A stretch of 64,000 nucleotides of DNA from Butyrivibrio sp. NC3005 (GTDB taxonomy: Bacteria; Bacillota; Clostridia; Lachnospirales; Lachnospiraceae): positions 128,022 to 192,021 of the forward strand of contig NZ_KE384206.1 of assembly GCF_000424545.1 (NCBI RefSeq), given 5' to 3'. Below, piece by piece: positions 1 through 64,000 of the stretch. Position 1 is the stretch's first letter; each line of letters begins with the position of its first letter. Both the position numbers and the translations under genes were made by a program. A model generated the notes under the pieces. That model saw only the letters and a list, made by a program, of their open reading frames with translations. It did no database searches and was not told where the DNA came from.

Positions 1-200
1 CAAAGAGAGCTGATGGTCAGTTCGTAAAAGCTGGTAACATTCTTTACAGACAGCGTGGAACACACATTCACCCTGGCGTTAATGTAGGAATCGGTAAGGA
101 TGATACATTATTCGCACTTGTTGACGGCGTTCTAAGATTTGAGCGTAAGGGTAGAGACAAGAAGCAGGCTAGTGTTCACCCAGTTGTTGCTAAAGATTGA
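1..200 (+). CDS. rpmA: 50S ribosomal protein L27, C-terminal part
   Basis: The gene is cut by the left edge; the frame begins at base 3 and 65 residues remain before TGA at 198-200. The text [20 protein letters not shown] followed by HIHPGVNVG and [16 protein letters not shown] is diagnostic of L27, a protein of the large subunit near the peptidyl-transferase centre. The N-terminal tail, including any cleavable Firmicutes leader, is outside the window. It lies directly upstream of obg, the usual Firmicutes arrangement (normally rplU-ysxB-rpmA-obg), and is followed by its own terminator. Family assignment is certain. Confidence 0.97.
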
Positions 201-225
201 TTAGCAATTTTAAATTGAACTCGAG

Positions 226-259
226 GGGACTTCAAACAATAAGTTTGAAGTCCCTTTTT
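226..259 (+). terminator. Intrinsic terminator after rpmA
   Basis: A perfect 12-bp stem (226-237 with 243-254) closes a 5-base loop and runs directly into a T run (255-259). It separates the ribosomal protein transcript from obg. Read directly from the sequence. Confidence 0.9.
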
Positions 260-363
260 AATCGAATACACTCACAGGCTGTATTTACACAGTCCATCAT
301 TGAACTGACAGGAATGGCTCAGCATTTTTGCGAAGCTGTGAGGAAAGTCAGAACGGAGATAAA

Positions 364-1773
364 ATGCCACAATTTGTAGATCAGGCTAGGATTTTTATTA
401 AAAGTGGAAAAGGCGGCGACGGCCATGTTTCTTTTAGAAGAGAAAAATTTGTCGCAAGCGGCGGCCCAAATGGCGGAGATGGCGGTAAAGGTGGAGATGT
501 CGTTGTAGTTGTTGACAACGGTCTTAATACGCTTTCTGATTACCATTTTGGTGGAAAATATAAAGCTGAAAATGGTGATGAAGGCGGTCAGAATCGCTGT
601 ACAGGTAAAAGTGGTGCCGATATTATTCTTAAAGTTCCAGAAGGAACTGTCATTAAAGAAGCTTCAAGCAAAAAAATAATAGCAGATATGTCTGGTGATA
701 ATAAGCGCGTAGTATTGCTTAAAGGTGGCCGTGGCGGAAACGGAAATATGCATTACGCCACATCTACTATGCAAGCCCCAAAGTATGCTCAACCTGGTCA
801 GCCAGCTAAGGAACTCGAAATCATACTTGAACTTAAGGTTATAGCTGATGTTGGTCTTGCAGGTTTTCCAAATGTTGGTAAATCAACTTTTCTTTCCAAA
901 GTTTCTAATGCAAAACCCAAGATTGCCAATTATCATTTCACAACATTAACACCTTCTTTGGGAGTGGTAGATCTTCCAGATGCAAAGGGTTTTGTTGTAG
1001 CTGATATACCTGGACTTATAGAAGGTGCCGCTTCAGGTGCTGGACTTGGTCATGAATTCTTACGTCATATCGAAAGAACAAGGCTTATTATTCATGTAGT
1101 AGATGCAGCATCAACTGAAGGAAGAGATCCTATAGATGATATATATGCTATTAACAAGGAGCTTTCAAATTATAATGCTGATTTAGGACAGAAAACTCAA
1201 ATTATAGCCGCAAATAAGCTCGATATGCTCTCTGAAGAAGACGCTAACAACATTGTAGAGAAGATTCGTAAAGAATTTGAACCAAAAGGAGTTAAGGTAT
1301 TTCCTTTATCAACAATAACCGGAAAAGGACTTAAAGAACTTCTTTATTATGTGAGCCGTACATTAGTTGAAATGGGTGACAAACCTATGGTTTACGAACA
1401 GGAATTTGATCCGGAAGTAGAACTTGCAACTACTACAGAATCCTTCACTGTTACTTATGATTCCAAATCTCATGAGTATGTTGTAGAAGGACCAAAGATT
1501 GAAAAAATGCTTGGATATACAAATCTTGATTCAGAAAAAGGCTTTATTTTCTTCCAAAAATTCCTTGAAGATAATAAAATTCTTGATGAACTTGAAGCAC
1601 TTAATATTCAAGAAGGTGATACTGTTCGTATGTATGGACTGGCATTCGACTATTTTAGAAATGCAGACACTATTAAACAGGCCGAAGAATCTTCAAATAC
1701 TGATTTTAATGAAGAAAATTTCGGTGATGAAGATTTTGATAAAGAAGATTTTGATAATTCTGAGATTGATTAA
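364..1773 (+). CDS. obg: GTPase Obg/CgtA
   Basis: Obg is an essential GTPase that acts in late 50S subunit assembly and stress control. With the start at 364 the protein has 469 residues. The glycine-rich Obg domain occupies about residues 1-158 (GKGGDGHVSFRREKF, GGDGGKGGDV). The G domain follows, with G1 GFPNVGKS at 167-174, DIPG at 214-217 and NKLD at 284-287. A C-terminal OCT domain and an acidic tail (EENFGDEDFDKEDFD) end the protein. The frame opens upstream at 328, but GGAG at 354-357 and the conserved first residues MPQFVDQA decide for 364. It is followed by yhbY, so it probably belongs to one ribosome-assembly transcript. Confidence 0.97.
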   Translation: MPQFVDQARIFIKSGKGGDGHVSFRREKFVASGGPNGGDGGKGGDVVVVVDNGLNTLSDYHFGGKYKAENGDEGGQNRCTGKSGADIILKVPEGTVIKEASSKKIIADMSGDNKRVVLLKGGRGGNGNMHYATSTMQAPKYAQPGQPAKELEIILELKVIADVGLAGFPNVGKSTFLSKVSNAKPKIANYHFTTLTPSLGVVDLPDAKGFVVADIPGLIEGAASGAGLGHEFLRHIERTRLIIHVVDAASTEGRDPIDDIYAINKELSNYNADLGQKTQIIAANKLDMLSEEDANNIVEKIRKEFEPKGVKVFPLSTITGKGLKELLYYVSRTLVEMGDKPMVYEQEFDPEVELATTTESFTVTYDSKSHEYVVEGPKIEKMLGYTNLDSEKGFIFFQKFLEDNKILDELEALNIQEGDTVRMYGLAFDYFRNADTIKQAEESSNTDFNEENFGDEDFDKEDFDNSEID

Positions 1774-1835
1774 TGAATATAATAAATTCCCATTGCGTTT
1801 TACAATGATTTATCTTATTCAAGAAAGAAGGAAAC

Positions 1836-2135
1836 ATGGTTAACTTAACTAGCAAACAAAGAGCATATTTACGCAGTCTTGCAGCTGATGTAGATCCTAT
1901 TTTTCAGATTGGAAAAAGCGCAGTTTCCCCTGAAGTTACTGAAGCAGTAAGCGAATCCTTTAATAATAGAGAACTGGTAAAGATTTCTATTTTAAAAAAC
2001 TGTCCAGAAGATGTTAAAACAGCTGCAAATATGATTGCAGATCGTACTCGTTCCACGCTTGTAGCTGTAACCGGAAGAAAGGTTGTTCTATATAAACAGT
2101 TTCATGAAAAGCCTGAAATAAAACTTCCACGATAA
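1836..2135 (+). CDS. yhbY: YhbY-family RNA-binding protein (CRM domain)
   Basis: This 99-residue protein is a single CRM domain. The opening LTSKQRAYLRSLA and IFQIGKSAVSPEVTEAV match the YhbY family, which binds pre-50S particles; the GxxG-type RNA-binding loop is represented by the QIGKSAVS stretch. An AAGAAAGAAGGA Shine-Dalgarno region precedes the ATG. Its place between obg and nadD is the usual one in Clostridia. Function in 50S assembly is known for the family and inferred here. Confidence 0.93.
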   Translation: MVNLTSKQRAYLRSLAADVDPIFQIGKSAVSPEVTEAVSESFNNRELVKISILKNCPEDVKTAANMIADRTRSTLVAVTGRKVVLYKQFHEKPEIKLPR

Positions 2136-2272
2136 TAAAATAAGTAATTTTCCCGATATATTATATGTAGGAAGCTAAAATCATTGTTACCAAATACAAT
2201 TATTATAGACAACTACAAGTAAAAAGACTAGACCAAGCCTTTGAAGCAGTATAGAATCACAGAGGATATGAT

Positions 2273-2929
2273 ATGAGTAATAAAAAGATTGGTATAATGG
2301 GTGGAACTTTTAATCCGATTCACAATGCTCATTTATACATGGCAGAACAGGCAAGAGAGCAGTTTCACTTAGATAGAGTTATTTTTATTCCAAGTGGATT
2401 TTCATACTTTAAGCAAGGTATGGAAATCCCTGACGGATCAATCAGGTATCAACTTGTAAAAAAGGCTGTTGAATCAAATCCTTATTTCACTGTATCTCGG
2501 ATTGAAATAGACAGACCAGGTGACACCTATACAATTGAAACTTTGGAACAGCTTTCTGACATGTACCCAGGTGATGACTTATACTTTATAATGGGTGCTG
2601 ATTCAGTGAATTCACTAGATAAATGGGTTCGTTTCACTGATATTCTTGAAATTTGTACGATTTTAGCTGCTGTGCGAAATGATACGGACGAAAAAACGCT
2701 TGTTAAAAAAATTGAAGAATTAAAAAGTATCGTTCCAAGTGCAGATATAAGGATGATTAGAACAGGACGACTTGATATTAGTTCTACGATGATTAGAGAA
2801 AAAATACACAATAAACAATCCGTTCGATACTTGCTTCCGGAGGAATGTTTAGAGTATATTGTAATGAATAATTTATATGCAGAAGACAATCAGATTTCAT
2901 TAAATTCTGACGATGTTAAAATATATTGA
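2273..2929 (+). CDS. nadD: Nicotinate-nucleotide adenylyltransferase
   Basis: NadD makes nicotinic acid adenine dinucleotide from NaMN and ATP, the penultimate step of NAD synthesis. The nucleotidyltransferase signature GGTFNPIHNAH is at residues 10-20 and the ISSTMIR motif at 169-175. MGADSVNSLDKW fits the substrate-binding part of the family. At 218 residues the length is normal, with about 20 extra C-terminal residues. AGAGGA at 2261-2266 supports the start. yqeK follows 80 bp downstream, the standard pairing. Confidence 0.96.
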   Translation: MSNKKIGIMGGTFNPIHNAHLYMAEQAREQFHLDRVIFIPSGFSYFKQGMEIPDGSIRYQLVKKAVESNPYFTVSRIEIDRPGDTYTIETLEQLSDMYPGDDLYFIMGADSVNSLDKWVRFTDILEICTILAAVRNDTDEKTLVKKIEELKSIVPSADIRMIRTGRLDISSTMIREKIHNKQSVRYLLPEECLEYIVMNNLYAEDNQISLNSDDVKIY

Positions 2930-3009
2930 AAACATTACATACAAAAAATATATATATGTTATCTTAATCATAGAACCGACAAAAATCATCACAACCAGGA
3001 GAAACTATA

Positions 3010-3618
3010 ATGTCAGACAGTATTTTGGAAAAATCACAACAGTTACGCATCGAAATGGAAAAGACTTTAAAAAAGAACCGTTTTGATCATACGCTTGGTG
3101 TAGCATATACAGCTGCAAATATGGCTTTTGTGTTTGATGAAGATGTTGAAAAAGCATTAGTCGCAGGAATGCTTCATGATTGTGCAAAATGTCTTCCTCA
3201 TGAAAAACAGATTTCAATCTGCAATAAGTATCATGTTGAACTAACAGATATAGAGTTAAGGAATCAAAAACTCATTCACGCGAAAGCTGGCATGTGTCTT
3301 GCACAGTATAAATATGGAATCACTGACTACTATATCTTAGATGCTATACGTTATCATACAACAGGTCGTCCAAATATGACCAAGTTAGATAAAATTATCT
3401 TTACCGCTGATTATATTGAGCCAAATAGAGCACCACTACCAGAAATTGAAAGCATTAGAAAAGAAGCTTTAAGTGATATCGATAAAGCTGTATGGCATAT
3501 TTTACATAATACACTAACTTACCTCGAGTCAGAAGATTTCGAAGAAGATCCTATGACAAAAGTAACATATGATTTTTATAATGATATTATTTTAGGAAGG
3601 AACACCTCTGATTTATGA
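3010..3618 (+). CDS. yqeK: YqeK-type HD-domain nucleotide hydrolase
   Basis: The protein has 202 residues and an HD-domain metal site: H27 in FDHTLGV, H56-D57 in MLHDCAK, and H85-type residues further on. Bacillus and Clostridium YqeK are symmetrical Ap4A hydrolases that cleave diadenosine tetraphosphate to two ADP; this is family knowledge. The gene is embedded between nadD and rsfS as in most Firmicutes. An AGGAGAAACTATA leader precedes the ATG. Its last four bases overlap the start of rsfS (ATGA), so translation is probably coupled. Confidence 0.93.
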   Translation: MSDSILEKSQQLRIEMEKTLKKNRFDHTLGVAYTAANMAFVFDEDVEKALVAGMLHDCAKCLPHEKQISICNKYHVELTDIELRNQKLIHAKAGMCLAQYKYGITDYYILDAIRYHTTGRPNMTKLDKIIFTADYIEPNRAPLPEIESIRKEALSDIDKAVWHILHNTLTYLESEDFEEDPMTKVTYDFYNDIILGRNTSDL

Positions 3619-3968
3619 GTTTTGTAACAGAAAAATCAAAAGAAATGGCAAAGCTTGCAGTTTCAGCACTTGAAGATGTAAAAGGACAAGATATCAAGGT
3701 TTTAGATATCAGTGAAGTATCTGTAATGTCTGATTTATTCATAATCGCTAATGGTACGAATAAAAACCAGATTAATGCTTTAAAAAACAGGGTTGATGAA
3801 ATTCTTGGACACGCCGGATATTTTGTAAATTATATTGAAGGACATAATAATTCTAACTGGATTCTAATGGATTATGGAGATATTGTAATTCACATTTTCG
3901 ATGATGAAAGTAGAAAATATTATGATTTGGAACGAATTTGGAGAGATGCCAAAGAATTTGAGTTCTAA
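3615..3968 (+). CDS. rsfS: Ribosome silencing factor RsfS (Iojap/YbeB family)
   Basis: RsfS binds L14 and blocks subunit joining when nutrients are short. The 117-residue protein carries the family pattern: DIKVLDISEVSVMSDLFIIANG, then GHNNSNWILMDYGDIVIHIF and a final YYDLERIW. It overlaps yqeK by 4 bp. No terminator follows immediately, and the next gene lies 108 bp downstream. Assignment is secure. Confidence 0.95.
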   Translation: MSFVTEKSKEMAKLAVSALEDVKGQDIKVLDISEVSVMSDLFIIANGTNKNQINALKNRVDEILGHAGYFVNYIEGHNNSNWILMDYGDIVIHIFDDESRKYYDLERIWRDAKEFEF

Positions 3969-4076
3969 TTTATTATTTCTTTATCATTTTAAGCCTTTTT
4001 TCTTATTTTTTTTTGAATAATATACCGAAAAATATAGTGTGCGAATGAGTTTAAAAATATGTAAGGAGAAAGCAGT

Positions 4077-4376
4077 ATGAGCGAAAATGAAATAAATGAT
4101 TATATATTTAAGATAGAGGTTAGAAATCAATCTGATGGTAATTCATGCCTGAATCTTAAATTTGGTTCACAATTCACGCAATCCGATGACAATGGAATGA
4201 TTCAACACGGAAGCTATACTTTATACAATATTGCTAGAAACATTACTGATATACGTTTAAGAGAAAAAGGTATAGAAATGGATAAATCTAGCGAAGAGTA
4301 TAAAAATCGAATCATTGATACCATAAATGAGATATCAGACCAATCTGTTGAAATTGTTGATAGTTGTGAAGAATAA
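4077..4376 (+). CDS. Hypothetical acidic protein
   Basis: I do not recognise this 99-residue protein. It is soluble and acidic, without a signal peptide or membrane segment. The text has a beta-rich first half (YIFKIEVRNQ, NLKFGSQFTQ) and a helical second half (SYTLYNIARNITDIRLREKGIEM). An AAGGAGAAAG Shine-Dalgarno sequence lies 5 bases before the ATG, so translation is credible. It is the last gene of the plus-strand block and ends just before a strong bidirectional terminator. It may form the tail of the rsfS transcript. Confidence 0.7.
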   Translation: MSENEINDYIFKIEVRNQSDGNSCLNLKFGSQFTQSDDNGMIQHGSYTLYNIARNITDIRLREKGIEMDKSSEEYKNRIIDTINEISDQSVEIVDSCEE

Positions 4377-4393
4377 AAGAGCATTTATTTATT

Positions 4394-4446
4394 AATCAAA
4401 AAGCCATGATTTTAGGTAAAACCATTAAAATTATGGCTTTTTGATT
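4394..4446. terminator. Bidirectional intrinsic terminator
   Basis: Arms 4394-4407 and 4433-4446 are perfectly complementary over 14 bp. The arms themselves carry an A run on one side and a T run on the other, so the structure can end both the plus-strand gene ending at 4376 and the recombinase gene that converges on it and ends at 4448. Confidence 0.85.
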
Positions 4447-4447
4447 G

Positions 4448-5521
4448 TTATTCGTTCTCTTCACGTAAATGGATAATTCTGGCAGCCTTTCTTCGGTTGG
4501 CATCTTGCATAGCCGCATAGTGTTTTCTTGTAGTATTAACATCTTTGTGACCAAGCACATCAGCTACAAGATAAATATCACCTGTTTCATTATAAAGATT
4601 TGTACCAAAAGTGCTTCTAAGCTTATGAGGTGTAATTTTCTTTAGAGTAGTTACAGTCTTAGCATACTTTTTAACGAGATTTTCGACAGCTCTAACTGTA
4701 ATTCGGCGATTTTGAATCGACAAAAAAAGAGCATCTTCATGTCCTGATAAAGCAACAATTTTATTTCTTTCTAAGAGATAAACTCTAAGTGCAGACTCAA
4801 CCTCATCACCAAAATAAACAATAGATTCATTTCCACCTTTTCTATGAACTCTAATACCATTAGTATCGAAATTTATATCACTAAGATCAAGACCAACACA
4901 CTCAGAAACACGTATACCTGTTCCAAGAAGGAGAGTAATAAGAGCAACATCTCTATTTCTGGTAAGCTTATGGTAAGCCTTCTGGCGCTTGGTAAGCCCT
5001 TCGCCCTCCTCAACTTTATCAAGCATTATAGCCACTTCATTAGGTTCTAATCTGATAATTTCCTTGTCATGAAGTTTAGGAGTATTAACTTTAGAAGCTG
5101 GATTTGTCTCAATTTTATCCATTTTAAAGAAGTAATTATACATGGAACGAAGAGCAGAAACTTTACGTTTCTTGCCATTTTCTCCATTAGTAAACTCCAT
5201 ACCATCTTTATCATACAAAGTAACATATTCTAGATATTCATCCAAATCATCGCGTTTAATCTGATCTAGGACATCAATAGGAAAATCCTTAATGTCAATC
5301 TTAGATAAAACAGGATTTATTTCATGTAAATATTCAAAAAAAATTCGAAGATCATATGCGTAACCAAGTCTTGTTCTTACAGCAGCAGTATTTGAAATAG
5401 AACGAAAATAACTTTTGCAAAAAGATGGTAACGTTTCAATAACTGCACGCAATTTTTGAATATTTTCTTTATCTTGTTCCTCAAAATAGCGTTGATTGTC
5501 TGAATTAATATTTGACTGCAT
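4448..5521 (-). CDS. Tyrosine recombinase, XerC/XerD-like
   Basis: A 357-residue site-specific recombinase. An N-terminal SAM-like DNA-binding domain (about 20-145) is followed by the catalytic domain. All catalytic residues are present: R204 in TGIRVSE, K228 in HRKGG, H299 and R302 in HKLR, H325 in GHKD and nucleophile Y335 in HYAAM. GGAGG five bases before the ATG fixes the start at 5521 rather than 5545. It is about 60 residues longer than classical XerC/D, mainly at the N-terminus. There is no phage or transposon gene nearby, and close relatives are common chromosomal genes in Lachnospiraceae, so a dimer-resolution (XerA-like) role is plausible but unproven. Repeats in its leader region (5533-5787) could be a target or a regulatory structure. 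Confidence 0.9.
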   Translation of the reverse strand: MQSNINSDNQRYFEEQDKENIQKLRAVIETLPSFCKSYFRSISNTAAVRTRLGYAYDLRIFFEYLHEINPVLSKIDIKDFPIDVLDQIKRDDLDEYLEYVTLYDKDGMEFTNGENGKKRKVSALRSMYNYFFKMDKIETNPASKVNTPKLHDKEIIRLEPNEVAIMLDKVEEGEGLTKRQKAYHKLTRNRDVALITLLLGTGIRVSECVGLDLSDINFDTNGIRVHRKGGNESIVYFGDEVESALRVYLLERNKIVALSGHEDALFLSIQNRRITVRAVENLVKKYAKTVTTLKKITPHKLRSTFGTNLYNETGDIYLVADVLGHKDVNTTRKHYAAMQDANRRKAARIIHLREENE

Positions 5522-5532
5522 AAAACCTCCGG

Positions 5533-5582
5533 TTATAAAAATCAAGCAAAGTCATTTATCTATGATTCATAAGTTCATCAAA
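5533..5582. repeat. Direct repeat, copy 1, upstream of the recombinase gene
   Basis: The stretch shares the core CAAGC(A/C)AAGTCATTTATCT and then AGTTCATCAA with 5748-5787. Copy 1 has 7-8 additional bases (GATTCAT-like) before the AGTTCATCAA block. The two copies bracket the inverted-repeat cluster at 5647-5740. Confidence 0.8.
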
Positions 5583-5646
5583 ATAAAACAAAAACTCTTT
5601 TAAAATATAGATTTTTTAAAAGATGATAAAATATTGAGAAAAGCAC

Positions 5647-5740
5647 AACTTATACCAAACTATTCGAAAAACCTGTGTTTTGCGAATAGTTTGGTATAAG
5701 TTAAACAACACTCTTTTGCAGGCATTGTTTAACTTATACC
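5647..5740. repeat. Three-armed inverted repeat, two alternative hairpins
   Basis: Arm A (5647-5666) pairs perfectly over 20 bp with 5683-5702. An overlapping arm (5693-5708) pairs perfectly over 16 bp with 5725-5740. Both hairpins have 16-base loops and compete for 5693-5702, so only one can form at a time. No T run follows either stem on the minus strand, so neither looks like a plain terminator. It lies between the kinase-like gene and the recombinase gene, in the probable recombinase leader. Confidence 0.85.
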
Positions 5741-5747
5741 ACTCTTA

Positions 5748-5787
5748 TTATAAAATCAAGCCAAGTCATTTATCTATAGTTCATCAA
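5748..5787. repeat. Direct repeat, copy 2
   Basis: Second copy of the repeat at 5533-5582, same orientation, about 215 bp away, lacking the short internal extra segment. See the entry for copy 1. Confidence 0.8.
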
Positions 5788-5804
5788 TTTTAAAAGAAAG
5801 CATA

Positions 5805-6443
5805 TTAATAATTTTTTCTTGTTTCTTCTATTTTATTGACATAATCAATAATAAAATCTGCAGTAGCTTCATCTGAAACAATTCCAGCTCTGACTGTTAA
5901 ATCATAGCTGTCACAAGCTGCCCATTTCTTGGACGTATAATAATTATAATAGCTTTTACGCTGTTTATCTTTCTTAAGAAACATATCTCTAGCCTTTTCG
6001 TCGCTTGTTATATCAGCATATCTGTTCTTTATACGGCGAATTTTTTCTTTTTCATCAGCTGTGATAAATATATTAACTACATTAGAGAAATCACTTAATG
6101 CATAATCAGCGCATCTTCCGATGATAACACATGGACCTTCCTTTGCAATTTTCTTAATGGTATCAAACTGGGCCAAAAAAACCTTATGACTAATTGGCAT
6201 ATCCATAAAACTTGAAGAGTTATAGCCAAATGAATATGTGTCCATAACAAGATTGTACAAAAAGGAATTAGTTGGTCTTTCATCGTGATTTTCAATCATC
6301 TCTTCGCAAAAACCACTTTCTTTTGCCACCCTTGCAATCAATTCCTTATCGTAATACTTCACATTACATTTTTTCGCAACAAGTTCCCCGATGGCTCTAC
6401 CTCCCGAACCAAATTCTCTTCCTATCGTAATAATAGAATTCAT
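5805..6443 (-). CDS. Cytidylate kinase-like family protein
   Basis: A 212-residue P-loop kinase of the cytidylate-kinase-2 type. The text opens with IITIGREFGSGGRAIGE, whose glycine-rich stretch at residues 8-19 is the nucleotide-binding loop. YYDKELI, VIIGRCADYAL and the arginine-rich lid RIKNRYADI follow, all typical of this family. True Cmk enzymes phosphorylate CMP; the substrate of this branch is not settled. It is transcribed from the minus strand with an AGGAGGATATGTGTT leader. No partner gene is obvious; the next gene downstream is the recombinase. Confidence 0.85.
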   Translation of the reverse strand: MNSIITIGREFGSGGRAIGELVAKKCNVKYYDKELIARVAKESGFCEEMIENHDERPTNSFLYNLVMDTYSFGYNSSSFMDMPISHKVFLAQFDTIKKIAKEGPCVIIGRCADYALSDFSNVVNIFITADEKEKIRRIKNRYADITSDEKARDMFLKKDKQRKSYYNYYTSKKWAACDSYDLTVRAGIVSDEATADFIIDYVNKIEETRKNY

Positions 6444-6561
6444 AACACATATCCTCCTTTTATAGATAACGATATATGAAATAATATCTCAAACACTTCT
6501 AATTATAGATGAAAATCAAACTCAATTCAAGAATTGTCGCTATTCTTCAACAAATACATTA

Positions 6562-7470
6562 CTATTTCAGTATTTCTAATAAATGTTCAAAATATTCAGG
6601 TAATGGAGCGTCTGTTTCGACATACTCTCCTGTTGTTGGATGCACAAAACCCAGTATTTTTGCATGAAGACACTGTCCTTCAAGCTTAAATTTTGTTTTT
6701 CTATTACCAGCATAAACCTCATCGCCAAGAAGTGGATGACCAATACTAGCCATATGCACTCTAATTTGATGCGTACGGCCTGTTTCTAGTTTGCATGCAA
6801 TATATGTCATCTTATCAGTTGAAAATCGTTTTAGAACCTTATAGTGCGTCACAGCAGGCTTTCCATTCTTCTCATTAATAGCCATCTTTTTTCTATCTAC
6901 AGTACTTCGTCCTATAGAGCCTTTAATAGTGCCCTCATCATTATCGATAATACCGTAAACTATAGCATGATATATTCTGTTAATACTATGATCCTTAAGC
7001 TGCTTTGCAATACTTTGATGAGATTTATCATTTTTACAGATAATAACAGATCCTGTTGTATCTTTATCAATGCGATGAACAATTCCAGGTCTTAGAACAC
7101 CATTTATACCCGAAAGATTTCCCTTACAATGAAACAAAACAGCATTAACAAGCGTTCCACTACTATGCCCTGCAGCTGGATGTACTACCATATTCTTAGG
7201 CTTATTAATCACCAAAACATCATTATCTTCGTATAAAATATCTAGAGGAATATCTTCTTCCTCGACACTTAACTCCTGAACAGGCGGAAGTTCAAACTCA
7301 ATTTCATCTCCTGCTGAAACGATAAAAGATCCTTTCAAAACTTCTTTTCCGTTAACAGTAACTTTTCCGTCTGAAATCAGATTTTTTAAATATGATCTAG
7401 AATGCTCTGAATATTGCAGACTAAGATATTTATCCAAACGAATTCCATCATTATTGTCAGATACAATCAT
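6562..7470 (-). CDS. RluD-family 23S rRNA/tRNA pseudouridine synthase
   Basis: With the start at 7470 the protein has 302 residues. An S4 RNA-binding domain (about 10-75, RLDKYLSLQYSEHSRSYLKNLI) is followed by the synthase domain with the motif HRIDKDTTG, where D135 is the catalytic aspartate. KLETGRTHQIRVHMASIGHPLLGD is the RluA/RluD signature. The frame is open to an ATG at 7506, but only the 7470 ATG has a Shine-Dalgarno site (TTGGAG, 9 bases upstream). It follows lspA on the same strand, the usual lspA-rluD pairing of Firmicutes. The exact uridine target cannot be read from the sequence. Confidence 0.93.
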   Translation of the reverse strand: MIVSDNNDGIRLDKYLSLQYSEHSRSYLKNLISDGKVTVNGKEVLKGSFIVSAGDEIEFELPPVQELSVEEEDIPLDILYEDNDVLVINKPKNMVVHPAAGHSSGTLVNAVLFHCKGNLSGINGVLRPGIVHRIDKDTTGSVIICKNDKSHQSIAKQLKDHSINRIYHAIVYGIIDNDEGTIKGSIGRSTVDRKKMAINEKNGKPAVTHYKVLKRFSTDKMTYIACKLETGRTHQIRVHMASIGHPLLGDEVYAGNRKTKFKLEGQCLHAKILGFVHPTTGEYVETDAPLPEYFEHLLEILK

Positions 7471-7516
7471 AAAATTCAACTCCAAATTATTACTTTTAGC
7501 ATGCATAAAGTCAAGT

Positions 7517-7576
7517 TGTTAGTATCAAATTAAAGTCATAAATTAATAATTTTCCTATTTAAATTTGATACTAACA
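7517..7576. repeat. Inverted repeat between lspA and rluD
   Basis: Arms 7517-7531 and 7562-7576 are perfectly complementary over 15 bp around a 30-base A+T-rich loop. The right arm starts 9 bases after the lspA stop codon. There is no T run after the stem on the minus strand, so it looks more like an mRNA processing or stability structure than an intrinsic terminator. Confidence 0.7.
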
Positions 7577-7584
7577 TCTTAAAA

Positions 7585-8124
7585 TCACTTAATATCTCTA
7601 ATCTTCTTTTGCTGTTTAAAACTTAAAAACTCAAAATCTTTTTCTTTATAATAAAAACAAATCATAAATGCAAAGACAAATGTCGCTACAGTAATATAAA
7701 TATCTGCCACATTAAAAATCGGGAAATTAATTATTTTAAAATAGATAAAATCAACTACATAAGTTCCCTTTAATCTATCAATCATATTTCCAACAGCACC
7801 CGCGCTTATGCTGATTAGAAGGATATGTACAATATTGTATTTCTTATCATCTGGTATAAGAAACAATACATATGCTATTACTGCCAAAATCAGAATCGCA
7901 ATTAAAATAAAAAACGCTTTTTGATTCTGCAGTACTCCAAAAGCTGCACCGTTATTTTCAAGATATTGAAGTTCAAGAATATCTTTTAAAAGATAAAAAT
8001 TCTCTTTACCTTTCAAAAACTTCACAGCTAAATATTTAGTAAATTGATCAAAAAACACTAATAGTATGAGTAAAACTATATCAGCCAATAAAAAAACTTT
8101 CTTTCTCTTAGTTATTTGCGGCAT
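7585..8124 (-). CDS. lspA: Lipoprotein signal peptidase (signal peptidase II)
   Basis: LspA removes the signal peptide from diacylated prolipoproteins at the membrane. The 179-residue protein has four predicted membrane helices (about 10-30, 68-92, 98-112, 140-160). The catalytic aspartates are D116 in GNMIDRL and D141 in NVADI, and ENNGAAFG at 56-63 is the conserved loop. Likely clients in this window are the lipoproteins encoded at 12246 and 52653. It starts 3 bp after aroB ends, so the two are co-transcribed. Confidence 0.96.
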   Translation of the reverse strand: MPQITKRKKVFLLADIVLLILLVFFDQFTKYLAVKFLKGKENFYLLKDILELQYLENNGAAFGVLQNQKAFFILIAILILAVIAYVLFLIPDDKKYNIVHILLISISAGAVGNMIDRLKGTYVVDFIYFKIINFPIFNVADIYITVATFVFAFMICFYYKEKDFEFLSFKQQKKIRDIK

Positions 8125-8127
8125 ATA

Positions 8128-9231
8128 TTAATCCCCATTCTCCATATACAAAATTTCTTTTACTGCTTCACATATTTCTTCTTTAGTAACAGTTGTATCT
8201 ATAAAAGCTTTGCCTATATCGTGCAAAAGAATGAAGCGAATTGTACCATTATCCACTTTTTTATCGCTCTTTATAAGCTCTGCAATCTGATTAGGCTCAA
8301 TATTTTCGACAGAAATAGGAAGGTTAAAAGGAACAAACATATCTCTAATCTCGTAGCACGTACCTGTTTCAATCAAACCTTTTTTCATGGAAATGTACGC
8401 TGCAGCAATACTTCCAAGAGCAACACATTCGCCATGAAGAAGCTTGAAATTACTAGCCTTTTCAATAGCATGTCCTATTGTATGACCAAAGTTAAGAAGA
8501 GCACGCTCATTCTGCTCTTTTGGATCTTTCTCAACTACTTCCTTTTTGCATTCACAACTTCTATAAATCATATGAGTAAGAACTTCATTGTCTTTCTCCT
8601 GTATTTCATACATGTTTTCAATAAGCCAGAAATAAAACTCCTGGTCCATTATAAGACCATATTTCATAACTTCAGCAAATCCAGCAGCAAATTGACGATC
8701 ATCAAGAGTTTTCAAAACTTCAGTATTTATATAAACAAGAGCAGGCATATAAAAAGCTCCTACCATGTTCTTGTATCCTTCAAAATCAACACCTGTTTTT
8801 CCTCCAATACTTGAATCTGTCTGAGCCAAAAGAGTCGTTGGAATTTGAATAAAAGCAATTCCTCGCAAATATGTACTTGCAGCGAAACCAGTAATATCTC
8901 CTACAACACCCCCGCCAAGTGCAACTAACAAATCATGTCTATCAAAATGATTTTCAATTAAGTAACCGTATATATTACGAACAGTATTAAGATTCTTATT
9001 ATCTTCACCAGCTTCAATTTCAAATGCAAAAACTTTTCCAACGCTTTTTAAAAGGTCTCTAACGCAATCAAGATATAAAGGTCTTACATTTGAATCAGTA
9101 ATGATGCAGATTTTTCTCTTAAGAAATCCTAATTCTCTAACCCTTGAAGCAAGCCCATCAAAATCATTTCTAAAAATAATGTCATAACAAGGCTTTTCTT
9201 CATAATTCACATTAAGTATTTGTTCTCCCAT
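8128..9231 (-). CDS. aroB: 3-dehydroquinate synthase
   Basis: AroB converts DAHP to 3-dehydroquinate, the second step of the shikimate pathway, using NAD and a divalent metal. The 367-residue protein shows the NAD-binding block LVALGGGVVGDITGFAAST, then IPTTLLAQTDSSIGGKTGVD and the metal-ligand region LLNFGHTIGHAIEKAS...LHGECVALG. Length is normal. GGAGCTATTT precedes the ATG. It heads an aroB-lspA-rluD transcript. No other shikimate gene is nearby. Confidence 0.96.
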   Translation of the reverse strand: MGEQILNVNYEEKPCYDIIFRNDFDGLASRVRELGFLKRKICIITDSNVRPLYLDCVRDLLKSVGKVFAFEIEAGEDNKNLNTVRNIYGYLIENHFDRHDLLVALGGGVVGDITGFAASTYLRGIAFIQIPTTLLAQTDSSIGGKTGVDFEGYKNMVGAFYMPALVYINTEVLKTLDDRQFAAGFAEVMKYGLIMDQEFYFWLIENMYEIQEKDNEVLTHMIYRSCECKKEVVEKDPKEQNERALLNFGHTIGHAIEKASNFKLLHGECVALGSIAAAYISMKKGLIETGTCYEIRDMFVPFNLPISVENIEPNQIAELIKSDKKVDNGTIRFILLHDIGKAFIDTTVTKEEICEAVKEILYMENGD

Positions 9232-9290
9232 AAATAGCTCCTTTATTTAAACAGACGTTATACGAAAAACTCCTGTTTTGATTCAATATA

Positions 9291-9329
9291 AAAAGCGAAA
9301 AGCAAACTCAAAATTTGCCTTTCGCTTTT
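9291..9329 (-). terminator. Intrinsic terminator after sepF
   Basis: Arms 9291-9306 and 9314-9329 pair with one mismatch. On the minus strand the stem runs into TTTTTATA. It ends the sepF transcript before aroB. The rest of the 194-base gap (9232-9425) shows nothing I can name. Confidence 0.85.
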
Positions 9330-9425
9330 CAAAAGCGTAACTGTCATTAAATAATTGCGCCATGAACAGCTACAAAAAAGCAACATTGCTTTATTATTAG
9401 TCGTTGAAAATAACGCTGATGTTAG

Positions 9426-9983
9426 TTAGCTTAAGGTTGTATCAACCTGAAATGAAGCTTTCTTCTCATCTAACCCACCAATTAATTCCTGAAAATCACC
9501 AGAAACGTCAACAGTAGGTGGTGTAATTATGAAAATGAACTTAGAAATCTTTTGTAATGTGCCATTTATAGCAAATGTAGAACCAGATGCAAAATCAATA
9601 ATACGCTGTGCAACATCAACATCTAAACCTTCTAAATTCAATACGACTGTGCGATTAGACAAAAGAGTTTCAGTTATAGCACCAGCCTCTTCAAAGGACT
9701 TAGGTTTAATAACACATACTTCCATACCACTATTATGCTCTAGTGCACTCAGTCCACCATTAGACTTCCTTGCTTTGGTACCAGACATTGTTCTAATCTG
9801 CGCTCCGCTTCTCTTAGAAAGCTTCTCCTCAGGAACCTCTATGGATGGATCATCTTTGCCAATTGGCTTAGTGTCTAATGCATTGGAACCCTTTTCATAG
9901 TAATCATCATCGCCATCATCATAATAATCATCATCTACGTCAGTCAACTTCATGGTCTTTAGTAAGCTGTCCATTATACTCAT
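9426..9983 (-). CDS. sepF: Cell division protein SepF
   Basis: SepF tethers FtsZ filaments to the membrane and helps form the septum. The 185-residue protein has the family layout: a short N-terminal membrane-binding helix (MSIMDSLLKTMKL), an acidic disordered linker (about 15-80, DDDYYDDGDDDYY) and the compact SepF core (about 85-175) with VCVIKPKSFEEAGAITETLL and VVLNLEGLDVDVAQRIIDFASGSTFAINGTLQKI. It has its own promoter and terminator, so it is probably monocistronic. AGGAGAAAAGT precedes the ATG. Confidence 0.93.
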   Translation of the reverse strand: MSIMDSLLKTMKLTDVDDDYYDDGDDDYYEKGSNALDTKPIGKDDPSIEVPEEKLSKRSGAQIRTMSGTKARKSNGGLSALEHNSGMEVCVIKPKSFEEAGAITETLLSNRTVVLNLEGLDVDVAQRIIDFASGSTFAINGTLQKISKFIFIITPPTVDVSGDFQELIGGLDEKKASFQVDTTLS

Positions 9984-10120
9984 ACTTTTCTCCTAACTCC
10001 ACCATTGATTGAACTTTAGGCAGATCCCTCTAATAATTCGTTACCGATTTCCTTAAGTTATTTAATTCAGTAACAAAAATTTCACCTGAAAAACCAGATA
10101 AAATCCTCAACTACTACTAT

Positions 10121-10149
10121 ATTATCGTTTTTTTCAATGATAATGTCAA
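10121..10149 (-). promoter_or_regulatory. Sigma-A-type promoter for sepF
   Basis: On the minus strand TTGACA (10144-10149) and GATAAT (10121-10126) are separated by exactly 17 bases. It lies just downstream of the HlyD-like gene and about 140 bp upstream of sepF. Predicted by eye. Confidence 0.6.
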
Positions 10150-10158
10150 TGTTTTTTC

Positions 10159-11562
10159 TCATTTTATTAATTCATCATCAACAACTGCTGATGCATCAAG
10201 AACAATGTAATCATAAACACTCAAACCATATTTAGTATTTGACTTAACAATTGAATACTCATCATTGGAATAACGCTTATCTCTAACAATTTCTTTAAAG
10301 TCAGCATATCCTTTATTGATATTATATACTCCATAAAGTGAATCAACTTTACTAACGGTAAAAGTCTGATCATTCGAAGGATTTAAGAGAATATCTCCTG
10401 TTCTTAATGAAGTTTTATCTATGTAGTATTCTTTTTCATTTTTTGACAAACCGCATATCTGAGCAGATACTTTTTCCTGCGATTCTGTACCATCGTCAGA
10501 AAAAGCTTTTCTATATACATATTGTTCGTTATCACTACTAACAACATAGTCTTTTGGAATCAAATAAAATTCTTTTTTTACAATTGCACTATTAGGTATT
10601 TTCAATCCTTTTTCTTGATTACTAATAATTTCAATTGATAAAAATCTGTCCGATGCAAAAGTTATCATAGAATTTGTAAATGTCAGCGCAACAAATGTTT
10701 CGCCATCCTTATTTGTAAAAGAAGATACTTCTCCCCATGCCTTAACCTGGTTTTTCAAAAAGCGGACCTGAACAAATTTTTCATCAACTAATTTTTTTGC
10801 AGTTTCTTCATCTGTATTAATCACAACCGACCAATCTTCTGATGTGACAAGTTTATATGCAGGATCATTTGCAGCAATTATCTCATTAGATCCAAAAACA
10901 GTTTTGTTATACTTTTCCTGATCAAAATAATCACTTTTCATATCTTTCAATGTTAAACCTTCATATCCATCAACTGAATACACTACAACTCCAGATGCAG
11001 GAGAATATTGATATGAAAAAGCTTGGGAAGATGCTTTTAAATCATCAATATTTTTTAAATAAAGACTATTAACAAGTTTTGAAACCGATCCCTGTATGCT
11101 ATTTTTAAAATCATAAACCTGACTAAACTTTGAAGCTGAAAATGTTTCACAAAAACCTTCAATGTTATTCTGAATTGCTGAATAATCAGATTCTGATAAA
11201 GACATGCTATTATCTGCAGAACCAACATCTTTGCTCTGTGAAAGAGTATCTGATTCATCGACAACATAAACTAAATCTTTAGCTGCAACTTTTCTATCCT
11301 CTGTTGCAAAATAATAAACCGGACCTGCTACAGCATTAGGTACAGTCATTTCCTGTCTAAGTGCAATAGCTGTATAGATATTATTGGTCGAGATGGAGCC
11401 TTCAACCACTTCATATCCAACAATATGCTTCGTATGCGCATATTGCCAAATACAACTGCAAATATAAAATAATAAACCAGCGAAAATAAGGTAGCCGATA
11501 TTAACAGCTTTTCGCCCGTCGTTCATACTTATTACATTATTTTTTTTTCGGGAAGAAGCCAT
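10159..11562 (-). CDS. HlyD-like membrane-anchored protein
   Basis: A 467-residue protein with one N-terminal membrane segment (about 20-40, IGYLIFAGLLFYICSCIW) followed by a large outside domain. The segment VEGSISTNNIYTAIALRQEMTVPNAVAGPVYYFATEDRKVAAKDLVYVV resembles the barrel-sandwich/lipoyl-like part of HlyD-type adaptor proteins, and the end has a second beta-rich block. No outer membrane or transporter partner is encoded beside it. Homologues placed next to sepF are frequent in Clostridia, so a division or envelope role is plausible; this is inference from context. GGAGG five bases before the ATG fixes the start at 11562, not 11574. Confidence 0.7.
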   Translation of the reverse strand: MASSRKKNNVISMNDGRKAVNIGYLIFAGLLFYICSCIWQYAHTKHIVGYEVVEGSISTNNIYTAIALRQEMTVPNAVAGPVYYFATEDRKVAAKDLVYVVDESDTLSQSKDVGSADNSMSLSESDYSAIQNNIEGFCETFSASKFSQVYDFKNSIQGSVSKLVNSLYLKNIDDLKASSQAFSYQYSPASGVVVYSVDGYEGLTLKDMKSDYFDQEKYNKTVFGSNEIIAANDPAYKLVTSEDWSVVINTDEETAKKLVDEKFVQVRFLKNQVKAWGEVSSFTNKDGETFVALTFTNSMITFASDRFLSIEIISNQEKGLKIPNSAIVKKEFYLIPKDYVVSSDNEQYVYRKAFSDDGTESQEKVSAQICGLSKNEKEYYIDKTSLRTGDILLNPSNDQTFTVSKVDSLYGVYNINKGYADFKEIVRDKRYSNDEYSIVKSNTKYGLSVYDYIVLDASAVVDDELIK

Positions 11563-11585
11563 CTCTACCTCCAATGTAATTATAA

Positions 11586-11609
11586 AAGCCGCGGCACAAG
11601 TCGCGGCTT
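11586..11609 (-). terminator. Intrinsic terminator after the P-loop gene
   Basis: Arms 11586-11593 and 11602-11609 form a G+C-rich 8-bp stem. On the minus strand the second arm ends in TTTTATA. It separates the small P-loop gene from the HlyD-like gene. Confidence 0.8.
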
Positions 11610-11652
11610 CATAATTAATAATGTTATCAAAATAAAAAGCAATATATCAAAA

Positions 11653-12072
11653 TCAAAGAGAGGTCACAACATTTTTACGAACTGACTCGGGTAGCTCAGT
11701 CTCATCCATTGAAATACTCAATATAAAATCGATATGGAAATTATCACTGAATTTTTCGAGTTTCTCGATAATAGGAAGAATACCACCTTCTCCTATTCCA
11801 GAGACATTTAGAAAACTATCTACATAAACTTGTTGCAAATCATGATCTTGAGAAATAATACCTGCTATAAAGCCTACAAACTCTTCTTCTGTATCAATCA
11901 TAAAATCTGGAACTACAATAAGTCGAACCTTATTATTCAACTCATACATGTGGCTCGTATTCTTGTCAAGAAATACTACATCCCCCAAAATGCTCTTGAC
12001 CTCGGAATTAACCTTTTCCAAGAGACATTTGGTCTTACCCTTTCCTTTCTTACCTACAATCAGCTGTACCAT
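11653..12072 (-). CDS. Small P-loop NTPase-like protein
   Basis: The 139-residue protein begins MVQLIVGKKGKGKTKCLLEK, where GKKGKGKT (7-14) is a Walker A loop. VYVDSF near residue 90 could serve as Walker B. It is much shorter than any motor or transport ATPase, so it holds little beyond a nucleotide-binding core. Relatives in databases are often called PilT-like, which I think is a misnomer because the hexameric-ATPase domains are missing. GGAGG before the ATG decides for the start at 12072 instead of 12165. It has its own promoter and terminator and sits between a D,D-carboxypeptidase and the HlyD-like gene. Confidence 0.75.
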   Translation of the reverse strand: MVQLIVGKKGKGKTKCLLEKVNSEVKSILGDVVFLDKNTSHMYELNNKVRLIVVPDFMIDTEEEFVGFIAGIISQDHDLQQVYVDSFLNVSGIGEGGILPIIEKLEKFSDNFHIDFILSISMDETELPESVRKNVVTSL

Positions 12073-12201
12073 AAGCGTAACCTCCTTAAATTTGTTGATC
12101 ACTTTCTTCTGTACGGATGCTTGAATACTAATAGGAAAAATGAGCGGATAAGACAAACCCTTCAAAATACTCTAACCAGGTTTTCGCTCCTACATAATAC
12201 T

Positions 12202-12230
12202 ATTATAAGTTTGTATGATAGAAAAAACAA
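12202..12230 (-). promoter_or_regulatory. Sigma-A-type promoter for the P-loop gene
   Basis: On the minus strand TTGTTT (12225-12230) and TATAAT (12202-12207) are 17 bases apart. The predicted transcript would start near 12195 and run through the gene ending at 11653. Confidence 0.6.
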
Positions 12231-12245
12231 TATATATTTTCTTAC

Positions 12246-13220
12246 TCACTGTTCAGCACAGCTAGCAAGAAGCTGTGTCATTTCATTGTACAGAGTATCT
12301 GTATCCTCAGCACGCATTACAACAGCGATATATGGGTTTCCGGATGAATCTTTTGCAAGCAAAATTAGACAGTGACCAGCAGCGTTCGTAGTACCTGTCT
12401 TGCCACCTATAACTGTAATATTAGTAGGTGCCTTCCTATCTCCTCGCAAAAAAGCATTTGTTGACTTAATATCAACTTTTTTTCCACTTCCATCAGCCTT
12501 GGTATATGTAGTTGAATACACCCCCATATTTATAATTTCTTGAAATGTATCATACTTCATGGCTTCATTAAAAATCAAATACATATCATATGCAGTAACA
12601 TAGTGGTTTTCAGCTGTTAAGCCATGAGGATTTCTAAAATTACACCCAACCGCACCAATAGACCTCGCTTCTTGATTCATCATTTCTACGAAAGAATCCT
12701 CAGAACCACCTATATTCTCTGCGATAAGTTCTGCCGCATCATTAGCAGAATAAATAAGTAACAAATGTAAAGCCTGATCCAAAGTCATTGTATCGCCTTT
12801 AGACAGACCTATAAGTTGAGCTCCTGATTCTGAAATATTGACATTAGAGGAGGCGGTTAGCACTTTATCCAATGATCCATATTTCAAAGCTACAAGGGCA
12901 GTCATTATTTTTGTCAGAGAAGCAGGATTTATTCTTTCGTTAACATTAACTGCATAAAGGGTTTCTTTCTTATTTAAGTCAAATAACCCTGCGCATGAAT
13001 TATTTGACATAGTAATACCCTCTTTAGGAATATCGCTTCCAACAACACATAAGTTTGATGAAAATGTCTCTAGTAGCTGTGTTCCTGCAACAGAATTAGT
13101 ATTATCAGAAGAATATGGCATCTCATATGATGCGCTGTTACAACCACCAAGAAAAATGCTACTAAGTAAAAAAATTGAAATAAGAACTTTATGCTTATTT
13201 ATACATCTCACGCCACTCAA
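12246..13220 (-). CDS. D-alanyl-D-alanine carboxypeptidase (PBP5-like lipoprotein)
   Basis: This serine peptidase family S11 protein trims the terminal D-Ala from peptidoglycan stem peptides. The three active-site motifs are present: SLTK (SxxK), SAN in [12 protein letters not shown], and KTGT. The N-terminus is a lipoprotein signal ([16 protein letters not shown]) with the modified Cys at 27, so the enzyme is probably lipid-anchored outside. At 324 residues it lacks the long C-terminal amphipathic anchor of classical PBP5, consistent with lipid anchoring. The frame starts at TTG 13220 inside mgsA, overlapping it by 26 bp, with AGAGGAG just upstream; a GTG at 13211 is an alternative. Translation is probably coupled to mgsA. 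Confidence 0.9.
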
Positions 13221-13590
13221 GATCTCCTCTATCTAATGATTTAATCAAAAGTTCTGCTGAAGCTAAATTTGTTGCTACTGGAATATTATGTACATCACAT
13301 AAATGCATAACATTTCCAACATCAGGTTCATGTGACTTCTGTGTCAAAGGATCTCTAAGAAATATAACTAAATCAATTTCATTGTGTTCAATTGCTGCAC
13401 CGATTTGCTGCTCTCCACCCAAATGTCCTGCAAGAAACTTGTGAACACTTAAATTCGTTACTTCTTCGACTAGTCGGCCAGTTGTTCCTGTAGCATATAA
13501 TTCATTTTTACTTAAAACTCCTCTATAGGCAATACAAAAATTCTGCATGAGTTTCTTCTTTGCATCATGTGCTATTAAAGCAATGTTCAT
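13195..13590 (-). CDS. mgsA: Methylglyoxal synthase
   Basis: MgsA turns dihydroxyacetone phosphate into methylglyoxal and phosphate, a bypass of lower glycolysis. The 131-residue protein shows [35 protein letters not shown], and IFLRDPL with the catalytic aspartate, followed by [28 protein letters not shown] seven bases before the ATG fixes the start at 13590. It overlaps the carboxypeptidase gene downstream and follows rodA upstream by about 200 bp. Confidence 0.95.
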
Positions 13591-13807
13591 TTTATTTCCC
13601 TCCATCTATATTCTAAAATTATATATAATCATTTCAAATTAATATAATTATGGTATCGTTTCCACTAAGGATTTTAACCTATTTTGAAATTATTTCAAGG
13701 AGCTAATCAAAACTTCTACATATTTTACAACAATATTATCAAAAATATGTGAATTTTTCAAAGTCATGACTTCTTATTTTTTCATCAGAAACTAACATTA
13801 CTTCTTG

Positions 13808-14920
13808 TCATGAATATCGTCTTGTTTGTTGAAGTCCTACATTTAACACAAAACCAATTCCAATATATACACTAACAATTGATGTAAGACCACTACTTAC
13901 TAAAGGTAGAGGAAGACCTGTATTAGGCATAGCTCCAGTTGCAACTGCAATATTCATAAAGCCTTGAAATCCTATCCATGCTCCGACTCCGGTTGCAATC
14001 AGCCTCCCCGACAAATCTTTTGCCTTCCCGGCAATCATTAAACATCTTAAAGAAATAATCAAAATAAGAGATACAACTACAATTCCTCCTATAAATCCAA
14101 ACTCTTCGCCAATAACTGTGAATATAAAGTCAGTATCAGACTCAGAGATAAATCCGCCATTTAAAACAGAACTAATTTCATTTGTATTATAACCTTTTCC
14201 TTCAAGCTGTCCGGAACCAATAGCCATAATAGAATTCATAGTCTGATAAGCTGTTGTGCTGGCATAATCTTCTGGATGAAGCCATGCCAAGACTCTTTCT
14301 TGCTGATATTTCTTGACAATAGGACTATTAGGCATAATTACAAGATAAAAGCCAACAGCAAGTACCGGAATTGCAACAAGTAGAGTCATAGTTACAAGTT
14401 TGGAACTAATTCCAGATTCATATAATAGAGCCACAAATACAAGACAAATTAAAATACTAGTGGATAAATCGGGTTCTACCAAAACCAGCAAAAGAGGCGG
14501 TACAAAATAGAGGATACATGTAATTACATATTTTATAGTTTTTGCTTTTTTTCTGTTATCAAACATTAGTTTTGAAAAAAATAGAATTAGCAAGATTTTG
14601 GAAAATTCAGATGGCTGAAACATGAATCCTCCAATTCTCAGCCATCTTGTCGCACCATGTGACGATCTTCCCATTATTTTAACAGCAGCAAGCATCAAAA
14701 TAGTAATCGAATAAAACACATAATTATACTTAATCACTTTTACATAATCAACAAAAGCTATAAAAAACATAACTATGGTACCAATTACTATACCCAATAT
14801 TTGCTTGGATGTTAGTGTATTATTAGATGAGCTAACAGCTACTACACCAACAGCAGATAGTGCCCATGCCATTATAACTAACATAAAATCAAAATTTCGC
14901 AGCTTATATTTTTTATTCAT
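13808..14920 (-). CDS. rodA: Peptidoglycan polymerase RodA (SEDS family)
   Basis: The 370-residue protein has about ten membrane helices. SEDS signatures are visible: GRSSHGATRWLRIGGFMFQPSEFSKI, VLVEPDLSTSIL with the conserved Asp region, and near the end TGAMPNTGLPLPLVSSGLTS. It polymerises lipid II glycan strands together with a class B PBP. RodA rather than FtsW is inferred from its place directly after PBP2 and mreBCD. AGAGGG before the ATG puts the start at 14920, 10 bp after the PBP2 stop. Confidence 0.92.
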   Translation of the reverse strand: MNKKYKLRNFDFMLVIMAWALSAVGVVAVSSSNNTLTSKQILGIVIGTIVMFFIAFVDYVKVIKYNYVFYSITILMLAAVKIMGRSSHGATRWLRIGGFMFQPSEFSKILLILFFSKLMFDNRKKAKTIKYVITCILYFVPPLLLVLVEPDLSTSILICLVFVALLYESGISSKLVTMTLLVAIPVLAVGFYLVIMPNSPIVKKYQQERVLAWLHPEDYASTTAYQTMNSIMAIGSGQLEGKGYNTNEISSVLNGGFISESDTDFIFTVIGEEFGFIGGIVVVSLILIISLRCLMIAGKAKDLSGRLIATGVGAWIGFQGFMNIAVATGAMPNTGLPLPLVSSGLTSIVSVYIGIGFVLNVGLQQTRRYS

Positions 14921-14930
14921 ATAACCCTCT

Positions 14931-17810
14931 TTAGTCGGCTCTTCCACCACCTTCTAGAGTCTTTGCTCCTCCTTTAAGAAGTTTTTCTCTAGATTCTTCA
15001 TTGAAATAATAATCATATACATCTCTTGAAATTTGTGCAGCATAACTAGAAGAATAACCATAAGCCACTCGAGTAGTTACAGATATACAAGGTTGTTCAT
15101 ACGGAGCATAACTTACAAACAAAGCATGGTTAGCTCTATCATGTCTCTCTTCGGCTGTACCTGTCTTACCTGCTACATTTACTCCAAGATTTGCATATTC
15201 ACTCCTTTTCTCAACAACGCCTCTCATACCAGCATGAATAGCATCCCAATATGCGCTAGGCATTTTTACCTTGTTTCTAACTGTTGCTTTGTTATCTTTT
15301 AACAATTTACCATTAGAATCTGTTGTTTTATCAATTAGTGTTAAATTAAAACATGTTCCACTGTTTGCAACAGTTGTTATATATCTAGAAAGCTGAACTG
15401 TAGTATACGCATTACTACCCTGTCCAATAGCAGATCTAACTGCATCTTCTTTAGAAACAGACGGTTCACTTTCTTCAATTTCTATTCCACTTTTCTCTGT
15501 AAGTCCATACAAGTTGGCATATTTCTTTAACTTTTCAAGACCTTTGTCAGAATTATAATTTCCTCCAACCGATCCAAGTCTATAACCAACTTCAAAGAAG
15601 AAATCGTTACAAGAATTAGTGATACCTCCAGATACATTTAAAGAACCATGTGCACGCGGATAAATCCAACATTTAGGCGCTGGATTAAATCTTGTAAAAC
15701 TTCCTGTACATGTAATCGTTGATGTTGTAGAAATCACACCTTCCATAAGACCCGCTGTTGCTGACAATGGTTTAAAAGTTGATCCAGGAGCCGTCTTCTG
15801 CTGCGTTGCATAGTTGTACAATGGATTAGATAAATCAGCTCTAAGCTTTGCATAATACTTAGCATCTACTCCATTTGCCATTTTATTATTATCATAACCC
15901 GGATATGAAACAAGTGCTCTCACTTCACCTGTCTTAATATCTGTAATAACAATAGATCCACTACATGGATCAAGATTTAATTGTGCAGGTGTCAAATCAA
16001 GTTTCTGAATACGATTCATTATAAAAGTATATGCAGATTCGCTACCAGATTTCCACCTTGTAAGTTCAGCATCTGAAAGCTTTACAACTTTTTGATCAAG
16101 TAAAAGATTACAACAGTCAGTTGGACTTATTAAATCAGACTGTAAAATATATCTATACAGCATCTTACTAAAAGTAACATCATTTTCCAAAGTATTAATT
16201 AAATGATTGACAACTTGCAAGTACACTTCTTCTGAATCAGAATATTGTCCATCAAGCTCAAGCTTTGTAATATCAACCCAATTCATAGAAATAGCATAGT
16301 GTAAGTACTCATTTAAAGAAATACTTTCATTTTTGGCGTACTTAATATACGTTTCATCATGATAATCTTCATTTGTCAGAATTCCACTATTACGTAGAAT
16401 TCCAGTAATATATGTCTCATAGTTTTGATATTCAAGCGGAAGTTTATTATATGCAGTTTTAGATGATGTCAATTCTTTTTTTAATGTAGAAAGAACATTT
16501 TTTTGTTTACCGGCAAATACTTTTGCAACTTTTTTTTCTGTTGCACTTGCATTTTTGTTATTAAACTTCTTTGTATCAATTACTGTATTCTCAAAAAGTT
16601 TATAGTAAACATCATAAACAGCTATCATGATATCACTTGATTTTGCTGTGGTTCCTACTTTTTTAGAATTAACAATTTTCCTCGACAAAATACCTGCAAG
16701 TCTTGATTCAAGAATATCATAAGCAGCTTCTTGCAAATCCTTATCTATTGTAAGATAAACATCATTTCCAGCAGATGGTTCAATATAGTTAGTGGTATCA
16801 AGAACCTGTCCAACTTTATCTACAAATAATGTTTCCGAACCTTTTTTTCCCTGCAAAGTTGTTTCCATTGCTGCTTCGATTCCTGATTTTCCAACGGTAT
16901 CATTTCCATCATAATTGAGATTAGGATATTTTTCTCTTAAATCTTTAAGTTCAGTAGAAGATATTTTGCCTGTATATCCCAATATTTGAGCAAAATACTT
17001 AGAATCTACATACTTTCTTGCAGTTTTTTCATCTATACTTACACCTTCAAGGCAAGACTTATTCTCTTCAATATCAGATACAGTTTTATCAGATACATCT
17101 TCCGCAATAGTTGTGTCAATATACTTCTGATAACTGTTAAGACTCATATTATATCTTAATGTTACAAGCTGAAGAAATCTCTTTTTGCTATATCCTTTAC
17201 CTGCAACAAAACTATTCTTATCATCAGGATTTATATACTCGCCGACTTCAAACTTTTTTCCCATATAGTTCATTACATCGTCAGCGGTTGAAGTTCTTTC
17301 ATCATACTTCATTTTATCTATGGTTTTATATCCATAAATATCAGCCAAAAATCTCAGTTGCATTGTTCCTTCAACAGTGAATTCAAATTCATTATTTTCA
17401 TTTAACTGAATACTTAAGTCATTTACAATTGCATCACCGTTCTTTTCAACAATGTCTACAACTGCATTAAGCGTAGCATTAATCTTTTTGCTACGCTGTG
17501 AACCACTTTCATATACATCTTCAATTACAACCGAGTTTGCAAGTTCATTATACGCAAGAAGATTTCCATTTTTATCATAAATATTTCCTCTTGCAGCCTG
17601 AATTTCTTTTTCTTTTTTTATTCTAAGCTGAAATGAATCCAAATATGCTTCACCTTTTATTATCTGCAAATCAAATAGTCTATAAACAAGACCACTCGCA
17701 ATAAGTATCATCACTAGGCCAATAACTAAAAGGCGTGAAGTTAAAAACCTCGCAATGGCTTCTTTAATTTCATCAAACAAATTTTTTCGCGCTCCCTTGA
17801 ATAATATCAT
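14931..17810 (-). CDS. mrdA: Class B penicillin-binding protein 2 (elongation)
   Basis: The transpeptidase partner of RodA in side-wall growth. One membrane anchor (about 27-47) and the pedestal domain (RGNIYDKNGNLLAYN) come first. The transpeptidase motifs are STFK near residue 676, SCN near 734 and KTGT near 880. The protein has 959 residues, far above the usual 600-700: about 240 residues (roughly 375-612) are inserted between TIDKDLQEAAYDILESRL and GSIVITDIKTGEVRALVSYP, at the beginning of the transpeptidase domain. ATG at 17810 lies inside mreD and has a poor ribosome site; TTG at 17780, after AAGGGAG, is a credible alternative coupled to the mreD stop. Confidence 0.92.
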   Translation of the reverse strand: MILFKGARKNLFDEIKEAIARFLTSRLLVIGLVMILIASGLVYRLFDLQIIKGEAYLDSFQLRIKKEKEIQAARGNIYDKNGNLLAYNELANSVVIEDVYESGSQRSKKINATLNAVVDIVEKNGDAIVNDLSIQLNENNEFEFTVEGTMQLRFLADIYGYKTIDKMKYDERTSTADDVMNYMGKKFEVGEYINPDDKNSFVAGKGYSKKRFLQLVTLRYNMSLNSYQKYIDTTIAEDVSDKTVSDIEENKSCLEGVSIDEKTARKYVDSKYFAQILGYTGKISSTELKDLREKYPNLNYDGNDTVGKSGIEAAMETTLQGKKGSETLFVDKVGQVLDTTNYIEPSAGNDVYLTIDKDLQEAAYDILESRLAGILSRKIVNSKKVGTTAKSSDIMIAVYDVYYKLFENTVIDTKKFNNKNASATEKKVAKVFAGKQKNVLSTLKKELTSSKTAYNKLPLEYQNYETYITGILRNSGILTNEDYHDETYIKYAKNESISLNEYLHYAISMNWVDITKLELDGQYSDSEEVYLQVVNHLINTLENDVTFSKMLYRYILQSDLISPTDCCNLLLDQKVVKLSDAELTRWKSGSESAYTFIMNRIQKLDLTPAQLNLDPCSGSIVITDIKTGEVRALVSYPGYDNNKMANGVDAKYYAKLRADLSNPLYNYATQQKTAPGSTFKPLSATAGLMEGVISTTSTITCTGSFTRFNPAPKCWIYPRAHGSLNVSGGITNSCNDFFFEVGYRLGSVGGNYNSDKGLEKLKKYANLYGLTEKSGIEIEESEPSVSKEDAVRSAIGQGSNAYTTVQLSRYITTVANSGTCFNLTLIDKTTDSNGKLLKDNKATVRNKVKMPSAYWDAIHAGMRGVVEKRSEYANLGVNVAGKTGTAEERHDRANHALFVSYAPYEQPCISVTTRVAYGYSSSYAAQISRDVYDYYFNEESREKLLKGGAKTLEGGGRAD

Positions 17811-18291
17811 CCACTTTCATATTGACTTTCAATATAACTGGATAAAGAAATACCGCAACAATTGATGTATATATTACTTCTGGCACAATAATATGAAGCA
17901 GATAATATCCAAATGCAAATCTAGATCTAAGCAAAAAGCTCAAAACATAGACCAGAAATCCGTAGCAAAAATCTACTCCTGTTATAACACCTAATGAAAA
18001 TAACATATTTTCTGGAAAATAGATTTTATGAAAAATTCCACTTAGAAATCCTGCATACATATATAAAATTGCATAAAATCCAATAAAATTTCCAAAGAAA
18101 ATATCCACTAACAATCCGCACACAAATCCAGCCAACAAACCATGTCTGTCACCACGCATAATACCTGATGAGACTGTAATTATAAGCAAACAATTCGGTA
18201 CTATATCTCCAAACCTAAAATAAGAAAAAACGGTTGTCTGAAGCAAATAACAAACAAGAATCATCAGAAAAGTTGCAAGAAATTTCCTCAT
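17773..18291 (-). CDS. mreD: Rod-shape protein MreD
   Basis: A 172-residue integral membrane protein with about five helices, the usual size of MreD, which joins MreC and the PBP2-RodA pair to MreB. Sequence conservation in this family is low; RMGD-type positions such as GIMRGDRHGLLAGFVCGLLVDIFFG fit, and the location between mreC and PBP2 is decisive. GGAGG lies six bases before the ATG. Its 3' end overlaps the PBP2 frame by up to 38 bp. Confidence 0.88.
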   Translation of the reverse strand: MRKFLATFLMILVCYLLQTTVFSYFRFGDIVPNCLLIITVSSGIMRGDRHGLLAGFVCGLLVDIFFGNFIGFYAILYMYAGFLSGIFHKIYFPENMLFSLGVITGVDFCYGFLVYVLSFLLRSRFAFGYYLLHIIVPEVIYTSIVAVFLYPVILKVNMKVDDIIQGSAKKFV

Positions 18292-18300
18292 ACATACCTC

Positions 18301-19299
18301 CTAGTTATTCTGTCTATTTTCTGCTTCATCACTACCAGATGATTCCTCGCTACTATTTTCATTTGAATTCTCGCTAGATTTTTTCTTATTAGTGTCAGGA
18401 ATAATAGAGTCAGTTTCTAATACTTCCTTATCCTCATTTACAGTCTGTTTAAGCGTTGTAATAACAAGAACTTCATCAAGATGTTCAAAGTCAACAGCTG
18501 GTGTAACAGTTCCAGATTTAGTCAGGTTATTTGAATCTGATTCAATCGTTGTAATATAACCTATTAATATTCCAGGAAGATACTTATCAGAAATATTTGA
18601 TGTAACTATTTTATCACTGACAGATACTCTATCCGAATCATCCTTAAGTTTAGAAAAGTTAATAACTCCTTTGGAATAGTTTTCAAGACTACCAGATACA
18701 ATTAAATTATCAGATGTAGTTAAAACTTTACCACTTACAGCAGAATTATCAGCAATTATAGTTGTAATCTTCGACCAATTCTTACCGATACTTGAAATTC
18801 TTCCTACAAGACCGCCATCTGCAATAATATTCATATTTACAGCCAAGCCGTCTTCTGTACCTTTGTTTATAATAAAACTGTGATACCAGTTGCCCGAATC
18901 CTTTGCAATGACTCTTGCTCCAACTTTTTTATAGGAAGAATACTTCGCATCAAGACTATACAGTTTTCTAAGTTCCTGAATTTCATACTGATCCTGCGCA
19001 AGCTGAGTATTTGCTTCCATTAAATCAGCAACCTGTTTTTTTAACTTATGATTTTCCTCTCGAAGCTTATCCATTGTAGTAAACTTCTCAGCCTGATGTG
19101 TCAAAAAGGTTCCAGCTACCGTAGCACCCTTTTGAAACGGCACAACAATTACACCAACAATTGTATTGGATACACCAGAAAAAATGTTGGTATTAATTGT
19201 TATCACAGCTAACACTATAGATAATGTTGTCAAAATAAAAAGGAGATATTTACCAGGAATGGTAAATTTCTCTCTTTCTCTTCTAATCACAGAACTCAT
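18301..19299 (-). CDS. mreC: Rod-shape protein MreC
   Basis: The 332-residue protein has a short cytoplasmic tail, one membrane helix (about 17-38), a coiled coil (about 70-112, LREENHKLKKQVADLMEAN) and the double beta-barrel that binds PBP2 (GARVIAKDSGNWYHSFIINKGTEDGL, VGRISSIGKNWSKITTIID-like). The last 45 residues are Ser/Glu/Asn-rich and probably disordered. The ATG directly follows the mreB stop codon with no gap, indicating coupled translation. Confidence 0.93.
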   Translation of the reverse strand: MSSVIRREREKFTIPGKYLLFILTTLSIVLAVITINTNIFSGVSNTIVGVIVVPFQKGATVAGTFLTHQAEKFTTMDKLREENHKLKKQVADLMEANTQLAQDQYEIQELRKLYSLDAKYSSYKKVGARVIAKDSGNWYHSFIINKGTEDGLAVNMNIIADGGLVGRISSIGKNWSKITTIIADNSAVSGKVLTTSDNLIVSGSLENYSKGVINFSKLKDDSDRVSVSDKIVTSNISDKYLPGILIGYITTIESDSNNLTKSGTVTPAVDFEHLDEVLVITTLKQTVNEDKEVLETDSIIPDTNKKKSSENSNENSSEESSGSDEAENRQNN

Positions 19300-20295
19300 T
19301 TACTCATCCCTTGCAAGTGATTTATATTGATCATCCTTGATTATCTTAGCCAATCCAAAAGTTACAGATTCAACTGGCTCCTCTGATATATTGACATTCA
19401 AACCGCATCCATTGCTAATCTGCTGTGCCAAATGGTATACCTGAGATGCTCCGCCAGTAAGGTAGAGACCATGCTTGTAAATATCAGCAGCAAGTTCTGG
19501 TGGTGTTTTCTCCAAAGTAGCTTTAATATTATCTAAAATAGTATCAAAGCTCTCTATAAGAGCATTATTTACAAGATCTGTTGGAATCTCACGTTCAATA
19601 GGAAGGCCTGTCACAATATCTCTACCATATACTACAGCCGGCTTATTTTCGTTTTCCAAATTTCTAAGTTCCATCTTAACATTTTCAGCTGTTTTAGAAC
19701 CAATCAAAAGACTATACTCTTTTCGAATTGCAGAACGAATAGAATCATCAAACTTACGTCCGCCAACTTTAATAAGCTTGCTGATAACAATTCCACCAAG
19801 TGACAATACAGAAATTTCAGTTGTGTCAAATCCAACATCCACAATAAGAACACCATTAGAATTCTGTACATCAACATCCATTCCAAGTCCGCCAGCAATA
19901 GACTTATCTACTACTTTAATTTTCTTTGCCTTAACATTACTATCACGAATCAAATCTGTGAAAGCTCGTGTTTCAACAGATGTAATATCATATGGTGTTG
20001 CAATATAATAATCAGCAGGCTTAACACTACCCTTCATTTCCTGAGTAATAAAGCGATTGATTAATATACCCATGTGCTTAATATCTGCAATGACGCCATT
20101 ACTAAGCGGATATGATACACGAATAGATTCCGGCGTTTTCTCATACATTTCGTATGCTTCATTACCAATTGCACGGATTGTTGATTTATTTTGAATAGCA
20201 ATCATATTTTTTTCAACGATTGTGCTATCAGTTGCTCTGTTATAAATTTTTATGGTACTTGTTCCCAGGTCAATACCAAATGCGTTATTAGCCAA
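19300..20295 (-). CDS. mreB: Actin-like rod-shape protein MreB
   Basis: MreB forms membrane-bound filaments that orient side-wall synthesis. The 331-residue protein has the actin-fold motifs: FGIDLGTSTIKIY (phosphate 1), VLIVDVGFDTTEISVLSLGG (phosphate 2) and YLTGGASQVYHL (adenosine). The sequence departs somewhat from typical MreB (for example NRATDSTIVEKNMIAIQNKS), so an Mbl/MreBH-type paralogue is possible. The start is TTG: GGAGG lies six bases upstream and no ATG is available nearby. Genes mreC, mreD, PBP2 and rodA follow on the same strand. Confidence 0.92.
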   Translation of the reverse strand: MANNAFGIDLGTSTIKIYNRATDSTIVEKNMIAIQNKSTIRAIGNEAYEMYEKTPESIRVSYPLSNGVIADIKHMGILINRFITQEMKGSVKPADYYIATPYDITSVETRAFTDLIRDSNVKAKKIKVVDKSIAGGLGMDVDVQNSNGVLIVDVGFDTTEISVLSLGGIVISKLIKVGGRKFDDSIRSAIRKEYSLLIGSKTAENVKMELRNLENENKPAVVYGRDIVTGLPIEREIPTDLVNNALIESFDTILDNIKATLEKTPPELAADIYKHGLYLTGGASQVYHLAQQISNGCGLNVNISEEPVESVTFGLAKIIKDDQYKSLARDE

Positions 20296-20318
20296 AGTGG
20301 ACCTCCTGTAATTATGAT

Positions 20319-21044
20319 TTAATTAAAATCAAGCAATTTATTTTCCCTAAAGCTTATATATTTGTTATCTCCAATAATTATATGATCTTGGAGTATAATT
20401 CCAAGCTCTTTTCCAAGTGTGCTTATGCGTTTTGTAATTTTGCAATCTGCGTTGGACGGAGTGGGATCTCCGCTGGGATGATTATGTAAAAGAATAATAG
20501 AAACCGCTCCTGCCCGTAATGCAAATTGAAAAATATCACGCGGTTCTATTAGACATCTGTCAGCAGTTCCTTGATATATCACCTTATCACTTTTTAGCTC
20601 CAAGTGGGTTCCTAGCGACAGAATACGAAGCTGTTCTCTTTCTTCATGGCGCATCATTTCCATATAATGCTTTGCCACAGTCGTCGGATTATTACAACAT
20701 AATCTATCATTTTTGCTTGAAACAGACATTCTCCTCGCAATCTCACCTATAGCCTTCAACTGGATAGCTTTAACTTCACCAATACCATTAATCTCACATA
20801 ACTCTTTCACAGAAAGATGATGAAGTCCATTTAATCCCTTTTCATAGATACTTCCCCTTTTTAAGACTTCCTGACCAATCTCCATCGGAGTAGAGTTCAA
20901 AGTCCCACACCGTATTAAAACAGCAAGAAGTTCTGCATCTGTTAAAGTTTCAGGTCCATATTTTCGAAAACGTTCAAAAGGTAGAGCCTCAATACTTGCG
21001 CTCCCATCCTGAAGCATATTTGAAAGTGATTTTTTATGACTCAA
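20319..21044 (-). CDS. radC: RadC/JAB-domain protein
   Basis: A 241-residue RadC protein with a helix-hairpin-helix region (LTDAELLAVLIRCG, CEINGIGEVKAIQLKA) and a C-terminal JAMM metal site HNHPSGDPTPSNAD, with H187, H189, S191 and D200. The biochemical role of RadC is not settled; its position directly before mreB is conserved in Firmicutes. Translation begins at TTG (21042-21044) six bases after GGAGG. That GGAGG is partly held in a hairpin (21053-21085). Confidence 0.9.
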   Translation of the reverse strand: MSHKKSLSNMLQDGSASIEALPFERFRKYGPETLTDAELLAVLIRCGTLNSTPMEIGQEVLKRGSIYEKGLNGLHHLSVKELCEINGIGEVKAIQLKAIGEIARRMSVSSKNDRLCCNNPTTVAKHYMEMMRHEEREQLRILSLGTHLELKSDKVIYQGTADRCLIEPRDIFQFALRAGAVSIILLHNHPSGDPTPSNADCKITKRISTLGKELGIILQDHIIIGDNKYISFRENKLLDFN

Positions 21045-21052
21045 ACTTTTCC

Positions 21053-21085
21053 TCCTACTATCAAAAGCCTCTCCGGACAGTAGGA
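21053..21085 (-). promoter_or_regulatory. Hairpin covering the radC ribosome-binding site
   Basis: On the minus strand TCCTACT (79-85 in the last two digits) pairs perfectly over 7 bp with AGTAGGA (21053-21059), which is the 5' part of the AGTAGGAGG Shine-Dalgarno sequence of radC. The 19-base loop contains a further CCGG. Closed, it would mask ribosome access to a TTG start. Confidence 0.55.
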
Positions 21086-21175
21086 ATCAAACAATAATTT
21101 CCCCATGTTTCTATATTTTACTACAAAAAAAATTTACTGTATAGTTTTTTGGAAAAAAACCTATATAGAAAAATA

Positions 21176-22483
21176 TCATTTGTTTTTCAAATTGACAGTA
21201 TCTATAACACCTTTATCCTTAAGAGCCTGAACCGTCTTTAAAATACCATACTTTGCATGAGGAAATGTAAGTCCTCCTTGAAAATATACAGCATAAGGAG
21301 GCTTTAGCGGACCATCGGCTGATAATTCAATTGATGAACCGGAAACAAAATTACCGGCTGCCATAATAACATTTGAATCATATCCAGGCATTGGCCATGG
21401 TTCTGGAGTTACAAAACTATCTACTGGAGAACCCGATTGAATACCTTCGCAAAATCCAACAAGTCCATCTTCTGTTCCAAAAGTAATAGCCTGAATAATA
21501 TCAAAACGATCTTCTGTTGCGTTAGGAAGACACGAATATCCCAGTCTTTCATAAAGATTTGCTGCAAAAATAGCTCCCTTAAGCGCTGATGCAACTACTA
21601 TAGGTGCAAGGAATAATCCCTGATAAAACTGCGGAAGAATACCAAGCGAGGCCCCAACTTCTTTACCCAATCCAGGACTAGTAAGACGATACGCTGCATT
21701 TTCTACACATTCTTTCTTACCCGCAATATATCCACCAATAGGTGCAAGTCCGCCGCCAGGGTTCTTGATAAGAGATCCTACTACCATATCAGCACCTACA
21801 TCTGTAGGCTCTATAGTTTCAACAAATTCCCCATAACAGTTATCGACCATAACCAAAACGTCAGGTCTTCTTTCTTTTATGAAGCTAATAAGTTCGCCAA
21901 TTCTCTCAACAGAAAGTGTAGGTCTTGTTTGATATCCTTTCGATCGCTGGATTGTCACAAGTTTTGTTTTGGAATTAAGAGCCTTCTCAATTCCATCGTA
22001 ATCAAAACCTCCATCTTCTAAAAGATCTACCTGTTTGTATGAAATACCGTATTCAGCAAGAGAACCCTTTGAAGGACGTATTCCGATAACTTCTTCCAAA
22101 GTATCATATGGTTTTCCGACTGGAGAAAGAAGCTCATCGCCTGGTCTAAGATTACTCATAAGAGCAAGTGCAAGTGCATGTGTTCCACATGTTATCTGCG
22201 GTCTTACAAGTGCATCTTCAGTATGAAAAATATCTGCATATACCTTTTCTAAAGTATCACGACCAAGATCATTATAACCATAACCTGTTGTTCCCATAAG
22301 ACAAGCTTCTTGAACCTGAGCTTTTTGCATAGCATTTATAACCTTAAGCTGATTATACTCTGCCACCTGATCAATTCTCTCAAAGCGCTCTTTTAAAGAG
22401 TTGCAAATCATTTCTCCATATTCATATACATCAGCAGAAATACCCATTTTCTCGAACATCTTTGCTTTATTAAATTCTGACAT
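21176..22483 (-). CDS. PLP enzyme, methionine gamma-lyase family (aluminium-resistance type)
   Basis: The 435-residue protein is a fold-type I PLP enzyme of the YnbB/aluminium-resistance branch of the Cys/Met metabolism family. Visible landmarks are RPQITCGTHALALALMSNLRPGDELLSP, VMVDNCYGEFVETIEPTDVGADMVVGSLIKNPGGG, where the lysine of SLIKN is the PLP Schiff-base residue, and GLGKEVGASLG. Substrate is not established for this branch; annotation as methionine gamma-lyase is by homology. AAGGAAGTG before the second ATG puts the start at 22483, not 22507. It precedes miaA, a pairing also seen near hfq/miaA loci in other Firmicutes. Confidence 0.88.
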   Translation of the reverse strand: MSEFNKAKMFEKMGISADVYEYGEMICNSLKERFERIDQVAEYNQLKVINAMQKAQVQEACLMGTTGYGYNDLGRDTLEKVYADIFHTEDALVRPQITCGTHALALALMSNLRPGDELLSPVGKPYDTLEEVIGIRPSKGSLAEYGISYKQVDLLEDGGFDYDGIEKALNSKTKLVTIQRSKGYQTRPTLSVERIGELISFIKERRPDVLVMVDNCYGEFVETIEPTDVGADMVVGSLIKNPGGGLAPIGGYIAGKKECVENAAYRLTSPGLGKEVGASLGILPQFYQGLFLAPIVVASALKGAIFAANLYERLGYSCLPNATEDRFDIIQAITFGTEDGLVGFCEGIQSGSPVDSFVTPEPWPMPGYDSNVIMAAGNFVSGSSIELSADGPLKPPYAVYFQGGLTFPHAKYGILKTVQALKDKGVIDTVNLKNK

Positions 22484-22526
22484 ATAATTCACTTCCTTAT
22501 TATACAAATTAAAACAAAACTATAAT

Positions 22527-23456
22527 TCACCAGTTTAATTTAGAACATATAGCTTTAAGCACAAGCGCATCTTCTCTATTATAAGCCTTCTTGTCAAGCC
22601 ATATTACATCTTTTTCTCTTCTAAACCATGTAAGCTGTCTTTTGGCAAAATGTCTTGTATTTCTTTTTATAAGATAAATTGCATTTTCAAGATTTGTCTT
22701 GCCATCTAAATAAGACATTACTTCACGATATCCAAGCCCCTGCATAGAGGTCATATCATTAGTAACTCCAAGTTTCTTAAGATTTTGGCATTCCTCTACC
22801 AGACCATTTTTTATCATCTCATCAATTCTAACTTCAATTCTTCTATAAAGTTCGTCTCTATCATCAGTTAGAACAAAATATCTGAAATCGTAAGGCGATG
22901 TGCGTTCATGCTGCTCTTTATTATGCTCTGAAATTTTCTTTCCGGTTTTCTCAAAATACTCAAGTGCTCTTATAACTCGTTTAACATTTCCCTCTGGAAT
23001 AGCCTTTGCTGACTCAGGATCAACCATAGATAATCTCTCATGCAAAACAGAGGCACCTTCAGTTAGCGCAATCTGCTCTAATCCTTTTCTAAAAGAAGTA
23101 TCAGCATCAGTCTGAGTAAAATCTATATCATACAATACAGCCTGAATATAAAAACCTGTTCCACCCACAAGAATAGGAATATGCCCATTTTGATAGATCC
23201 TTTTCATAGCTTCTTTTACTTTTTTCTGAAAAAGAACAACATTAAATTCTTCAGTAGGCTCTAATATATCAATCAAATAATGAGTTACGCCTTCCATTTT
23301 CTCAGGTGAAATTTTATCTGTTCCTATATCCATGTGTTTATATACCTGCATAGAATCAGCAGAAATAATCTCTCCTCCGATTTTCTTTGCAAGTTCTATA
23401 GACAATTTTGATTTACCAACAGCAGTTGGTCCCGTTAAAATAACCAGTTTATTCAT
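22527..23456 (-). CDS. miaA: tRNA dimethylallyltransferase
   Basis: MiaA transfers a dimethylallyl group to A37 of tRNAs that read UNN codons. The 309-residue protein starts MNKLVILTGPTAVGKSKLS with a P-loop at 8-15, then GGEIISADSMQVYKHMDIGTDK and VGGTGFYIQAVLYDIDF. The end, NLENAIYLIKRNTRHFAKRQLTWFRREKDVIW, is the family signature. The start overlaps the mutL stop region; TTG at 23462 would add two residues. It supplies the substrate of MiaB, encoded 5 kb upstream on the same strand. Confidence 0.95.
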   Translation of the reverse strand: MNKLVILTGPTAVGKSKLSIELAKKIGGEIISADSMQVYKHMDIGTDKISPEKMEGVTHYLIDILEPTEEFNVVLFQKKVKEAMKRIYQNGHIPILVGGTGFYIQAVLYDIDFTQTDADTSFRKGLEQIALTEGASVLHERLSMVDPESAKAIPEGNVKRVIRALEYFEKTGKKISEHNKEQHERTSPYDFRYFVLTDDRDELYRRIEVRIDEMIKNGLVEECQNLKKLGVTNDMTSMQGLGYREVMSYLDGKTNLENAIYLIKRNTRHFAKRQLTWFRREKDVIWLDKKAYNREDALVLKAICSKLNW

Positions 23457-23458
23457 AC

Positions 23459-25846
23459 TCAATCCACAACGCGCTTAAAACGCTTTTCAAGTTCATATTT
23501 ACTCATCGAAATAATTGTCGGTCTTCCGTGTGGACAATTATAAGGATTTTCCAAAGTCAAAAGTTCATCAATAAGTGCTTCCATCTCTTGAACAGACATT
23601 CTCATATTTCCTTTCACAGAAGCTTTACAGGCCATGCTGGCAATCTTGTAATAAATTACATTAGGCTCTCTATGTCCACTATCATGACTCATTTCTCCTA
23701 ATATATCTAAAAACATCTCTTTTGCATTATCACATCCAAACAAATCCTGAGGAATCGCCCTCATAGCATACTCTTTTCCTCCAAAATGATCTATTTGAAA
23801 ACCAAGATTAGAAAAATAATCTTCAAATTCAAGATATATCTCTTCCTCCTGTGCAGAAAAAGTCATAATTACAGGAGGATTAACCATCTGACTACAAACA
23901 TTCTTATTTTTAAAAGAAGCCATCATGTGCTCAAAATTCACCTTTTCATGAGCCGCATGCTGGTCAACAACATACAATTTATCCTTGAATTCAAGAATCC
24001 AATAAGTGTTGAAAACCTGGCCAATAATCTTGTACTGCCTTCTGTTATCGCTCGTGAGCATCTTTTCTTCTTCATCGAAAAGCTTCATTTGAACAGGCTT
24101 TTCAACAAATGTGGTCGCACTCTTCTTTAAAATAGGCGAAGAATACTCAGATATATTGTCAAGAGGTTGTCCTATCACTTTCCCTGTAAAATTACTGTTT
24201 TCAGGAGAATTCTCTTTATTATCAGATGCTTCTTCTAAGGAAGATAACAAATCTCCATCCCTATTAGATTCTTCTAGACCTTCTTTGTTTTCATAAGCTG
24301 CTTTAACTTCTGTTAAATTGGCAGTATCTGTAACATTTATAAACTCGCTTCTATTTTCATCATTTTTAATAATCGTATTATCTTTATCAGATTCAAATAA
24401 AAACAATTCTGTTTTGTTAGGCAAAGAATTATCATCTGTATCTTTTTTATTTGACCAAATAGGATTTATATCATTATCTTCAATCCTAACCGGCTTAATA
24501 TCGACATTTTCAGCAAATACAGGTTTGCTTTCTTTTTTTTGCTGCTCAGTAAAGCGAGAAGTTTCAAATGGTTCAGCTGATTTTTCTTTTACCTGATTAT
24601 TTTTAATTTCTGAAAAATCTTCTTCATTTTTAACATAATCATTAGTAAAACCGCCACCAATCTGTTTTCCGCTTAATTCAAATTCGCCATGAAAACTTCC
24701 TGGAGCCTTTTTATCAACATGATACGTTCCATTTTTCTTAAATTCAGATTCAGTACCAAAAAAATCAATGCTTCCATCTGGATTTATCTTAGCCTTCTTA
24801 CTAAGCGCAGCTACTTTCAAATCTTCTTCTTCATCACGAAGCGCCTCTGGAATCATTTCATGATTTCTCAAAGTTTCATCAACATGAATCCTTATAAATT
24901 CAAACAATTCATGTTGATTTTGAAACTTTATCTCCATCTTGGATGGGTGAACATTAACATCAATCTGATCTGGATCCAGCCTAAAATGCAAAACACAAAA
25001 TGGAAACTTATGCTGCATCAAATACTGTTTGTATCCTTCTTCGATTGCTTTAGACATTACCCTATCTTTAATATAACGACCATTCACAAAGAATATCTCA
25101 TAATTACGATTAGACCTGTTAATGGAAGGTTCTCCAAGATATCCTTCCATCACAATGCCGCAAGATTCAACCTTTATTGGAACAAGTGCCATTGAAACAT
25201 CTCTACCATAAATTCGATATATAAGTTCTTTCAAATCACCATTACCATTTGTATGAAAACGGTCGTCTTTATTATTGATGAAATGAAAAGAAACATTTGG
25301 ATTATCCAGCGCCAAGTGTTCCATAAGATCAGCTACATAACTTGCTTCAGTACGTGCTGATTTCAGGAACTTTTTTCGGACTGGTGTATTAAAAAAGAGA
25401 TTTCTTACAATGATAGTCGTTCCCTTTGGTGCTCCAACTTCTTCACACTCTTTTTCTTCTCCACCTTCAATAATATATCTTGTTCCTGTTAAAGACTTAG
25501 AAGTCTTGGTAATCATTTCAACCATAGCAACAGATGCTATACTTGAAAGTGCCTCCCCTCTAAATCCTAGAGTATTTAGGGTAAAGAGATCCTCTATTCT
25601 TTCAAGTTTGCTCGTTGCATGACGCAAAAAAGCTTTTTTTATCTGACTTTCTTCGATTCCATCACCGTTATCCGTAATCCTGATAAAATCAATTCCGCCA
25701 TTATGTATTTCAACTGTAATCGCAGTAGCACCTGCATCCATTGCATTTTCTACCAGCTCCTTAACAACACTGCTAGGTCTTTCTACAACCTCACCGGCCG
25801 CAATCTGATCAACTGTGTTTTTATCGAGAATATGTATTTCAGCCAT
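23459..25846 (-). CDS. mutL: DNA mismatch repair protein MutL (endonuclease type)
   Basis: The 795-residue protein has the GHKL ATPase domain (LVENAMDAGAT, DNGDGI, TLGFRGEALSSI), a very long acidic linker (about 360-600) and a C-terminal domain. The latter carries DQHAAHEKVNFE, which fits the DQHA(x)2E(x)4E metal site, plus ACKASVKG and CPHGRP; this marks a nicking MutL as in Bacillus, consistent with the absence of MutH. AAGGAG six bases before the ATG puts the start at 25846 rather than 25876. It follows mutS by 36 bp. Confidence 0.96.
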   Translation of the reverse strand: MAEIHILDKNTVDQIAAGEVVERPSSVVKELVENAMDAGATAITVEIHNGGIDFIRITDNGDGIEESQIKKAFLRHATSKLERIEDLFTLNTLGFRGEALSSIASVAMVEMITKTSKSLTGTRYIIEGGEEKECEEVGAPKGTTIIVRNLFFNTPVRKKFLKSARTEASYVADLMEHLALDNPNVSFHFINNKDDRFHTNGNGDLKELIYRIYGRDVSMALVPIKVESCGIVMEGYLGEPSINRSNRNYEIFFVNGRYIKDRVMSKAIEEGYKQYLMQHKFPFCVLHFRLDPDQIDVNVHPSKMEIKFQNQHELFEFIRIHVDETLRNHEMIPEALRDEEEDLKVAALSKKAKINPDGSIDFFGTESEFKKNGTYHVDKKAPGSFHGEFELSGKQIGGGFTNDYVKNEEDFSEIKNNQVKEKSAEPFETSRFTEQQKKESKPVFAENVDIKPVRIEDNDINPIWSNKKDTDDNSLPNKTELFLFESDKDNTIIKNDENRSEFINVTDTANLTEVKAAYENKEGLEESNRDGDLLSSLEEASDNKENSPENSNFTGKVIGQPLDNISEYSSPILKKSATTFVEKPVQMKLFDEEEKMLTSDNRRQYKIIGQVFNTYWILEFKDKLYVVDQHAAHEKVNFEHMMASFKNKNVCSQMVNPPVIMTFSAQEEEIYLEFEDYFSNLGFQIDHFGGKEYAMRAIPQDLFGCDNAKEMFLDILGEMSHDSGHREPNVIYYKIASMACKASVKGNMRMSVQEMEALIDELLTLENPYNCPHGRPTIISMSKYELEKRFKRVVD

Positions 25847-25882
25847 GTGCAACTCCTTATAGGTGTAAGATGTCAATAACTA

Positions 25883-28627
25883 TTAGTCATTAACTGCTTT
25901 ATTGCCCTTCCATCTGTTCTTCAAATCATTTTGAAGTTTGTATAAAGTATTAAGTGCATCCATAGGTGTTAAATTGGTCACATCTATAGACTCTAATTCT
26001 TTCAATATATCTTCGTCTTTATAAGTATCAAACAAGCTCATCTGACCAAGATCCACAGTATCGTAATGCTTTACTTCAGTCTTGGAAACTTTCGTATTTT
26101 TGGCGCTTATTGCTGCTATTTCCTGAACTTTATCAGTAATATCACTATCTACAAGCTGCGCACAGATTTCCTTAGCTCTATCAGTAACCATGTCAGGAAT
26201 GCCTGCAAGTTTTGCAACTTGAATACCATAACTTTTGTCTGCACCGCCCTTGATAATTTTTCTAAGAAAAACTATATCATCACCTTTTTCTTTGACAGCA
26301 ATGCAATAATTGTTAACTGAATCAATCTTTCCTTCAAGTTCTGTCAATTCATGATAATGTGTCGCAAAAAGTGACCTTGCTCCAAGATATTTCCTGTTAG
26401 CGATATGCTCAATAACTGCCCAAGCAATTGAAAGTCCATCATATGTAGAAGTTCCACGGCCAATTTCATCAAGAATAAGAAGACTCTTATTAGTAGCATT
26501 TCTAAGAATATTAGCAACTTCATTCATCTCCACCATAAAAGTAGACTGGCCACTTCCAAGATCATCACTTGCACCCACACGAGTAAAAATTCTATCTACA
26601 ATTCCAATTTCTGCACTTTGAGCAGGAACAAAACTTCCTAGTTGTGCCATTAAAACAATAAGTGCTGTCTGACGCATATACGTGGATTTTCCTGCCATAT
26701 TAGGACCGGTTATAATCGCAATCATATGCTTTTTATTATCAAGATAAGTATCATTAGCAATAAACATATTTGACTGATCCATCATCTGTTCAACAACCGG
26801 ATGACGTCCTTCGCAAATATGAATTTTTCCCTTATCATTAAGAATTGGCTTTGTATAATGATTTCTTTCAGCAACAAATGCAAGAGAACAATAAACATCC
26901 AAAAGAGCAATTGCTTTGGCAGTTTTCTGAATTCTTTCCATTTGAGCAGCTATTTTATCTCTGACCATGCAAAAAAGCTCGTACTCAAGACCATTAAGCT
27001 TATCTTCTGCATTAAGAATAGTATCTTCGAGTTCTTTTAATTCTTTAGTTGTATAACGCTCACAATTAGTAAGAGTCTGTTTTCTTTCGAAGTTTTCTGG
27101 TACAAGATTCTTGAAAGAATTCGTAACTTCAAACGCATACCCAAATACATTACTGTATTTGATTCTTAGATTCTTAATTCCTGTTTCTTCTTTGACTCTA
27201 GATTCAAGTTCTGCAAGCCATTGTTTTCCATTTGCTCTTGCCTGTCTAAAATTATCAATATTCTCATCAAAACCGTCTTTTATTATTCCACCCTCGCGAA
27301 TAACCAAAGGTGGTTCTTCAACAATCGAAGAATCAATCAATTCATATATATCTTTAAGTTCATCAATATTATCAAAAACATTTTCAAGTTCAGAACAATC
27401 CTTTAAGTCTTCGAGAGCAATTTTTATAGCTGGAAGCATCTTCAAAGAATTTCTAAACGACAATAAATCTCTTGGATTTGCTGTCTTATAGCTGACCTTA
27501 CTCATAATTCTTTCAAGATCATATACCGGTGTAAGATATTCTCTGATTTCATCTCTTGAAACAGCATTATTAACAAGACTTTCAACTGCATTCTGCCTTA
27601 AAATCATTTCATCCAGATCGATAAGTGGCTGCTCAATAAAATTTCTAAGCATTCTAGCACCCATTGCGGTTTTTGTCTTATCAAGAACCCACAAAAGAGT
27701 TCCTCTTTTTTGCTTGTCTCTCATTGTTTCTACAAGTTCAAGATTTCTACGAGTTGAAGTATCTAAAAGCATAAACTTACTGGTCAGATATGGAGTTATG
27801 TGCGTAAGATTGGTCAAATCAGATTTTGCCATTTCTCTCATATATGTAAGGCATGCTCCAGCAGCAAGTACGCCTTCATGAAAATCTTCAATTCCAAGCC
27901 CGATTAATGAATTAACATTAAACTGCTTCATTATAGCCTTTTTGCATAAATCTTCATCAAAATAATGAGGATCAAGCGGATAAATAGTAATTCCAAGTCT
28001 TCCTTTTAAATCATCAAAATCTGCACCACACAAAGAAAACGCTTCATTGCAGATAATTTCCGAAGGCATATACTTGGATATTTCATCAAGCACACCTCGA
28101 AGTTTCTGCACCTGAGTAAGATAAAAATCACCTGTTGATACATCAACTGCAGTAATTCCGATACTTTCATCACTATAATATACGCACATTAGATAATTAT
28201 TTCGTGATTCTTCAAGAGATTGCGTATCAATATTAGTTCCAGGCGTTACTATTCTTATAACTTCTCTTTTAACAATACCCTTAGCTTGTTTTGGATCTTC
28301 CATCTGCTCACATATAGCTACTTTATATCCTTTTTTTACAAGGCGAGTAAGGTATGAATCCACAGCATGATATGGAATACCGCACATAGGAGCACGTTCT
28401 TCCATACCACAAGCTTTACCTGTAAGCGTCAATTCCAATTCTCTGCTACAAATAATAGCATCTTCAAAAAACATTTCGTAGAAATCACCTAGTCTATAGA
28501 ACAAAAGACAATCCGGATTTTCCTCTTTCGTCTGAAGATAGTGCTTCATCATAGGTGAAACTTTATCTATATCCGGCTTAACTGCCAACCCTTCAGGGAT
28601 TCCCACGCTTATATCCTGAGTATCCAA
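25883..28627 (-). CDS. mutS: DNA mismatch repair protein MutS
   Basis: MutS recognises mismatches and recruits MutL. The 914-residue protein has the mismatch-reading FYE motif in RLGDFYEMFFEDA, the connector and lever domains, and an ATPase domain with ITGPNMAGKSTYMRQ, then LLILDEIGRGTSTYDGLSIAW and ATHYHELTELE. The start is TTG at 28625-28627: GGAGG lies seven bases upstream and the codon directly follows the miaB stop. Translation coupling with miaB is likely. Confidence 0.97.
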   Translation of the reverse strand: MDTQDISVGIPEGLAVKPDIDKVSPMMKHYLQTKEENPDCLLFYRLGDFYEMFFEDAIICSRELELTLTGKACGMEERAPMCGIPYHAVDSYLTRLVKKGYKVAICEQMEDPKQAKGIVKREVIRIVTPGTNIDTQSLEESRNNYLMCVYYSDESIGITAVDVSTGDFYLTQVQKLRGVLDEISKYMPSEIICNEAFSLCGADFDDLKGRLGITIYPLDPHYFDEDLCKKAIMKQFNVNSLIGLGIEDFHEGVLAAGACLTYMREMAKSDLTNLTHITPYLTSKFMLLDTSTRRNLELVETMRDKQKRGTLLWVLDKTKTAMGARMLRNFIEQPLIDLDEMILRQNAVESLVNNAVSRDEIREYLTPVYDLERIMSKVSYKTANPRDLLSFRNSLKMLPAIKIALEDLKDCSELENVFDNIDELKDIYELIDSSIVEEPPLVIREGGIIKDGFDENIDNFRQARANGKQWLAELESRVKEETGIKNLRIKYSNVFGYAFEVTNSFKNLVPENFERKQTLTNCERYTTKELKELEDTILNAEDKLNGLEYELFCMVRDKIAAQMERIQKTAKAIALLDVYCSLAFVAERNHYTKPILNDKGKIHICEGRHPVVEQMMDQSNMFIANDTYLDNKKHMIAIITGPNMAGKSTYMRQTALIVLMAQLGSFVPAQSAEIGIVDRIFTRVGASDDLGSGQSTFMVEMNEVANILRNATNKSLLILDEIGRGTSTYDGLSIAWAVIEHIANRKYLGARSLFATHYHELTELEGKIDSVNNYCIAVKEKGDDIVFLRKIIKGGADKSYGIQVAKLAGIPDMVTDRAKEICAQLVDSDITDKVQEIAAISAKNTKVSKTEVKHYDTVDLGQMSLFDTYKDEDILKELESIDVTNLTPMDALNTLYKLQNDLKNRWKGNKAVND

Positions 28628-30127
28628 TTATACGCCTCCTACTTCAGTGCCCATATAATAGAAACCTCTACACTCGTCAAGGTGAACATCTGCAAATGTA
28701 CCAATTCTAGTTTTATCACCTTTAAAATGAACAAGAGTATTATTACTCATTCTTCCTGTTACAAGACTTTCATCCTGTTCATTTATAGATTCAATCAAAA
28801 CTCTTTGAACAGTTCCAGTCCACTTTCTAGCCTGAGCATGAGCATTTTCCTGGACAGCCTTCAACACTCTATCAAAGTTTCTCTTAACATCTTCTTCTGA
28901 AACCTGATTTTCAAAAGAGGCAGCAGGCGTTCCAGTACGCTTACTATATATAAATGTAAACGCATTATCATACTTAACTTTATTAATAAGATCGATAGTA
29001 TCATCAACATCTTTATCAGTTTCACCTGGGAAACCAACAATAATATCAGTAGTAATCGCAACATCAGGAAGCTGCTCTCTTATTCTGGTTGCAAGTTCAA
29101 GATAAGATTCCTTAGTATATTTGCGATTCATACGTCTTAGAATTTCTGTACTTCCAGACTGGCATGGAAGATGAATATGACGAGCCACCTTTGGATTATC
29201 TCTTATTACATCAATAAGTTCCTGTGACAAATCTTTTGGATGAGGAGTCATAAATCTTACTCTTTCAATTCCGTCAACTTTGCATACCTCTGCAAGAAGC
29301 TGAGCAAAAGAAATAGGATTCTCAAGATTCTGACCATAGGAATTAACATTCTGACCAAGAAGCATTACTTCCTTAACACCATCAGCAGCAAGATGCTCAA
29401 TCTCTCTTATGATATCCTTAGGTTCTCTGCTTCGCTCTCTTCCTCTAACGTATGGAACTATACAATACGTACAGAAATTATTACATCCAAACATTATATT
29501 TACACCAGATTTGAACGGATATTTACGCTCAATAGGAAGATCTTCTACAATCTCAGTAGTTTCCTTCCAAATATCAATAATCATTCTGTCTGATTCAAAC
29601 ATGTAGCATAACAGTTCTGCAAATTTAAATAAATTATGTGTTCCGAAAATAAGATCAACCTGTCTGTAACTCTTACGAATCTTTTCAACTGCGACTTCTT
29701 CCTGCATCATACAACCGCAGACAGCAATTTTCATATGTGGATTTTTTTTCTTCAAACTACCGGCATATCCAAGTCTTCCGTATACTCTCTGATCAGCATT
29801 ATCACGAACGGTACATGTATTATAAATTACAAAATCTGCCTTTTCATCTTCTGCTTCATCATATCCAACACATCTTAATACACCCAGAATCTTCTCAGAA
29901 TCACGAGCGTTCATCTGACATCCAAATGCAATGCTGCAAGCCTTAGGACGTCTTCCAAGTTCTTTTGCTAGCTCATCAACATAATTTCTTGCTTTTTTTA
30001 TAAAATAGTATTGTCTTTCAGGCTCGTTTATAGGTACTGGTCCATTTAAATCAGAGGCATTAATCATTGCCTCCATATTTTCATCAATCTTATAATTTGA
30101 ATTATTGCTTATTGTAACTTTATTCAT
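28628..30127 (-). CDS. miaB: tRNA-2-methylthio-N6-dimethylallyladenosine synthase
   Basis: MiaB is a radical-SAM methylthiotransferase that completes ms2i6A37 in tRNA after MiaA. The 499-residue protein has an N-terminal UPF0004 domain with cluster cysteines (FGCQMNARDSEK, NTCTVRDNADQRVYG, CGCMMQEE), the radical-SAM motif CNNFCTYCIVPYVRGRERSR and a C-terminal TRAM domain (VLIESINEQDESLVTGRMSNN). An N-terminal extension of about 60 residues is common in Clostridia. An AGAAAGATATTT leader precedes the ATG. It heads the miaB-mutS-mutL-miaA block. Confidence 0.96.
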   Translation of the reverse strand: MNKVTISNNSNYKIDENMEAMINASDLNGPVPINEPERQYYFIKKARNYVDELAKELGRRPKACSIAFGCQMNARDSEKILGVLRCVGYDEAEDEKADFVIYNTCTVRDNADQRVYGRLGYAGSLKKKNPHMKIAVCGCMMQEEVAVEKIRKSYRQVDLIFGTHNLFKFAELLCYMFESDRMIIDIWKETTEIVEDLPIERKYPFKSGVNIMFGCNNFCTYCIVPYVRGRERSREPKDIIREIEHLAADGVKEVMLLGQNVNSYGQNLENPISFAQLLAEVCKVDGIERVRFMTPHPKDLSQELIDVIRDNPKVARHIHLPCQSGSTEILRRMNRKYTKESYLELATRIREQLPDVAITTDIIVGFPGETDKDVDDTIDLINKVKYDNAFTFIYSKRTGTPAASFENQVSEEDVKRNFDRVLKAVQENAHAQARKWTGTVQRVLIESINEQDESLVTGRMSNNTLVHFKGDKTRIGTFADVHLDECRGFYYMGTEVGGV

Positions 30128-30151
30128 AAATATCTTTCTAAAAAAATCCTA

Positions 30152-30185
30152 CTGCAAGACCCTAGTATAGCTTAGGGTCTTGCAG
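30152..30185 (-). terminator. Intrinsic terminator after pepT
   Basis: Arms 30152-30164 and 30173-30185 pair perfectly over 13 bp around an 8-base loop. On the minus strand a seven-T run follows five bases after the stem. It lies between pepT and miaB. Confidence 0.8.
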
Positions 30186-30200
30186 CTTATTAACATTGTT

Positions 30201-31472
30201 TCAATTTTCAAAATCAGCATATAGCTTAACTATATTTTCAAGAATTTCCGTAACTTTTCTCATTTCTGGAATTGATGCATACTCATATCTTCCATGGTAG
30301 TTATAACCACCTGTACAAAGATTTGGACAAGGAAGACCTTTGAAAGAAAGCATTGCTCCATCTGTGCCTCCACGAATAGGATTCTCGATAGACACAACTC
30401 CTGCCTCCTTCATTGCAAGGCGTGCATTTTCAATCAAATGCATGTGAGGACGAATCTTCTCAATCATGTTATAATAACTATCTTCCATAGTAAGCTCAAC
30501 AGTTCCTTCGCCATATTTATCATTAAGGAACTCAACTATTTTCTTAACAAGCTTCTTCTTATCCTCAAACTTATCCATATCATGATCTCGGATAATATAA
30601 TATACAACTGCCTTTTCACAAGTTCCCTTCATAACAGTGAGATGGAAAAATCCTTCACGCTTCTCTGTGTACATAGGATTCTGCTCCTTTGGAAGCATTG
30701 ACTGAAACTCATATGCAACTAAAGTAGCGTTTAACATCTTGTTTTTGGCATCTCCAGGGTGCACACTTCGACCATTAATTACAAGTTCAACCTCAGCAGC
30801 GTTAAAACATTCATATTCAAGTTCACCAAGTTTACCACCATCAACTGTATAAGCAAAATCAGCTCCAAAGCGCTCTAAATCAAAATGCTTTGTACCTTCA
30901 CCAATTTCCTCATCAGGAGTAAACGCAACACGTATTTTGCCATGCTTAATATCCGGATTTTTCAATAGTTTCTCGCAAAGAGTCATAATCTCAGCTATGC
31001 CGGCCTTGTCATCTGCACCAAGAAGTGTTGTACCATCTGTTACAATAAGATCTTCTGACTTATGGTTATAAAGTTCAGGGAAGTCAACTGGAGAAAGAAC
31101 AATCTTCTTTCCACTGTCCGGATCTTTCTCGCAAAGAACGATATCACTTCCATCATAGTTTTCAACAATTCTAGGATTTACATCTTTACCGCTTACAGCA
31201 TCAGATGTATCCATATGGCTGATAAAACCAATTGTAGGGGCTTTCTTATCTTCCAGATTTGATGGAATAGTAGCATAAACATAGCAATGCTCTTTGTCAT
31301 AATAAACATCGCTTGCTCCAAGCTCTGTCAGCTCATTATACAAAAACTTTGCAAGTTCATGCTGTTTCATAGTGGAAGGTGATGTGCCGGTATTTTCATC
31401 TGACTGAGTATCAAATTTAACGTATTTAAGAAAACGGGAAATCACGTCTTCATTTTTTATTTCGTTTGTCAT
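30201..31472 (-). CDS. pepT: Peptidase T (tripeptidase)
   Basis: PepT removes the N-terminal residue of tripeptides in the cytoplasm. The 423-residue protein has the two-zinc M20 site: GFISHMDTSDAVSG, TLLGADDKAGIAEIM, FTPDEEIGEGTKHFD and IRGGTDGAMLSFKGLPCPNL. VHPGDAKNKMLNA belongs to the lid domain. AAAGGAGAAAATT precedes the ATG. Its start overlaps the end of the upstream DUF5662 gene by 23 bp. Confidence 0.96.
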   Translation of the reverse strand: MTNEIKNEDVISRFLKYVKFDTQSDENTGTSPSTMKQHELAKFLYNELTELGASDVYYDKEHCYVYATIPSNLEDKKAPTIGFISHMDTSDAVSGKDVNPRIVENYDGSDIVLCEKDPDSGKKIVLSPVDFPELYNHKSEDLIVTDGTTLLGADDKAGIAEIMTLCEKLLKNPDIKHGKIRVAFTPDEEIGEGTKHFDLERFGADFAYTVDGGKLGELEYECFNAAEVELVINGRSVHPGDAKNKMLNATLVAYEFQSMLPKEQNPMYTEKREGFFHLTVMKGTCEKAVVYYIIRDHDMDKFEDKKKLVKKIVEFLNDKYGEGTVELTMEDSYYNMIEKIRPHMHLIENARLAMKEAGVVSIENPIRGGTDGAMLSFKGLPCPNLCTGGYNYHGRYEYASIPEMRKVTEILENIVKLYADFEN

Positions 31473-32094
31473 AATTTTCTCCTTTAATGTCTGTGTTTTT
31501 TAAAAATACATTCTTAATATATGAAAAGGTTTTTTCTTCACCCTCATCTGCAAGCATATATAAAAACTTTTCAAGCATTTCCTGAGTATAAGGATGCATA
31601 GGCACCCCCTTTTTCTTAGATGCAAGATAATACTCTAATGGAGAAGATGATGTATACTTTTCTCCCATATAAATCTTGCAGGCGGCAACCCTGTCAGCTA
31701 CCATTTCTGCAATATATCTATCAGGCATTTTACAAGGCAAAATACCATACGGCTTGTCTGATGCTCTGCAAGAAAAGTCTATCCAATATTCAAAATGGTG
31801 CTTGTTTCTTCCTTTGTGATGAAGCCACGCCTTTGAAAGACCATATATTTCTCGTTCTTTCGCATTAGGCGAACGAGTTCCTTGATAAAACCTGCATCCT
31901 ACCCAAAATTCAGTAAATGAATACTTAGATAAATCATGCGTAAGTCCCTGATAATAAAGTCCCATTTTAAAACAATGCTGACACACTTTTACCTTGTGCT
32001 GTGTTATTGTTTTAAAATGTCTCCATACATTAATAAGCCTTAGCCTTGGAATTTTCACTTCAGCTATGTTTTTACTATCATTTATTTGTTCCAT
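31450..32094 (-). CDS. DUF5662 family protein
   Basis: A 214-residue soluble protein of the DUF5662 group, found mainly in Firmicutes. Characteristic text is HFKTITQHKVKVCQHCFKMGLYYQGLTHDLSKYSFTEF and KAWLHHKGRNKHHFEYW; the many His, Cys and Asp residues, including HDLSKYS and HHKGRNKHH, look like an HD-like metal site. Function is unknown. GAGGCTTTAA precedes the ATG. It lies between the GH13-like gene and pepT, overlapping pepT by 23 bp. Confidence 0.8.
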   Translation of the reverse strand: MEQINDSKNIAEVKIPRLRLINVWRHFKTITQHKVKVCQHCFKMGLYYQGLTHDLSKYSFTEFWVGCRFYQGTRSPNAKEREIYGLSKAWLHHKGRNKHHFEYWIDFSCRASDKPYGILPCKMPDRYIAEMVADRVAACKIYMGEKYTSSSPLEYYLASKKKGVPMHPYTQEMLEKFLYMLADEGEEKTFSYIKNVFLKNTDIKGENYDKRNKK

Positions 32095-32120
32095 TTAAAG
32101 CCTCAATTTCCAACCTGCCT

Positions 32121-34103
32121 TTAAAAAAAGCTTTTCTCTGTCCCATGTCTGCCTTTACGTTCAGGCATAGGCATCCCATCTGATACAAACACGCAAATAC
32201 TTCTGTCCTGAAGAAGATATTCTTGCTGAGACTTAAGCTCTGCCGGAACCTCATAACAAATCTTGTCAAAACTTTCACCTGCAGTATCCATTAGAAGTTT
32301 CCAGTTACATCCCTTCGGAAGAACAGGAAGTGCAAAAAGCTTCTTTTCCCAATGCATATTATAAGCCACATAAATGCTTGCGGAATCCATATCATTTTGA
32401 ACATAATTTCCACAATAGAGCATTCCAATAGTATGACTATAGGAAGACAAATCCGGTCTCCACGCTTCGCTTCCGTGATAAGAAAAATCCGGATAACCAC
32501 ATGCCTTATAATCTATCTGCCTAAAAGGTGTCTCTGACCTAATCATCGAATACTTTTTTCTAATTTCAGTCAAAAACTTCACATAATTGGTCAAATCAAC
32601 ATTCTTTGCCGCCTGATTCCAACTTATCCAGCCGATTGAATTATCCTGACAATAAGGATTGTTATTACCATCTTGTGAATTACCGAATTCATCACCTCCA
32701 TAAAGAGCTGGAACTCCCTGAGACAAAAATACAAGTGCAAGAGCATTTCTTATCTGTTTATTTCTTAATGAAACAATAGATTTCTTCCTGCTCTTTCCTT
32801 CTACTCCGCAATTCCAGGTTTCATTATCATCAGGTCCATCAGCATTACCTTCACCATTTGCCTCATTATGCTTATGTTCGTAAGTAACCATATCAGCAAG
32901 ACAAAATCCTTCATAATTAGAAATGTAATGAAGATTCGCATGATCTTGTCCAACCTCCTTGGATATCCTAAGAAAATCTGACAAAATATGGTCATCGCCT
33001 TTAAGGAAATGTCTTGCGGTATACAAAAAATCGTCTCTGCATTCGCACAAATTTCTCTTTCTAGGCTCAATCTGACAACCATTATAAATTCTTCCATAAT
33101 CAAAACCATAGTCAAGAATCTTCACATCAGCAAGAAGCGGTTCTTGAGCAATTACAGTTGAATTAAGATTTTTGCCCTTAAGATGAAAGCCGTCAAGATG
33201 ATACTCTATTCTCCAAAAACGAAGAATATCAATCACTTCCTGAAGATACATATCTTCCGTGAAAAAAAACTGTGCAATAACCTCAATTCCAGCTTTGTGG
33301 AAGCTGGCAACCATTTCCTTAAACTCGACAATTGGATCACTGTCTTTACAAGCGTAACAGCTTCGAGGAGCGTAATAATAAGCCTTCTCAAATCCCCAGT
33401 AATTGAGTTTATTTGAATTAGAAGCACTTTCTGCCTTTAAAACGCCATTATCACTGAACATCACACTACTTTTAACTATTCCTGGCGCGTGTCCAACTCT
33501 TCTGAAACGTTTAGGCAAAACACTAACCTGCTCAGCAATAGGCATAAGCTCAATTGTCGTAACACCAAGAGATTTCAAATATGGAATCTTAGAAATAAGC
33601 CCTTTAAAAGTACCTCTTTTTGCTGCCTCAACACTCTTGTCCTGCATAGTGTATCCACGAACATGAACTAAGTAAAAAAAACTTTGAGAAAAAGGAATCT
33701 GTGGCCTCTCATCCCTCTTCCAATCGTAACTTGCAGTATCATCAATTGCGCTGTAAATAGCAGAATCAGGAATAAAATTCCCAAATTTCTCAAGTCCATA
33801 TATTCTACGAGCGCTAGAATCGGGAAAGCACTTTCCATCAGCAACAACCTGATATGCATTAAAATCATCATCAATACCACTTATCTGTGCCGAATAAATA
33901 TCACCAAAACGACATGAGTCATCAAAAGAAATTATCTCTTCTTTTTCAACTTCCCACTTATCTTTTTTGAACAAGAGTTTTATAAGCTTAATTCCACAAC
34001 CTGTTGCTCTGCGAAAAACTCCGCTATAAAGAAATGTTGATCCCTGTCTACGAAGTCCAAGTGGATACGGGCCAGCAGGCATTATTTTATAATTTTTTAT
34101 CAT
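32121..34103 (-). CDS. GH13 isoamylase/GlgX-like protein, probably catalytically inactive
   Basis: A 660-residue protein with the fold of glycogen-debranching enzymes: an N-terminal CBM48-like domain (PAGPYPLGLRRQGSTFLYSGVF), a GH13 barrel and a C-terminal beta domain. Unmistakable GlgX/isoamylase text is KHNEANGEGNADG, PALYGGDEFGNSQDGNNNPYCQDN and NKQIRNAL. However, the four catalytic regions are degenerate. Region I reads GIEVIAQFFFTEDM where DVVYNHT-like text is expected, region II reads DGFHLKGK where GFRFD carries the nucleophile Asp, region III has LDYGFD in place of the acid/base Glu segment, and region IV reads NYEGF where HDGF carries the third Asp. I infer a non-hydrolytic, perhaps glycan-binding or regulatory, protein. 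It has its own promoter upstream. Confidence 0.82.
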   Translation of the reverse strand: MIKNYKIMPAGPYPLGLRRQGSTFLYSGVFRRATGCGIKLIKLLFKKDKWEVEKEEIISFDDSCRFGDIYSAQISGIDDDFNAYQVVADGKCFPDSSARRIYGLEKFGNFIPDSAIYSAIDDTASYDWKRDERPQIPFSQSFFYLVHVRGYTMQDKSVEAAKRGTFKGLISKIPYLKSLGVTTIELMPIAEQVSVLPKRFRRVGHAPGIVKSSVMFSDNGVLKAESASNSNKLNYWGFEKAYYYAPRSCYACKDSDPIVEFKEMVASFHKAGIEVIAQFFFTEDMYLQEVIDILRFWRIEYHLDGFHLKGKNLNSTVIAQEPLLADVKILDYGFDYGRIYNGCQIEPRKRNLCECRDDFLYTARHFLKGDDHILSDFLRISKEVGQDHANLHYISNYEGFCLADMVTYEHKHNEANGEGNADGPDDNETWNCGVEGKSRKKSIVSLRNKQIRNALALVFLSQGVPALYGGDEFGNSQDGNNNPYCQDNSIGWISWNQAAKNVDLTNYVKFLTEIRKKYSMIRSETPFRQIDYKACGYPDFSYHGSEAWRPDLSSYSHTIGMLYCGNYVQNDMDSASIYVAYNMHWEKKLFALPVLPKGCNWKLLMDTAGESFDKICYEVPAELKSQQEYLLQDRSICVFVSDGMPMPERKGRHGTEKSFF

Positions 34104-34230
34104 TTAACTCCCATGGTCAGGTACATAATCCCAACATATTTTTTCTATAAAGCCGGCAATAACATCTACAGCTTCAGTATTTATAAGATTTTGTCTGCTT
34201 TTTAGGCAGTAAAAAATCATAATCGGTACT

Positions 34231-34260
34231 AGTATAACACATTTTCTTTTTTAATAACAA
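34231..34260 (-). promoter_or_regulatory. Promoter for the GH13-like gene
   Basis: On the minus strand TTGTTA (34255-34260) and TATACT (34231-34236) are 18 bases apart, between the terminator of the DUF1292 gene and the GH13-like gene. Predicted by eye. Confidence 0.5.
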
Positions 34261-34278
34261 CACTATCTCACAGCATAA

Positions 34279-34313
34279 AAATACCAGAGAACGTTTTAAA
34301 TTCTCTGGTATTT
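34279..34313 (-). terminator. Intrinsic terminator after the DUF1292 gene
   Basis: Arms 34279-34291 and 34301-34313 pair perfectly over 13 bp; on the minus strand the stem runs into TTTTTATG. It begins 3 bp after the stop codon of the gene at 34317. Confidence 0.88.
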
Positions 34314-34316
34314 CTA

Positions 34317-34673
34317 TCATTTTAAAATTTCATCTGCATCTGTTGCATCAACGACTTCATCATGCTCTGACTCATCCAAATACTTATCAAAAGCATCTGA
34401 AACATCTGTGTATTCATCGTCATCACTTATATAACCAAGCTCAGGCTCTGAACCCTCTTTAGTTATATATCTGTAGAACCATACATTTCCATCAGTATTC
34501 TGACCCTTCTTATCAAGAGGAAGCAAAACAATATAATCTTTCTCTTTAACAGTCAGAATAATCATCGTAGCACAGGTAACTTTTCTTCCATCATCCAAAT
34601 CAAGATCTACAGTGATCTCTTCACCATCGATAATTCTTTGATTCATTTTTGTTGCAATGTCAGAAAAAAACAT
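34317..34673 (-). CDS. DUF1292 family protein
   Basis: A 118-residue acidic protein of the DUF1292 group, common in Firmicutes and usually short. The core VDLDLDDGRKVTCATMIILTVKEKDYIVLLPLDKK...VWFYRYITKEG...ELGYISDDDEY matches the family pattern; the tail is acidic. The function is unknown. GGAGG seven bases upstream supports the ATG at 34673. Other DUF1292 genes often accompany Holliday-junction resolvase YqgF; here the neighbour is a helicase. Confidence 0.85.
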   Translation of the reverse strand: MFFSDIATKMNQRIIDGEEITVDLDLDDGRKVTCATMIILTVKEKDYIVLLPLDKKGQNTDGNVWFYRYITKEGSEPELGYISDDDEYTDVSDAFDKYLDESEHDEVVDATDADEILK

Positions 34674-34742
34674 CCATGCACCTCCACCTATAATATAGTT
34701 ATAAAAATAAAACTCACTGACACTTTAAATGATACCACATCT

Positions 34743-36731
34743 TCACACTTTTTTCACACTTTTTCTTATTAAAGGTTTAAGAAATCTTGAAGGAGATCTA
34801 TTATCATCTCCATTTCCTGATACATAACTCATATACAATTTGTTTTTAGCTCTCGTCATTCCAACATATAGGAGTCTTCGCTCTTCCTCAATCTGCTCAT
34901 CTTCAGTACTTTTCCTTGAAGGAATTACTCCTTCATTAAGATTTGGCAAAAAGACAACGTCAAATTCAAGTCCTTTTGATGAGTGCATAGTCATAAGTCT
35001 TAGTGCGACTTTATCATAAGTACCATCATTATTATCACTTTCACCTTTACATCTATTTTTTACTATCTTTGATTTTTCATTACTATCATCTGCAAATTTC
35101 AAAAATTTTCTTATATCAGGATACTGTTTTGCATCTTCTAACATTTTGTCAACATTACCTTCAAAGATTTTAACATCTTCACTCGATTTATTCTTACAGA
35201 CATCTTCCCTTACTCCCATTTCGGAAAGGATAAATCTTATTGCAAACTCAGATTTCATTCTAGATATTAGATTAAATCCATCAAAAAGCCTCTTGATACC
35301 CCTGCGCATATCTTCATCATATGCGTATAAAGAATACAAATCTTCAAATCTCACAACTTCTTTCAAAGAATCTCTTTTAATGTACCTTAAAGGATGATTC
35401 ATAATACGCAGGAAAGTACCCCTTTGTTGTCCATTTGTAACAAATCTTAAATAATCTAAAATAAGTGAAATATCTTTATTTTCGTAAAAACTTTTAAAAC
35501 CACCGGCAAATAGAAATGGAATGTTATTGTCACTTAATCTAAGTGCCAATAACTGTGCTTCTGAATTTGTCCTGAACAAAACTGCCATTTTGTCTAGAGA
35601 AGTGTTCATAGACTCATAGACAATCATATCAACAAGGAATTTTGCTTCTTCCTGTTCTGATTCAAATTTAAGAATGCTAAACTCTCCAGCCCTATCAGCA
35701 TTTGCTGCAGCTATTTTCTTTACAAATCTATTCTTATTCTCCGAAATAAGCTTTAAAGAATTTTCAACTATCTCCTGACCACACCTGTAATTGATTTTCA
35801 ATGTAATATTATGTACATCTTCATAATATTCTTTGAATTCCTTCATGATAGCTGGTTTTGCACCTCTAAAACCATATATAGACTGGTCATCATCTCCTAC
35901 GACAAAAATATTCTGACTTTTATCACACAACATTCTGATAATCTGTTCCTGCAAATTATTTATATCCTGATATTCATCTATAAGAACATATTTAAAAAGG
36001 TTCTGCCATTTCTCTAAGATTTTCGCATCTCTATAAAGAAGATTATGGCACATTAAAACCATGTCATCAAAATCAATTCTTCCAATCTGCTTGCAGTAAT
36101 AGGTATACTCTCTGAATATATCTTCAAATAAAAATCTATACGGAACCTCCTCTATGCAATTAGACAAATTACTTCCTTCATTTTTTAGTCTGGAAATTTC
36201 AGACAAAATAAGCCTCTTATCCTCCTGCGAAAAGTTAACTTTTTCTCTTTCTCTTATACAATATTCATTTACTACCTCTGCATTTAGCATCAAAACTTTA
36301 TTAATTGATTTATCAAGCAAAGTATATTTATCGGTACTAGTGAGTAATTTCGGGCGAAAACCCGGCTTAGATCTACAAAGAATTTGATAAAAGACAGAAT
36401 GAAATGTTCCGAATGCAACATTTTGATACTTTCCATCTGTTTCTTTTAAAAATCTATTCTGCATTTCAAGGGCAGCAGCCTTTGTAAAAGTGATAACGAG
36501 AATATTGGCTGGATTAATATGAGCTCTCGTTATCATATATTTCAATCTTTGAACGATAACATATGTTTTACCACTTCCAGGCCCCGCCAATACCATTGCC
36601 GGCCCATTTATATGCGTTATCGCTTCAATCTGTTCTTTATTTCCTTTGACGATAAAATCATCATCATAAAAGGCTGCGGAAAAATCTCCTCCGCAACCTT
36701 TCAGGGAATCTTCCGTGATTCTATATTTCAT
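34743..36731 (-). CDS. UvrD/PcrA-type ATP-dependent DNA helicase
   Basis: A 662-residue superfamily 1A helicase. Motif I is AGPGSGKTYVIVQRLKYM (near residue 50), motif Ia ILVITFTKAAALEMQ, motif II VLIDEYQDINNLQ, motif III GDDDQSIYGFRGA, motif IV INYRCG, motif V LMTMHSSKGLEFDVVFLP and motif VI EERRLLYVGMTRAKN. It is shorter than PcrA (about 740 residues) and lacks the C-terminal RNA-polymerase-binding segment, so it is a paralogue rather than PcrA itself. The ribosome site is weak (CAGGAT). It is 21 bp from gltX. Confidence 0.92.
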   Translation of the reverse strand: MKYRITEDSLKGCGGDFSAAFYDDDFIVKGNKEQIEAITHINGPAMVLAGPGSGKTYVIVQRLKYMITRAHINPANILVITFTKAAALEMQNRFLKETDGKYQNVAFGTFHSVFYQILCRSKPGFRPKLLTSTDKYTLLDKSINKVLMLNAEVVNEYCIREREKVNFSQEDKRLILSEISRLKNEGSNLSNCIEEVPYRFLFEDIFREYTYYCKQIGRIDFDDMVLMCHNLLYRDAKILEKWQNLFKYVLIDEYQDINNLQEQIIRMLCDKSQNIFVVGDDDQSIYGFRGAKPAIMKEFKEYYEDVHNITLKINYRCGQEIVENSLKLISENKNRFVKKIAAANADRAGEFSILKFESEQEEAKFLVDMIVYESMNTSLDKMAVLFRTNSEAQLLALRLSDNNIPFLFAGGFKSFYENKDISLILDYLRFVTNGQQRGTFLRIMNHPLRYIKRDSLKEVVRFEDLYSLYAYDEDMRRGIKRLFDGFNLISRMKSEFAIRFILSEMGVREDVCKNKSSEDVKIFEGNVDKMLEDAKQYPDIRKFLKFADDSNEKSKIVKNRCKGESDNNDGTYDKVALRLMTMHSSKGLEFDVVFLPNLNEGVIPSRKSTEDEQIEEERRLLYVGMTRAKNKLYMSYVSGNGDDNRSPSRFLKPLIRKSVKKV

Positions 36732-36752
36732 ATATTAATACATATCCTGTTA

Positions 36753-38207
36753 TTAAGCCTCAAGTTTAGCAATAGCATCCTTGAGACGCTTTATTGACTC
36801 TTCCTTACCTAAGACATCCATCATCTCGGTTCCGCCGCAAGGAGTCATCATCTTACCAGAAAGAGCGATACGAAGTGGCCATAAAGTATAGCCATTCTTG
36901 TAACCCTTATTGGCATTAAACTCTTTTATCTTAGCAAAGAGATTGTCATTGCTATAATCATCTATGCTCTCACAAAGTGGAAGAAGCTCTTTCAATACTG
37001 TAAGTGAAGAAGACTCATCTGTCTTCATTTTCTTGTTACAGTAAACTGAATTATCATATTCAGGAACACTCTCAAAGAAGTCAATCATATCAGCAATATC
37101 TGTCCAAACTTCAATACGAGTCTTTATCATAGGAGCAATCTTATGAAAATCAACCTCTCTCTTGATTACTTCCCTCATATATGGAAGTGCAAGTTCATAA
37201 AACTTATCATCATCCATCATCTTGATATACTCGCCATTCATCCAACGAAGCTTAACATAATCAAATACCGCTGGAGACTTGTTAATACGATGATAATCAA
37301 AGCTCTTTACAAGTTCATCAAGATTCATGATTTCCTTGTTCTCTTCAGGAGACCATCCAAGAAGTGCTACAAAGTTTACTACAGCTTCAGCTAAAAATCC
37401 CTGATCAATCAAGTCCTCAAAAGAGCTGTGACCAGAACGCTTGGAAAGTTTGTGATGATCCTCATCTGTAATAAGTGGACAATGGATATATTTAGGAACT
37501 TCCCATCCAAAAGCATCATACAAACGATTATACTTAGGAGAAGACGAAATATACTCATTTCCACGAACAACATGAGTAATCCCCATAAGATGATCATCAA
37601 CAACATTAGCAAAATTGTAAGTCGGATATCCATCTGACTTAATCAATACCATATCGTCTAACTCTTTATTTTCAACAGAAATATCCCCATAAAGTTCATC
37701 ATGAAAAGTTGTAACACCTTCTCTAGGATTATTCTGTCTAATAACATAAGGCTTTCCATCAGCAAGATTCTTTTCAACCTCTTCTTTGGAAAGATGGAGG
37801 CAATGCTTGTCATATACCATAACTTCCTTGCCATCAATCTCCTGTTTCAAAGAATCAAGTCTTTCCTGAGTACAAAAACAGTAATATGCCTCTCCCTTTT
37901 CTACAAGTTCCTGAGCATATTTAAGATAAAGTCCGTTTGTCTGACGTTCACTCTGAACATAAGGGCCGACAGGGCCACCAATATCCGGACCTTCATCATG
38001 CTTAAGTCCAGTATCTTTAAGTGTTTGATAAATAATCTCAGTAGCACCTTCTACAAAACGTTCCTGATCAGTATCTTCAATTCTAAGAATAAAATCGCCA
38101 TCTTCATGCTTCGCAATCAGATAAGCATACAAAGCTGTTCTAAGGTTACCTACATGCATACGTCCAGTTGGGCTTGGTGCATATCTTGTTCTAATCTTAA
38201 TTGCCAT
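36753..38207 (-). CDS. gltX: Glutamate--tRNA ligase
   Basis: A class I aminoacyl-tRNA synthetase of 484 residues. The HIGH region is [19 protein letters not shown], and the KMSKS region is [24 protein letters not shown] and [10 protein letters not shown] are typical. Whether it also charges tRNA-Gln (non-discriminating form, as in many Clostridia) cannot be decided here; no gatCAB genes are in the window. AGAGGAACATGAA precedes the ATG. Confidence 0.95.
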
Positions 38208-38347
38208 TTCATGTTCCTCTTTTAAAAAAATATTTTAAACAAGACAGATTTATTACCGAAAAAACTTCCATAAAGATAAAAAACTGTCAGATACGGAATC
38301 CGCATTTCTGATGAAATTCAGATTACAAAAACTTTCAAACACTACAC

Positions 38348-38587
38348 TTATACAGCCTCTTTTTCCTCTACATCTATTGCAGAAGCAAAAGACCTGCAGA
38401 GCGCAATATGTTTTCCCTCAGCATCTATTATAACGCCACCCTGCTTCTTTTTGCTGATAACAGTTACAATTGTGCCCTTCTTAAGACCAAGCGCTTCAAG
38501 TCTTTTTCCAGCACCTGTCTCATCCAACTCAAAGTTCATCTGCTTAATTCGATATGTGCTGTTTTGTTCACTCTCGCACAAACTCAT
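38348..38587 (-). CDS. FeoA-like protein
   Basis: A 79-residue SH3-like protein of the FeoA group: TGAGKRLEALGLKKGTIVTVISKKKQGGVIIDAEGKHIALCRSFASAIDVE. FeoA normally partners the ferrous-iron transporter FeoB, but no feoB or second feoA is next to it. It may act alone, serve a distant FeoB, or be a stand-alone regulatory domain. GGAGG supports the ATG at 38587; a TTG two codons upstream is in frame. A good promoter lies about 110 bp upstream. Confidence 0.82.
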   Translation of the reverse strand: MSLCESEQNSTYRIKQMNFELDETGAGKRLEALGLKKGTIVTVISKKKQGGVIIDAEGKHIALCRSFASAIDVEEKEAV

Positions 38588-38657
38588 AAACAATATCCTC
38601 CACTCACCTTATCAATGTTCACCGCCAAAAACGGATTCCCTATTTGCCCCTTACACT

Positions 38658-38673
38658 CTTAATATTGATTAAG
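38658..38673. promoter_or_regulatory. Short palindrome in the feoA leader
   Basis: CTTAAT and ATTAAG flank ATTG, giving a 16-bp palindromic site just after the predicted start point of feoA transcription. It could be an operator; it does not match an iron box that I know. Confidence 0.35.
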
Positions 38674-38694
38674 GTGCGCAAACCAAACCACATG

Positions 38695-38723
38695 ATTATA
38701 TTACAAATACAATCTCTGTGCAA
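38695..38723 (-). promoter_or_regulatory. Sigma-A-type promoter for feoA
   Basis: On the minus strand TTGCAC (38718-38723) and a perfect TATAAT (38695-38700) are separated by 17 bases. Confidence 0.65.
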
Positions 38724-38784
38724 TTCATTCAGATAAAGTAAATGGAGGTACTGTTTAATGCCTGTAACTTACTATGACAAAAAA

Positions 38785-39360
38785 TTAATCATTACTTGCT
38801 TTTGAAGATGCAGCACTTGATGCTGAATCTGCTTTTTCAAAATCGCCTGTATCAACATCAAAAGCAGTCTTAATAGTGGAATCAATAAAGTAAACTGTAT
38901 TTTCACTGCCAATTCTTACATAGTACTTTCCTGCATTAGAATTGAGATTACCAAAGTTTAGTACCATCTTTTTACCATCATCAAGTGTCAATGTAACAGT
39001 AGTTGATGGCTTTTCAAGACCGTATTGATCAAAATCAGTAACATCTTTAATCTCAATTGAAGAAGTTACCTTACTAAGCTGATTAAGCTTTGAAATAACT
39101 TTACTATCATCGACATTTAATGCCTTATCGTTCTTTAAAGACCAGTTTTTATCAGATAAAACAAGTGTTATATCTGAATTCTTATCATTTTTTATCTGAA
39201 TCTCTTTAACCTTGGAACTGTCTAAAGTCATCACAGTGTACTTATCATCTGCCTTCTCTTTAGCCGCATTTTTATTGTATTTTCCAAGAAAAAACCATGT
39301 ACCTGCAACAACAGCAAGAACAATTAACATAATTATGAGCTGAATTTTCTGCTTTTTCAT
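38785..39360 (-). CDS. DUF4340 domain protein, membrane-anchored
   Basis: A 191-residue protein with an N-terminal membrane helix (about 7-27) and an outside DUF4340 domain: KEIQIKNDKNSDITLVLSDKNWSLKN, LNQLSKVTSSIEIKDVTDFDQYGLEKPSTTVTLTLDDGKKMVLNFGN. The tail is Ser/Ala-rich. DUF4340 proteins accompany Gld-type ABC systems, as here: the permease/GldG fusion and the ATPase precede it on the same strand, 37 bp away. CGAGG before the second ATG favours the start at 39360. The role is unknown; accessory subunit of the ABC system is inferred. Confidence 0.82.
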   Translation of the reverse strand: MKKQKIQLIIMLIVLAVVAGTWFFLGKYNKNAAKEKADDKYTVMTLDSSKVKEIQIKNDKNSDITLVLSDKNWSLKNDKALNVDDSKVISKLNQLSKVTSSIEIKDVTDFDQYGLEKPSTTVTLTLDDGKKMVLNFGNLNSNAGKYYVRIGSENTVYFIDSTIKTAFDVDTGDFEKADSASSAASSKASND

Positions 39361-39397
39361 GTTAAGCACCTCGAATCATATATATTTTTTCAGCATT

Positions 39398-41533
39398 TTA
39401 CATATGTCTTCTTCTAACCCATGTAACAATGCCGCAGATAATGACAGCAAAAATGATTACAATCCAAACTGTAGAAATAAGTCTAACTGTAGAAACCGGA
39501 AGTGTAATTGTATTGCTAACCTCTTTCACAGGAATTGATACAAATGAAAACTCACCCTTTGAAAGTGCGTTCACCGTATTGGAAAATAGTCTCTGGTTTG
39601 TACCATTTACAAGCTTATCAGCATCCTTAGTAAACATATTCTCACTTGAGTAAACAATGCACTTACTGCTAACTTTATCACTTATCTTCTTCTCAGCTTC
39701 AAGACCAACTACAAGCTTCTTCTGAGTATTATCAACGAGCTGAACCTGATTTCCATTAACCTTTCCAAGACTTGCCTTATCAGATGTCGTAAGCAGTTCT
39801 GTAAATGTCAAACCATCTTTCTTTTCATAACTAATTGGCTGGCAAATAGGCGCAATTACCATATTATTAGCATCACCAAATCCAGAAACTATATCTGAAC
39901 TTCCCATTTCAGGAATAAGATAAATCTGACTTGTTCCAAACTGTCCGTTGTAATAGTGCTGTGAGTCATTTTCAATAGCAAGGTTATCTGCAATAGAAAC
40001 AGAATACATGTCAAGAACTTTATCAAAATTTGTAAGTCCTGTACCAGAAATACTGCTGACAAAAAGAATATTTCCGCCTTTTTTGATGTAAGCCTCAATC
40101 TTTAATACTTCATCATCATTTAAGTCATTTTTTGGTGCGTTAATGAAAAGAACCTTACAATCATCAGGTACTTTTTCGCTTGTCATAAGATTCAAATCTG
40201 TCATAGACAAATAATTTTTGGTCAAAAGGTCTGTAAAGGAGTCATCAAGACTGGCTTCATTGTGACCTGTAAGCGAATAAGCCTTATTCAAAGAATCCTC
40301 TGACAGATTAACATATTGCAGAGCCTCTGTAAGCTTTCCTTCAATATCATATCCCGTAATGTATTGCTGGTAAGTCTGGTAATCCATATCAAGTTTGAAA
40401 AAACTGTAAAAATCAATTACTCTGCTACGATTTTTAGTAGTGTTTTCTACAATTACACTACCATCTGACAATTTATCAGATGTATACTTTGTTGCAAAAG
40501 TAGGATTTGTAACAGTGCTAACATATTCATAGCTTATTTTCTTATTAAGAGAAGCATAATTCTCAATATTTTTGGCAACTACAGACACATAACCATTGTC
40601 TGTATCTTTTTCGCTAAGAATATAAATCTTAATATCATCATTTATGGATTTAACAAAATCTTTTGAATCTTTTGTCAAAGAATATAAATGATTTGAGGTA
40701 ATATCAATAGTCTTGAATCTCTCTGGAATCTGATTGGATGCCAGATTTACAAATACAATCACCAAAATACATACAATAGTTGTTACAAATGAGTATGCAC
40801 TAACAGAAAGAGTATCTTTTGAAAAAGAAAACCTTCTCTTTTGTATAGATTGTGTACATAAAAAAAGGAACAAAGCAATAACTGAAATAAAGTAAACAAT
40901 AGCAGTCCAATCAAGTGTTCCATTAAGCAGTGTTGTAAGTCTGCTTCCAAAATCGTAAACAGCAGACAAAGCCTTTGACAACCACTCAATCTTGATATTC
41001 TTATAAATTGTACTCATTATCATTCCAAGGAATGTTACGATAATAGCAAGTACAGCTGCAATAGCCGGAGTCTCTGTCATTGATGACATGAACATGCTAA
41101 TTGCAATTATCATAAGTCCGTACAAAAAAATGGTTACAATAGAAACATAATTCCACTTAAGCGGTACATTTCCATAAAGAGACATAACCGGTGGCAATAT
41201 GCAAAAAAACGCCATAGGAATGGCAAAAACAGCTGAAAGTGCTAAAAACTTTCCAAGAACTATTTTCCCTATTGAAACAGGTGCAGTCAAAATGAGCTGA
41301 TCAGACTTTGTCCTTTTTTCATCAGCAAAAACACGCATTGACAAAATAGGAAGTGCAAAAGTCATTCCATATAAGCAAAGACTGTATAACATATTAGAAA
41401 TATTGTTATACCCTGAAACAAGGTTATAAACCTGAAAAAACAAAAAACCAAGAAGTAACAATATAAAAATTGCGATAGGCGCAATCAAAGTCTGAAAATA
41501 GGATTTAAACTCTCTTTTAAATATAGCAAGCAT
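39398..41533 (-). CDS. ABC-2 permease fused to a GldG-like domain
   Basis: A 711-residue protein. The first 240 residues are an ABC-2 type permease of the GldF kind with six membrane segments (MLAIFKREFKSYFQTLIAPIAIFILLLLGF, MRVFADEKRTKSDQLILTAPVS). A further helix near 250 leads into an outside GldG/DUF-type region (LASNQIPERFKTIDITSNHLYSLTKDSKDFVKSINDDIKIYILSE, then AYSLTGHNEASLDDSFTDLL and VLFINAPKNDLNDDEVLKIEAYIKKGGNILFV). A final helix (about 685-706) ends in RRRHM. In Flavobacterium GldF and GldG are separate gliding proteins; here they are fused. The ATPase gene ends 2 bp upstream. Confidence 0.87.
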   Translation of the reverse strand: MLAIFKREFKSYFQTLIAPIAIFILLLLGFLFFQVYNLVSGYNNISNMLYSLCLYGMTFALPILSMRVFADEKRTKSDQLILTAPVSIGKIVLGKFLALSAVFAIPMAFFCILPPVMSLYGNVPLKWNYVSIVTIFLYGLMIIAISMFMSSMTETPAIAAVLAIIVTFLGMIMSTIYKNIKIEWLSKALSAVYDFGSRLTTLLNGTLDWTAIVYFISVIALFLFLCTQSIQKRRFSFSKDTLSVSAYSFVTTIVCILVIVFVNLASNQIPERFKTIDITSNHLYSLTKDSKDFVKSINDDIKIYILSEKDTDNGYVSVVAKNIENYASLNKKISYEYVSTVTNPTFATKYTSDKLSDGSVIVENTTKNRSRVIDFYSFFKLDMDYQTYQQYITGYDIEGKLTEALQYVNLSEDSLNKAYSLTGHNEASLDDSFTDLLTKNYLSMTDLNLMTSEKVPDDCKVLFINAPKNDLNDDEVLKIEAYIKKGGNILFVSSISGTGLTNFDKVLDMYSVSIADNLAIENDSQHYYNGQFGTSQIYLIPEMGSSDIVSGFGDANNMVIAPICQPISYEKKDGLTFTELLTTSDKASLGKVNGNQVQLVDNTQKKLVVGLEAEKKISDKVSSKCIVYSSENMFTKDADKLVNGTNQRLFSNTVNALSKGEFSFVSIPVKEVSNTITLPVSTVRLISTVWIVIIFAVIICGIVTWVRRRHM

Positions 41534-41535
41534 TG

Positions 41536-42690
41536 TTAGTTTTCCTCCCCACTTCTACTGTCATCAATATCCGATGATTCTTCTTTTAATAAATCATTAG
41601 TTCTATTCTCTAAAGATTCTGAGCTAATGTCATCCTCTGGGACATCCTTGTCAGCTACATCTGATTTATTACCTTTAGTTTCTTCCATATCCTTTAAAGC
41701 TTCTTTTTTTGCTTTTTTCTCAGCTTTAAGACGTGCTTTTTCGGAAATACCAGGAGTTTCGCTTGTAGCTGTAAGGAAAATATCTTCCAGAGTAATCTTC
41801 TTCTCGCTCAGTTCTAAAACAGGAATACTGTTTTGAGCAAGCAAAATGCCAACTTCTTTTCTGATATCTCTATAACCATCAGTTACAACACTTGCAGAAT
41901 ATGCACCGTTCTCATCCTCATTTTCACCAACTGTAACAGTAACATTTCCAATAGATGAAAGAACATCAATAATCTTATCTCTATTATCAGAAAGTAAAGA
42001 AAGCTGCAACGTCTGATTCTTGTTTTCATTTGCCTCGAGCTCTTCCTGTGAACCTTCCTGAACAAGTTTTCCATGAGAAACAATAAGAATATAATCGCAC
42101 ACTTCGCTCACCTGTGAAAGAATATGCGAACTCAATATAACAATATGATTTTCTTTAAGCTCACGCATCAAATCTTCCATCTGATTAATCTGCTGAGGAT
42201 CAAGACCTACAGTAGGCTCATCTAGAATGATAACTTCAGGATCTCCTACAAGAGCCTGAGCAAGCCCCACTCTTTGACGATAACCTTTAGATAGATTACG
42301 AATCATTCTATTCTCATAATCTGTAAGCATTGTCTTTTCCAAAATATGAGACAGAGAATCTTTAATCATCTTCTTTGGAACTTTTTTCAATTCACTGACA
42401 AATCTAAGATACTCACCCACTGTCATATCTGTGTAAAGCGGTGGAATCTCCGGAAGATAACCAATATGAGACTTTGCAGCCTCTGGCTCCTTCAAAATAT
42501 CATGTCCGTTTATTTTTACACTGCCGCTATCTGCAGCAATATAACCTGTCATAATATTCATTGTAGTAGACTTTCCGGCACCATTAGGTCCTAAAAATCC
42601 ATAAATTTTGCCTTTTTCCAATTTAAAAGACAAATGATCAACAGCAAGATAATCGCCATAAGTTTTTACGATATTATCAACCTCAATCAC
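41536..42690 (-). CDS. ABC transporter ATP-binding protein (GldA-like)
   Basis: A 384-residue ATPase with Walker A GPNGAGKST near 34-42, signature LSKGYRQRVGLAQALVGDP, Walker B VIILDEPTVGLDP and switch His in LSSHILSQVSE. After the usual 310-residue GldA/NatA-type core comes a tail of about 75 residues rich in Lys, then Asp/Glu/Ser, which is unusual and probably disordered. The start codon is GTG at 42690 with GGGAGGG upstream. It forms an operon with the permease/GldG fusion and the DUF4340 gene; the exported substrate is unknown. Confidence 0.92.
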   Translation of the reverse strand: MIEVDNIVKTYGDYLAVDHLSFKLEKGKIYGFLGPNGAGKSTTMNIMTGYIAADSGSVKINGHDILKEPEAAKSHIGYLPEIPPLYTDMTVGEYLRFVSELKKVPKKMIKDSLSHILEKTMLTDYENRMIRNLSKGYRQRVGLAQALVGDPEVIILDEPTVGLDPQQINQMEDLMRELKENHIVILSSHILSQVSEVCDYILIVSHGKLVQEGSQEELEANENKNQTLQLSLLSDNRDKIIDVLSSIGNVTVTVGENEDENGAYSASVVTDGYRDIRKEVGILLAQNSIPVLELSEKKITLEDIFLTATSETPGISEKARLKAEKKAKKEALKDMEETKGNKSDVADKDVPEDDISSESLENRTNDLLKEESSDIDDSRSGEEN

Positions 42691-42796
42691 TTTAGTCCCT
42701 CCCTTAAAATATTTTTTGAAGCTTTTAACGCTTTATAATACTATTAGTACTTTGTGTTTGTTTATAGAAAAAAATGTGAAAAAAGTGTGTTTTCAA

Positions 42797-43231
42797 TTAG
42801 TTTTTTCCTGTAGAACCAAATCCACCACGATTAATTCCATCTAAATGTTCAACTTCAACAAAATTTATTACAGGTTGCTTTTGCATTATTCTGAACTGAC
42901 AAATTCTGTCACCCTTGCGAATCACAGTATCTCTCATTGCAAGACAAGGCATTTTCCACATATCTTCATCACCTGAATAGCTATTATCCACAACTCCAAC
43001 TGAATTGGTTTGAAGTACTCCAAAATTCTTGAAAGTTGAACTTCTAGGTGCAATATGGGCTTCATACCCCTCTGGAAGCTTCATAGCAACTCCAAGTGGT
43101 ACAAGTTTAAACTCACCAGCCTTAAATTCAACCTCCTCCGATGCACGAAGATCGAACCAATCAGACTTACCTGCGACAAGTTCAATTTTCTCAGCATCCT
43201 TATCAAAATATTTAATCTTAATCTCTAACAT
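42797..43231 (-). CDS. dut: dUTP diphosphatase-like protein
   Basis: A 144-residue trimeric-type dUTPase. Motif 1 is [10 protein letters not shown], motif 2 [12 protein letters not shown], motif 3 [17 protein letters not shown], motif 4 [11 protein letters not shown] and motif 5 [11 protein letters not shown], which closes over the substrate. It hydrolyses dUTP to dUMP. Cellular rather than phage origin is likely given the surroundings, but phage dUTPases look alike. An AAGGAG leader precedes the ATG. Confidence 0.93.
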
Positions 43232-43403
43232 AATAATCTCCTTCTAAATAAATTAAACTTAAGCGCCACATAAAAAAGATTTATCGTGATTATGCGACAC
43301 AATTGTTTATTATATCACTTATATGCTATCGAAGCGAGTGAACAATATACCATTAACATTTATCGTATTAACAATTTTATCCGATAAAGCGACAATTTTG
43401 CTG

Positions 43404-43432
43404 TTGCTAGATATTCGGTGATTTGATAAAAT
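43404..43432 (+). promoter_or_regulatory. Promoter for the repeat-protein gene
   Basis: TTGCTA (43404-43409) and TAAAAT (43427-43432) are 17 bases apart, ending about 48 bp before the ATG at 43481. The rest of the 249-base gap after dut shows nothing else I can name. Confidence 0.5.
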
Positions 43433-43480
43433 AAAATTCGTTTCATGGTGCGAAACAAAAATTGAAGGGAGAATTATGAA

Positions 43481-45541
43481 ATGAGTGAACAAAATTTCGA
43501 TCCTATGACTGGGCAACCTATAGCTCCGGAAAATGATAATCTTGAAAATGGACAACAATCTAATACATTAAATACTGAGTCTAATTTAGAAAACGGCGGT
43601 TTCGATTCCATGACCGGACAGCCTATTTCTAGTAATGCTGGTTTTGATCCTATGACCGGTCAGCCTATTTCTAGTAATGCTGGTTTTGATCCTATGACTG
43701 GGCAGCCTATTTCCGGCAATGGCGGCTTTGATCCTATGACCGGTCAGCCTATTTCCAGCAATGCCGGTTTTGATCCTATGACTGGGCAGCCTATTTCTGG
43801 TAATACCGGTTTTGATCCTATGACCGGTCAGCCTATTTCTGGTAACAGCGGCTTCGATCCTATGACTGGACAGCCTATTTCTGATAATGCCGGTTTCGAT
43901 CCTATGACTGGGCAGCCTATTTCTGGTAATGCCGGTTTCGATCCTATGACCGGACAGCCTATTTCTGGTAATGCCGGTTTTGATCCTATGACTGGACAGC
44001 CTATTTCTGGTAATGCCGGTTTTGATCCTATGACTGGGCAGCCTATTTCTGGTAATGCCGGTTTTGATCCTATGACTGGACAGCCTATTCAGAACAACTT
44101 TAACGGAGCTGTTCCTCCTGCTCAAAGTGGTAAGAGCAACAAGAAAGCAGTTATTGCTGTTGTTTTAATTGTACTCTTACTTGTAGGTGCAGGCGCATTT
44201 GCAACAACTCGCATTATATCCAGCTTTAATGACAATAAGGAAACTTCAAGAGAAGTAACCAAGAAAAAAGACTCTTCTAATAAGAAAAAAGAAACCAAAA
44301 AGAAAGATGATGACAAAGAAATAGCAGTTGCATCAACAACCGCAACTACTGAAGATCTTGATGCCGTTAACAATGCTTCAACTGAAAGCACAACAACAGA
44401 TGAAGACGTAACATTAGGAAGTTCAACTGAGGCATCAACAGCAACAACTACTGTCAGTGATGATAATTTGTTCTCATTCACAATTGATGGTCAGAATTAT
44501 AGTCTTCCAGTAAAAGTTGAAGATTTCATGTCAAAGGGATGGCAGTATAATGAAGATTCTGATGCAACTAAAAAGCTTTCATCAGGTCAGACAGATTATT
44601 TAGACGTACTTTACAAAGATGATACATCTCACAGAGTATCCATAGAAGTTACAAACTTCTCTCTTAATGCAATGGAAGTTAAGGATTGCTACATTTCATC
44701 TGTATCTTTGTATGACTTCACATTTGATAAGATGGGCATAGAAGTTACTACTCATGGAGGTTCTGTTGTTCTTGGCAAAACAACAATTGATGAAATAAAG
44801 CAGATTTATGGTGAACCTGATTATACAAGTGATAGTTCTTCATCTTATACACATATTAGCTACTACCTCAACCATGATTCTTCAAACTACAATTCATCTT
44901 TATCATTCATGTTTGAAGATGATAAACCAGGCGTTGGTACAATTTCAGTAAAAAATGAAGTTAAGCCAGCAGACATGGAAGAAGCCAAAGTAAGTGATGA
45001 GAAGCCTGAATACCTTAGCCAATATAAAGCTCCAGACTCACTTGGCGATGATTTAGTAAGTGGCAATGTCACACTTGAAGGAAAGACATACTCTGTACCA
45101 TTCCCAATGCAGCTTCTTTTAGATGATGGTTGGAGCTATGGTAAAGATGATTCTTACAAGGTTGGTGCCGGAGAAGGTTATTCTGTATCCATGAAGAAGG
45201 GTGATAAACGTATCAATGTAAGTGCTTATAACTTATCTGAAAACGCTACATACCTTCAGAATACAATGATTACTTCAGTTACAGTACGTGATCATTCTAG
45301 TGCAAGCTTTGAATTACCTGGTGGAATAACTATCAAATCAAATGATAGTGATCTTAAGGCTGTATTAGATAAGCAGGGAATTACAAACTACAGATACAAG
45401 AAATCTTCTAAGTATTACACAATTCCACTTGATAAGAATGACACATCTGACTATCCTAAGGACTACATCAGAATCTACATCAATGATGATGGTTCATTTG
45501 AATCTATTCAAGTAAAAAACCTAGGTGCATTTAGAAAATAA
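43481..45541 (+). CDS. Membrane-anchored surface protein with tandem GFDPMTGQPI repeats
   Basis: I do not recognise this 686-residue protein as a named family. Residues 40-206 are twelve tandem 14-residue units of the form GFDPMTGQPISGNA, preceded by a lone copy at 5-14. One membrane helix follows (about 222-246, KKAVIAVVLIVLLLVGAGAF), then a Lys-rich and Ser/Thr-rich linker (250-330). Two related outside domains end the protein: one beginning near 331 (FTIDGQNYSLPVKVEDFMSKGW) and one near 529 (VTLEGKTYSVPFPMQLLLDDGW), apparently an internal duplication. There is no cleavable signal, so the repeats should be cytoplasmic and the paired domains outside, a layout known from Firmicutes zinc-ribbon/anchor proteins; here the repeats replace the ribbon. 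GGGAG supports the start. It has its own promoter and terminator. Confidence 0.75.
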   Translation: MSEQNFDPMTGQPIAPENDNLENGQQSNTLNTESNLENGGFDSMTGQPISSNAGFDPMTGQPISSNAGFDPMTGQPISGNGGFDPMTGQPISSNAGFDPMTGQPISGNTGFDPMTGQPISGNSGFDPMTGQPISDNAGFDPMTGQPISGNAGFDPMTGQPISGNAGFDPMTGQPISGNAGFDPMTGQPISGNAGFDPMTGQPIQNNFNGAVPPAQSGKSNKKAVIAVVLIVLLLVGAGAFATTRIISSFNDNKETSREVTKKKDSSNKKKETKKKDDDKEIAVASTTATTEDLDAVNNASTESTTTDEDVTLGSSTEASTATTTVSDDNLFSFTIDGQNYSLPVKVEDFMSKGWQYNEDSDATKKLSSGQTDYLDVLYKDDTSHRVSIEVTNFSLNAMEVKDCYISSVSLYDFTFDKMGIEVTTHGGSVVLGKTTIDEIKQIYGEPDYTSDSSSSYTHISYYLNHDSSNYNSSLSFMFEDDKPGVGTISVKNEVKPADMEEAKVSDEKPEYLSQYKAPDSLGDDLVSGNVTLEGKTYSVPFPMQLLLDDGWSYGKDDSYKVGAGEGYSVSMKKGDKRINVSAYNLSENATYLQNTMITSVTVRDHSSASFELPGGITIKSNDSDLKAVLDKQGITNYRYKKSSKYYTIPLDKNDTSDYPKDYIRIYINDDGSFESIQVKNLGAFRK
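43598..44098 (+). repeat. 42-bp tandem repeat array, 12 units
   Basis: In-frame units of 42 bp encode the 14-residue repeat; the last unit diverges after GQPI. Units differ mainly at silent positions (ACTGGGCAG, ACCGGTCAG, ACTGGACAG alternate), and the last five are nearly identical in DNA. That pattern points to recent amplification by slippage or unequal crossing-over. It lies within a gene and is not a CRISPR array because there are no spacers. Confidence 0.92.
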
Positions 45542-45575
45542 TCGAAAAACACTAAGTTTTTAATCGCTAACAAAT

Positions 45576-45628
45576 AAAAAGAGAGAAATTTGTAGAGATG
45601 CAAGTCTTTTCAAATTTCCCTCTTTTTT
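45576..45628. terminator. Intrinsic terminator after the repeat-protein gene
   Basis: An A-rich arm starting at 45576 (AAAAAGAGAGAAATTTG) pairs, with one mismatch, with CAAATTTCCCTCTTTTT (45611-45627). The arms provide A and T runs on both sides, so it could serve both the plus-strand gene and the converging channel gene. Confidence 0.75.
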
Positions 45629-45686
45629 ATAAGGATTATTGGAATAAAACAAGTTTTAGCATAATCCATTTCATTAGCAATAAAGC

Positions 45687-45724
45687 ATAGGTTCTTGTTT
45701 TCATCAGGAAAATCAAGAACCTAT
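45687..45724. repeat. Intergenic hairpin repeat, module A (copy 1)
   Basis: An 11-bp arm (45687-45697) pairs with 45714-45724, and the interior TTTTC and GAAAA extend the stem around ATCAG. The same module occurs at 47140-47180, 47264-47303 and, inverted, 56303-56344. It lies just downstream of the channel gene's stop codon on the minus strand and could also act as a transcript end. Confidence 0.85.
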
Positions 45725-45741
45725 ATATTCTTCAATATACT

Positions 45742-47043
45742 CTACTTTGTTGGTCTGTTAATATATTTATTATGAAATTTAGAATATACAATCTTCTGGC
45801 TACTATATAAACTGTGATAACCAGAAAAAGTATAACTAAGCGCAACCGCGAACAAATAAAATGGCATTGCCTTAAATCCAAAAAGTTCAAAACAAATAAA
45901 CAATGATGAAATAGGACAATTGGTAACACCACAAAACAAAGCTCCCATTCCTATTGAAGCACAAAGAGCCGAATCAAATCCAAAAATATTAGAAAACAAA
46001 CATCCAAACGTTGCACCAACATAAAGAGCAGGTACAATCTCACCACCTTTATATCCTGCTCCAAGAGTAAATGCAGTAAATATAATCTTAAATAAAAAAG
46101 CAAGATATGGTGCTTTTCCTTCAATTGCCATTTCTATAACATTCATTCCTGCACCATTATAATAACGAGAACCAGAAATAAATGTCAGTGCTACTACTAT
46201 AACACCACCCACAAATACTCTTACATATGGATTTGTCAAAAGTTTTTTATAATTCTTACCTGCAAATTTCAATGATTGACAAAAAAACACACTAAGTACA
46301 GCACATAAAATCGCTAAAGCCCCCGTTGCCAAAGCCTTTGCAGGTGAAAAATCATATGTAATATTAACAACAAAGATTTCTGCAGCAACCCCCATGTTTT
46401 TGGCAACAAAATTAGCTATTAGTGCCGAAAGGACACAAGGAAACAACGCTGAGTAGTACATAATTCCAACACTTTCCAATTCCATCGCCATAAAAGCAGC
46501 AGTCATCGGAGTTCCAAAAAGAGCTGAAAAAGCTGCACTCATGCCACACATAGTAATAATTTTACTATTACCTTCATTTAGTTTGAATAGCTTTCCTATA
46601 TTATAGCCAAGGCTACCACCCATCTGCAGAGCAGCACTCTCTCTTCCTGTTGATCCGCCAAAAAGATGTGTCACTGTGGTAGAAATAAAAATTAATGGAG
46701 CCTTTATAAGAGGAAGGTTCTCGCCAGATTGAATAGACTTGATTACAAGATTAGTTCCTCTATCCTCATAATCTTTACAAGATCTATACATGAAAACTAT
46801 AAAAAGGCCAGCAAATGGAAGCAGAAAAATAATAAAATCGTGATTAGTTCTAAACTTTGTAGCAAATACAATTGCATGATAAAACACAGCTCCTACTGCG
46901 CCAACCACAATTCCTGTAATGCTCCCCATTAAAATCCATTGAATCAAAAAGAATAATTTAACTTTTATGCTATCTTCAGAACAATTATCATCCCCTAAAT
47001 CTTTAAATTTTTCAATACTATTTCCTAACAATTTTCTTTTCAT
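45742..47043 (-). CDS. CLC-family chloride (or fluoride) channel/antiporter
   Basis: A polytopic membrane protein of about 433 residues with CLC landmarks: HLFGGSTGRESAALQMGGSLGYNIG in the place of GREGPxxQ, and GAGYKGGEIVPALYVGATFG in the place of GxFxP. MSAAFSALFGTPMTAAFMAMEL follows the usual pattern. GYKGGE-type text is more like the CLC-F fluoride/proton branch than the ClC-ec1 chloride branch, but I cannot prove the ion and see no fluoride riboswitch upstream. The frame opens at 47142 inside a repeat and has an ATG at 47091; only the ATG at 47043 has a ribosome site (AGAGG, 8 bases), so that start is used. Confidence 0.85.
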   Translation of the reverse strand: MKRKLLGNSIEKFKDLGDDNCSEDSIKVKLFFLIQWILMGSITGIVVGAVGAVFYHAIVFATKFRTNHDFIIFLLPFAGLFIVFMYRSCKDYEDRGTNLVIKSIQSGENLPLIKAPLIFISTTVTHLFGGSTGRESAALQMGGSLGYNIGKLFKLNEGNSKIITMCGMSAAFSALFGTPMTAAFMAMELESVGIMYYSALFPCVLSALIANFVAKNMGVAAEIFVVNITYDFSPAKALATGALAILCAVLSVFFCQSLKFAGKNYKKLLTNPYVRVFVGGVIVVALTFISGSRYYNGAGMNVIEMAIEGKAPYLAFLFKIIFTAFTLGAGYKGGEIVPALYVGATFGCLFSNIFGFDSALCASIGMGALFCGVTNCPISSLFICFELFGFKAMPFYLFAVALSYTFSGYHSLYSSQKIVYSKFHNKYINRPTK

Positions 47044-47139
47044 TTCCAAAACCTCTTCAAAACCTGTATTAATTATTGTTTCTTCCGACATTTTATTATA
47101 TTTTAAGTATTTTATCCATAGTAAAGTGTATAAATAAAT

Positions 47140-47268
47140 CATAGGTTATTGTTTTCATCAGGAAAACAGGTAACCGTACCAGACCAAAATTTGTCGTTAA
47201 GACAAATTTTGTCCTGCGAAGCAGGATTCTTGCTGATGATTATCCTAAATCTCAGCAAGAAGTCATAG
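47140..47268 (+). repeat. 129-bp structured intergenic repeat, copy 1
   Basis: This stretch equals the reverse complement of 56216-56344 at 124 of 129 positions. It contains module A (47140-47180), a perfect 10-bp hairpin around GTTAA (AAAATTTGTC with GACAAATTTT), a TCCTGC/GCAGGA hairpin and a 10-bp hairpin TTCTTGCTGA with TCAGCAAGAA. No reading frame is conserved. It lies in the 468-base gap between the channel gene (start 47043) and the exporter permease gene. Confidence 0.92.
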
Positions 47269-47303
47269 GTTCTTGTTTTCATCAGGAAAAACAAGAACCG
47301 TAT
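47264..47303 (+). repeat. Intergenic hairpin repeat, module A (extra copy)
   Basis: Immediately after the 129-bp repeat, and sharing its last five bases (CATAG), a further module A occurs. GGTTCTTG (47268-47275) pairs with CAAGAACC (47292-47299), with the inner TTTTC/GAAAA extension. CGTATCAGACCA after it corresponds to CGTACCAGACCA of the longer element, so this may be a truncated second copy. From 47311 to 47405 I see nothing recognisable. Confidence 0.85.
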
Positions 47304-47405
47304 CAGACCAATATTTATAATTAGAGAAGTTTTGTCCCAAAGAGCAATAAGTCGTAGTTTAGGTCAGTTTAATCTGTAATTTGAAATTACCATTAAGCAA
47401 AAAAT

Positions 47406-47438
47406 TTCGGGACGAATGTATTAAACAATCATCCCGAA
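47406..47438 (-). terminator. Intrinsic terminator after the exporter permease gene
   Basis: TTCGGGA (47406-47412) pairs with TCCCGAA (47432-47438); on the minus strand the stem is followed by ATTTTTT. It lies about 75 bp after the permease stop codon. Confidence 0.7.
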
Positions 47439-47511
47439 TTAGTTTACTAATTGCTATTTTCCTAAAACCATCTGCAGTGAAAGTTCAAGACGCTTTGGAT
47501 ATTTCGACATT

Positions 47512-49857
47512 TTACTTCAAATCTGAAATAACAAAAGCAGGTACTTCATTTTTATTAAAACTGAAGTTTCTATAATTTGAAATAGTTCTTCCTTCTTCGT
47601 CTTGAACAGGAATAATTACATTTTCTTCATCCGAATCTCTGCCATCATCATATCCATATTCATCATCATATCCATATTCATCATCATATTCGTCTCCATA
47701 CTCACTATCGTACTCATCATAACTGTCTTGATCTTCTTTATTGCTGCCAGAACTATTAAGCTCATTATCTTTTTCATTTTTATCTTTTTCATTTTTATTT
47801 TTTTCTTTTATAAGTTTATCTGTCAATTCTTTCCTTGACATATAATACATATTTATTCTGTAATAATCTTCAGAGCTATCGTCCTCCTCATCTGACATCC
47901 AATAGTTGCTACTATTTCCGTGAACATGAGATAATATTTCATGCATCTTATTCTCATCAGTGTAAGTGACAGTTTTATCTTTTATGTCTTCTCCATCTAC
48001 ATTTGAATAATGAGATATCGTTATAGCTTTCACATTATATGTACTTGCTTTCTGACTAAGCAACATACCATTTTGCTTTAACACATTTATAGAATTAGTA
48101 TATGAAGCATACACAGGAAGAGTGATGCTTCGTTTGCAATAATCCTTCTCTCCAGAGTATTGAACTTTTCCTATAATAAGATCATTTTTCTCTTTACTAT
48201 ATGAGTAACTTTCAAGATCTTTCTTGTAAGCTTTAACAAACTCTTTAACCGCACTTCTTTTAGTGCTATGAATAGATTCACCATAACTATGATATGAAAA
48301 GTCATGATTCTCCGGATATTCTTTCTCAAACTCATCTACATGATAAATCTTGAAAGCACCCTCTTTAAACTGGTTAGAGCTCGTAACCTTATCCATTAAA
48401 GCTTCATCTATGTTGAACGGAACCGTGATTACACGATATATCTTTCTTCCATTCTTCATTCTATATAAAACCACTAAATCATTACCATAGACCTCATTTG
48501 TAACTTTGTTTCTTTGTCCTACAGCTGCAATTCTTTCGAAGCTTTGAACATCAGTGATATTCATATATTTTTCTGCAAAGTATTTTGATATTCTCTGACT
48601 GTCACTAGCATACTCACTATTAAATAGTTCGTTATCGCTTCCATAGTAAGCATCGAACAGCGCACAACTTTCAACCTTAGATGGGTTTGGAAGATATGAA
48701 TTATATCCAAATAAATCAAGTCTAAATGAAATAATGAACACTGAGGCAAACACACAGCAGGCAAGTGTAAATTTAAAGTTCTTAAATAATGCTTTTACTC
48801 CATTAAGCAGTATAAGATTCATTATCATTGATATTATAAAGCATATAACAACAGTCACTAAAACCAGGAATACATTTGTTTTTATTCTATTAGAATCCTT
48901 GAACAGATAAATAAACATAAGCATTACATTAAGTGTTCCAAGAATAGTCACCGATACAAATGTAAACATTTTTACCTTGTTAAATACGAATGAATTCCCC
49001 GCCATTTCATTTTTCCTAAAATGAAAAATAACAAACGAAATTACTGTCATTACTATAGCAAAAACAATATCGTATAGTACTAACGAATTCTTCATGTCAT
49101 TATGTAAAAACACCTTAAGAAAAGGAGAAATGAAATTACACTCTTCGAACGTATTGTAAAAATTCAAGTAATATGTTTCGAAGCAGGCAGAAGGATAAAA
49201 ATTGCTTAATAAAAGAATATCTCCTTCTACCAAATTCAAAACTGTACATAGTAAAAGTGCAATAAATGAATTTCCACAAAGCATCATTGAAAATACAGTA
49301 ATCGAATAAATCGCTGCAAAAAAGGAAATTTCCTTAATAAAGTTACATACTACATGTATTATCAAATGATTGTAAAAATATCCAAAAAAGCCTGTACAAA
49401 CAAGTCCCAATAGGCAAAACAATGCTGCTGGAATCACGACCATAAGCATACCACTAAGGTAATTTGCAAACCATCTTATATTTCTTTTTACAGGCAAAGC
49501 CTCAAAAAAATCGATTTTCTGTCGATTATTCATCCAGTTAAAACTAAACACAGCAGACATAGCTGCAAGAACAACACACCCTAATATAGTTATTGTATTC
49601 CACTTGAACAGATACTCTTCAAATTTTGTAAAAGTATCAATTTCATAATCTACATCTGCTTTTATAAGCATGCAGCCTGTGCTGAGAATTCCAACATAAT
49701 ATAGAAAGAACAAAATAGAAACAATAATGATAAAAGCATTATGTTCTCTCATGAATTGCTTCTGCAAAGTTAAGAAATTTTTAAAACAGCCTGTCTTCTT
49801 AGGTTCATTTTGTGTAATACTCACATTATCACCCCTCAATAATCTTTCTGATGTCAT
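47512..49857 (-). CDS. ABC-2 type exporter permease (YtrC/D-like) with acidic tail
   Basis: A 781-residue membrane protein. About six N-terminal helices (40-400) carry text typical of the ABC-2 permeases beside YtrA-type regulators (FFEALPVKRNIRWFANYLSGM). A large outside domain follows (about 430-660). The tail is strikingly low in complexity: KNKNEKDKNEKDNE, then repeats of DDEYGYDDEYGYDD encoded by an 18-bp direct repeat (47641-47700). GGAGG nine bases upstream fixes the start at 49857 inside the ATPase gene, which it overlaps by 29 bp. With the ATPase and the GntR regulator it forms one operon; the substrate is unknown, antimicrobial peptide efflux being a frequent role in the family. Confidence 0.85.
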   Translation of the reverse strand: MTSERLLRGDNVSITQNEPKKTGCFKNFLTLQKQFMREHNAFIIIVSILFFLYYVGILSTGCMLIKADVDYEIDTFTKFEEYLFKWNTITILGCVVLAAMSAVFSFNWMNNRQKIDFFEALPVKRNIRWFANYLSGMLMVVIPAALFCLLGLVCTGFFGYFYNHLIIHVVCNFIKEISFFAAIYSITVFSMMLCGNSFIALLLCTVLNLVEGDILLLSNFYPSACFETYYLNFYNTFEECNFISPFLKVFLHNDMKNSLVLYDIVFAIVMTVISFVIFHFRKNEMAGNSFVFNKVKMFTFVSVTILGTLNVMLMFIYLFKDSNRIKTNVFLVLVTVVICFIISMIMNLILLNGVKALFKNFKFTLACCVFASVFIISFRLDLFGYNSYLPNPSKVESCALFDAYYGSDNELFNSEYASDSQRISKYFAEKYMNITDVQSFERIAAVGQRNKVTNEVYGNDLVVLYRMKNGRKIYRVITVPFNIDEALMDKVTSSNQFKEGAFKIYHVDEFEKEYPENHDFSYHSYGESIHSTKRSAVKEFVKAYKKDLESYSYSKEKNDLIIGKVQYSGEKDYCKRSITLPVYASYTNSINVLKQNGMLLSQKASTYNVKAITISHYSNVDGEDIKDKTVTYTDENKMHEILSHVHGNSSNYWMSDEEDDSSEDYYRINMYYMSRKELTDKLIKEKNKNEKDKNEKDNELNSSGSNKEDQDSYDEYDSEYGDEYDDEYGYDDEYGYDDGRDSDEENVIIPVQDEEGRTISNYRNFSFNKNEVPAFVISDLK

Positions 49858-50752
49858 ATCCAACCACCTCCGTTTCACTAATAAAGACTTCTTCTAGTGT
49901 CAAAGGAAGCATTTCGAAGAAAACCATTTTTAATCCTCGAAAAAGTCCCTCAATCTCTTCTCTACTACCTCTTAAAGTTAGTGTGTGGAGTTTTCCACGC
50001 TTATCATCAATCATTACAGTTGTTTTTGCTTTTAAACCTGATAAATCATTCTCATTCTCAAAAACACACTGAACTTTCTGAATACCCAGCTTCATCTCTT
50101 CAATATTTTGAGACAGTATAACACCGCCTTGATGAAGTAAACCAACATGATCGCAAATATCCTCTAATTCTCTAAGGTTATGAGATGCAATTATAGGTGT
50201 AAGTCCTCGTGTTTCCATATCATTAGCAAAAAGACTTTTAACCGCCTGTCTCATAACTGGATCAAGGCCATCAAATGTTTCGTCCAAAAAAAGATATTTC
50301 GTATTAGAACAAATGCCCAAAATACAAACCAGCTGTTTCTTCATACCTTTTGAAAAAGTAGTTATCTTTCTAACTTTTTCAAGACCAAATCTATCCAAAA
50401 GACTAAAAAATCTCTCACAGTCAAATTTTGGATAAAGGTCTTTATAGTAATTCATCATTTCTTTTGGTGTACTATTAGAAAAAAAGAACGGTTCGTCAGC
50501 ACCAAAGAAAATCTCCTTTTTAGCCTCAACATTATCATATACAGGCTGTCCATCCATAAGTATTTTTCCCTTATCAGGACGATAAATACCTGAAATAAGT
50601 CTCATCATAGTAGACTTACCTGCACCATTTGTACCAATCAAGCCAAATACTTCTCCGTCTGAAATTTTCAGTGAGATACCATTTAAAGCATTAATTGGAT
50701 TTTTCTTATCTCCAGTTTCAAAACTCTTAAATAAATCAACAATCTCAATCAT
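49829..50752 (-). CDS. ABC exporter ATP-binding protein (YtrB-like)
   Basis: A 307-residue ATPase with Walker A GTNGAGKSTMMRLISG near 41-48, a variant signature FSKGMKKQLVCILGI, Walker B YLFLDETFDGLDP and ASHNLRELEDICDH. The variant signature and FFGADEPFFFSN are usual in YtrB-type ATPases encoded next to YtrA regulators. It lies 55 bp after the GntR gene and overlaps the permease gene, so all three are co-transcribed. Confidence 0.92.
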   Translation of the reverse strand: MIEIVDLFKSFETGDKKNPINALNGISLKISDGEVFGLIGTNGAGKSTMMRLISGIYRPDKGKILMDGQPVYDNVEAKKEIFFGADEPFFFSNSTPKEMMNYYKDLYPKFDCERFFSLLDRFGLEKVRKITTFSKGMKKQLVCILGICSNTKYLFLDETFDGLDPVMRQAVKSLFANDMETRGLTPIIASHNLRELEDICDHVGLLHQGGVILSQNIEEMKLGIQKVQCVFENENDLSGLKAKTTVMIDDKRGKLHTLTLRGSREEIEGLFRGLKMVFFEMLPLTLEEVFISETEVVGYDIRKIIEG

Positions 50753-50768
50753 ACACTTTCCTCACATA

Positions 50769-50798
50769 TTGTCGCTATGTTTTTAAACGAAGTGACAA
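50769..50798. repeat. Short hairpin, TTGTCGCT/AGTGACAA
   Basis: TTGTCGCT (50769-50776) and AGTGACAA (50791-50798) pair over 8 bp with one G-T wobble. Following bases (AACG-AGTGACAAAAA-TAT pattern) resemble the right end of the element at 56350-56477, so this may be a reduced member of the same family. It lies between the GntR and ATPase genes. Confidence 0.55.
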
Positions 50799-50807
50799 AA
50801 ACTATAA

Positions 50808-51158
50808 TTATATCAATCCTTCCAACAAATCCTTTTTATCGATACCAATTTCTTCAGCCTCTTTCAAAATTTTCTCAATTTCGAGTCTGAGCTCTTTCTG
50901 TCTTTCCATTTTCAAAGACATATTACCACTTACAAAGTTTCCCCGACCTTTGACTGTATACAAAAATCCTGAACGTTCTAAAGCTGCATACGCTTTCTGA
51001 ACTGTATTTGGATTTGTAGACAGTTCAACAGCAAGTGATCTAACAGAAGGCAATTGCTCATTACTCTCCAAAACTCCATTTATAATCAGCTTTCTGAAAC
51101 CATCATAAATCTGTTCATAAATGGGGCGAGAATCTTGATAGTCGATATGAATAAACAA
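50808..51158 (-). CDS. GntR-family regulator, YtrA type
   Basis: A 116-residue repressor. The winged helix (about 8-75) shows PIYEQIYDGFRKLIINGVLESNEQLPSVRSLAVELSTNPNTVQKAYAALERSGFLYTVKGRGNFV, the GntR signature, and a short helical tail of about 40 residues replaces an effector domain, which defines the YtrA subfamily. Such regulators repress the ABC exporter genes that follow them. A palindrome overlapping its promoter fits autorepression. AAAGGAGCGAAG precedes the ATG. Confidence 0.93.
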   Translation of the reverse strand: MFIHIDYQDSRPIYEQIYDGFRKLIINGVLESNEQLPSVRSLAVELSTNPNTVQKAYAALERSGFLYTVKGRGNFVSGNMSLKMERQKELRLEIEKILKEAEEIGIDKKDLLEGLI

Positions 51159-51201
51159 TTACTTCGCTCCTTTCATTCTTGTATGAACTGTATTATTTGT
51201 G

Positions 51202-51241
51202 TTAGTACACTAATAATAGTTCCGTAATACAATTATGTCAA
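51202..51241 (-). promoter_or_regulatory. Promoter and candidate YtrA operator
   Basis: On the minus strand TTGACA (51236-51241) and TATTAT (51213-51218) are exactly 17 bases apart. TTAGT-AC-ACTAA (51202-51213) abuts the -10 element, and GTGT-TAGT-ACAC (51199-51210) is a second, overlapping palindrome. GTGTACTAA-type sites are known for YtrA-like regulators, so this is probably where the gene's product binds. The remainder of the 314-base gap up to 51472 shows only A+T-rich sequence and an AGGAGGAAG ribosome site for the next gene. Confidence 0.68.
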
Positions 51242-51472
51242 TAGTCAAAATAATATTTTTTCATTTACCTTGATAATAATCACTTTTTTACGTAAAATTA
51301 ATAATGTGGGTTCAATAATCAGACAATAAATCCGAAATAATACTAACTATAATAATTGTAAACAAAAGCATGAAAACAAAAACTATAGCTAATCAATCCA
51401 AACAATATAAGACATATTATTTTACAGAACTACAAAAAATACAAATATTAGGCAAATAATCAGGAGGAAGGT

Positions 51473-52441
51473 ATGTCTGATCTTATAAAAGTAAGTATCA
51501 TCATTCCAGCCTATAATTCAGAAAAAACAATATCTGCTACTTTAGATACGGTTGTAAAGCAAACACTTTCTGATATAGAAATTATCATTATAAATGATGC
51601 TTCCACTGACCGTACTATGCAGATTATTCAACGGTATCAGACGGATTATTCAGGACTTATTCACGTAATTGATTCCAAAGAACATAAAGGACCAGGCGGT
51701 TGCCGTAACCTCGGATTAAATGCAGCTAAAGGTCAATATATTGGCTTTGTCGACAGCGATGATTTTATAAATGCAAATATGTACAAAAAGCTTTATTCAA
51801 GGGCAATGGAAGGCGGTTTTGAAATCGTTGACTGCGCTATGTATGACCAATCTCTTGACAAAATCATCCTTCAGGCAAGTGATAAACTTACCGGTGTTTT
51901 AACTGATGAAAAAAGAAGCTATCTGATAAGTCTTGGAGGATACCTTCCGACAAAAATCTTTCACCGTAGACTTTTCGAAAATCCCCAAATTCGAATGAGG
52001 GAAAACTGCATATTGGAAGATTATGAAATAATGGCATATTTATACGCAAGAGCTCATAGTATAGGAAATGTTAAAGAGACTTTGTACCAGTATAATAATA
52101 CTTTCGGAGCCTCTACTAAGATTTCAAATCCTTCTGAATATATCAGAAATGTATCAGGTGCAATGCAAGCTCTATACAATACACTTTCACCGCTTCCAAA
52201 CTATGAGAACATAAGGCTTTCTGTAGAGTCTCAGATAAGTAAACTCTATTCCTATGGAATAGAAGTATGCATATTTATGGAACAAAAAGGTGATGATATT
52301 TATGCACCTATCCTAGAAAAAACACTATGCCTTTTACACAAAAAGTTAGTATATACACAATACGAAGAAAACCCTTTCACCACAATGCAGTTATCAGCTG
52401 ATGATATACAAATGCTTCATGAAAATGACGAAAAGTATTAA
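51473..52441 (+). CDS. Glycosyltransferase family 2
   Basis: A 322-residue GT-A enzyme: VSIIIPAYNSEKTISATLDTVVKQTLSDIEIIIINDASTDRT opens the nucleotide-sugar domain, GPGGCRNLGLNAAKGQYIGFVDSDD carries the metal-binding DSD, and ENCILEDYEIMAYLYARA holds the catalytic-region acid ED. There is no membrane helix. Sugar and acceptor are unknown. It stands alone with a good AGGAGGAAG site, not in a polysaccharide cluster, and is followed by the importer genes after 211 bp. Confidence 0.9.
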   Translation: MSDLIKVSIIIPAYNSEKTISATLDTVVKQTLSDIEIIIINDASTDRTMQIIQRYQTDYSGLIHVIDSKEHKGPGGCRNLGLNAAKGQYIGFVDSDDFINANMYKKLYSRAMEGGFEIVDCAMYDQSLDKIILQASDKLTGVLTDEKRSYLISLGGYLPTKIFHRRLFENPQIRMRENCILEDYEIMAYLYARAHSIGNVKETLYQYNNTFGASTKISNPSEYIRNVSGAMQALYNTLSPLPNYENIRLSVESQISKLYSYGIEVCIFMEQKGDDIYAPILEKTLCLLHKKLVYTQYEENPFTTMQLSADDIQMLHENDEKY

Positions 52442-52652
52442 ACAGTCCGCGTTTAAAACTGTCTATTTTCAATAGTCTTCTAAATGTATAAAACTGTAAA
52501 AACATAAAAAGTAAATTCTATAAATATTCATTTTTGTATTGATTTTATGCAACTATTGTGATTTAATATTTGTATATTTTTTCATGGCAAAATTAATATC
52601 ATTAATAATTATTTTTATTTTTTACATTAATTTCATAACAGGAGGATTATTT

Positions 52653-53396
52653 ATGAAAAAAAAGATTCTGTCTGCAATAATGGCTGTGGTACTTACTGCC
52701 AGTTTCTGCGCATGTGGAAAGTCAGGAAATGATGATAATACCATTACAATGGCAACTAACGCCGAATTTCCACCTTATGAATATCATGACAATAATAAAA
52801 TAGTGGGAATTGATGCCGAAATAGCTGAAGCAATTGCTAATAAACTTGGCTACAAACTTGAAATCGAAGACATTGCATTTGATTCCATTATTCCTGAGCT
52901 TTCCAGTAAGAAAGCGGATTTTGGCATGGCAGGAATGACAGTTACAGAAGATCGTAAAAAGAGTGTAGACTTTTCAGATTCCTATGCTTCTGCTCGTCAG
53001 TCTATTATTGTTCCTGAAAACTCATCTATTTCAGGTCCAGATGACCTTAAAGACAAGATTGTCGGTGTTCAGACAGGAACAACTGGTGATTTGTACGTAA
53101 CTGATGACCTTGGCGATGATCACGTTGAGCGTTATAACAAGGGAATGGAGGCAGTTCAGGCACTTGTACAGGGCAAAATTGATGCAGTTGTAATCGATAA
53201 TGAACCTGCAAAGGTGTTCGTATCTGAGAACAAGGGGCTTAAAATTCTAGATACTGCATATGCTGAAGAATCTTATGCTATTGCTGTAAACAAGGGAAAT
53301 ACAGAACTTCTTGACAAGATTAATAAAGCACTTGCCGAATTGAAAGAAGACGGTACTATCGATAAGATTATTGATAAATACATTACCGCCGAATAA
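52653..53396 (+). CDS. Amino-acid ABC transporter substrate-binding lipoprotein
   Basis: A 247-residue lipoprotein of the polar-amino-acid group (SBP_bac_3). The signal is MKKKILSAIMAVVLTASFCAC with the lipid-modified Cys at 19 or 21. The mature part shows ATNAEFPPYEYHDNNKIVGIDAEIAEAIANKLG, FGMAGMTVTEDRKKSVDFSDSYA and VGVQTGTTGDLYV, typical of glutamine- or cystine-type receptors. The ligand is not certain. AGGAGGA before the ATG at 52653 fixes the start; the upstream-extended frame is spurious. The permease and ATPase follow at once. Confidence 0.94.
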   Translation: MKKKILSAIMAVVLTASFCACGKSGNDDNTITMATNAEFPPYEYHDNNKIVGIDAEIAEAIANKLGYKLEIEDIAFDSIIPELSSKKADFGMAGMTVTEDRKKSVDFSDSYASARQSIIVPENSSISGPDDLKDKIVGVQTGTTGDLYVTDDLGDDHVERYNKGMEAVQALVQGKIDAVVIDNEPAKVFVSENKGLKILDTAYAEESYAIAVNKGNTELLDKINKALAELKEDGTIDKIIDKYITAE

Positions 53397-53420
53397 TTAT
53401 ATTACTAAGGACTAAGGAAC

Positions 53421-54113
53421 ATGTTTGAAAATTTCAGAGAACAGTTTATTTTAAACTTCATAGATGATAATCGTTGGCAGTATCTTACGAATGGTTTATT
53501 GCTTACACTTAAAATTTCTATTTTTTCGATTATCATAGGTATTATTTTAGGTTTTATCATAGCAGTTATTAAATATAGCCATGATAACAATGGAAATTGT
53601 AAGATACTAAATTTTATATGCGATATTTATCTTACTATTATTCGTGGAACACCAGTTGTTGTTCAGTTGCTCATAATATATTTTGTAATATTTGGCAGCA
53701 CACGAATTGATAAGTCATTCGTTGCTATCATTGCTTTTGGTATAAATTCAGGTGCATATCAGGCTGAAATATTCCGTTCAGGATTAAATTCAATCCCGCG
53801 TGGACAGTACGAAGCTGGAAGAAGCCTAGGTTTTTCATCTAATCAGACAATGGTAAAAATAATAATGCCTCAGGCAGTAAAAAATGTAATACCTGCTCTC
53901 TGCAATGAATTTATTTCTCTTATTAAAGAGACTTCTGTTTCTGGATACATAGCACTTGAAGACCTGACCAAAGGTGGAGATATCATTAGAAGCCGTACCT
54001 ACTCAGCATTTATGCCGCTTATTGCTGTTGCACTTACTTATCTTGTTTTAGTAATGATACTCACTCAGATAGTTAAGCATTTGGAAAGGAATCTTCGTAA
54101 AAATGAACGATAA
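53421..54113 (+). CDS. Amino-acid ABC transporter permease
   Basis: A 230-residue His/Glu/Gln/Arg-type permease with five membrane helices. The N-terminal [26 protein letters not shown] and the EAA loop [32 protein letters not shown] are diagnostic. It presumably forms a homodimer because only one permease gene is present. It starts 24 bp after the receptor gene and overlaps the ATPase gene by 11 bp. Confidence 0.94.
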
Positions 54114-54858
54114 TAATAAAGAGACCAAAGACACGCTTATACAGGTTAAAAACCTTTGCAAACAATTTGGCAAAAAGAAAGTTTTAAATGACATTACTGT
54201 CAATATAAATAAGGGCGATGTTGTATGCGTAATAGGACCGTCTGGTTCAGGAAAATCTACTTTTCTTAGATGCCTGAACAGACTTGAGACTCCGACATCC
54301 GGACAGATACTGTTCGACAACGTTGATATCTGCAATCCCAAGACAGATATCGACATTCATCGTCAAAAAATGGGAATGGTTTTTCAACAGTTTAATCTCT
54401 TCCCACATATGACCATTTTAAAGAACCTCACAATCGCTCCTATAAGCCTTCAGCACAAATCACAAGAGGAAGCTGAAGAAATGGCAATAAGCCTTCTTAA
54501 AAGAGTAGGACTTGAAGACAGAGTCAATTCATATCCAAGCCAGTTATCCGGCGGACAACAACAAAGAATTGCCATAGTAAGGGCTTTGTGTATGCAACCT
54601 GAAGTAATGCTATTCGACGAACCCACTTCTGCTCTCGATCCTGAAATGGTTGGTGAAGTTTTAAACGTAATGAAAGACCTTGCCAAGGAAAAAATGACAA
54701 TGGTTGTAGTTACTCATGAAATGGGATTTGCCAGAAATGTCTCTAATAGAGTAATGTTTTTAGATGGTGGAAATTTCCTGGAAGAAAATACCCCTTCAGA
54801 ATTTTTTGATCATCCTCAGAATGACAGAACAAAGCTATTCTTGAGCAAAGTTCTATAA
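54103..54858 (+). CDS. Amino-acid ABC transporter ATP-binding protein
   Basis: A 251-residue GlnQ-type ATPase: Walker [21 protein letters not shown]-loop [16 protein letters not shown], signature [20 protein letters not shown], Walker [17 protein letters not shown] and switch [12 protein letters not shown]. It completes the importer of 52653-54858 and is followed by a strong terminator. Confidence 0.95.
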
Positions 54859-54866
54859 ATTTTGTA

Positions 54867-54908
54867 AAGTTCTTGATTTCCTCAAAAGTGGAAATCAAGA
54901 ACTTTTTT
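54867..54908. terminator. Bidirectional intrinsic terminator
   Basis: Arms 54867-54881 and 54890-54904 pair perfectly over 15 bp around an 8-base loop, followed by TTTTTT on the plus strand. It lies between the importer operon and the converging gene ending at 54910. Confidence 0.92.
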
Positions 54909-54909
54909 G

Positions 54910-55647
54910 TTATTTTTTGGCTCTTCTCCTAATTGATTTTATATTCGTATTTCTTTTTCTTCCTCTTCTTCTTGGATTCTTACTTTTTCTATATTCTTTA
55001 ATTTCTTTAAGTATCTTCTCTTCGTTTCTGTTAAGAAGAATACTGCAGATTTCGGGCGAGAGTTTTTCTATATCTATTCTAGTTTGTGGAACTTTTATAC
55101 TATCATCAGTTTGTTTTAACTGCTCTAATCTCTTAATTTCAGTTTTAGGAAGAGGAAGTTTGGTCCATTCTATGATCTTTTTTATAAGAAAAGGCTTACT
55201 AGACGATGAATACTTTGGCATATTGTGATTTTGCAAAACAACATTAAATTCAGGACGCCATAATAGCTCTAACTTCCTTTCAATAAGTGCTTTATCATTC
55301 TTTGCCGGCTTTCTAAGAAAATAGAAATCAACTCCTTCTTCAATTTCATCTATCGTTATGATTCCCCAGTGTTTTGGTACATGTTCTTCAATATGAAATG
55401 CATGAGAACTTCCGACAGCCACAATATTATAATCAAAAATGGTATCATAATCTTCTGTCTGACTTGAAAGACGAGCATATGTATCAGCATCAGATTTTAT
55501 CTCTACACCGATAAGAGCATTGCTTGTTATTACTAATAAATCTGCTCTGGAATTACCAATCATCTTCTCTTCTATGATTTTTATCTTTCCATATTCGTGC
55601 TGCAAAAAAAGCCCCAAAGGCTTTCTAATATCCTTATCAAGTAGCAT
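54910..55647 (-). CDS. sce7726-family protein, PD-(D/E)XK nuclease-like
   Basis: A 245-residue protein. RADLLVITSNALIGVEIKSDADT has the nuclease-fold pattern D-(x)n-ExK with D36, E49 and K51, and the wording matches the sce7726 group, whose function is unknown. The C-terminal 30 residues are extremely basic (RKSKNPRRRGRKRNTNIKSIRRRAKK-like composition), suggesting nucleic-acid binding. The ATG overlaps the GNAT stop codon (TGATG), with GGGAG seven bases upstream; this start is preferred to 55686. The two genes are translationally coupled. Confidence 0.8.
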   Translation of the reverse strand: MLLDKDIRKPLGLFLQHEYGKIKIIEEKMIGNSRADLLVITSNALIGVEIKSDADTYARLSSQTEDYDTIFDYNIVAVGSSHAFHIEEHVPKHWGIITIDEIEEGVDFYFLRKPAKNDKALIERKLELLWRPEFNVVLQNHNMPKYSSSSKPFLIKKIIEWTKLPLPKTEIKRLEQLKQTDDSIKVPQTRIDIEKLSPEICSILLNRNEEKILKEIKEYRKSKNPRRRGRKRNTNIKSIRRRAKK

Positions 55648-56144
55648 CAATCTTCTCCCTGCCTGTCTATAATAGTCTCCATGCATATCTTCTGAGGTCT
55701 TAATCCCATTTTCTCATAGAACTTTTTTGCAGAAGGATTGCATGACCAAACATTTAATGTGATATTATAAAATTTCATTTCTTTTGCAAATTGATGAATA
55801 TGCTCATATAGAATTTTCCCGACATTTTGTCCTCTGCATGTTTCATCCACGCAAATATCATCTATGTAAAGAGTTCTCACATCAGTCAAAACGTTATCAT
55901 TAACAACCTGCTTTTCAATACAAAATCCATGGGCACAAACGTAGTCATCCTCATTCACGCATACGAAAACAAACATCTTATCATCTTTTAAAATATTACT
56001 TAACTCAGCTTCGTTATATTTAGTAGCCGGTCCCTTGAACAAATCCGGTCTCCCATTATGATGAACCATATCAACTTGGACAAGTAAATCCAATATACGC
56101 GGAATATCTTTTTCATTTGCTCTTCTAACTGTATACGTACTCAT
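55647..56144 (-). CDS. GNAT-family N-acetyltransferase
   Basis: A 165-residue acetyltransferase. YTVRRANEKDIPRILDLLVQVDMVHHNGRPDLF opens the fold and DICVDETCRGQNVGKILYEHIHQFAKE holds the acetyl-CoA loop R/Q-x-x-G-x-G/A; NVWSCNPSAKKFYEKMGL ends it. The acceptor is unknown; the N-terminal text is common in Lachnospiraceae acetyltransferases. GGAGGAG places the start at 56144. It is coupled to the downstream sce7726-type gene by a 1-bp overlap. Confidence 0.9.
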   Translation of the reverse strand: MSTYTVRRANEKDIPRILDLLVQVDMVHHNGRPDLFKGPATKYNEAELSNILKDDKMFVFVCVNEDDYVCAHGFCIEKQVVNDNVLTDVRTLYIDDICVDETCRGQNVGKILYEHIHQFAKEMKFYNITLNVWSCNPSAKKFYEKMGLRPQKICMETIIDRQGED

Positions 56145-56215
56145 ACTTTTCTCCTCCACTTTTTGACGCTTGTCAGCATACAAATCACCATGTGATTTAC
56201 GCGATTTATTATTAT

Positions 56216-56344
56216 CTATGACTTCTTGCTGAGATTTAGGATAATCATCAGCAAGAATCCTGCTTCGCAGGACAAAATTTGTCTTAACGACGAATTTTGG
56301 TCTGGTACGGTTATTGATTTTCCTGATGAAAACAATAACCTATG
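56216..56344 (-). repeat. 129-bp structured intergenic repeat, copy 2 (inverted)
   Basis: The reverse complement matches 47140-47268 at 124 of 129 positions with no gaps; four of the five differences are adjacent, in the right arm of the module A hairpin. Here that arm restores perfect pairing (GGTTATTG with CAATAACC). The element fills part of the 388-base gap between the GNAT gene and the DJ-1-type gene. Confidence 0.92.
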
Positions 56345-56349
56345 ACTTC

Positions 56350-56477
56350 TTGTCACTTACATTCAGAAACTCGCATTTACTGCGAGTTTCGTGAGAACAA
56401 AAGTCAAGTGGCAAACTGGTTCAAGGCGAAGCCTTTTCAAATGACCAGTTTGCGTGGTTTTTAGAACGTAGTGACAA
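56350..56477. repeat. Branched inverted-repeat structure
   Basis: TTGTCACT (56350-56357) pairs with AGTGACAA (56470-56477), closing a 128-base region. Inside are two perfect hairpins: GAAACTCGCA with TGCGAGTTTC (56366-56390), and CAAACTGGT with ACCAGTTTG (56413-56453), which holds a further AAGGC-GAA-GCCTT hairpin. No gene is present. It follows copy 2 of the 129-bp repeat directly. Confidence 0.8.
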
Positions 56478-56490
56478 AAATCTATGCTCA

Positions 56491-56521
56491 AAAAAACGCC
56501 CCGCAGCATCTGCCGTGGGGC
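56491..56521 (-). terminator. Intrinsic terminator after the DJ-1-type gene
   Basis: GCCCC(G/A)C... arms between 56498 and 56521 form a G+C-rich stem with small mismatches; on the minus strand it is followed by GTTTTTTT. It lies 11 bp after the stop codon of the gene at 56533. Confidence 0.85.
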
Positions 56522-56532
56522 TTGAAATTTTA

Positions 56533-57096
56533 TTATAAAACAATACTTTCCTTAAGATGCTCTGCTTCTTTTAACCCAAAATACATTTCAACAATTGCAA
56601 GTCCAAAGTAAAGCGCTGTTCCAACACCTCTGCTGGTTATGATATTGTCACTTACAACAACCTTGTCCTCAACATATAATGCACCATTATCTGTAAGAGT
56701 ATTTTTGCATGAAGGATAACAAGTTGCTTTCTTATTTTTCAAAAGCCCAAGCTCTGCCAAAATAGTTGGAGCCGCACAAATAGCTGCTACTTTTTTTCCT
56801 TCTGCAATATACTTTTTTATATTATCACACAAAACAGAACATGCTTTTAAATTCGGTGTTCCCGGAACTCCGCCAGGAAGAATAATCATATCTATATCAT
56901 CAAAATTCAACTGACTGATTGTAGTATCGCAAAGAATTGTTACTTTATGCGATGAAGTTATAGACAAGCTGTCTGAGACTGAAACCTTAATGCATTCAAT
57001 GCCGGCACGATATAAGATATCATAAGTGCTGAGGGCTTCAACTTCTTCACATCCATCTGCCATAAAAATAGCTGTTTTAACACTTGAATTATTCAT
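56533..57096 (-). CDS. DJ-1/PfpI family protein
   Basis: A 187-residue protein of the DJ-1/ThiJ/PfpI superfamily. The nucleophile-elbow cysteine is C107 in VAAICAAPTILAELG, the conserved acid is in MADGCEEVEALSTYD (E17/E18), and IILPGGVPGTPNL is the usual loop. Members act as glyoxalase/deglycase or redox chaperones; a link to methylglyoxal made by MgsA in this window is possible but speculative. CCAGAGGGAAA-type sequence precedes the ATG. Confidence 0.9.
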   Translation of the reverse strand: MNNSSVKTAIFMADGCEEVEALSTYDILYRAGIECIKVSVSDSLSITSSHKVTILCDTTISQLNFDDIDMIILPGGVPGTPNLKACSVLCDNIKKYIAEGKKVAAICAAPTILAELGLLKNKKATCYPSCKNTLTDNGALYVEDKVVVSDNIITSRGVGTALYFGLAIVEMYFGLKEAEHLKESIVL

Positions 57097-57236
57097 TTTC
57101 CCTCCAGATTTTTTATAAAGAAATCACAGTTAGCGTATATCATCTAATATATTAACATATTTAGACCGATAAATTAACTGACCAAAAAGCTTTTAAAGAT
57201 GATGTTAACCATAAATTACTGTTAATAGAGAGGTGA

Positions 57237-58304
57237 ATGATGCTTAGATTACGAATTGCTGAACTCACACCAGGTATGAAGCTTGCTGAAAATGTGTATT
57301 CTTTTGATCACAACCAGCTTATAATGTCAAAAGGAACTGTACTTGACGATGCTTCAATTACAAAACTTGCTTTTTATTCTATAATATACGTATTAATTGA
57401 TGATTCAAAAGTTATAAGTGTTGATAGCGAATCTTACGCTGCAAGAATGCGTCAAACACCAACTTTCAAAAAATTTAAAACAGACTTTGAAGATTTTACA
57501 GGTGATTTTAAAAAAAATATCAAAGAAACAATCTCCAGTGGAAAACCAATTGAAACAAAGCCTTTGATTGACCCTATATACGCAATGATTAGCGGTGGAT
57601 CAAATCTTCAGGAAGTTTTCGGAATGATTCACTCTCTTCGAAGCTACGATGATGCAACTTATGTACACTGCATAAATGTTGCGATGATTTGTAATATTCT
57701 AGGCCAATGGCTAAAAATGAGCCCTGACGAAATAATCATTCTTACAGAAGCAGGAATACTTCATGACATTGGTAAAATGGAAATTCCTGAAGATATTCTC
57801 AATAAGCCAAATAAACTCACAGATGAAGAATATCAGTTAATCCAGACTCATCCCCAAAGAGGTTATGAGATTTTAAAAAATCAGCAAATTAATGAACATG
57901 TTAAACTAGCCTGCCTTCAACACCATGAAAGATGCGATGGAACAGGTTATCCTAGTAATCTTCGAGGAGAACAAATAGATAAATTTGCTCGTATCGTGGC
58001 AATAGCTGACGTTTATGATGCGATGACCAGCGCCAGAGTATATCGCGAAGCTTTGTGCCCGTTTGTTGCAATACAAATGTTCGAAGATGAAGGTCTGCAG
58101 AAATACGACGTAGAGGCCATAATGACCTTCTTAAAGAATATAGTTGAAACCTACCGTCAGAATAGAGTAAGACTCAATAATGGTGAAGAAGGCGAAATCA
58201 TCTATATTGATCCGCTACACTTAGCAAGACCTACTATTCAATGTGGCGATACTTATCACGATCTGTCAAAAGAAAAAACATTGTATATTGAAGCTATTTT
58301 GTAA
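57237..58304 (+). CDS. HD-GYP domain protein, probable c-di-GMP phosphodiesterase
   Basis: A 355-residue protein. Residues 1-110 form an N-terminal DUF3391-like region (RIAELTPGMKLAENVYSFDHNQLIMSKGTVL). The HD-GYP domain follows (about 130-320): HCINVAMICNILG, AGILHDIGKMEIPEDILNKPNKL, THPQRGYEIL and HHERCDGTGYPSNLRGEQI, with all metal ligands and the GYP motif. Intact motifs suggest active hydrolysis of c-di-GMP. There is no membrane helix or receiver domain. A GGDEF gene lies 2 kb away. The first of two adjacent ATG codons is used; either fits GAGAGGTGA. Confidence 0.93.
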   Translation: MMLRLRIAELTPGMKLAENVYSFDHNQLIMSKGTVLDDASITKLAFYSIIYVLIDDSKVISVDSESYAARMRQTPTFKKFKTDFEDFTGDFKKNIKETISSGKPIETKPLIDPIYAMISGGSNLQEVFGMIHSLRSYDDATYVHCINVAMICNILGQWLKMSPDEIIILTEAGILHDIGKMEIPEDILNKPNKLTDEEYQLIQTHPQRGYEILKNQQINEHVKLACLQHHERCDGTGYPSNLRGEQIDKFARIVAIADVYDAMTSARVYREALCPFVAIQMFEDEGLQKYDVEAIMTFLKNIVETYRQNRVRLNNGEEGEIIYIDPLHLARPTIQCGDTYHDLSKEKTLYIEAIL

Positions 58305-58311
58305 TTACTAA

Positions 58312-58359
58312 AAGCGGCAAACTAAACAAAAAGTCATTTATTTGTTTAGTTTGCCGCTT
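58312..58359. terminator. Bidirectional intrinsic terminator
   Basis: Arms 58312-58330 and 58341-58359 pair perfectly over 19 bp. It lies between the HD-GYP gene and the converging CsoR operon and can serve both. Confidence 0.88.
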
Positions 58360-58383
58360 GATTATAATCTCACGAACTTAAAT

Positions 58384-59211
58384 TTACTCTTCTATCTCCT
58401 CATCCCTTGCATTTTCATCTATATCAATTTCATCCGTATAGTTTTTTCTCTTATCAGCTTTAGCCCTATTAAATTTTTCCGGAAGCTTAATCGTAATATT
58501 AGATGAAAATGAAACTTTTACCATCCATACAAGGAAAGCAAATACAAGTATAGGAATAATACAGGATGTAACAATCATTACAGCAAGTGATTCTAACATT
58601 CCACTAAGAAAGCCTGTAAATTTATCCACCATCTTATTGGTAATAGAAGACGACTCATTACCAAATTCAGAATCCAAACTTTCATCGTTTTCAATATCAT
58701 CGTACTGATTTATTGTATTCTCAACTTTTTCTCTCTGAGTTTCATAGACAATATCCGAAAGTCTTACACTTGCAGGTACTATCATATAAACAACAATCCC
58801 AATGAGTGCTATTTTACTTGCAATCACACGATATCTTTTTTTATTAAATAAAAGCGCAACACTCATAAGAACGCAAACAATTGGTATAAAAAATGTAAAT
58901 ACTACATATCCTGACATTGTAATTAAAAATTTTTCCAAATACAAAGCACTAAGGATTGCCAAAAAGTAAGTTGCAAGCTGCGCCAACTGCTGTGCAATAG
59001 GCGTACATGCATCTCCAGGCAAAAGAGAAAGAATAGCTGAAGCACCAGCAGCGCCACCTGAAAGCTTCATAACTGTTTCAACTTTCTTCTGAGTCTGCTC
59101 AATTGAATGCTGATGGTTATCCGCAGAAGCCGCAAAAGGTGCAATTTTCGTAAAAGAAATCACTGCAATAAGAAGTAATATTGCTATAATAGCTGTCTTT
59201 TTTAATCTCAA
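58384..59211 (-). CDS. Multi-pass membrane protein of unknown function
   Basis: I cannot name this 275-residue protein. It begins with a signal-like helix (5-27, ending AASA), has three membrane helices close together (about 75-97, 101-122, 130-148), an acidic loop (160-190) and a last helix (205-234), then a charged tail. SGGAAGASAILSLLPGDACTPIAQQLAQL before the second helix is the most distinctive stretch. Translation probably starts at TTG 59211, seven bases after GGAG; the TTG two codons earlier is too close to it. It is the last gene of the csoR operon, 13 bp after the DUF4230 gene. Confidence 0.75.
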   Translation of the reverse strand: MRLKKTAIIAILLLIAVISFTKIAPFAASADNHQHSIEQTQKKVETVMKLSGGAAGASAILSLLPGDACTPIAQQLAQLATYFLAILSALYLEKFLITMSGYVVFTFFIPIVCVLMSVALLFNKKRYRVIASKIALIGIVVYMIVPASVRLSDIVYETQREKVENTINQYDDIENDESLDSEFGNESSSITNKMVDKFTGFLSGMLESLAVMIVTSCIIPILVFAFLVWMVKVSFSSNITIKLPEKFNRAKADKRKNYTDEIDIDENARDEEIEE

Positions 59212-59224
59212 AACCAAACTCCTT

Positions 59225-59896
59225 TTATCGTTTTATTCCAAATTCTACTTTATAGTCAGAAGCATTAGGAAAATTTTGAACAAAATTCTTTATAAGTAAT
59301 TTTGCCTGCTCATCCGACTTTACCAAAATTCCATTAGCTAATGCCTTACTTTTTGCAGCATTCTCAAATTCAGCAAGAGATGCATTGTAGTCATCAAGCT
59401 TAAGAGGATTCCACAAAGATTCACTCTCTGAATATATTTTGAAAGTATTCTTATCTATGTTTATAGATTTAATCTCTGAATTTGGAATACTGATAAACAA
59501 AGTCTTATTTGTATCATTTTTAGTAATAGATATTTTAGAAAAATCTACACCAGCACTTACAGTACCATCATAACTGTAGATAAATTCTGACGATGTTGTA
59601 ATAAACTTTAGAAATGTTTTTTCTTTGGAATATCTTTCGATATTTGTAAAATAGTACTCCTGAGTAATCAGAAATCCCATATTTTCAAGACCATCCTGAA
59701 GCGTCTTGGTATTAATTGTAATTAAAACTCTCTCTTTAGTATCTTTTTTAACTACAGTTGATACCGATTCATTAGAAAAATCTTTTCCTTGCGAATTCTT
59801 GTTAAAAAAATCAACGCAAAGCATAGCACTCAATATAACTGCGAGCAAAATAATCGAAATCAAGAAGTAAGTATTTAGTTTCTGTCTGTCCTTCAT
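59225..59896 (-). CDS. DUF4230 family membrane-anchored protein
   Basis: A 223-residue protein with an N-terminal helix (about 7-28) and an outside DUF4230 domain: TKTLQDGLENMGFLITQEYYFTN, FIYSYDGTVSAGVDFSKISITKN, LFISIPNSEIKSINIDKNTFKIYSESESLWNPLKLDDYN. Function is unknown. GAGAGG before the second ATG favours 59896 over 59929. It lies 53 bp after csoR and 13 bp before the membrane protein gene, so all three form one operon. Confidence 0.8.
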   Translation of the reverse strand: MKDRQKLNTYFLISIILLAVILSAMLCVDFFNKNSQGKDFSNESVSTVVKKDTKERVLITINTKTLQDGLENMGFLITQEYYFTNIERYSKEKTFLKFITTSSEFIYSYDGTVSAGVDFSKISITKNDTNKTLFISIPNSEIKSINIDKNTFKIYSESESLWNPLKLDDYNASLAEFENAAKSKALANGILVKSDEQAKLLIKNFVQNFPNASDYKVEFGIKR

Positions 59897-59949
59897 GTTA
59901 TGTCCTCTCAAGTAAACTCTTTTCTTCAAAAAACGTAGAAAGATTTAAA

Positions 59950-60273
59950 TCATTTCATGAGTTTTCGTAAAGTTTTCAACAATTCATCCACAATTTCATC
60001 ATCACCGTTTTTTATACCATCAACAATACATCCTCTTATATGGCATCCAAGAAGTTCCTGATTAAAACCATCAATTGCAGAACCAACGGATATAGACTGT
60101 TGAAGGATATCATTACAATAAGCATCAGACTCCACAAGCTTTTGGAGACCTCTGACCTGTCCTTCTATTCGCTTTAATCTATTTATCAAAGCTGTCTTTT
60201 GCTCATCAGAACGAATAGTTTTCTTTTTACAGCAGCACTCATTTACTACATCTGTTTGTTGCTTTTTCTCCAT
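59950..60273 (-). CDS. CsoR/FrmR-family repressor
   Basis: A 107-residue all-helical repressor (DUF156). NRLKRIEGQVRGLQKLVESDAYCNDILQQ and LLGCHIRGCIVDGIKNGDDEIVDELLKTL show the C-H-C ligand set of the copper/persulfide-sensing branch (Cys in YCND, His and Cys four apart in HIRGC). An additional Cys-rich N-terminus (ECCCKKK) is unusual. The family releases DNA on binding Cu(I) or on reaction with persulfide or formaldehyde. No copper ATPase or rhodanese gene is adjacent; the downstream operon genes are envelope proteins of unknown role. Confidence 0.92.
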   Translation of the reverse strand: MEKKQQTDVVNECCCKKKTIRSDEQKTALINRLKRIEGQVRGLQKLVESDAYCNDILQQSISVGSAIDGFNQELLGCHIRGCIVDGIKNGDDEIVDELLKTLRKLMK

Positions 60274-60331
60274 GCATTTTTCCTCTTTAACTCTTATAAT
60301 ATTTACTTTAATTTATCTTTGAATAGAAACA

Positions 60332-60360
60332 ACTATATACACCCGGATACTATTTGTCAA
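60332..60360 (-). promoter_or_regulatory. Promoter of the csoR operon with candidate operator
   Basis: On the minus strand TTGACA (60355-60360) and TATAGT (60332-60337) are exactly 17 bases apart. Between them lies GTATCCGGGTGTAT, an imperfect dyad with a central CCGGG, comparable to the G/C-tract boxes of CsoR-type repressors. Its place in the spacer fits autorepression. Confidence 0.62.
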
Positions 60361-60474
60361 TAAAATAATTAACGTTAAAAGGTATCAGTATAGCACTATT
60401 AGTTGTATAATAAAATTAGTATGTTTATGGATTCAATTATTTACATACTTAAACAACACGAGGAGAAAACAGTC

Positions 60475-61692
60475 ATGATGAAAGTAATGCCCATTGAGGC
60501 ACAGATAAAGCCATTTATTTTTTTAATACTTCTAATAAGCCTTCTTTCGTTAAATATTATTTATTCTAAAGCAAATGAGAATATTGGTAATAAGCGTGAA
60601 ATCCGCTGCTTCAAAGGTATGTTGATTTCATTTATGATATATTGTCTTGTTGATTTGCGCTTGCTTATAGGAGAAAGATTTTACTCGATATTTCCAAAAT
60701 TATTCGTACTTTTTGTAGTATCAATTGGTTTTGCCGCAATGTCCTGTGCATGCTTTTTCTGGTTTTTATATGTTTATTCGGATTTGCATATCGCGCAGAA
60801 AAGTTCTCTAAAAAACAAAATAAATATATGGGGAATAATAATCCACATACCTGTACTTATTGATCTATTTATACTGTTCACACCCATGTATGTATTCGTT
60901 TATGAGATAAAAGATGGTGTTGCATACTTCAAACCACTAATAAATCTTATACTTATTATTGATTATATCTACCTTATTGCTGCAACAGGCATTTCTATAT
61001 TTAACAAAAAAAGAGCTAAAACCAAATCTGAAAAGAAAAAATATAATAGCCAGATACTGTTTATTCTATTCTTTACAGTTAGCGGTTTCCTTATTGGCTT
61101 TCTAATGAACCTGCCTGCAATTGAACTATGTGTGATACCTGTAGTATTAAAAATATTCGTAGAACTGCAAGATTCGCAAATATACACAGACGCTCTTACA
61201 AAGCTTTATAACCGAAGACGCATGACTGAATTTATCAATGATGGAATCTCAACTTGCAGCAAAGAAGATCCGCTCACAATAATCATGATTGACATGGATT
61301 ATTTCAAGAGTATCAATGACATATTAGGGCATGATGAAGGAGATAAAGCTCTTATTTATTTTTCTAAATCACTTGGTCACATGCTTTTAAACAAAAGCGC
61401 TGTAGCTGCCAGATGGGGCGGCGACGAATTTGTAGTCTGTGGAAAAGAAAAAGAACTAAGCGAAAAGTTCAGACAATGGCTTCAGGAAGAACTTGAAACC
61501 AATAATGAACTAAGTTACGTTCCACAATTTAGTTCTGGTTTCTATAAGTGTACATCTCCTAATAAAACTTCTGAACAGGTTCTAGTATATGCTGATGCAG
61601 CTCTTTACAAAGACAAAGAAGAGCGTCATAAAATACCAAATAACTTCGTTTCAAAACTTATTGCTATAAAAAACGGAACTGTTTCCTTATGA
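60475..61692 (+). CDS. Membrane-bound GGDEF diguanylate cyclase
   Basis: A 405-residue protein with seven or so N-terminal membrane helices (about 10-215) and a C-terminal GGDEF domain (about 235-395). DALTKLYNRRRMTEF, IMIDMDYFKSINDILGHDEGDKAL and AARWGGDEFVVCG are intact, so c-di-GMP synthesis is expected. The RxxD inhibitory site five residues before GGDEF is missing (text is SAVAARW), so product inhibition through that site is unlikely. GAGGAG nine bases before ATG 60475 decides the start; the frame is open to TTG 60403. The membrane part may sense an unknown signal. Confidence 0.92.
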   Translation: MMKVMPIEAQIKPFIFLILLISLLSLNIIYSKANENIGNKREIRCFKGMLISFMIYCLVDLRLLIGERFYSIFPKLFVLFVVSIGFAAMSCACFFWFLYVYSDLHIAQKSSLKNKINIWGIIIHIPVLIDLFILFTPMYVFVYEIKDGVAYFKPLINLILIIDYIYLIAATGISIFNKKRAKTKSEKKKYNSQILFILFFTVSGFLIGFLMNLPAIELCVIPVVLKIFVELQDSQIYTDALTKLYNRRRMTEFINDGISTCSKEDPLTIIMIDMDYFKSINDILGHDEGDKALIYFSKSLGHMLLNKSAVAARWGGDEFVVCGKEKELSEKFRQWLQEELETNNELSYVPQFSSGFYKCTSPNKTSEQVLVYADAALYKDKEERHKIPNNFVSKLIAIKNGTVSL

Positions 61693-61701
61693 AACAGTTC
61701 C
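61675..61701. terminator. Bidirectional terminator overlapping the end of the GGDEF gene
   Basis: GGAACTGTTTC (61675-61685) and GAAACAGTTCC (61691-61701) form a perfect 11-bp stem around five bases. T runs follow on both strands. The stop codon of the GGDEF gene lies inside the hairpin, and the converging ATPase gene ends at 61707. Confidence 0.92.
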
Positions 61702-61706
61702 ATTTT

Positions 61707-62453
61707 TTAATTGGTCTCAACATAATTAAAGTTATTAAGAAATCTCTTTAATCTCTCAGATTTTGGATTATCAAAGAATTCCTTCGGATTCCCTTCCTCC
61801 ACAATTTTTCCCTCATCGATAAAAATCATCCTATCAGCAACTGCTCTTGCAAACTGCATTTCATGAGTAACTATCAGCATTGTCCTCCCTTCTTTTGCTA
61901 AAGACAATACCACATCTAAAACCTCCTTCACCATCTCCGGATCAAGTGCTGCAGTAATCTCATCTAATAATAAAATCTCCGGTTCCATCATTAATGCCCG
62001 GACAATTGCAACCCTCTGCTTTTGACCGCCAGATAGCTGTCTTGGATAACTATCTTTCTTTGAAAGAAGACCAACTTTGTTTAGAAGTTCTAATGCCTTC
62101 TTAGTTACTTCCTTCTTATCTATCTTTTTCACCTTAACAGGAGCTAAAATCACATTCTGCAAAACAGTCATATGAGGAAACAGTTCATAACTCTGAAAAA
62201 CCATTCCAATCTTTTCTCTGATTTTTCGAAGGTTATGTGCATCAGAATTAATCACTTCTCCATCTAGAATAATCTCACCTTCCTGTATATCTTCCAATGC
62301 ATTAAGGCATCTTAAAAAAGTGCTTTTTCCGCATCCGGACGGTCCAACAATAACGAGTACTTCGCCCTTTTGTACAGATAAATTTAAGTTTTCGAATATA
62401 ATTGTATTTTCGTATTTCTTACTTATATTTTTTACTTTAAGAATTTCACTCAT
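61707..62453 (-). CDS. Amino-acid ABC transporter ATP-binding protein
   Basis: A 248-residue GlnQ-type ATPase: [84 protein letters not shown]. The Walker B follow-on reads DEITAAL where DEPTSAL is usual, the same variation seen in some active relatives. The ATG at 62453, right after the permease stop codon, has GGAAAG upstream and is preferred to 62468. It is the last gene of the second importer operon. Confidence 0.94.
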   Translation of the reverse strand: MSEILKVKNISKKYENTIIFENLNLSVQKGEVLVIVGPSGCGKSTFLRCLNALEDIQEGEIILDGEVINSDAHNLRKIREKIGMVFQSYELFPHMTVLQNVILAPVKVKKIDKKEVTKKALELLNKVGLLSKKDSYPRQLSGGQKQRVAIVRALMMEPEILLLDEITAALDPEMVKEVLDVVLSLAKEGRTMLIVTHEMQFARAVADRMIFIDEGKIVEEGNPKEFFDNPKSERLKRFLNNFNYVETN

Positions 62454-62455
62454 AA

Positions 62456-63124
62456 CTAAACTTTCCATTTCTTTTCTAAAAATCTTGAAAGTAGACTAAT
62501 CGGCCAACAAGCTGCAAAGTACAGCAAGAATATTACCAAAAAAACCCAAAACGCAGCATTTGGGGATGCCGTTCTATTAGCTTCTATTATCTGCTGACCC
62601 ACTTTTAAGACTTCTACAATTCCAATCATCATTACAAGACTTGTAGTCTTAATCATTCTGGTAATAAGATTAATTGATAAAGGTATAAGCATTCTTACCA
62701 CCTGTGGCATAATAATATATCTGTATGTCATAAATGAACTAAGAGAAAGCGCTGCGCTGCTTTCATACTGTATCGTCGGAATGCTCTTTAACGCTCCTCT
62801 TACAAGATCCGACATCTCAGCAGCACCCCAAAATGAGAAAACAATAATAGAAGCAGTTTCTGCTGATAAATTTATTCCTATTACTTTTGTTGAACCAAAA
62901 TACACAATAAACAGAAGAACCATCTGTGGCATAATACGCACAATTTCCAAGTAGATTTTGGAAAAAAATAATACAACACGGTTATGCATAGCCATTAAAA
63001 TTCCCAGAATAATACCAAGTACCAAACTAATAGCAACTGATATCAAACTTATATTAAGTGCAGTGGAAAGCCCCTCCAAAAGCCTTAGCATATTACTACC
63101 TTTTAATAAAACTTCAAAACCCAT
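62456..63124 (-). CDS. Amino-acid ABC transporter permease
   Basis: A 222-residue permease. LEGLSTALNISLISVAISLVLGIILGIL and IQYESSAALSLSSFMTYRYIIMPQVVRMLIPL (EAA loop) identify the polar-amino-acid group. GGAG before the ATG at 63124 supports this start; the frame extends upstream over the neighbouring permease gene. Together with the next permease it probably makes a heterodimeric channel, unlike the single-permease importer at 52653-54858. Confidence 0.93.
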   Translation of the reverse strand: MGFEVLLKGSNMLRLLEGLSTALNISLISVAISLVLGIILGILMAMHNRVVLFFSKIYLEIVRIMPQMVLLFIVYFGSTKVIGINLSAETASIIVFSFWGAAEMSDLVRGALKSIPTIQYESSAALSLSSFMTYRYIIMPQVVRMLIPLSINLITRMIKTTSLVMMIGIVEVLKVGQQIIEANRTASPNAAFWVFLVIFLLYFAACWPISLLSRFLEKKWKV

Positions 63125-63146
63125 TACTTTCACACTCCATTTTGTT

Positions 63147-63800
63147 TTAGCCGTTAATAGAAACCACTTTTTTCTCAATAACACTTCCTAGAAAAGATAC
63201 CGGAAGAAGCATTATTACATAGAAAATCACCAGTAAGAACAAAGCTTCTGTAGTATTGTAATAAAGTCCTATAAGGTCCTTTGCTCTAAACATCAAATCC
63301 ATAAGACTAATTGCAGAAAAAACACTGGTTTCTTTCAATAAAAAAATGACATTTGCCACAATCCCCGGTACACTTTTAGAAAAAGCCTGAGGAAGTATTA
63401 CATATATAAACATTTGAGTCTTACTAAAACCAAGTGCAAGTGAACTTTCAGTCTGAGATATAGATACTCCCTCAAGGCCGCTTCTAAAAACTTCTGCCAT
63501 GTAACTTCCACCAAGAAGTCCTAATCCAACAGCCCCGCAAGTGCCTGCTGATATCACGATACCTATCTTAGGTAGTCCAAAATATATGAAAAACAACTGC
63601 ACCAGTAAAGGCGTGTTTCTAAACAGCTCTATGTAAACTGCGACAATTTGTGAAAGAACAGGGATTTTGAAATGCATTATAAATGCTGATAATATACCTA
63701 TTACAAGCGAAAAAGCTATACCAATCCAACCAATTTTTACGGTAAGTAAAAAAGCATCAACATAAGTTGGAATATACGAAATTACAACATTAAAATCCAT
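63147..63800 (-). CDS. Amino-acid ABC transporter permease
   Basis: A 217-residue permease with the same fold: VDAFLLTVKIGWIGIAFSLVIGIL, LFRNTPLLVQLFFIYFGLPKIG, and the EAA loop ISQTESSLALGFSKTQMFIYVILPQAFSKSVPGI. AAGGG nine bases before ATG 63800 supports this start over TTG 63806. It follows the receptor gene by about 84 bp. Confidence 0.93.
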   Translation of the reverse strand: MDFNVVISYIPTYVDAFLLTVKIGWIGIAFSLVIGILSAFIMHFKIPVLSQIVAVYIELFRNTPLLVQLFFIYFGLPKIGIVISAGTCGAVGLGLLGGSYMAEVFRSGLEGVSISQTESSLALGFSKTQMFIYVILPQAFSKSVPGIVANVIFLLKETSVFSAISLMDLMFRAKDLIGLYYNTTEALFLLVIFYVIMLLPVSFLGSVIEKKVVSING

Positions 63801-63884
63801 CTTCAAAAACCCTTAATCCTTTATTTCAAAACTATTGTTTTGAAATTATTTTATAATCTAAAAAACACTTATCTTTAAACTTAC

Positions 63885-64000
63885 TTATTTGTTATCGCCC
63901 TGTTCAACAACAAGTGTATCCTCATAATCAGCACCATACGTATCAATAAGAGTCTTTTCATAATCAGCATGGAAGAACTTCTCTTTTCCAAGTGTAACAA
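63885..64000 (-). CDS. ABC transporter substrate-binding protein, C-terminal end
   Basis: The gene runs off the right edge. The last 38 residues read VTLGKEKFFHADYEKTLIDT then YGADYEDTLVVEQGDNK and the stop codon (63885-63887). The ending YGADYEDTLVVEQGD is typical of amino-acid receptors of this transporter type, and its position upstream of two permeases and an ATPase supports this. It is not included in full, so ligand and signal cannot be judged. Confidence 0.8.
   Translation of the reverse strand, partial: VTLGKEKFFHADYEKTLIDTYGADYEDTLVVEQGDNK

Follow-up and report, generated by a model that had tools for sequence, protein, structure and literature searches.

What kind of element is a 129-bp repeat that occurs twice, in opposite orientations, in one stretch of a Butyrivibrio genome? 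The window (the whole stretch of DNA analysed, 64,000 nucleotides of Butyrivibrio sp. NC3005) contains the copies at 47140-47268 (+ strand) and 56216-56344 (- strand), and the preliminary description left open whether they are MITE-like, REP-like or a structured RNA family. Its basic observations were reproduced. The two copies are identical at 124 of 129 positions (96.1%) with no gap by blastn. Each forms four hairpins, with z between -8.3 and -9.0 on either strand of both copies, and 0 of 200 shuffled sequences were equally stable. The copies are non-coding: among open reading frames (ORFs) of at least 80 aa, one reaches three bases into copy 1 with its 5' end (47140-47142), and copy 2 overlaps none. 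The gene downstream of copy 1 is one that we take to be ClC-like, and that downstream of copy 2 is a GNAT gene.

Family A elements in the window

Within the 129-bp repeat, the mobile unit is the core AGrTT...AAGTC, which measures about 122 bp and has AT at each edge. We refer to this unit as family A, and to two further repeats with similar ends as families B and C. The following features were recognised.

47143-47264, + strand: core of family A copy 1 (AGGTT...AAGTC), AT at 47141-47142 and 47265-47266; based on sequence, unoccupied sites in relatives and 114 copies
56220-56341, - strand: core of family A copy 2, AT at 56218-56219 and 56342-56343; 96.1% identical to copy 1
47267-47353, + strand: decayed second unit in tandem with copy 1, AT 47265-47266 common to both; 84% identity to query bases 1-75 by blastn
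56344-56483, + strand: family B repeat member, 140 bp; based on sequence and length, inverted repeats and recurrence in the home genome
45689-45722, + strand: palindromic copy of hairpin 1 only, AGGTTCTTG...CAAGAACCT, AT on either side; 27 bases at 96% by blastn

The fold consists of HP1 (GGTTATTG...), HP2, HP3 (TCCTGCGAAGCAGGA) and HP4 (TTCTTGCTGA...TCAGCAAGAA), and a 3-bp helix, GAC/GTC, closes around HP2 to HP4. The decayed unit, whose right limit was set by eye, has lost most of HP3 and HP4. A second copy of hairpin 1 only, with AT on both sides, was found at L059. At L057:3403-3440 only HP4 remains, as a long hairpin without mismatches that runs into T-rich sequence and may act as a terminator. 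A peptide repeat of GFDPMTGQPIS type is also encoded in the window, in tandem at 43592-44089, in the early part of a 686-aa ORF.

Copy number and distribution

Searching the 3.87 Mb of the home genome for a 17-base right-end pattern, with up to one mismatch, gave 130 occurrences (66 + 64) against 0 in the control; the count may take in HP4-only remnants. Right ends thus lie some 30 kb apart on average, and the inverted pair in the window, between which recombination might invert the 9-kb block as suggested in the preliminary description, is not special. A blastn search for further copies had been proposed, and in the home genome it returned at least 46 matches among the best 40 of 217 candidates. 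Two home-genome copies stop exactly at contig ends (C39 and C34).

The 129-base blastn query matched 4 of 61 genomes, the home genome being among the 61. A covariance model, which had also been suggested, was built from 21 copies of two species and matched 19 of 79 genomes of the genus including the home genome (18 of 78 others) at E <= 0.001. The richest were G020, G084, G073 and G023, with at least 41, 15, 13 and 11 matches, respectively; these counts are lower bounds from stricter filters and the best 43 candidates per genome. Two Pseudobutyrivibrio genomes, G103 (P. ruminis SIG311) and G104 (RGIG4783), had 14 model matches apiece. A pattern of 20 fixed letters detected at least 57 loci, nearly all in Pseudobutyrivibrio or Butyrivibrio, and 54 of the 57 contained a covariance-model match (L111, L127 and L157 did not). 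Phage, plasmid and viral collections gave no match to the element, the viral scan being one exact pattern.

Insertion sites and target duplication

Unoccupied counterparts were recovered for 9 of 38 tested sites and were not found for the other 29. The tested sites comprised 11 from G103 and G104, whose joined flanks were searched in both genomes, and 27 further Pseudobutyrivibrio sites, whose flanks were joined with one AT at the joint and searched in 29 genomes. Full-length junctions were obtained for six of these 27 (L105, L149, L114, L120, L141 and L131), some weaker L105 matches in further genomes being left out, and the other 21 showed no unoccupied junction across the 29 genomes. The six sites are clean: identity is 91-99%, the alignment is ungapped across the junction, and a single AT stands in place of the AT-core-AT of the occupied site. 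The alignments of L149 and L120 have gaps farther from the junction, and the unoccupied L120 junction reads AT in three of four genomes and TT in one. Between G103 and G104, the L174/L197 and L173/L198 sites are compatible with loss or gain of core plus AT, the former with one base changed and the latter with a diverged left flank; the L175/L196 site exceeds the length expected from AT by one base. These two genomes are about 95-96% identical where loci align, and two matches in the fetched loci are at the identical place in both. The L191/L168 locus has a model match in both genomes with a different make-up.

The single AT in the six unoccupied sites versus AT-core-AT in the occupied ones therefore indicates insertion with a 2-bp AT duplication at Y-AT-R, which is the target duplication that the preliminary description had proposed to look for in the flanks. 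The occupied site is Y-AT-core-AT-R and the unoccupied site is Y-AT-R. Because several genomes are unoccupied at some sites, insertion is the simpler reading, and the direction of change was probably insertion rather than exact excision.

The same boundaries were seen in 114 distinct full copies, which were chosen by a pattern that excludes the flanks. AT flanks both sides in 103 of 114 copies, and the core is 122 or 123 bp long in 103 of 114. The dinucleotide before AG is AT in 108 copies and GT in 2. At lone junctions, Y occupies -3 in 79 of 83 and R occupies +3 in 65 of 70. The candidate terminal inverted repeats are a short, imperfect match by eye (AGrTTyTTG / GACTTCTTG).

Arrangement, genomic context and families B and C

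In 56 of the 114 copies another element adjoins through AT. Tandem copies are spaced at 124 bp, that is 122 + 2, and tail-to-tail pairs (L155 and L123) overlap likewise, with one AT in common. The family B member at 56344-56483 is joined to copy 2 via AT 56342-56343, has a further AT at 56484-56485, and ends in GACTTCTTGTCACTT and, inward from the right, a AGATTTTTGTCACTAC-like sequence. Family B, seen also at L065:4498-4842 and L066:5264-5709, has internal hairpins and A-like ends and is chained to family A through AT. Family C, the most classical MITE of the three, measures 193-280 bp in five copies and has the ends ACTTTATTGTTT or AGATnATTGTT with AT adjacent. Its short copies (193-194 bp) are at L063:6653, L066:18450 and L065:4643 and its long copies (279-280 bp) at L062:8434 and L059:4062, an internal module being optional. 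Both families recur in the home genome, and their ends resemble those of family A.

Genomic context was read from ORFs in 850,775 bases of the home genome, which held 25 matches of at least 100 aligned bases. All 17 copies with ORFs on both sides sit between ORFs; the other 8 of the 25 matches, with no ORF on one side, were left out of the count. Between co-directional ORFs, 6 of 14 copies had the same sense as the genes, and thus no preferred orientation was seen in this small sample.

Conservation of the hairpins

The claim that structure is kept was borne out. Compensatory change was found in 35 of 37 pairs (both sides vary), compared to a shuffled mean of 21.1, and 0 of 500 shuffles reached 35. 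These counts come from a model-fitted alignment of 87 distinct rows, which leans toward structure; 94.7% of its cells pair, and pairing drops to 42-56% when the partner is moved one to three columns along. The same hairpins could be recognised by eye when 31 chosen representatives were aligned on sequence alone. HP2 is wholly different in sequence between lineages yet still paired.

We also compared G-U with A-C appositions to see which strand the pairing favours. When 42 representatives, including a few that match poorly, were aligned on sequence alone, G-U versus A-C was 161 versus 77 over all helices, and 75/12 in HP1, 54/34 in HP2, 4/4 in HP3, 15/12 in HP4 and 13/15 in the closing helix. 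For 35 of the 42, the + strand has the more stable fold. In a strand-neutral count, HP1 gave 28 versus 7 (22 lineages versus 3, with 12 ties), and HP2 (5 versus 2) and HP4 (3 versus 5) showed no strand bias; for HP1 and HP4 this count covers 37 of the 42 representatives, five having been dropped because their start was unrecognised. The ratio of 263 versus 25 on the model-fitted alignment is inflated by the model fit. In view of this inflation and of the strand-neutral count, the claim for RNA was lowered. For HP1 alone, the substitutions suggest that selection acts on one strand, among lineages that are non-independent.

Search for the mobiliser

No autonomous parent with the same ends was present in 1,743,021 fetched bases (overlaps counted twice). 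Since most of the home genome was unread, family A is filed as MITE-like and not as a MITE. A scan of the fetched bases found 16 end pairs with ORFs between element-like ends; none of these 16 ORFs matched a transposase or recombinase in Pfam, the matches being transporters, enzymes and similar, and five matched nothing. The Y1_Tnp family had 10 matches in the home genome and occurred in 4 of 6 other genomes, with 0 matches in G103 and G104, whose assemblies may be incomplete. The ten home-genome Y1 loci (1.6-3.4 kb each) held no element copy by blastn. DDE_3 had matches in 2 of 8 genomes, above the cut-off in 1, with the same reservation about assemblies. A multi-copy IS200-like Y1 element was seen in the home genome at L043, L046, L047, L048 and L050, several copies being cut by contig ends. 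Among 20 small home-genome contigs, 16 (C78-C93) consist of N only, so repeats or insertion sequences there are invisible, and the four readable ones were inspected for ORFs and ends only cursorily.

Two names were considered and set aside. An IS630-type MITE was rejected because the duplicated pair is AT and not TA and because of the sparse DDE_3 matches. The name RAGATH-19 (RF03096) was not used because its scores fall below the gathering cut-off of 85.6 bits. Home-species copies gave full-length, sub-threshold hits (26.5 bits, E 0.029 in the window; 30.8 bits, E 0.0042 at L002). In stretches of the same size, the diverged member L074 gave nothing, and L105 scored 18.2 bits, on the opposite strand. 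There, an unrelated Vibrio family scored E 1.2e-6, a measure of how much weight E-values of this kind can bear. RAGATH-19 was found in 0 of 61 genomes in a scan whose controls were silent too, and larger scans without it prove little because their stricter filters missed even L002.

Alternative explanations

We consider it very probable that family A, found in Butyrivibrio and Pseudobutyrivibrio, represents MITE-like transposable elements that are non-autonomous and moved in trans with duplication of AT. The elements are short, multicopy and free of any ORF of 80 aa, and the unoccupied sites, the 2-bp duplication, the high copy number and the many relatives uphold the mobile, MITE-like part of the preliminary description. 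Several observations weigh the other way: no mobiliser emerged from the scans above, Y1 and DDE_3 fit poorly, the terminal inverted repeats are short and imperfect, 29 of the 38 sites lacked an unoccupied counterpart in the genomes searched, and of the nine recovered sites L175/L196 is off by one base and L173/L198 has the diverged left flank. The REP-like part was not upheld. An element of REP/BIME type, for which a Y1 transposase (RAYT or IS200) moves single-stranded DNA, would account for hairpins at both ends, intergenic placement, modular arrays and the Y1 matches of the home genome and four others. However, Y1 is absent from G103 and G104 despite their differing insertions (again with possibly incomplete assemblies), the ten Y1 loci contain no copy, and a GTAG tag is not the rule. 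IS200/IS605 elements are not known to leave a duplication, and a 2-bp duplication is unexpected on this account, which we regard as very unlikely. That the pair reflects local duplication or an assembly artefact would fit the two window copies and nothing beyond them; the 130 right ends and the relatives in many assemblies refute it, and we give it practically no weight.

It is improbable that family A is primarily a structured RNA gene or cis-regulator that host selection has multiplied, its mobility being secondary. The covariation, the G-U excess at HP1 and the greater stability of the + strand are in favour of this reading, but more than 100 copies, insertions that differ between close genomes, the absence of orientation preference in the small sample, HP2 and HP4 without strand bias, and no Rfam family above cut-off in the window argue against it. 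A 2-bp duplication could be left by a serine-type recombinase as well as by a DDE transposase whose cuts are staggered by 2 bp. Integration by a serine recombinase or an IS110/IS607-like enzyme, with AT as crossover core and participation of the folded strand, is somewhat less improbable than the other alternatives but still doubtful: the common 2-bp core, the chains, the folded strand and the poor fit of DDE_3, the one DDE family tested, speak for it, whereas the targets have little in common beyond YATR and the ends are inverted-repeat-like.

Under the favoured MITE-like reading, a trans-acting transposase or recombinase would recognise the ends AGrTTnTTG...CAAGAAGTC and insert the core, usually 122-123 bp long, at Y-AT-R so that AT remains at each edge. 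Every insertion would regenerate Y-AT-R at its edges, and thus more A copies, and B and C members, could pile up head-to-tail or inverted while sharing one AT. Families A, B and C may be served by one mobiliser, and the + strand in its folded form, whether RNA or single-stranded DNA, may matter for spread or tolerance. A bolder version is a long shot: a four-hairpin RNA or single-stranded DNA from each copy might be read by a trans-acting recombinase to cut and join at Y-AT-R, the family then being a mobile non-coding RNA gene and A, B and C separate substrates or guides of one enzyme.

Relation to known elements

Family A works like BOX, RUP, ERIC and Correia in being small, structured, intergenic and gene-free. 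RUP and Correia elements are about 100-150 bp long, duplicate TA and are linked to IS630; family A shares their size, a 2-bp duplication and many copies but duplicates AT. ERIC, at about 127 bp, is similar in length. According to PMC10969869, ERIC has structured transcripts, is intergenic and varies from 30 to 711 copies by lineage; it shares intergenic placement with family A and has other hosts. BOX of Streptococcus pneumoniae is described in PMC3049150 as short, present in many copies, modular, strongly base-paired and held to be non-autonomous and parasitic. Family A has the same four properties of size, copy number, modularity and pairing; BOX differs in its variable number of boxB modules and its proposed mobiliser ISSpn2 (PMC3049150), compared to four hairpins, AT duplication and other hosts in family A. 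REP/BIME elements with RAYT are palindromic, intergenic and clustered according to PMC3733652, as is family A, which differs in the tag, duplication and Y1 distribution given above. Butyrivibrio is unmentioned in the main texts of PMC10969869 and PMC3733652, and a search of open-licence literature found no publication on such an element in Butyrivibrio or Pseudobutyrivibrio. The family itself is new and the kind of small mobile element is already known, BOX and ERIC being compared by description only.

Repeats of the family A type may also break assemblies. The mobiliser should be findable, given that close genomes differ in their insertions, that the target is short and defined, and that three families have like ends. 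On the usual view, a small non-autonomous element requires scarcely more than its ends. The four-hairpin interior of family A has been rebuilt pair by pair in two genera, which raises the question of what the folded form does.
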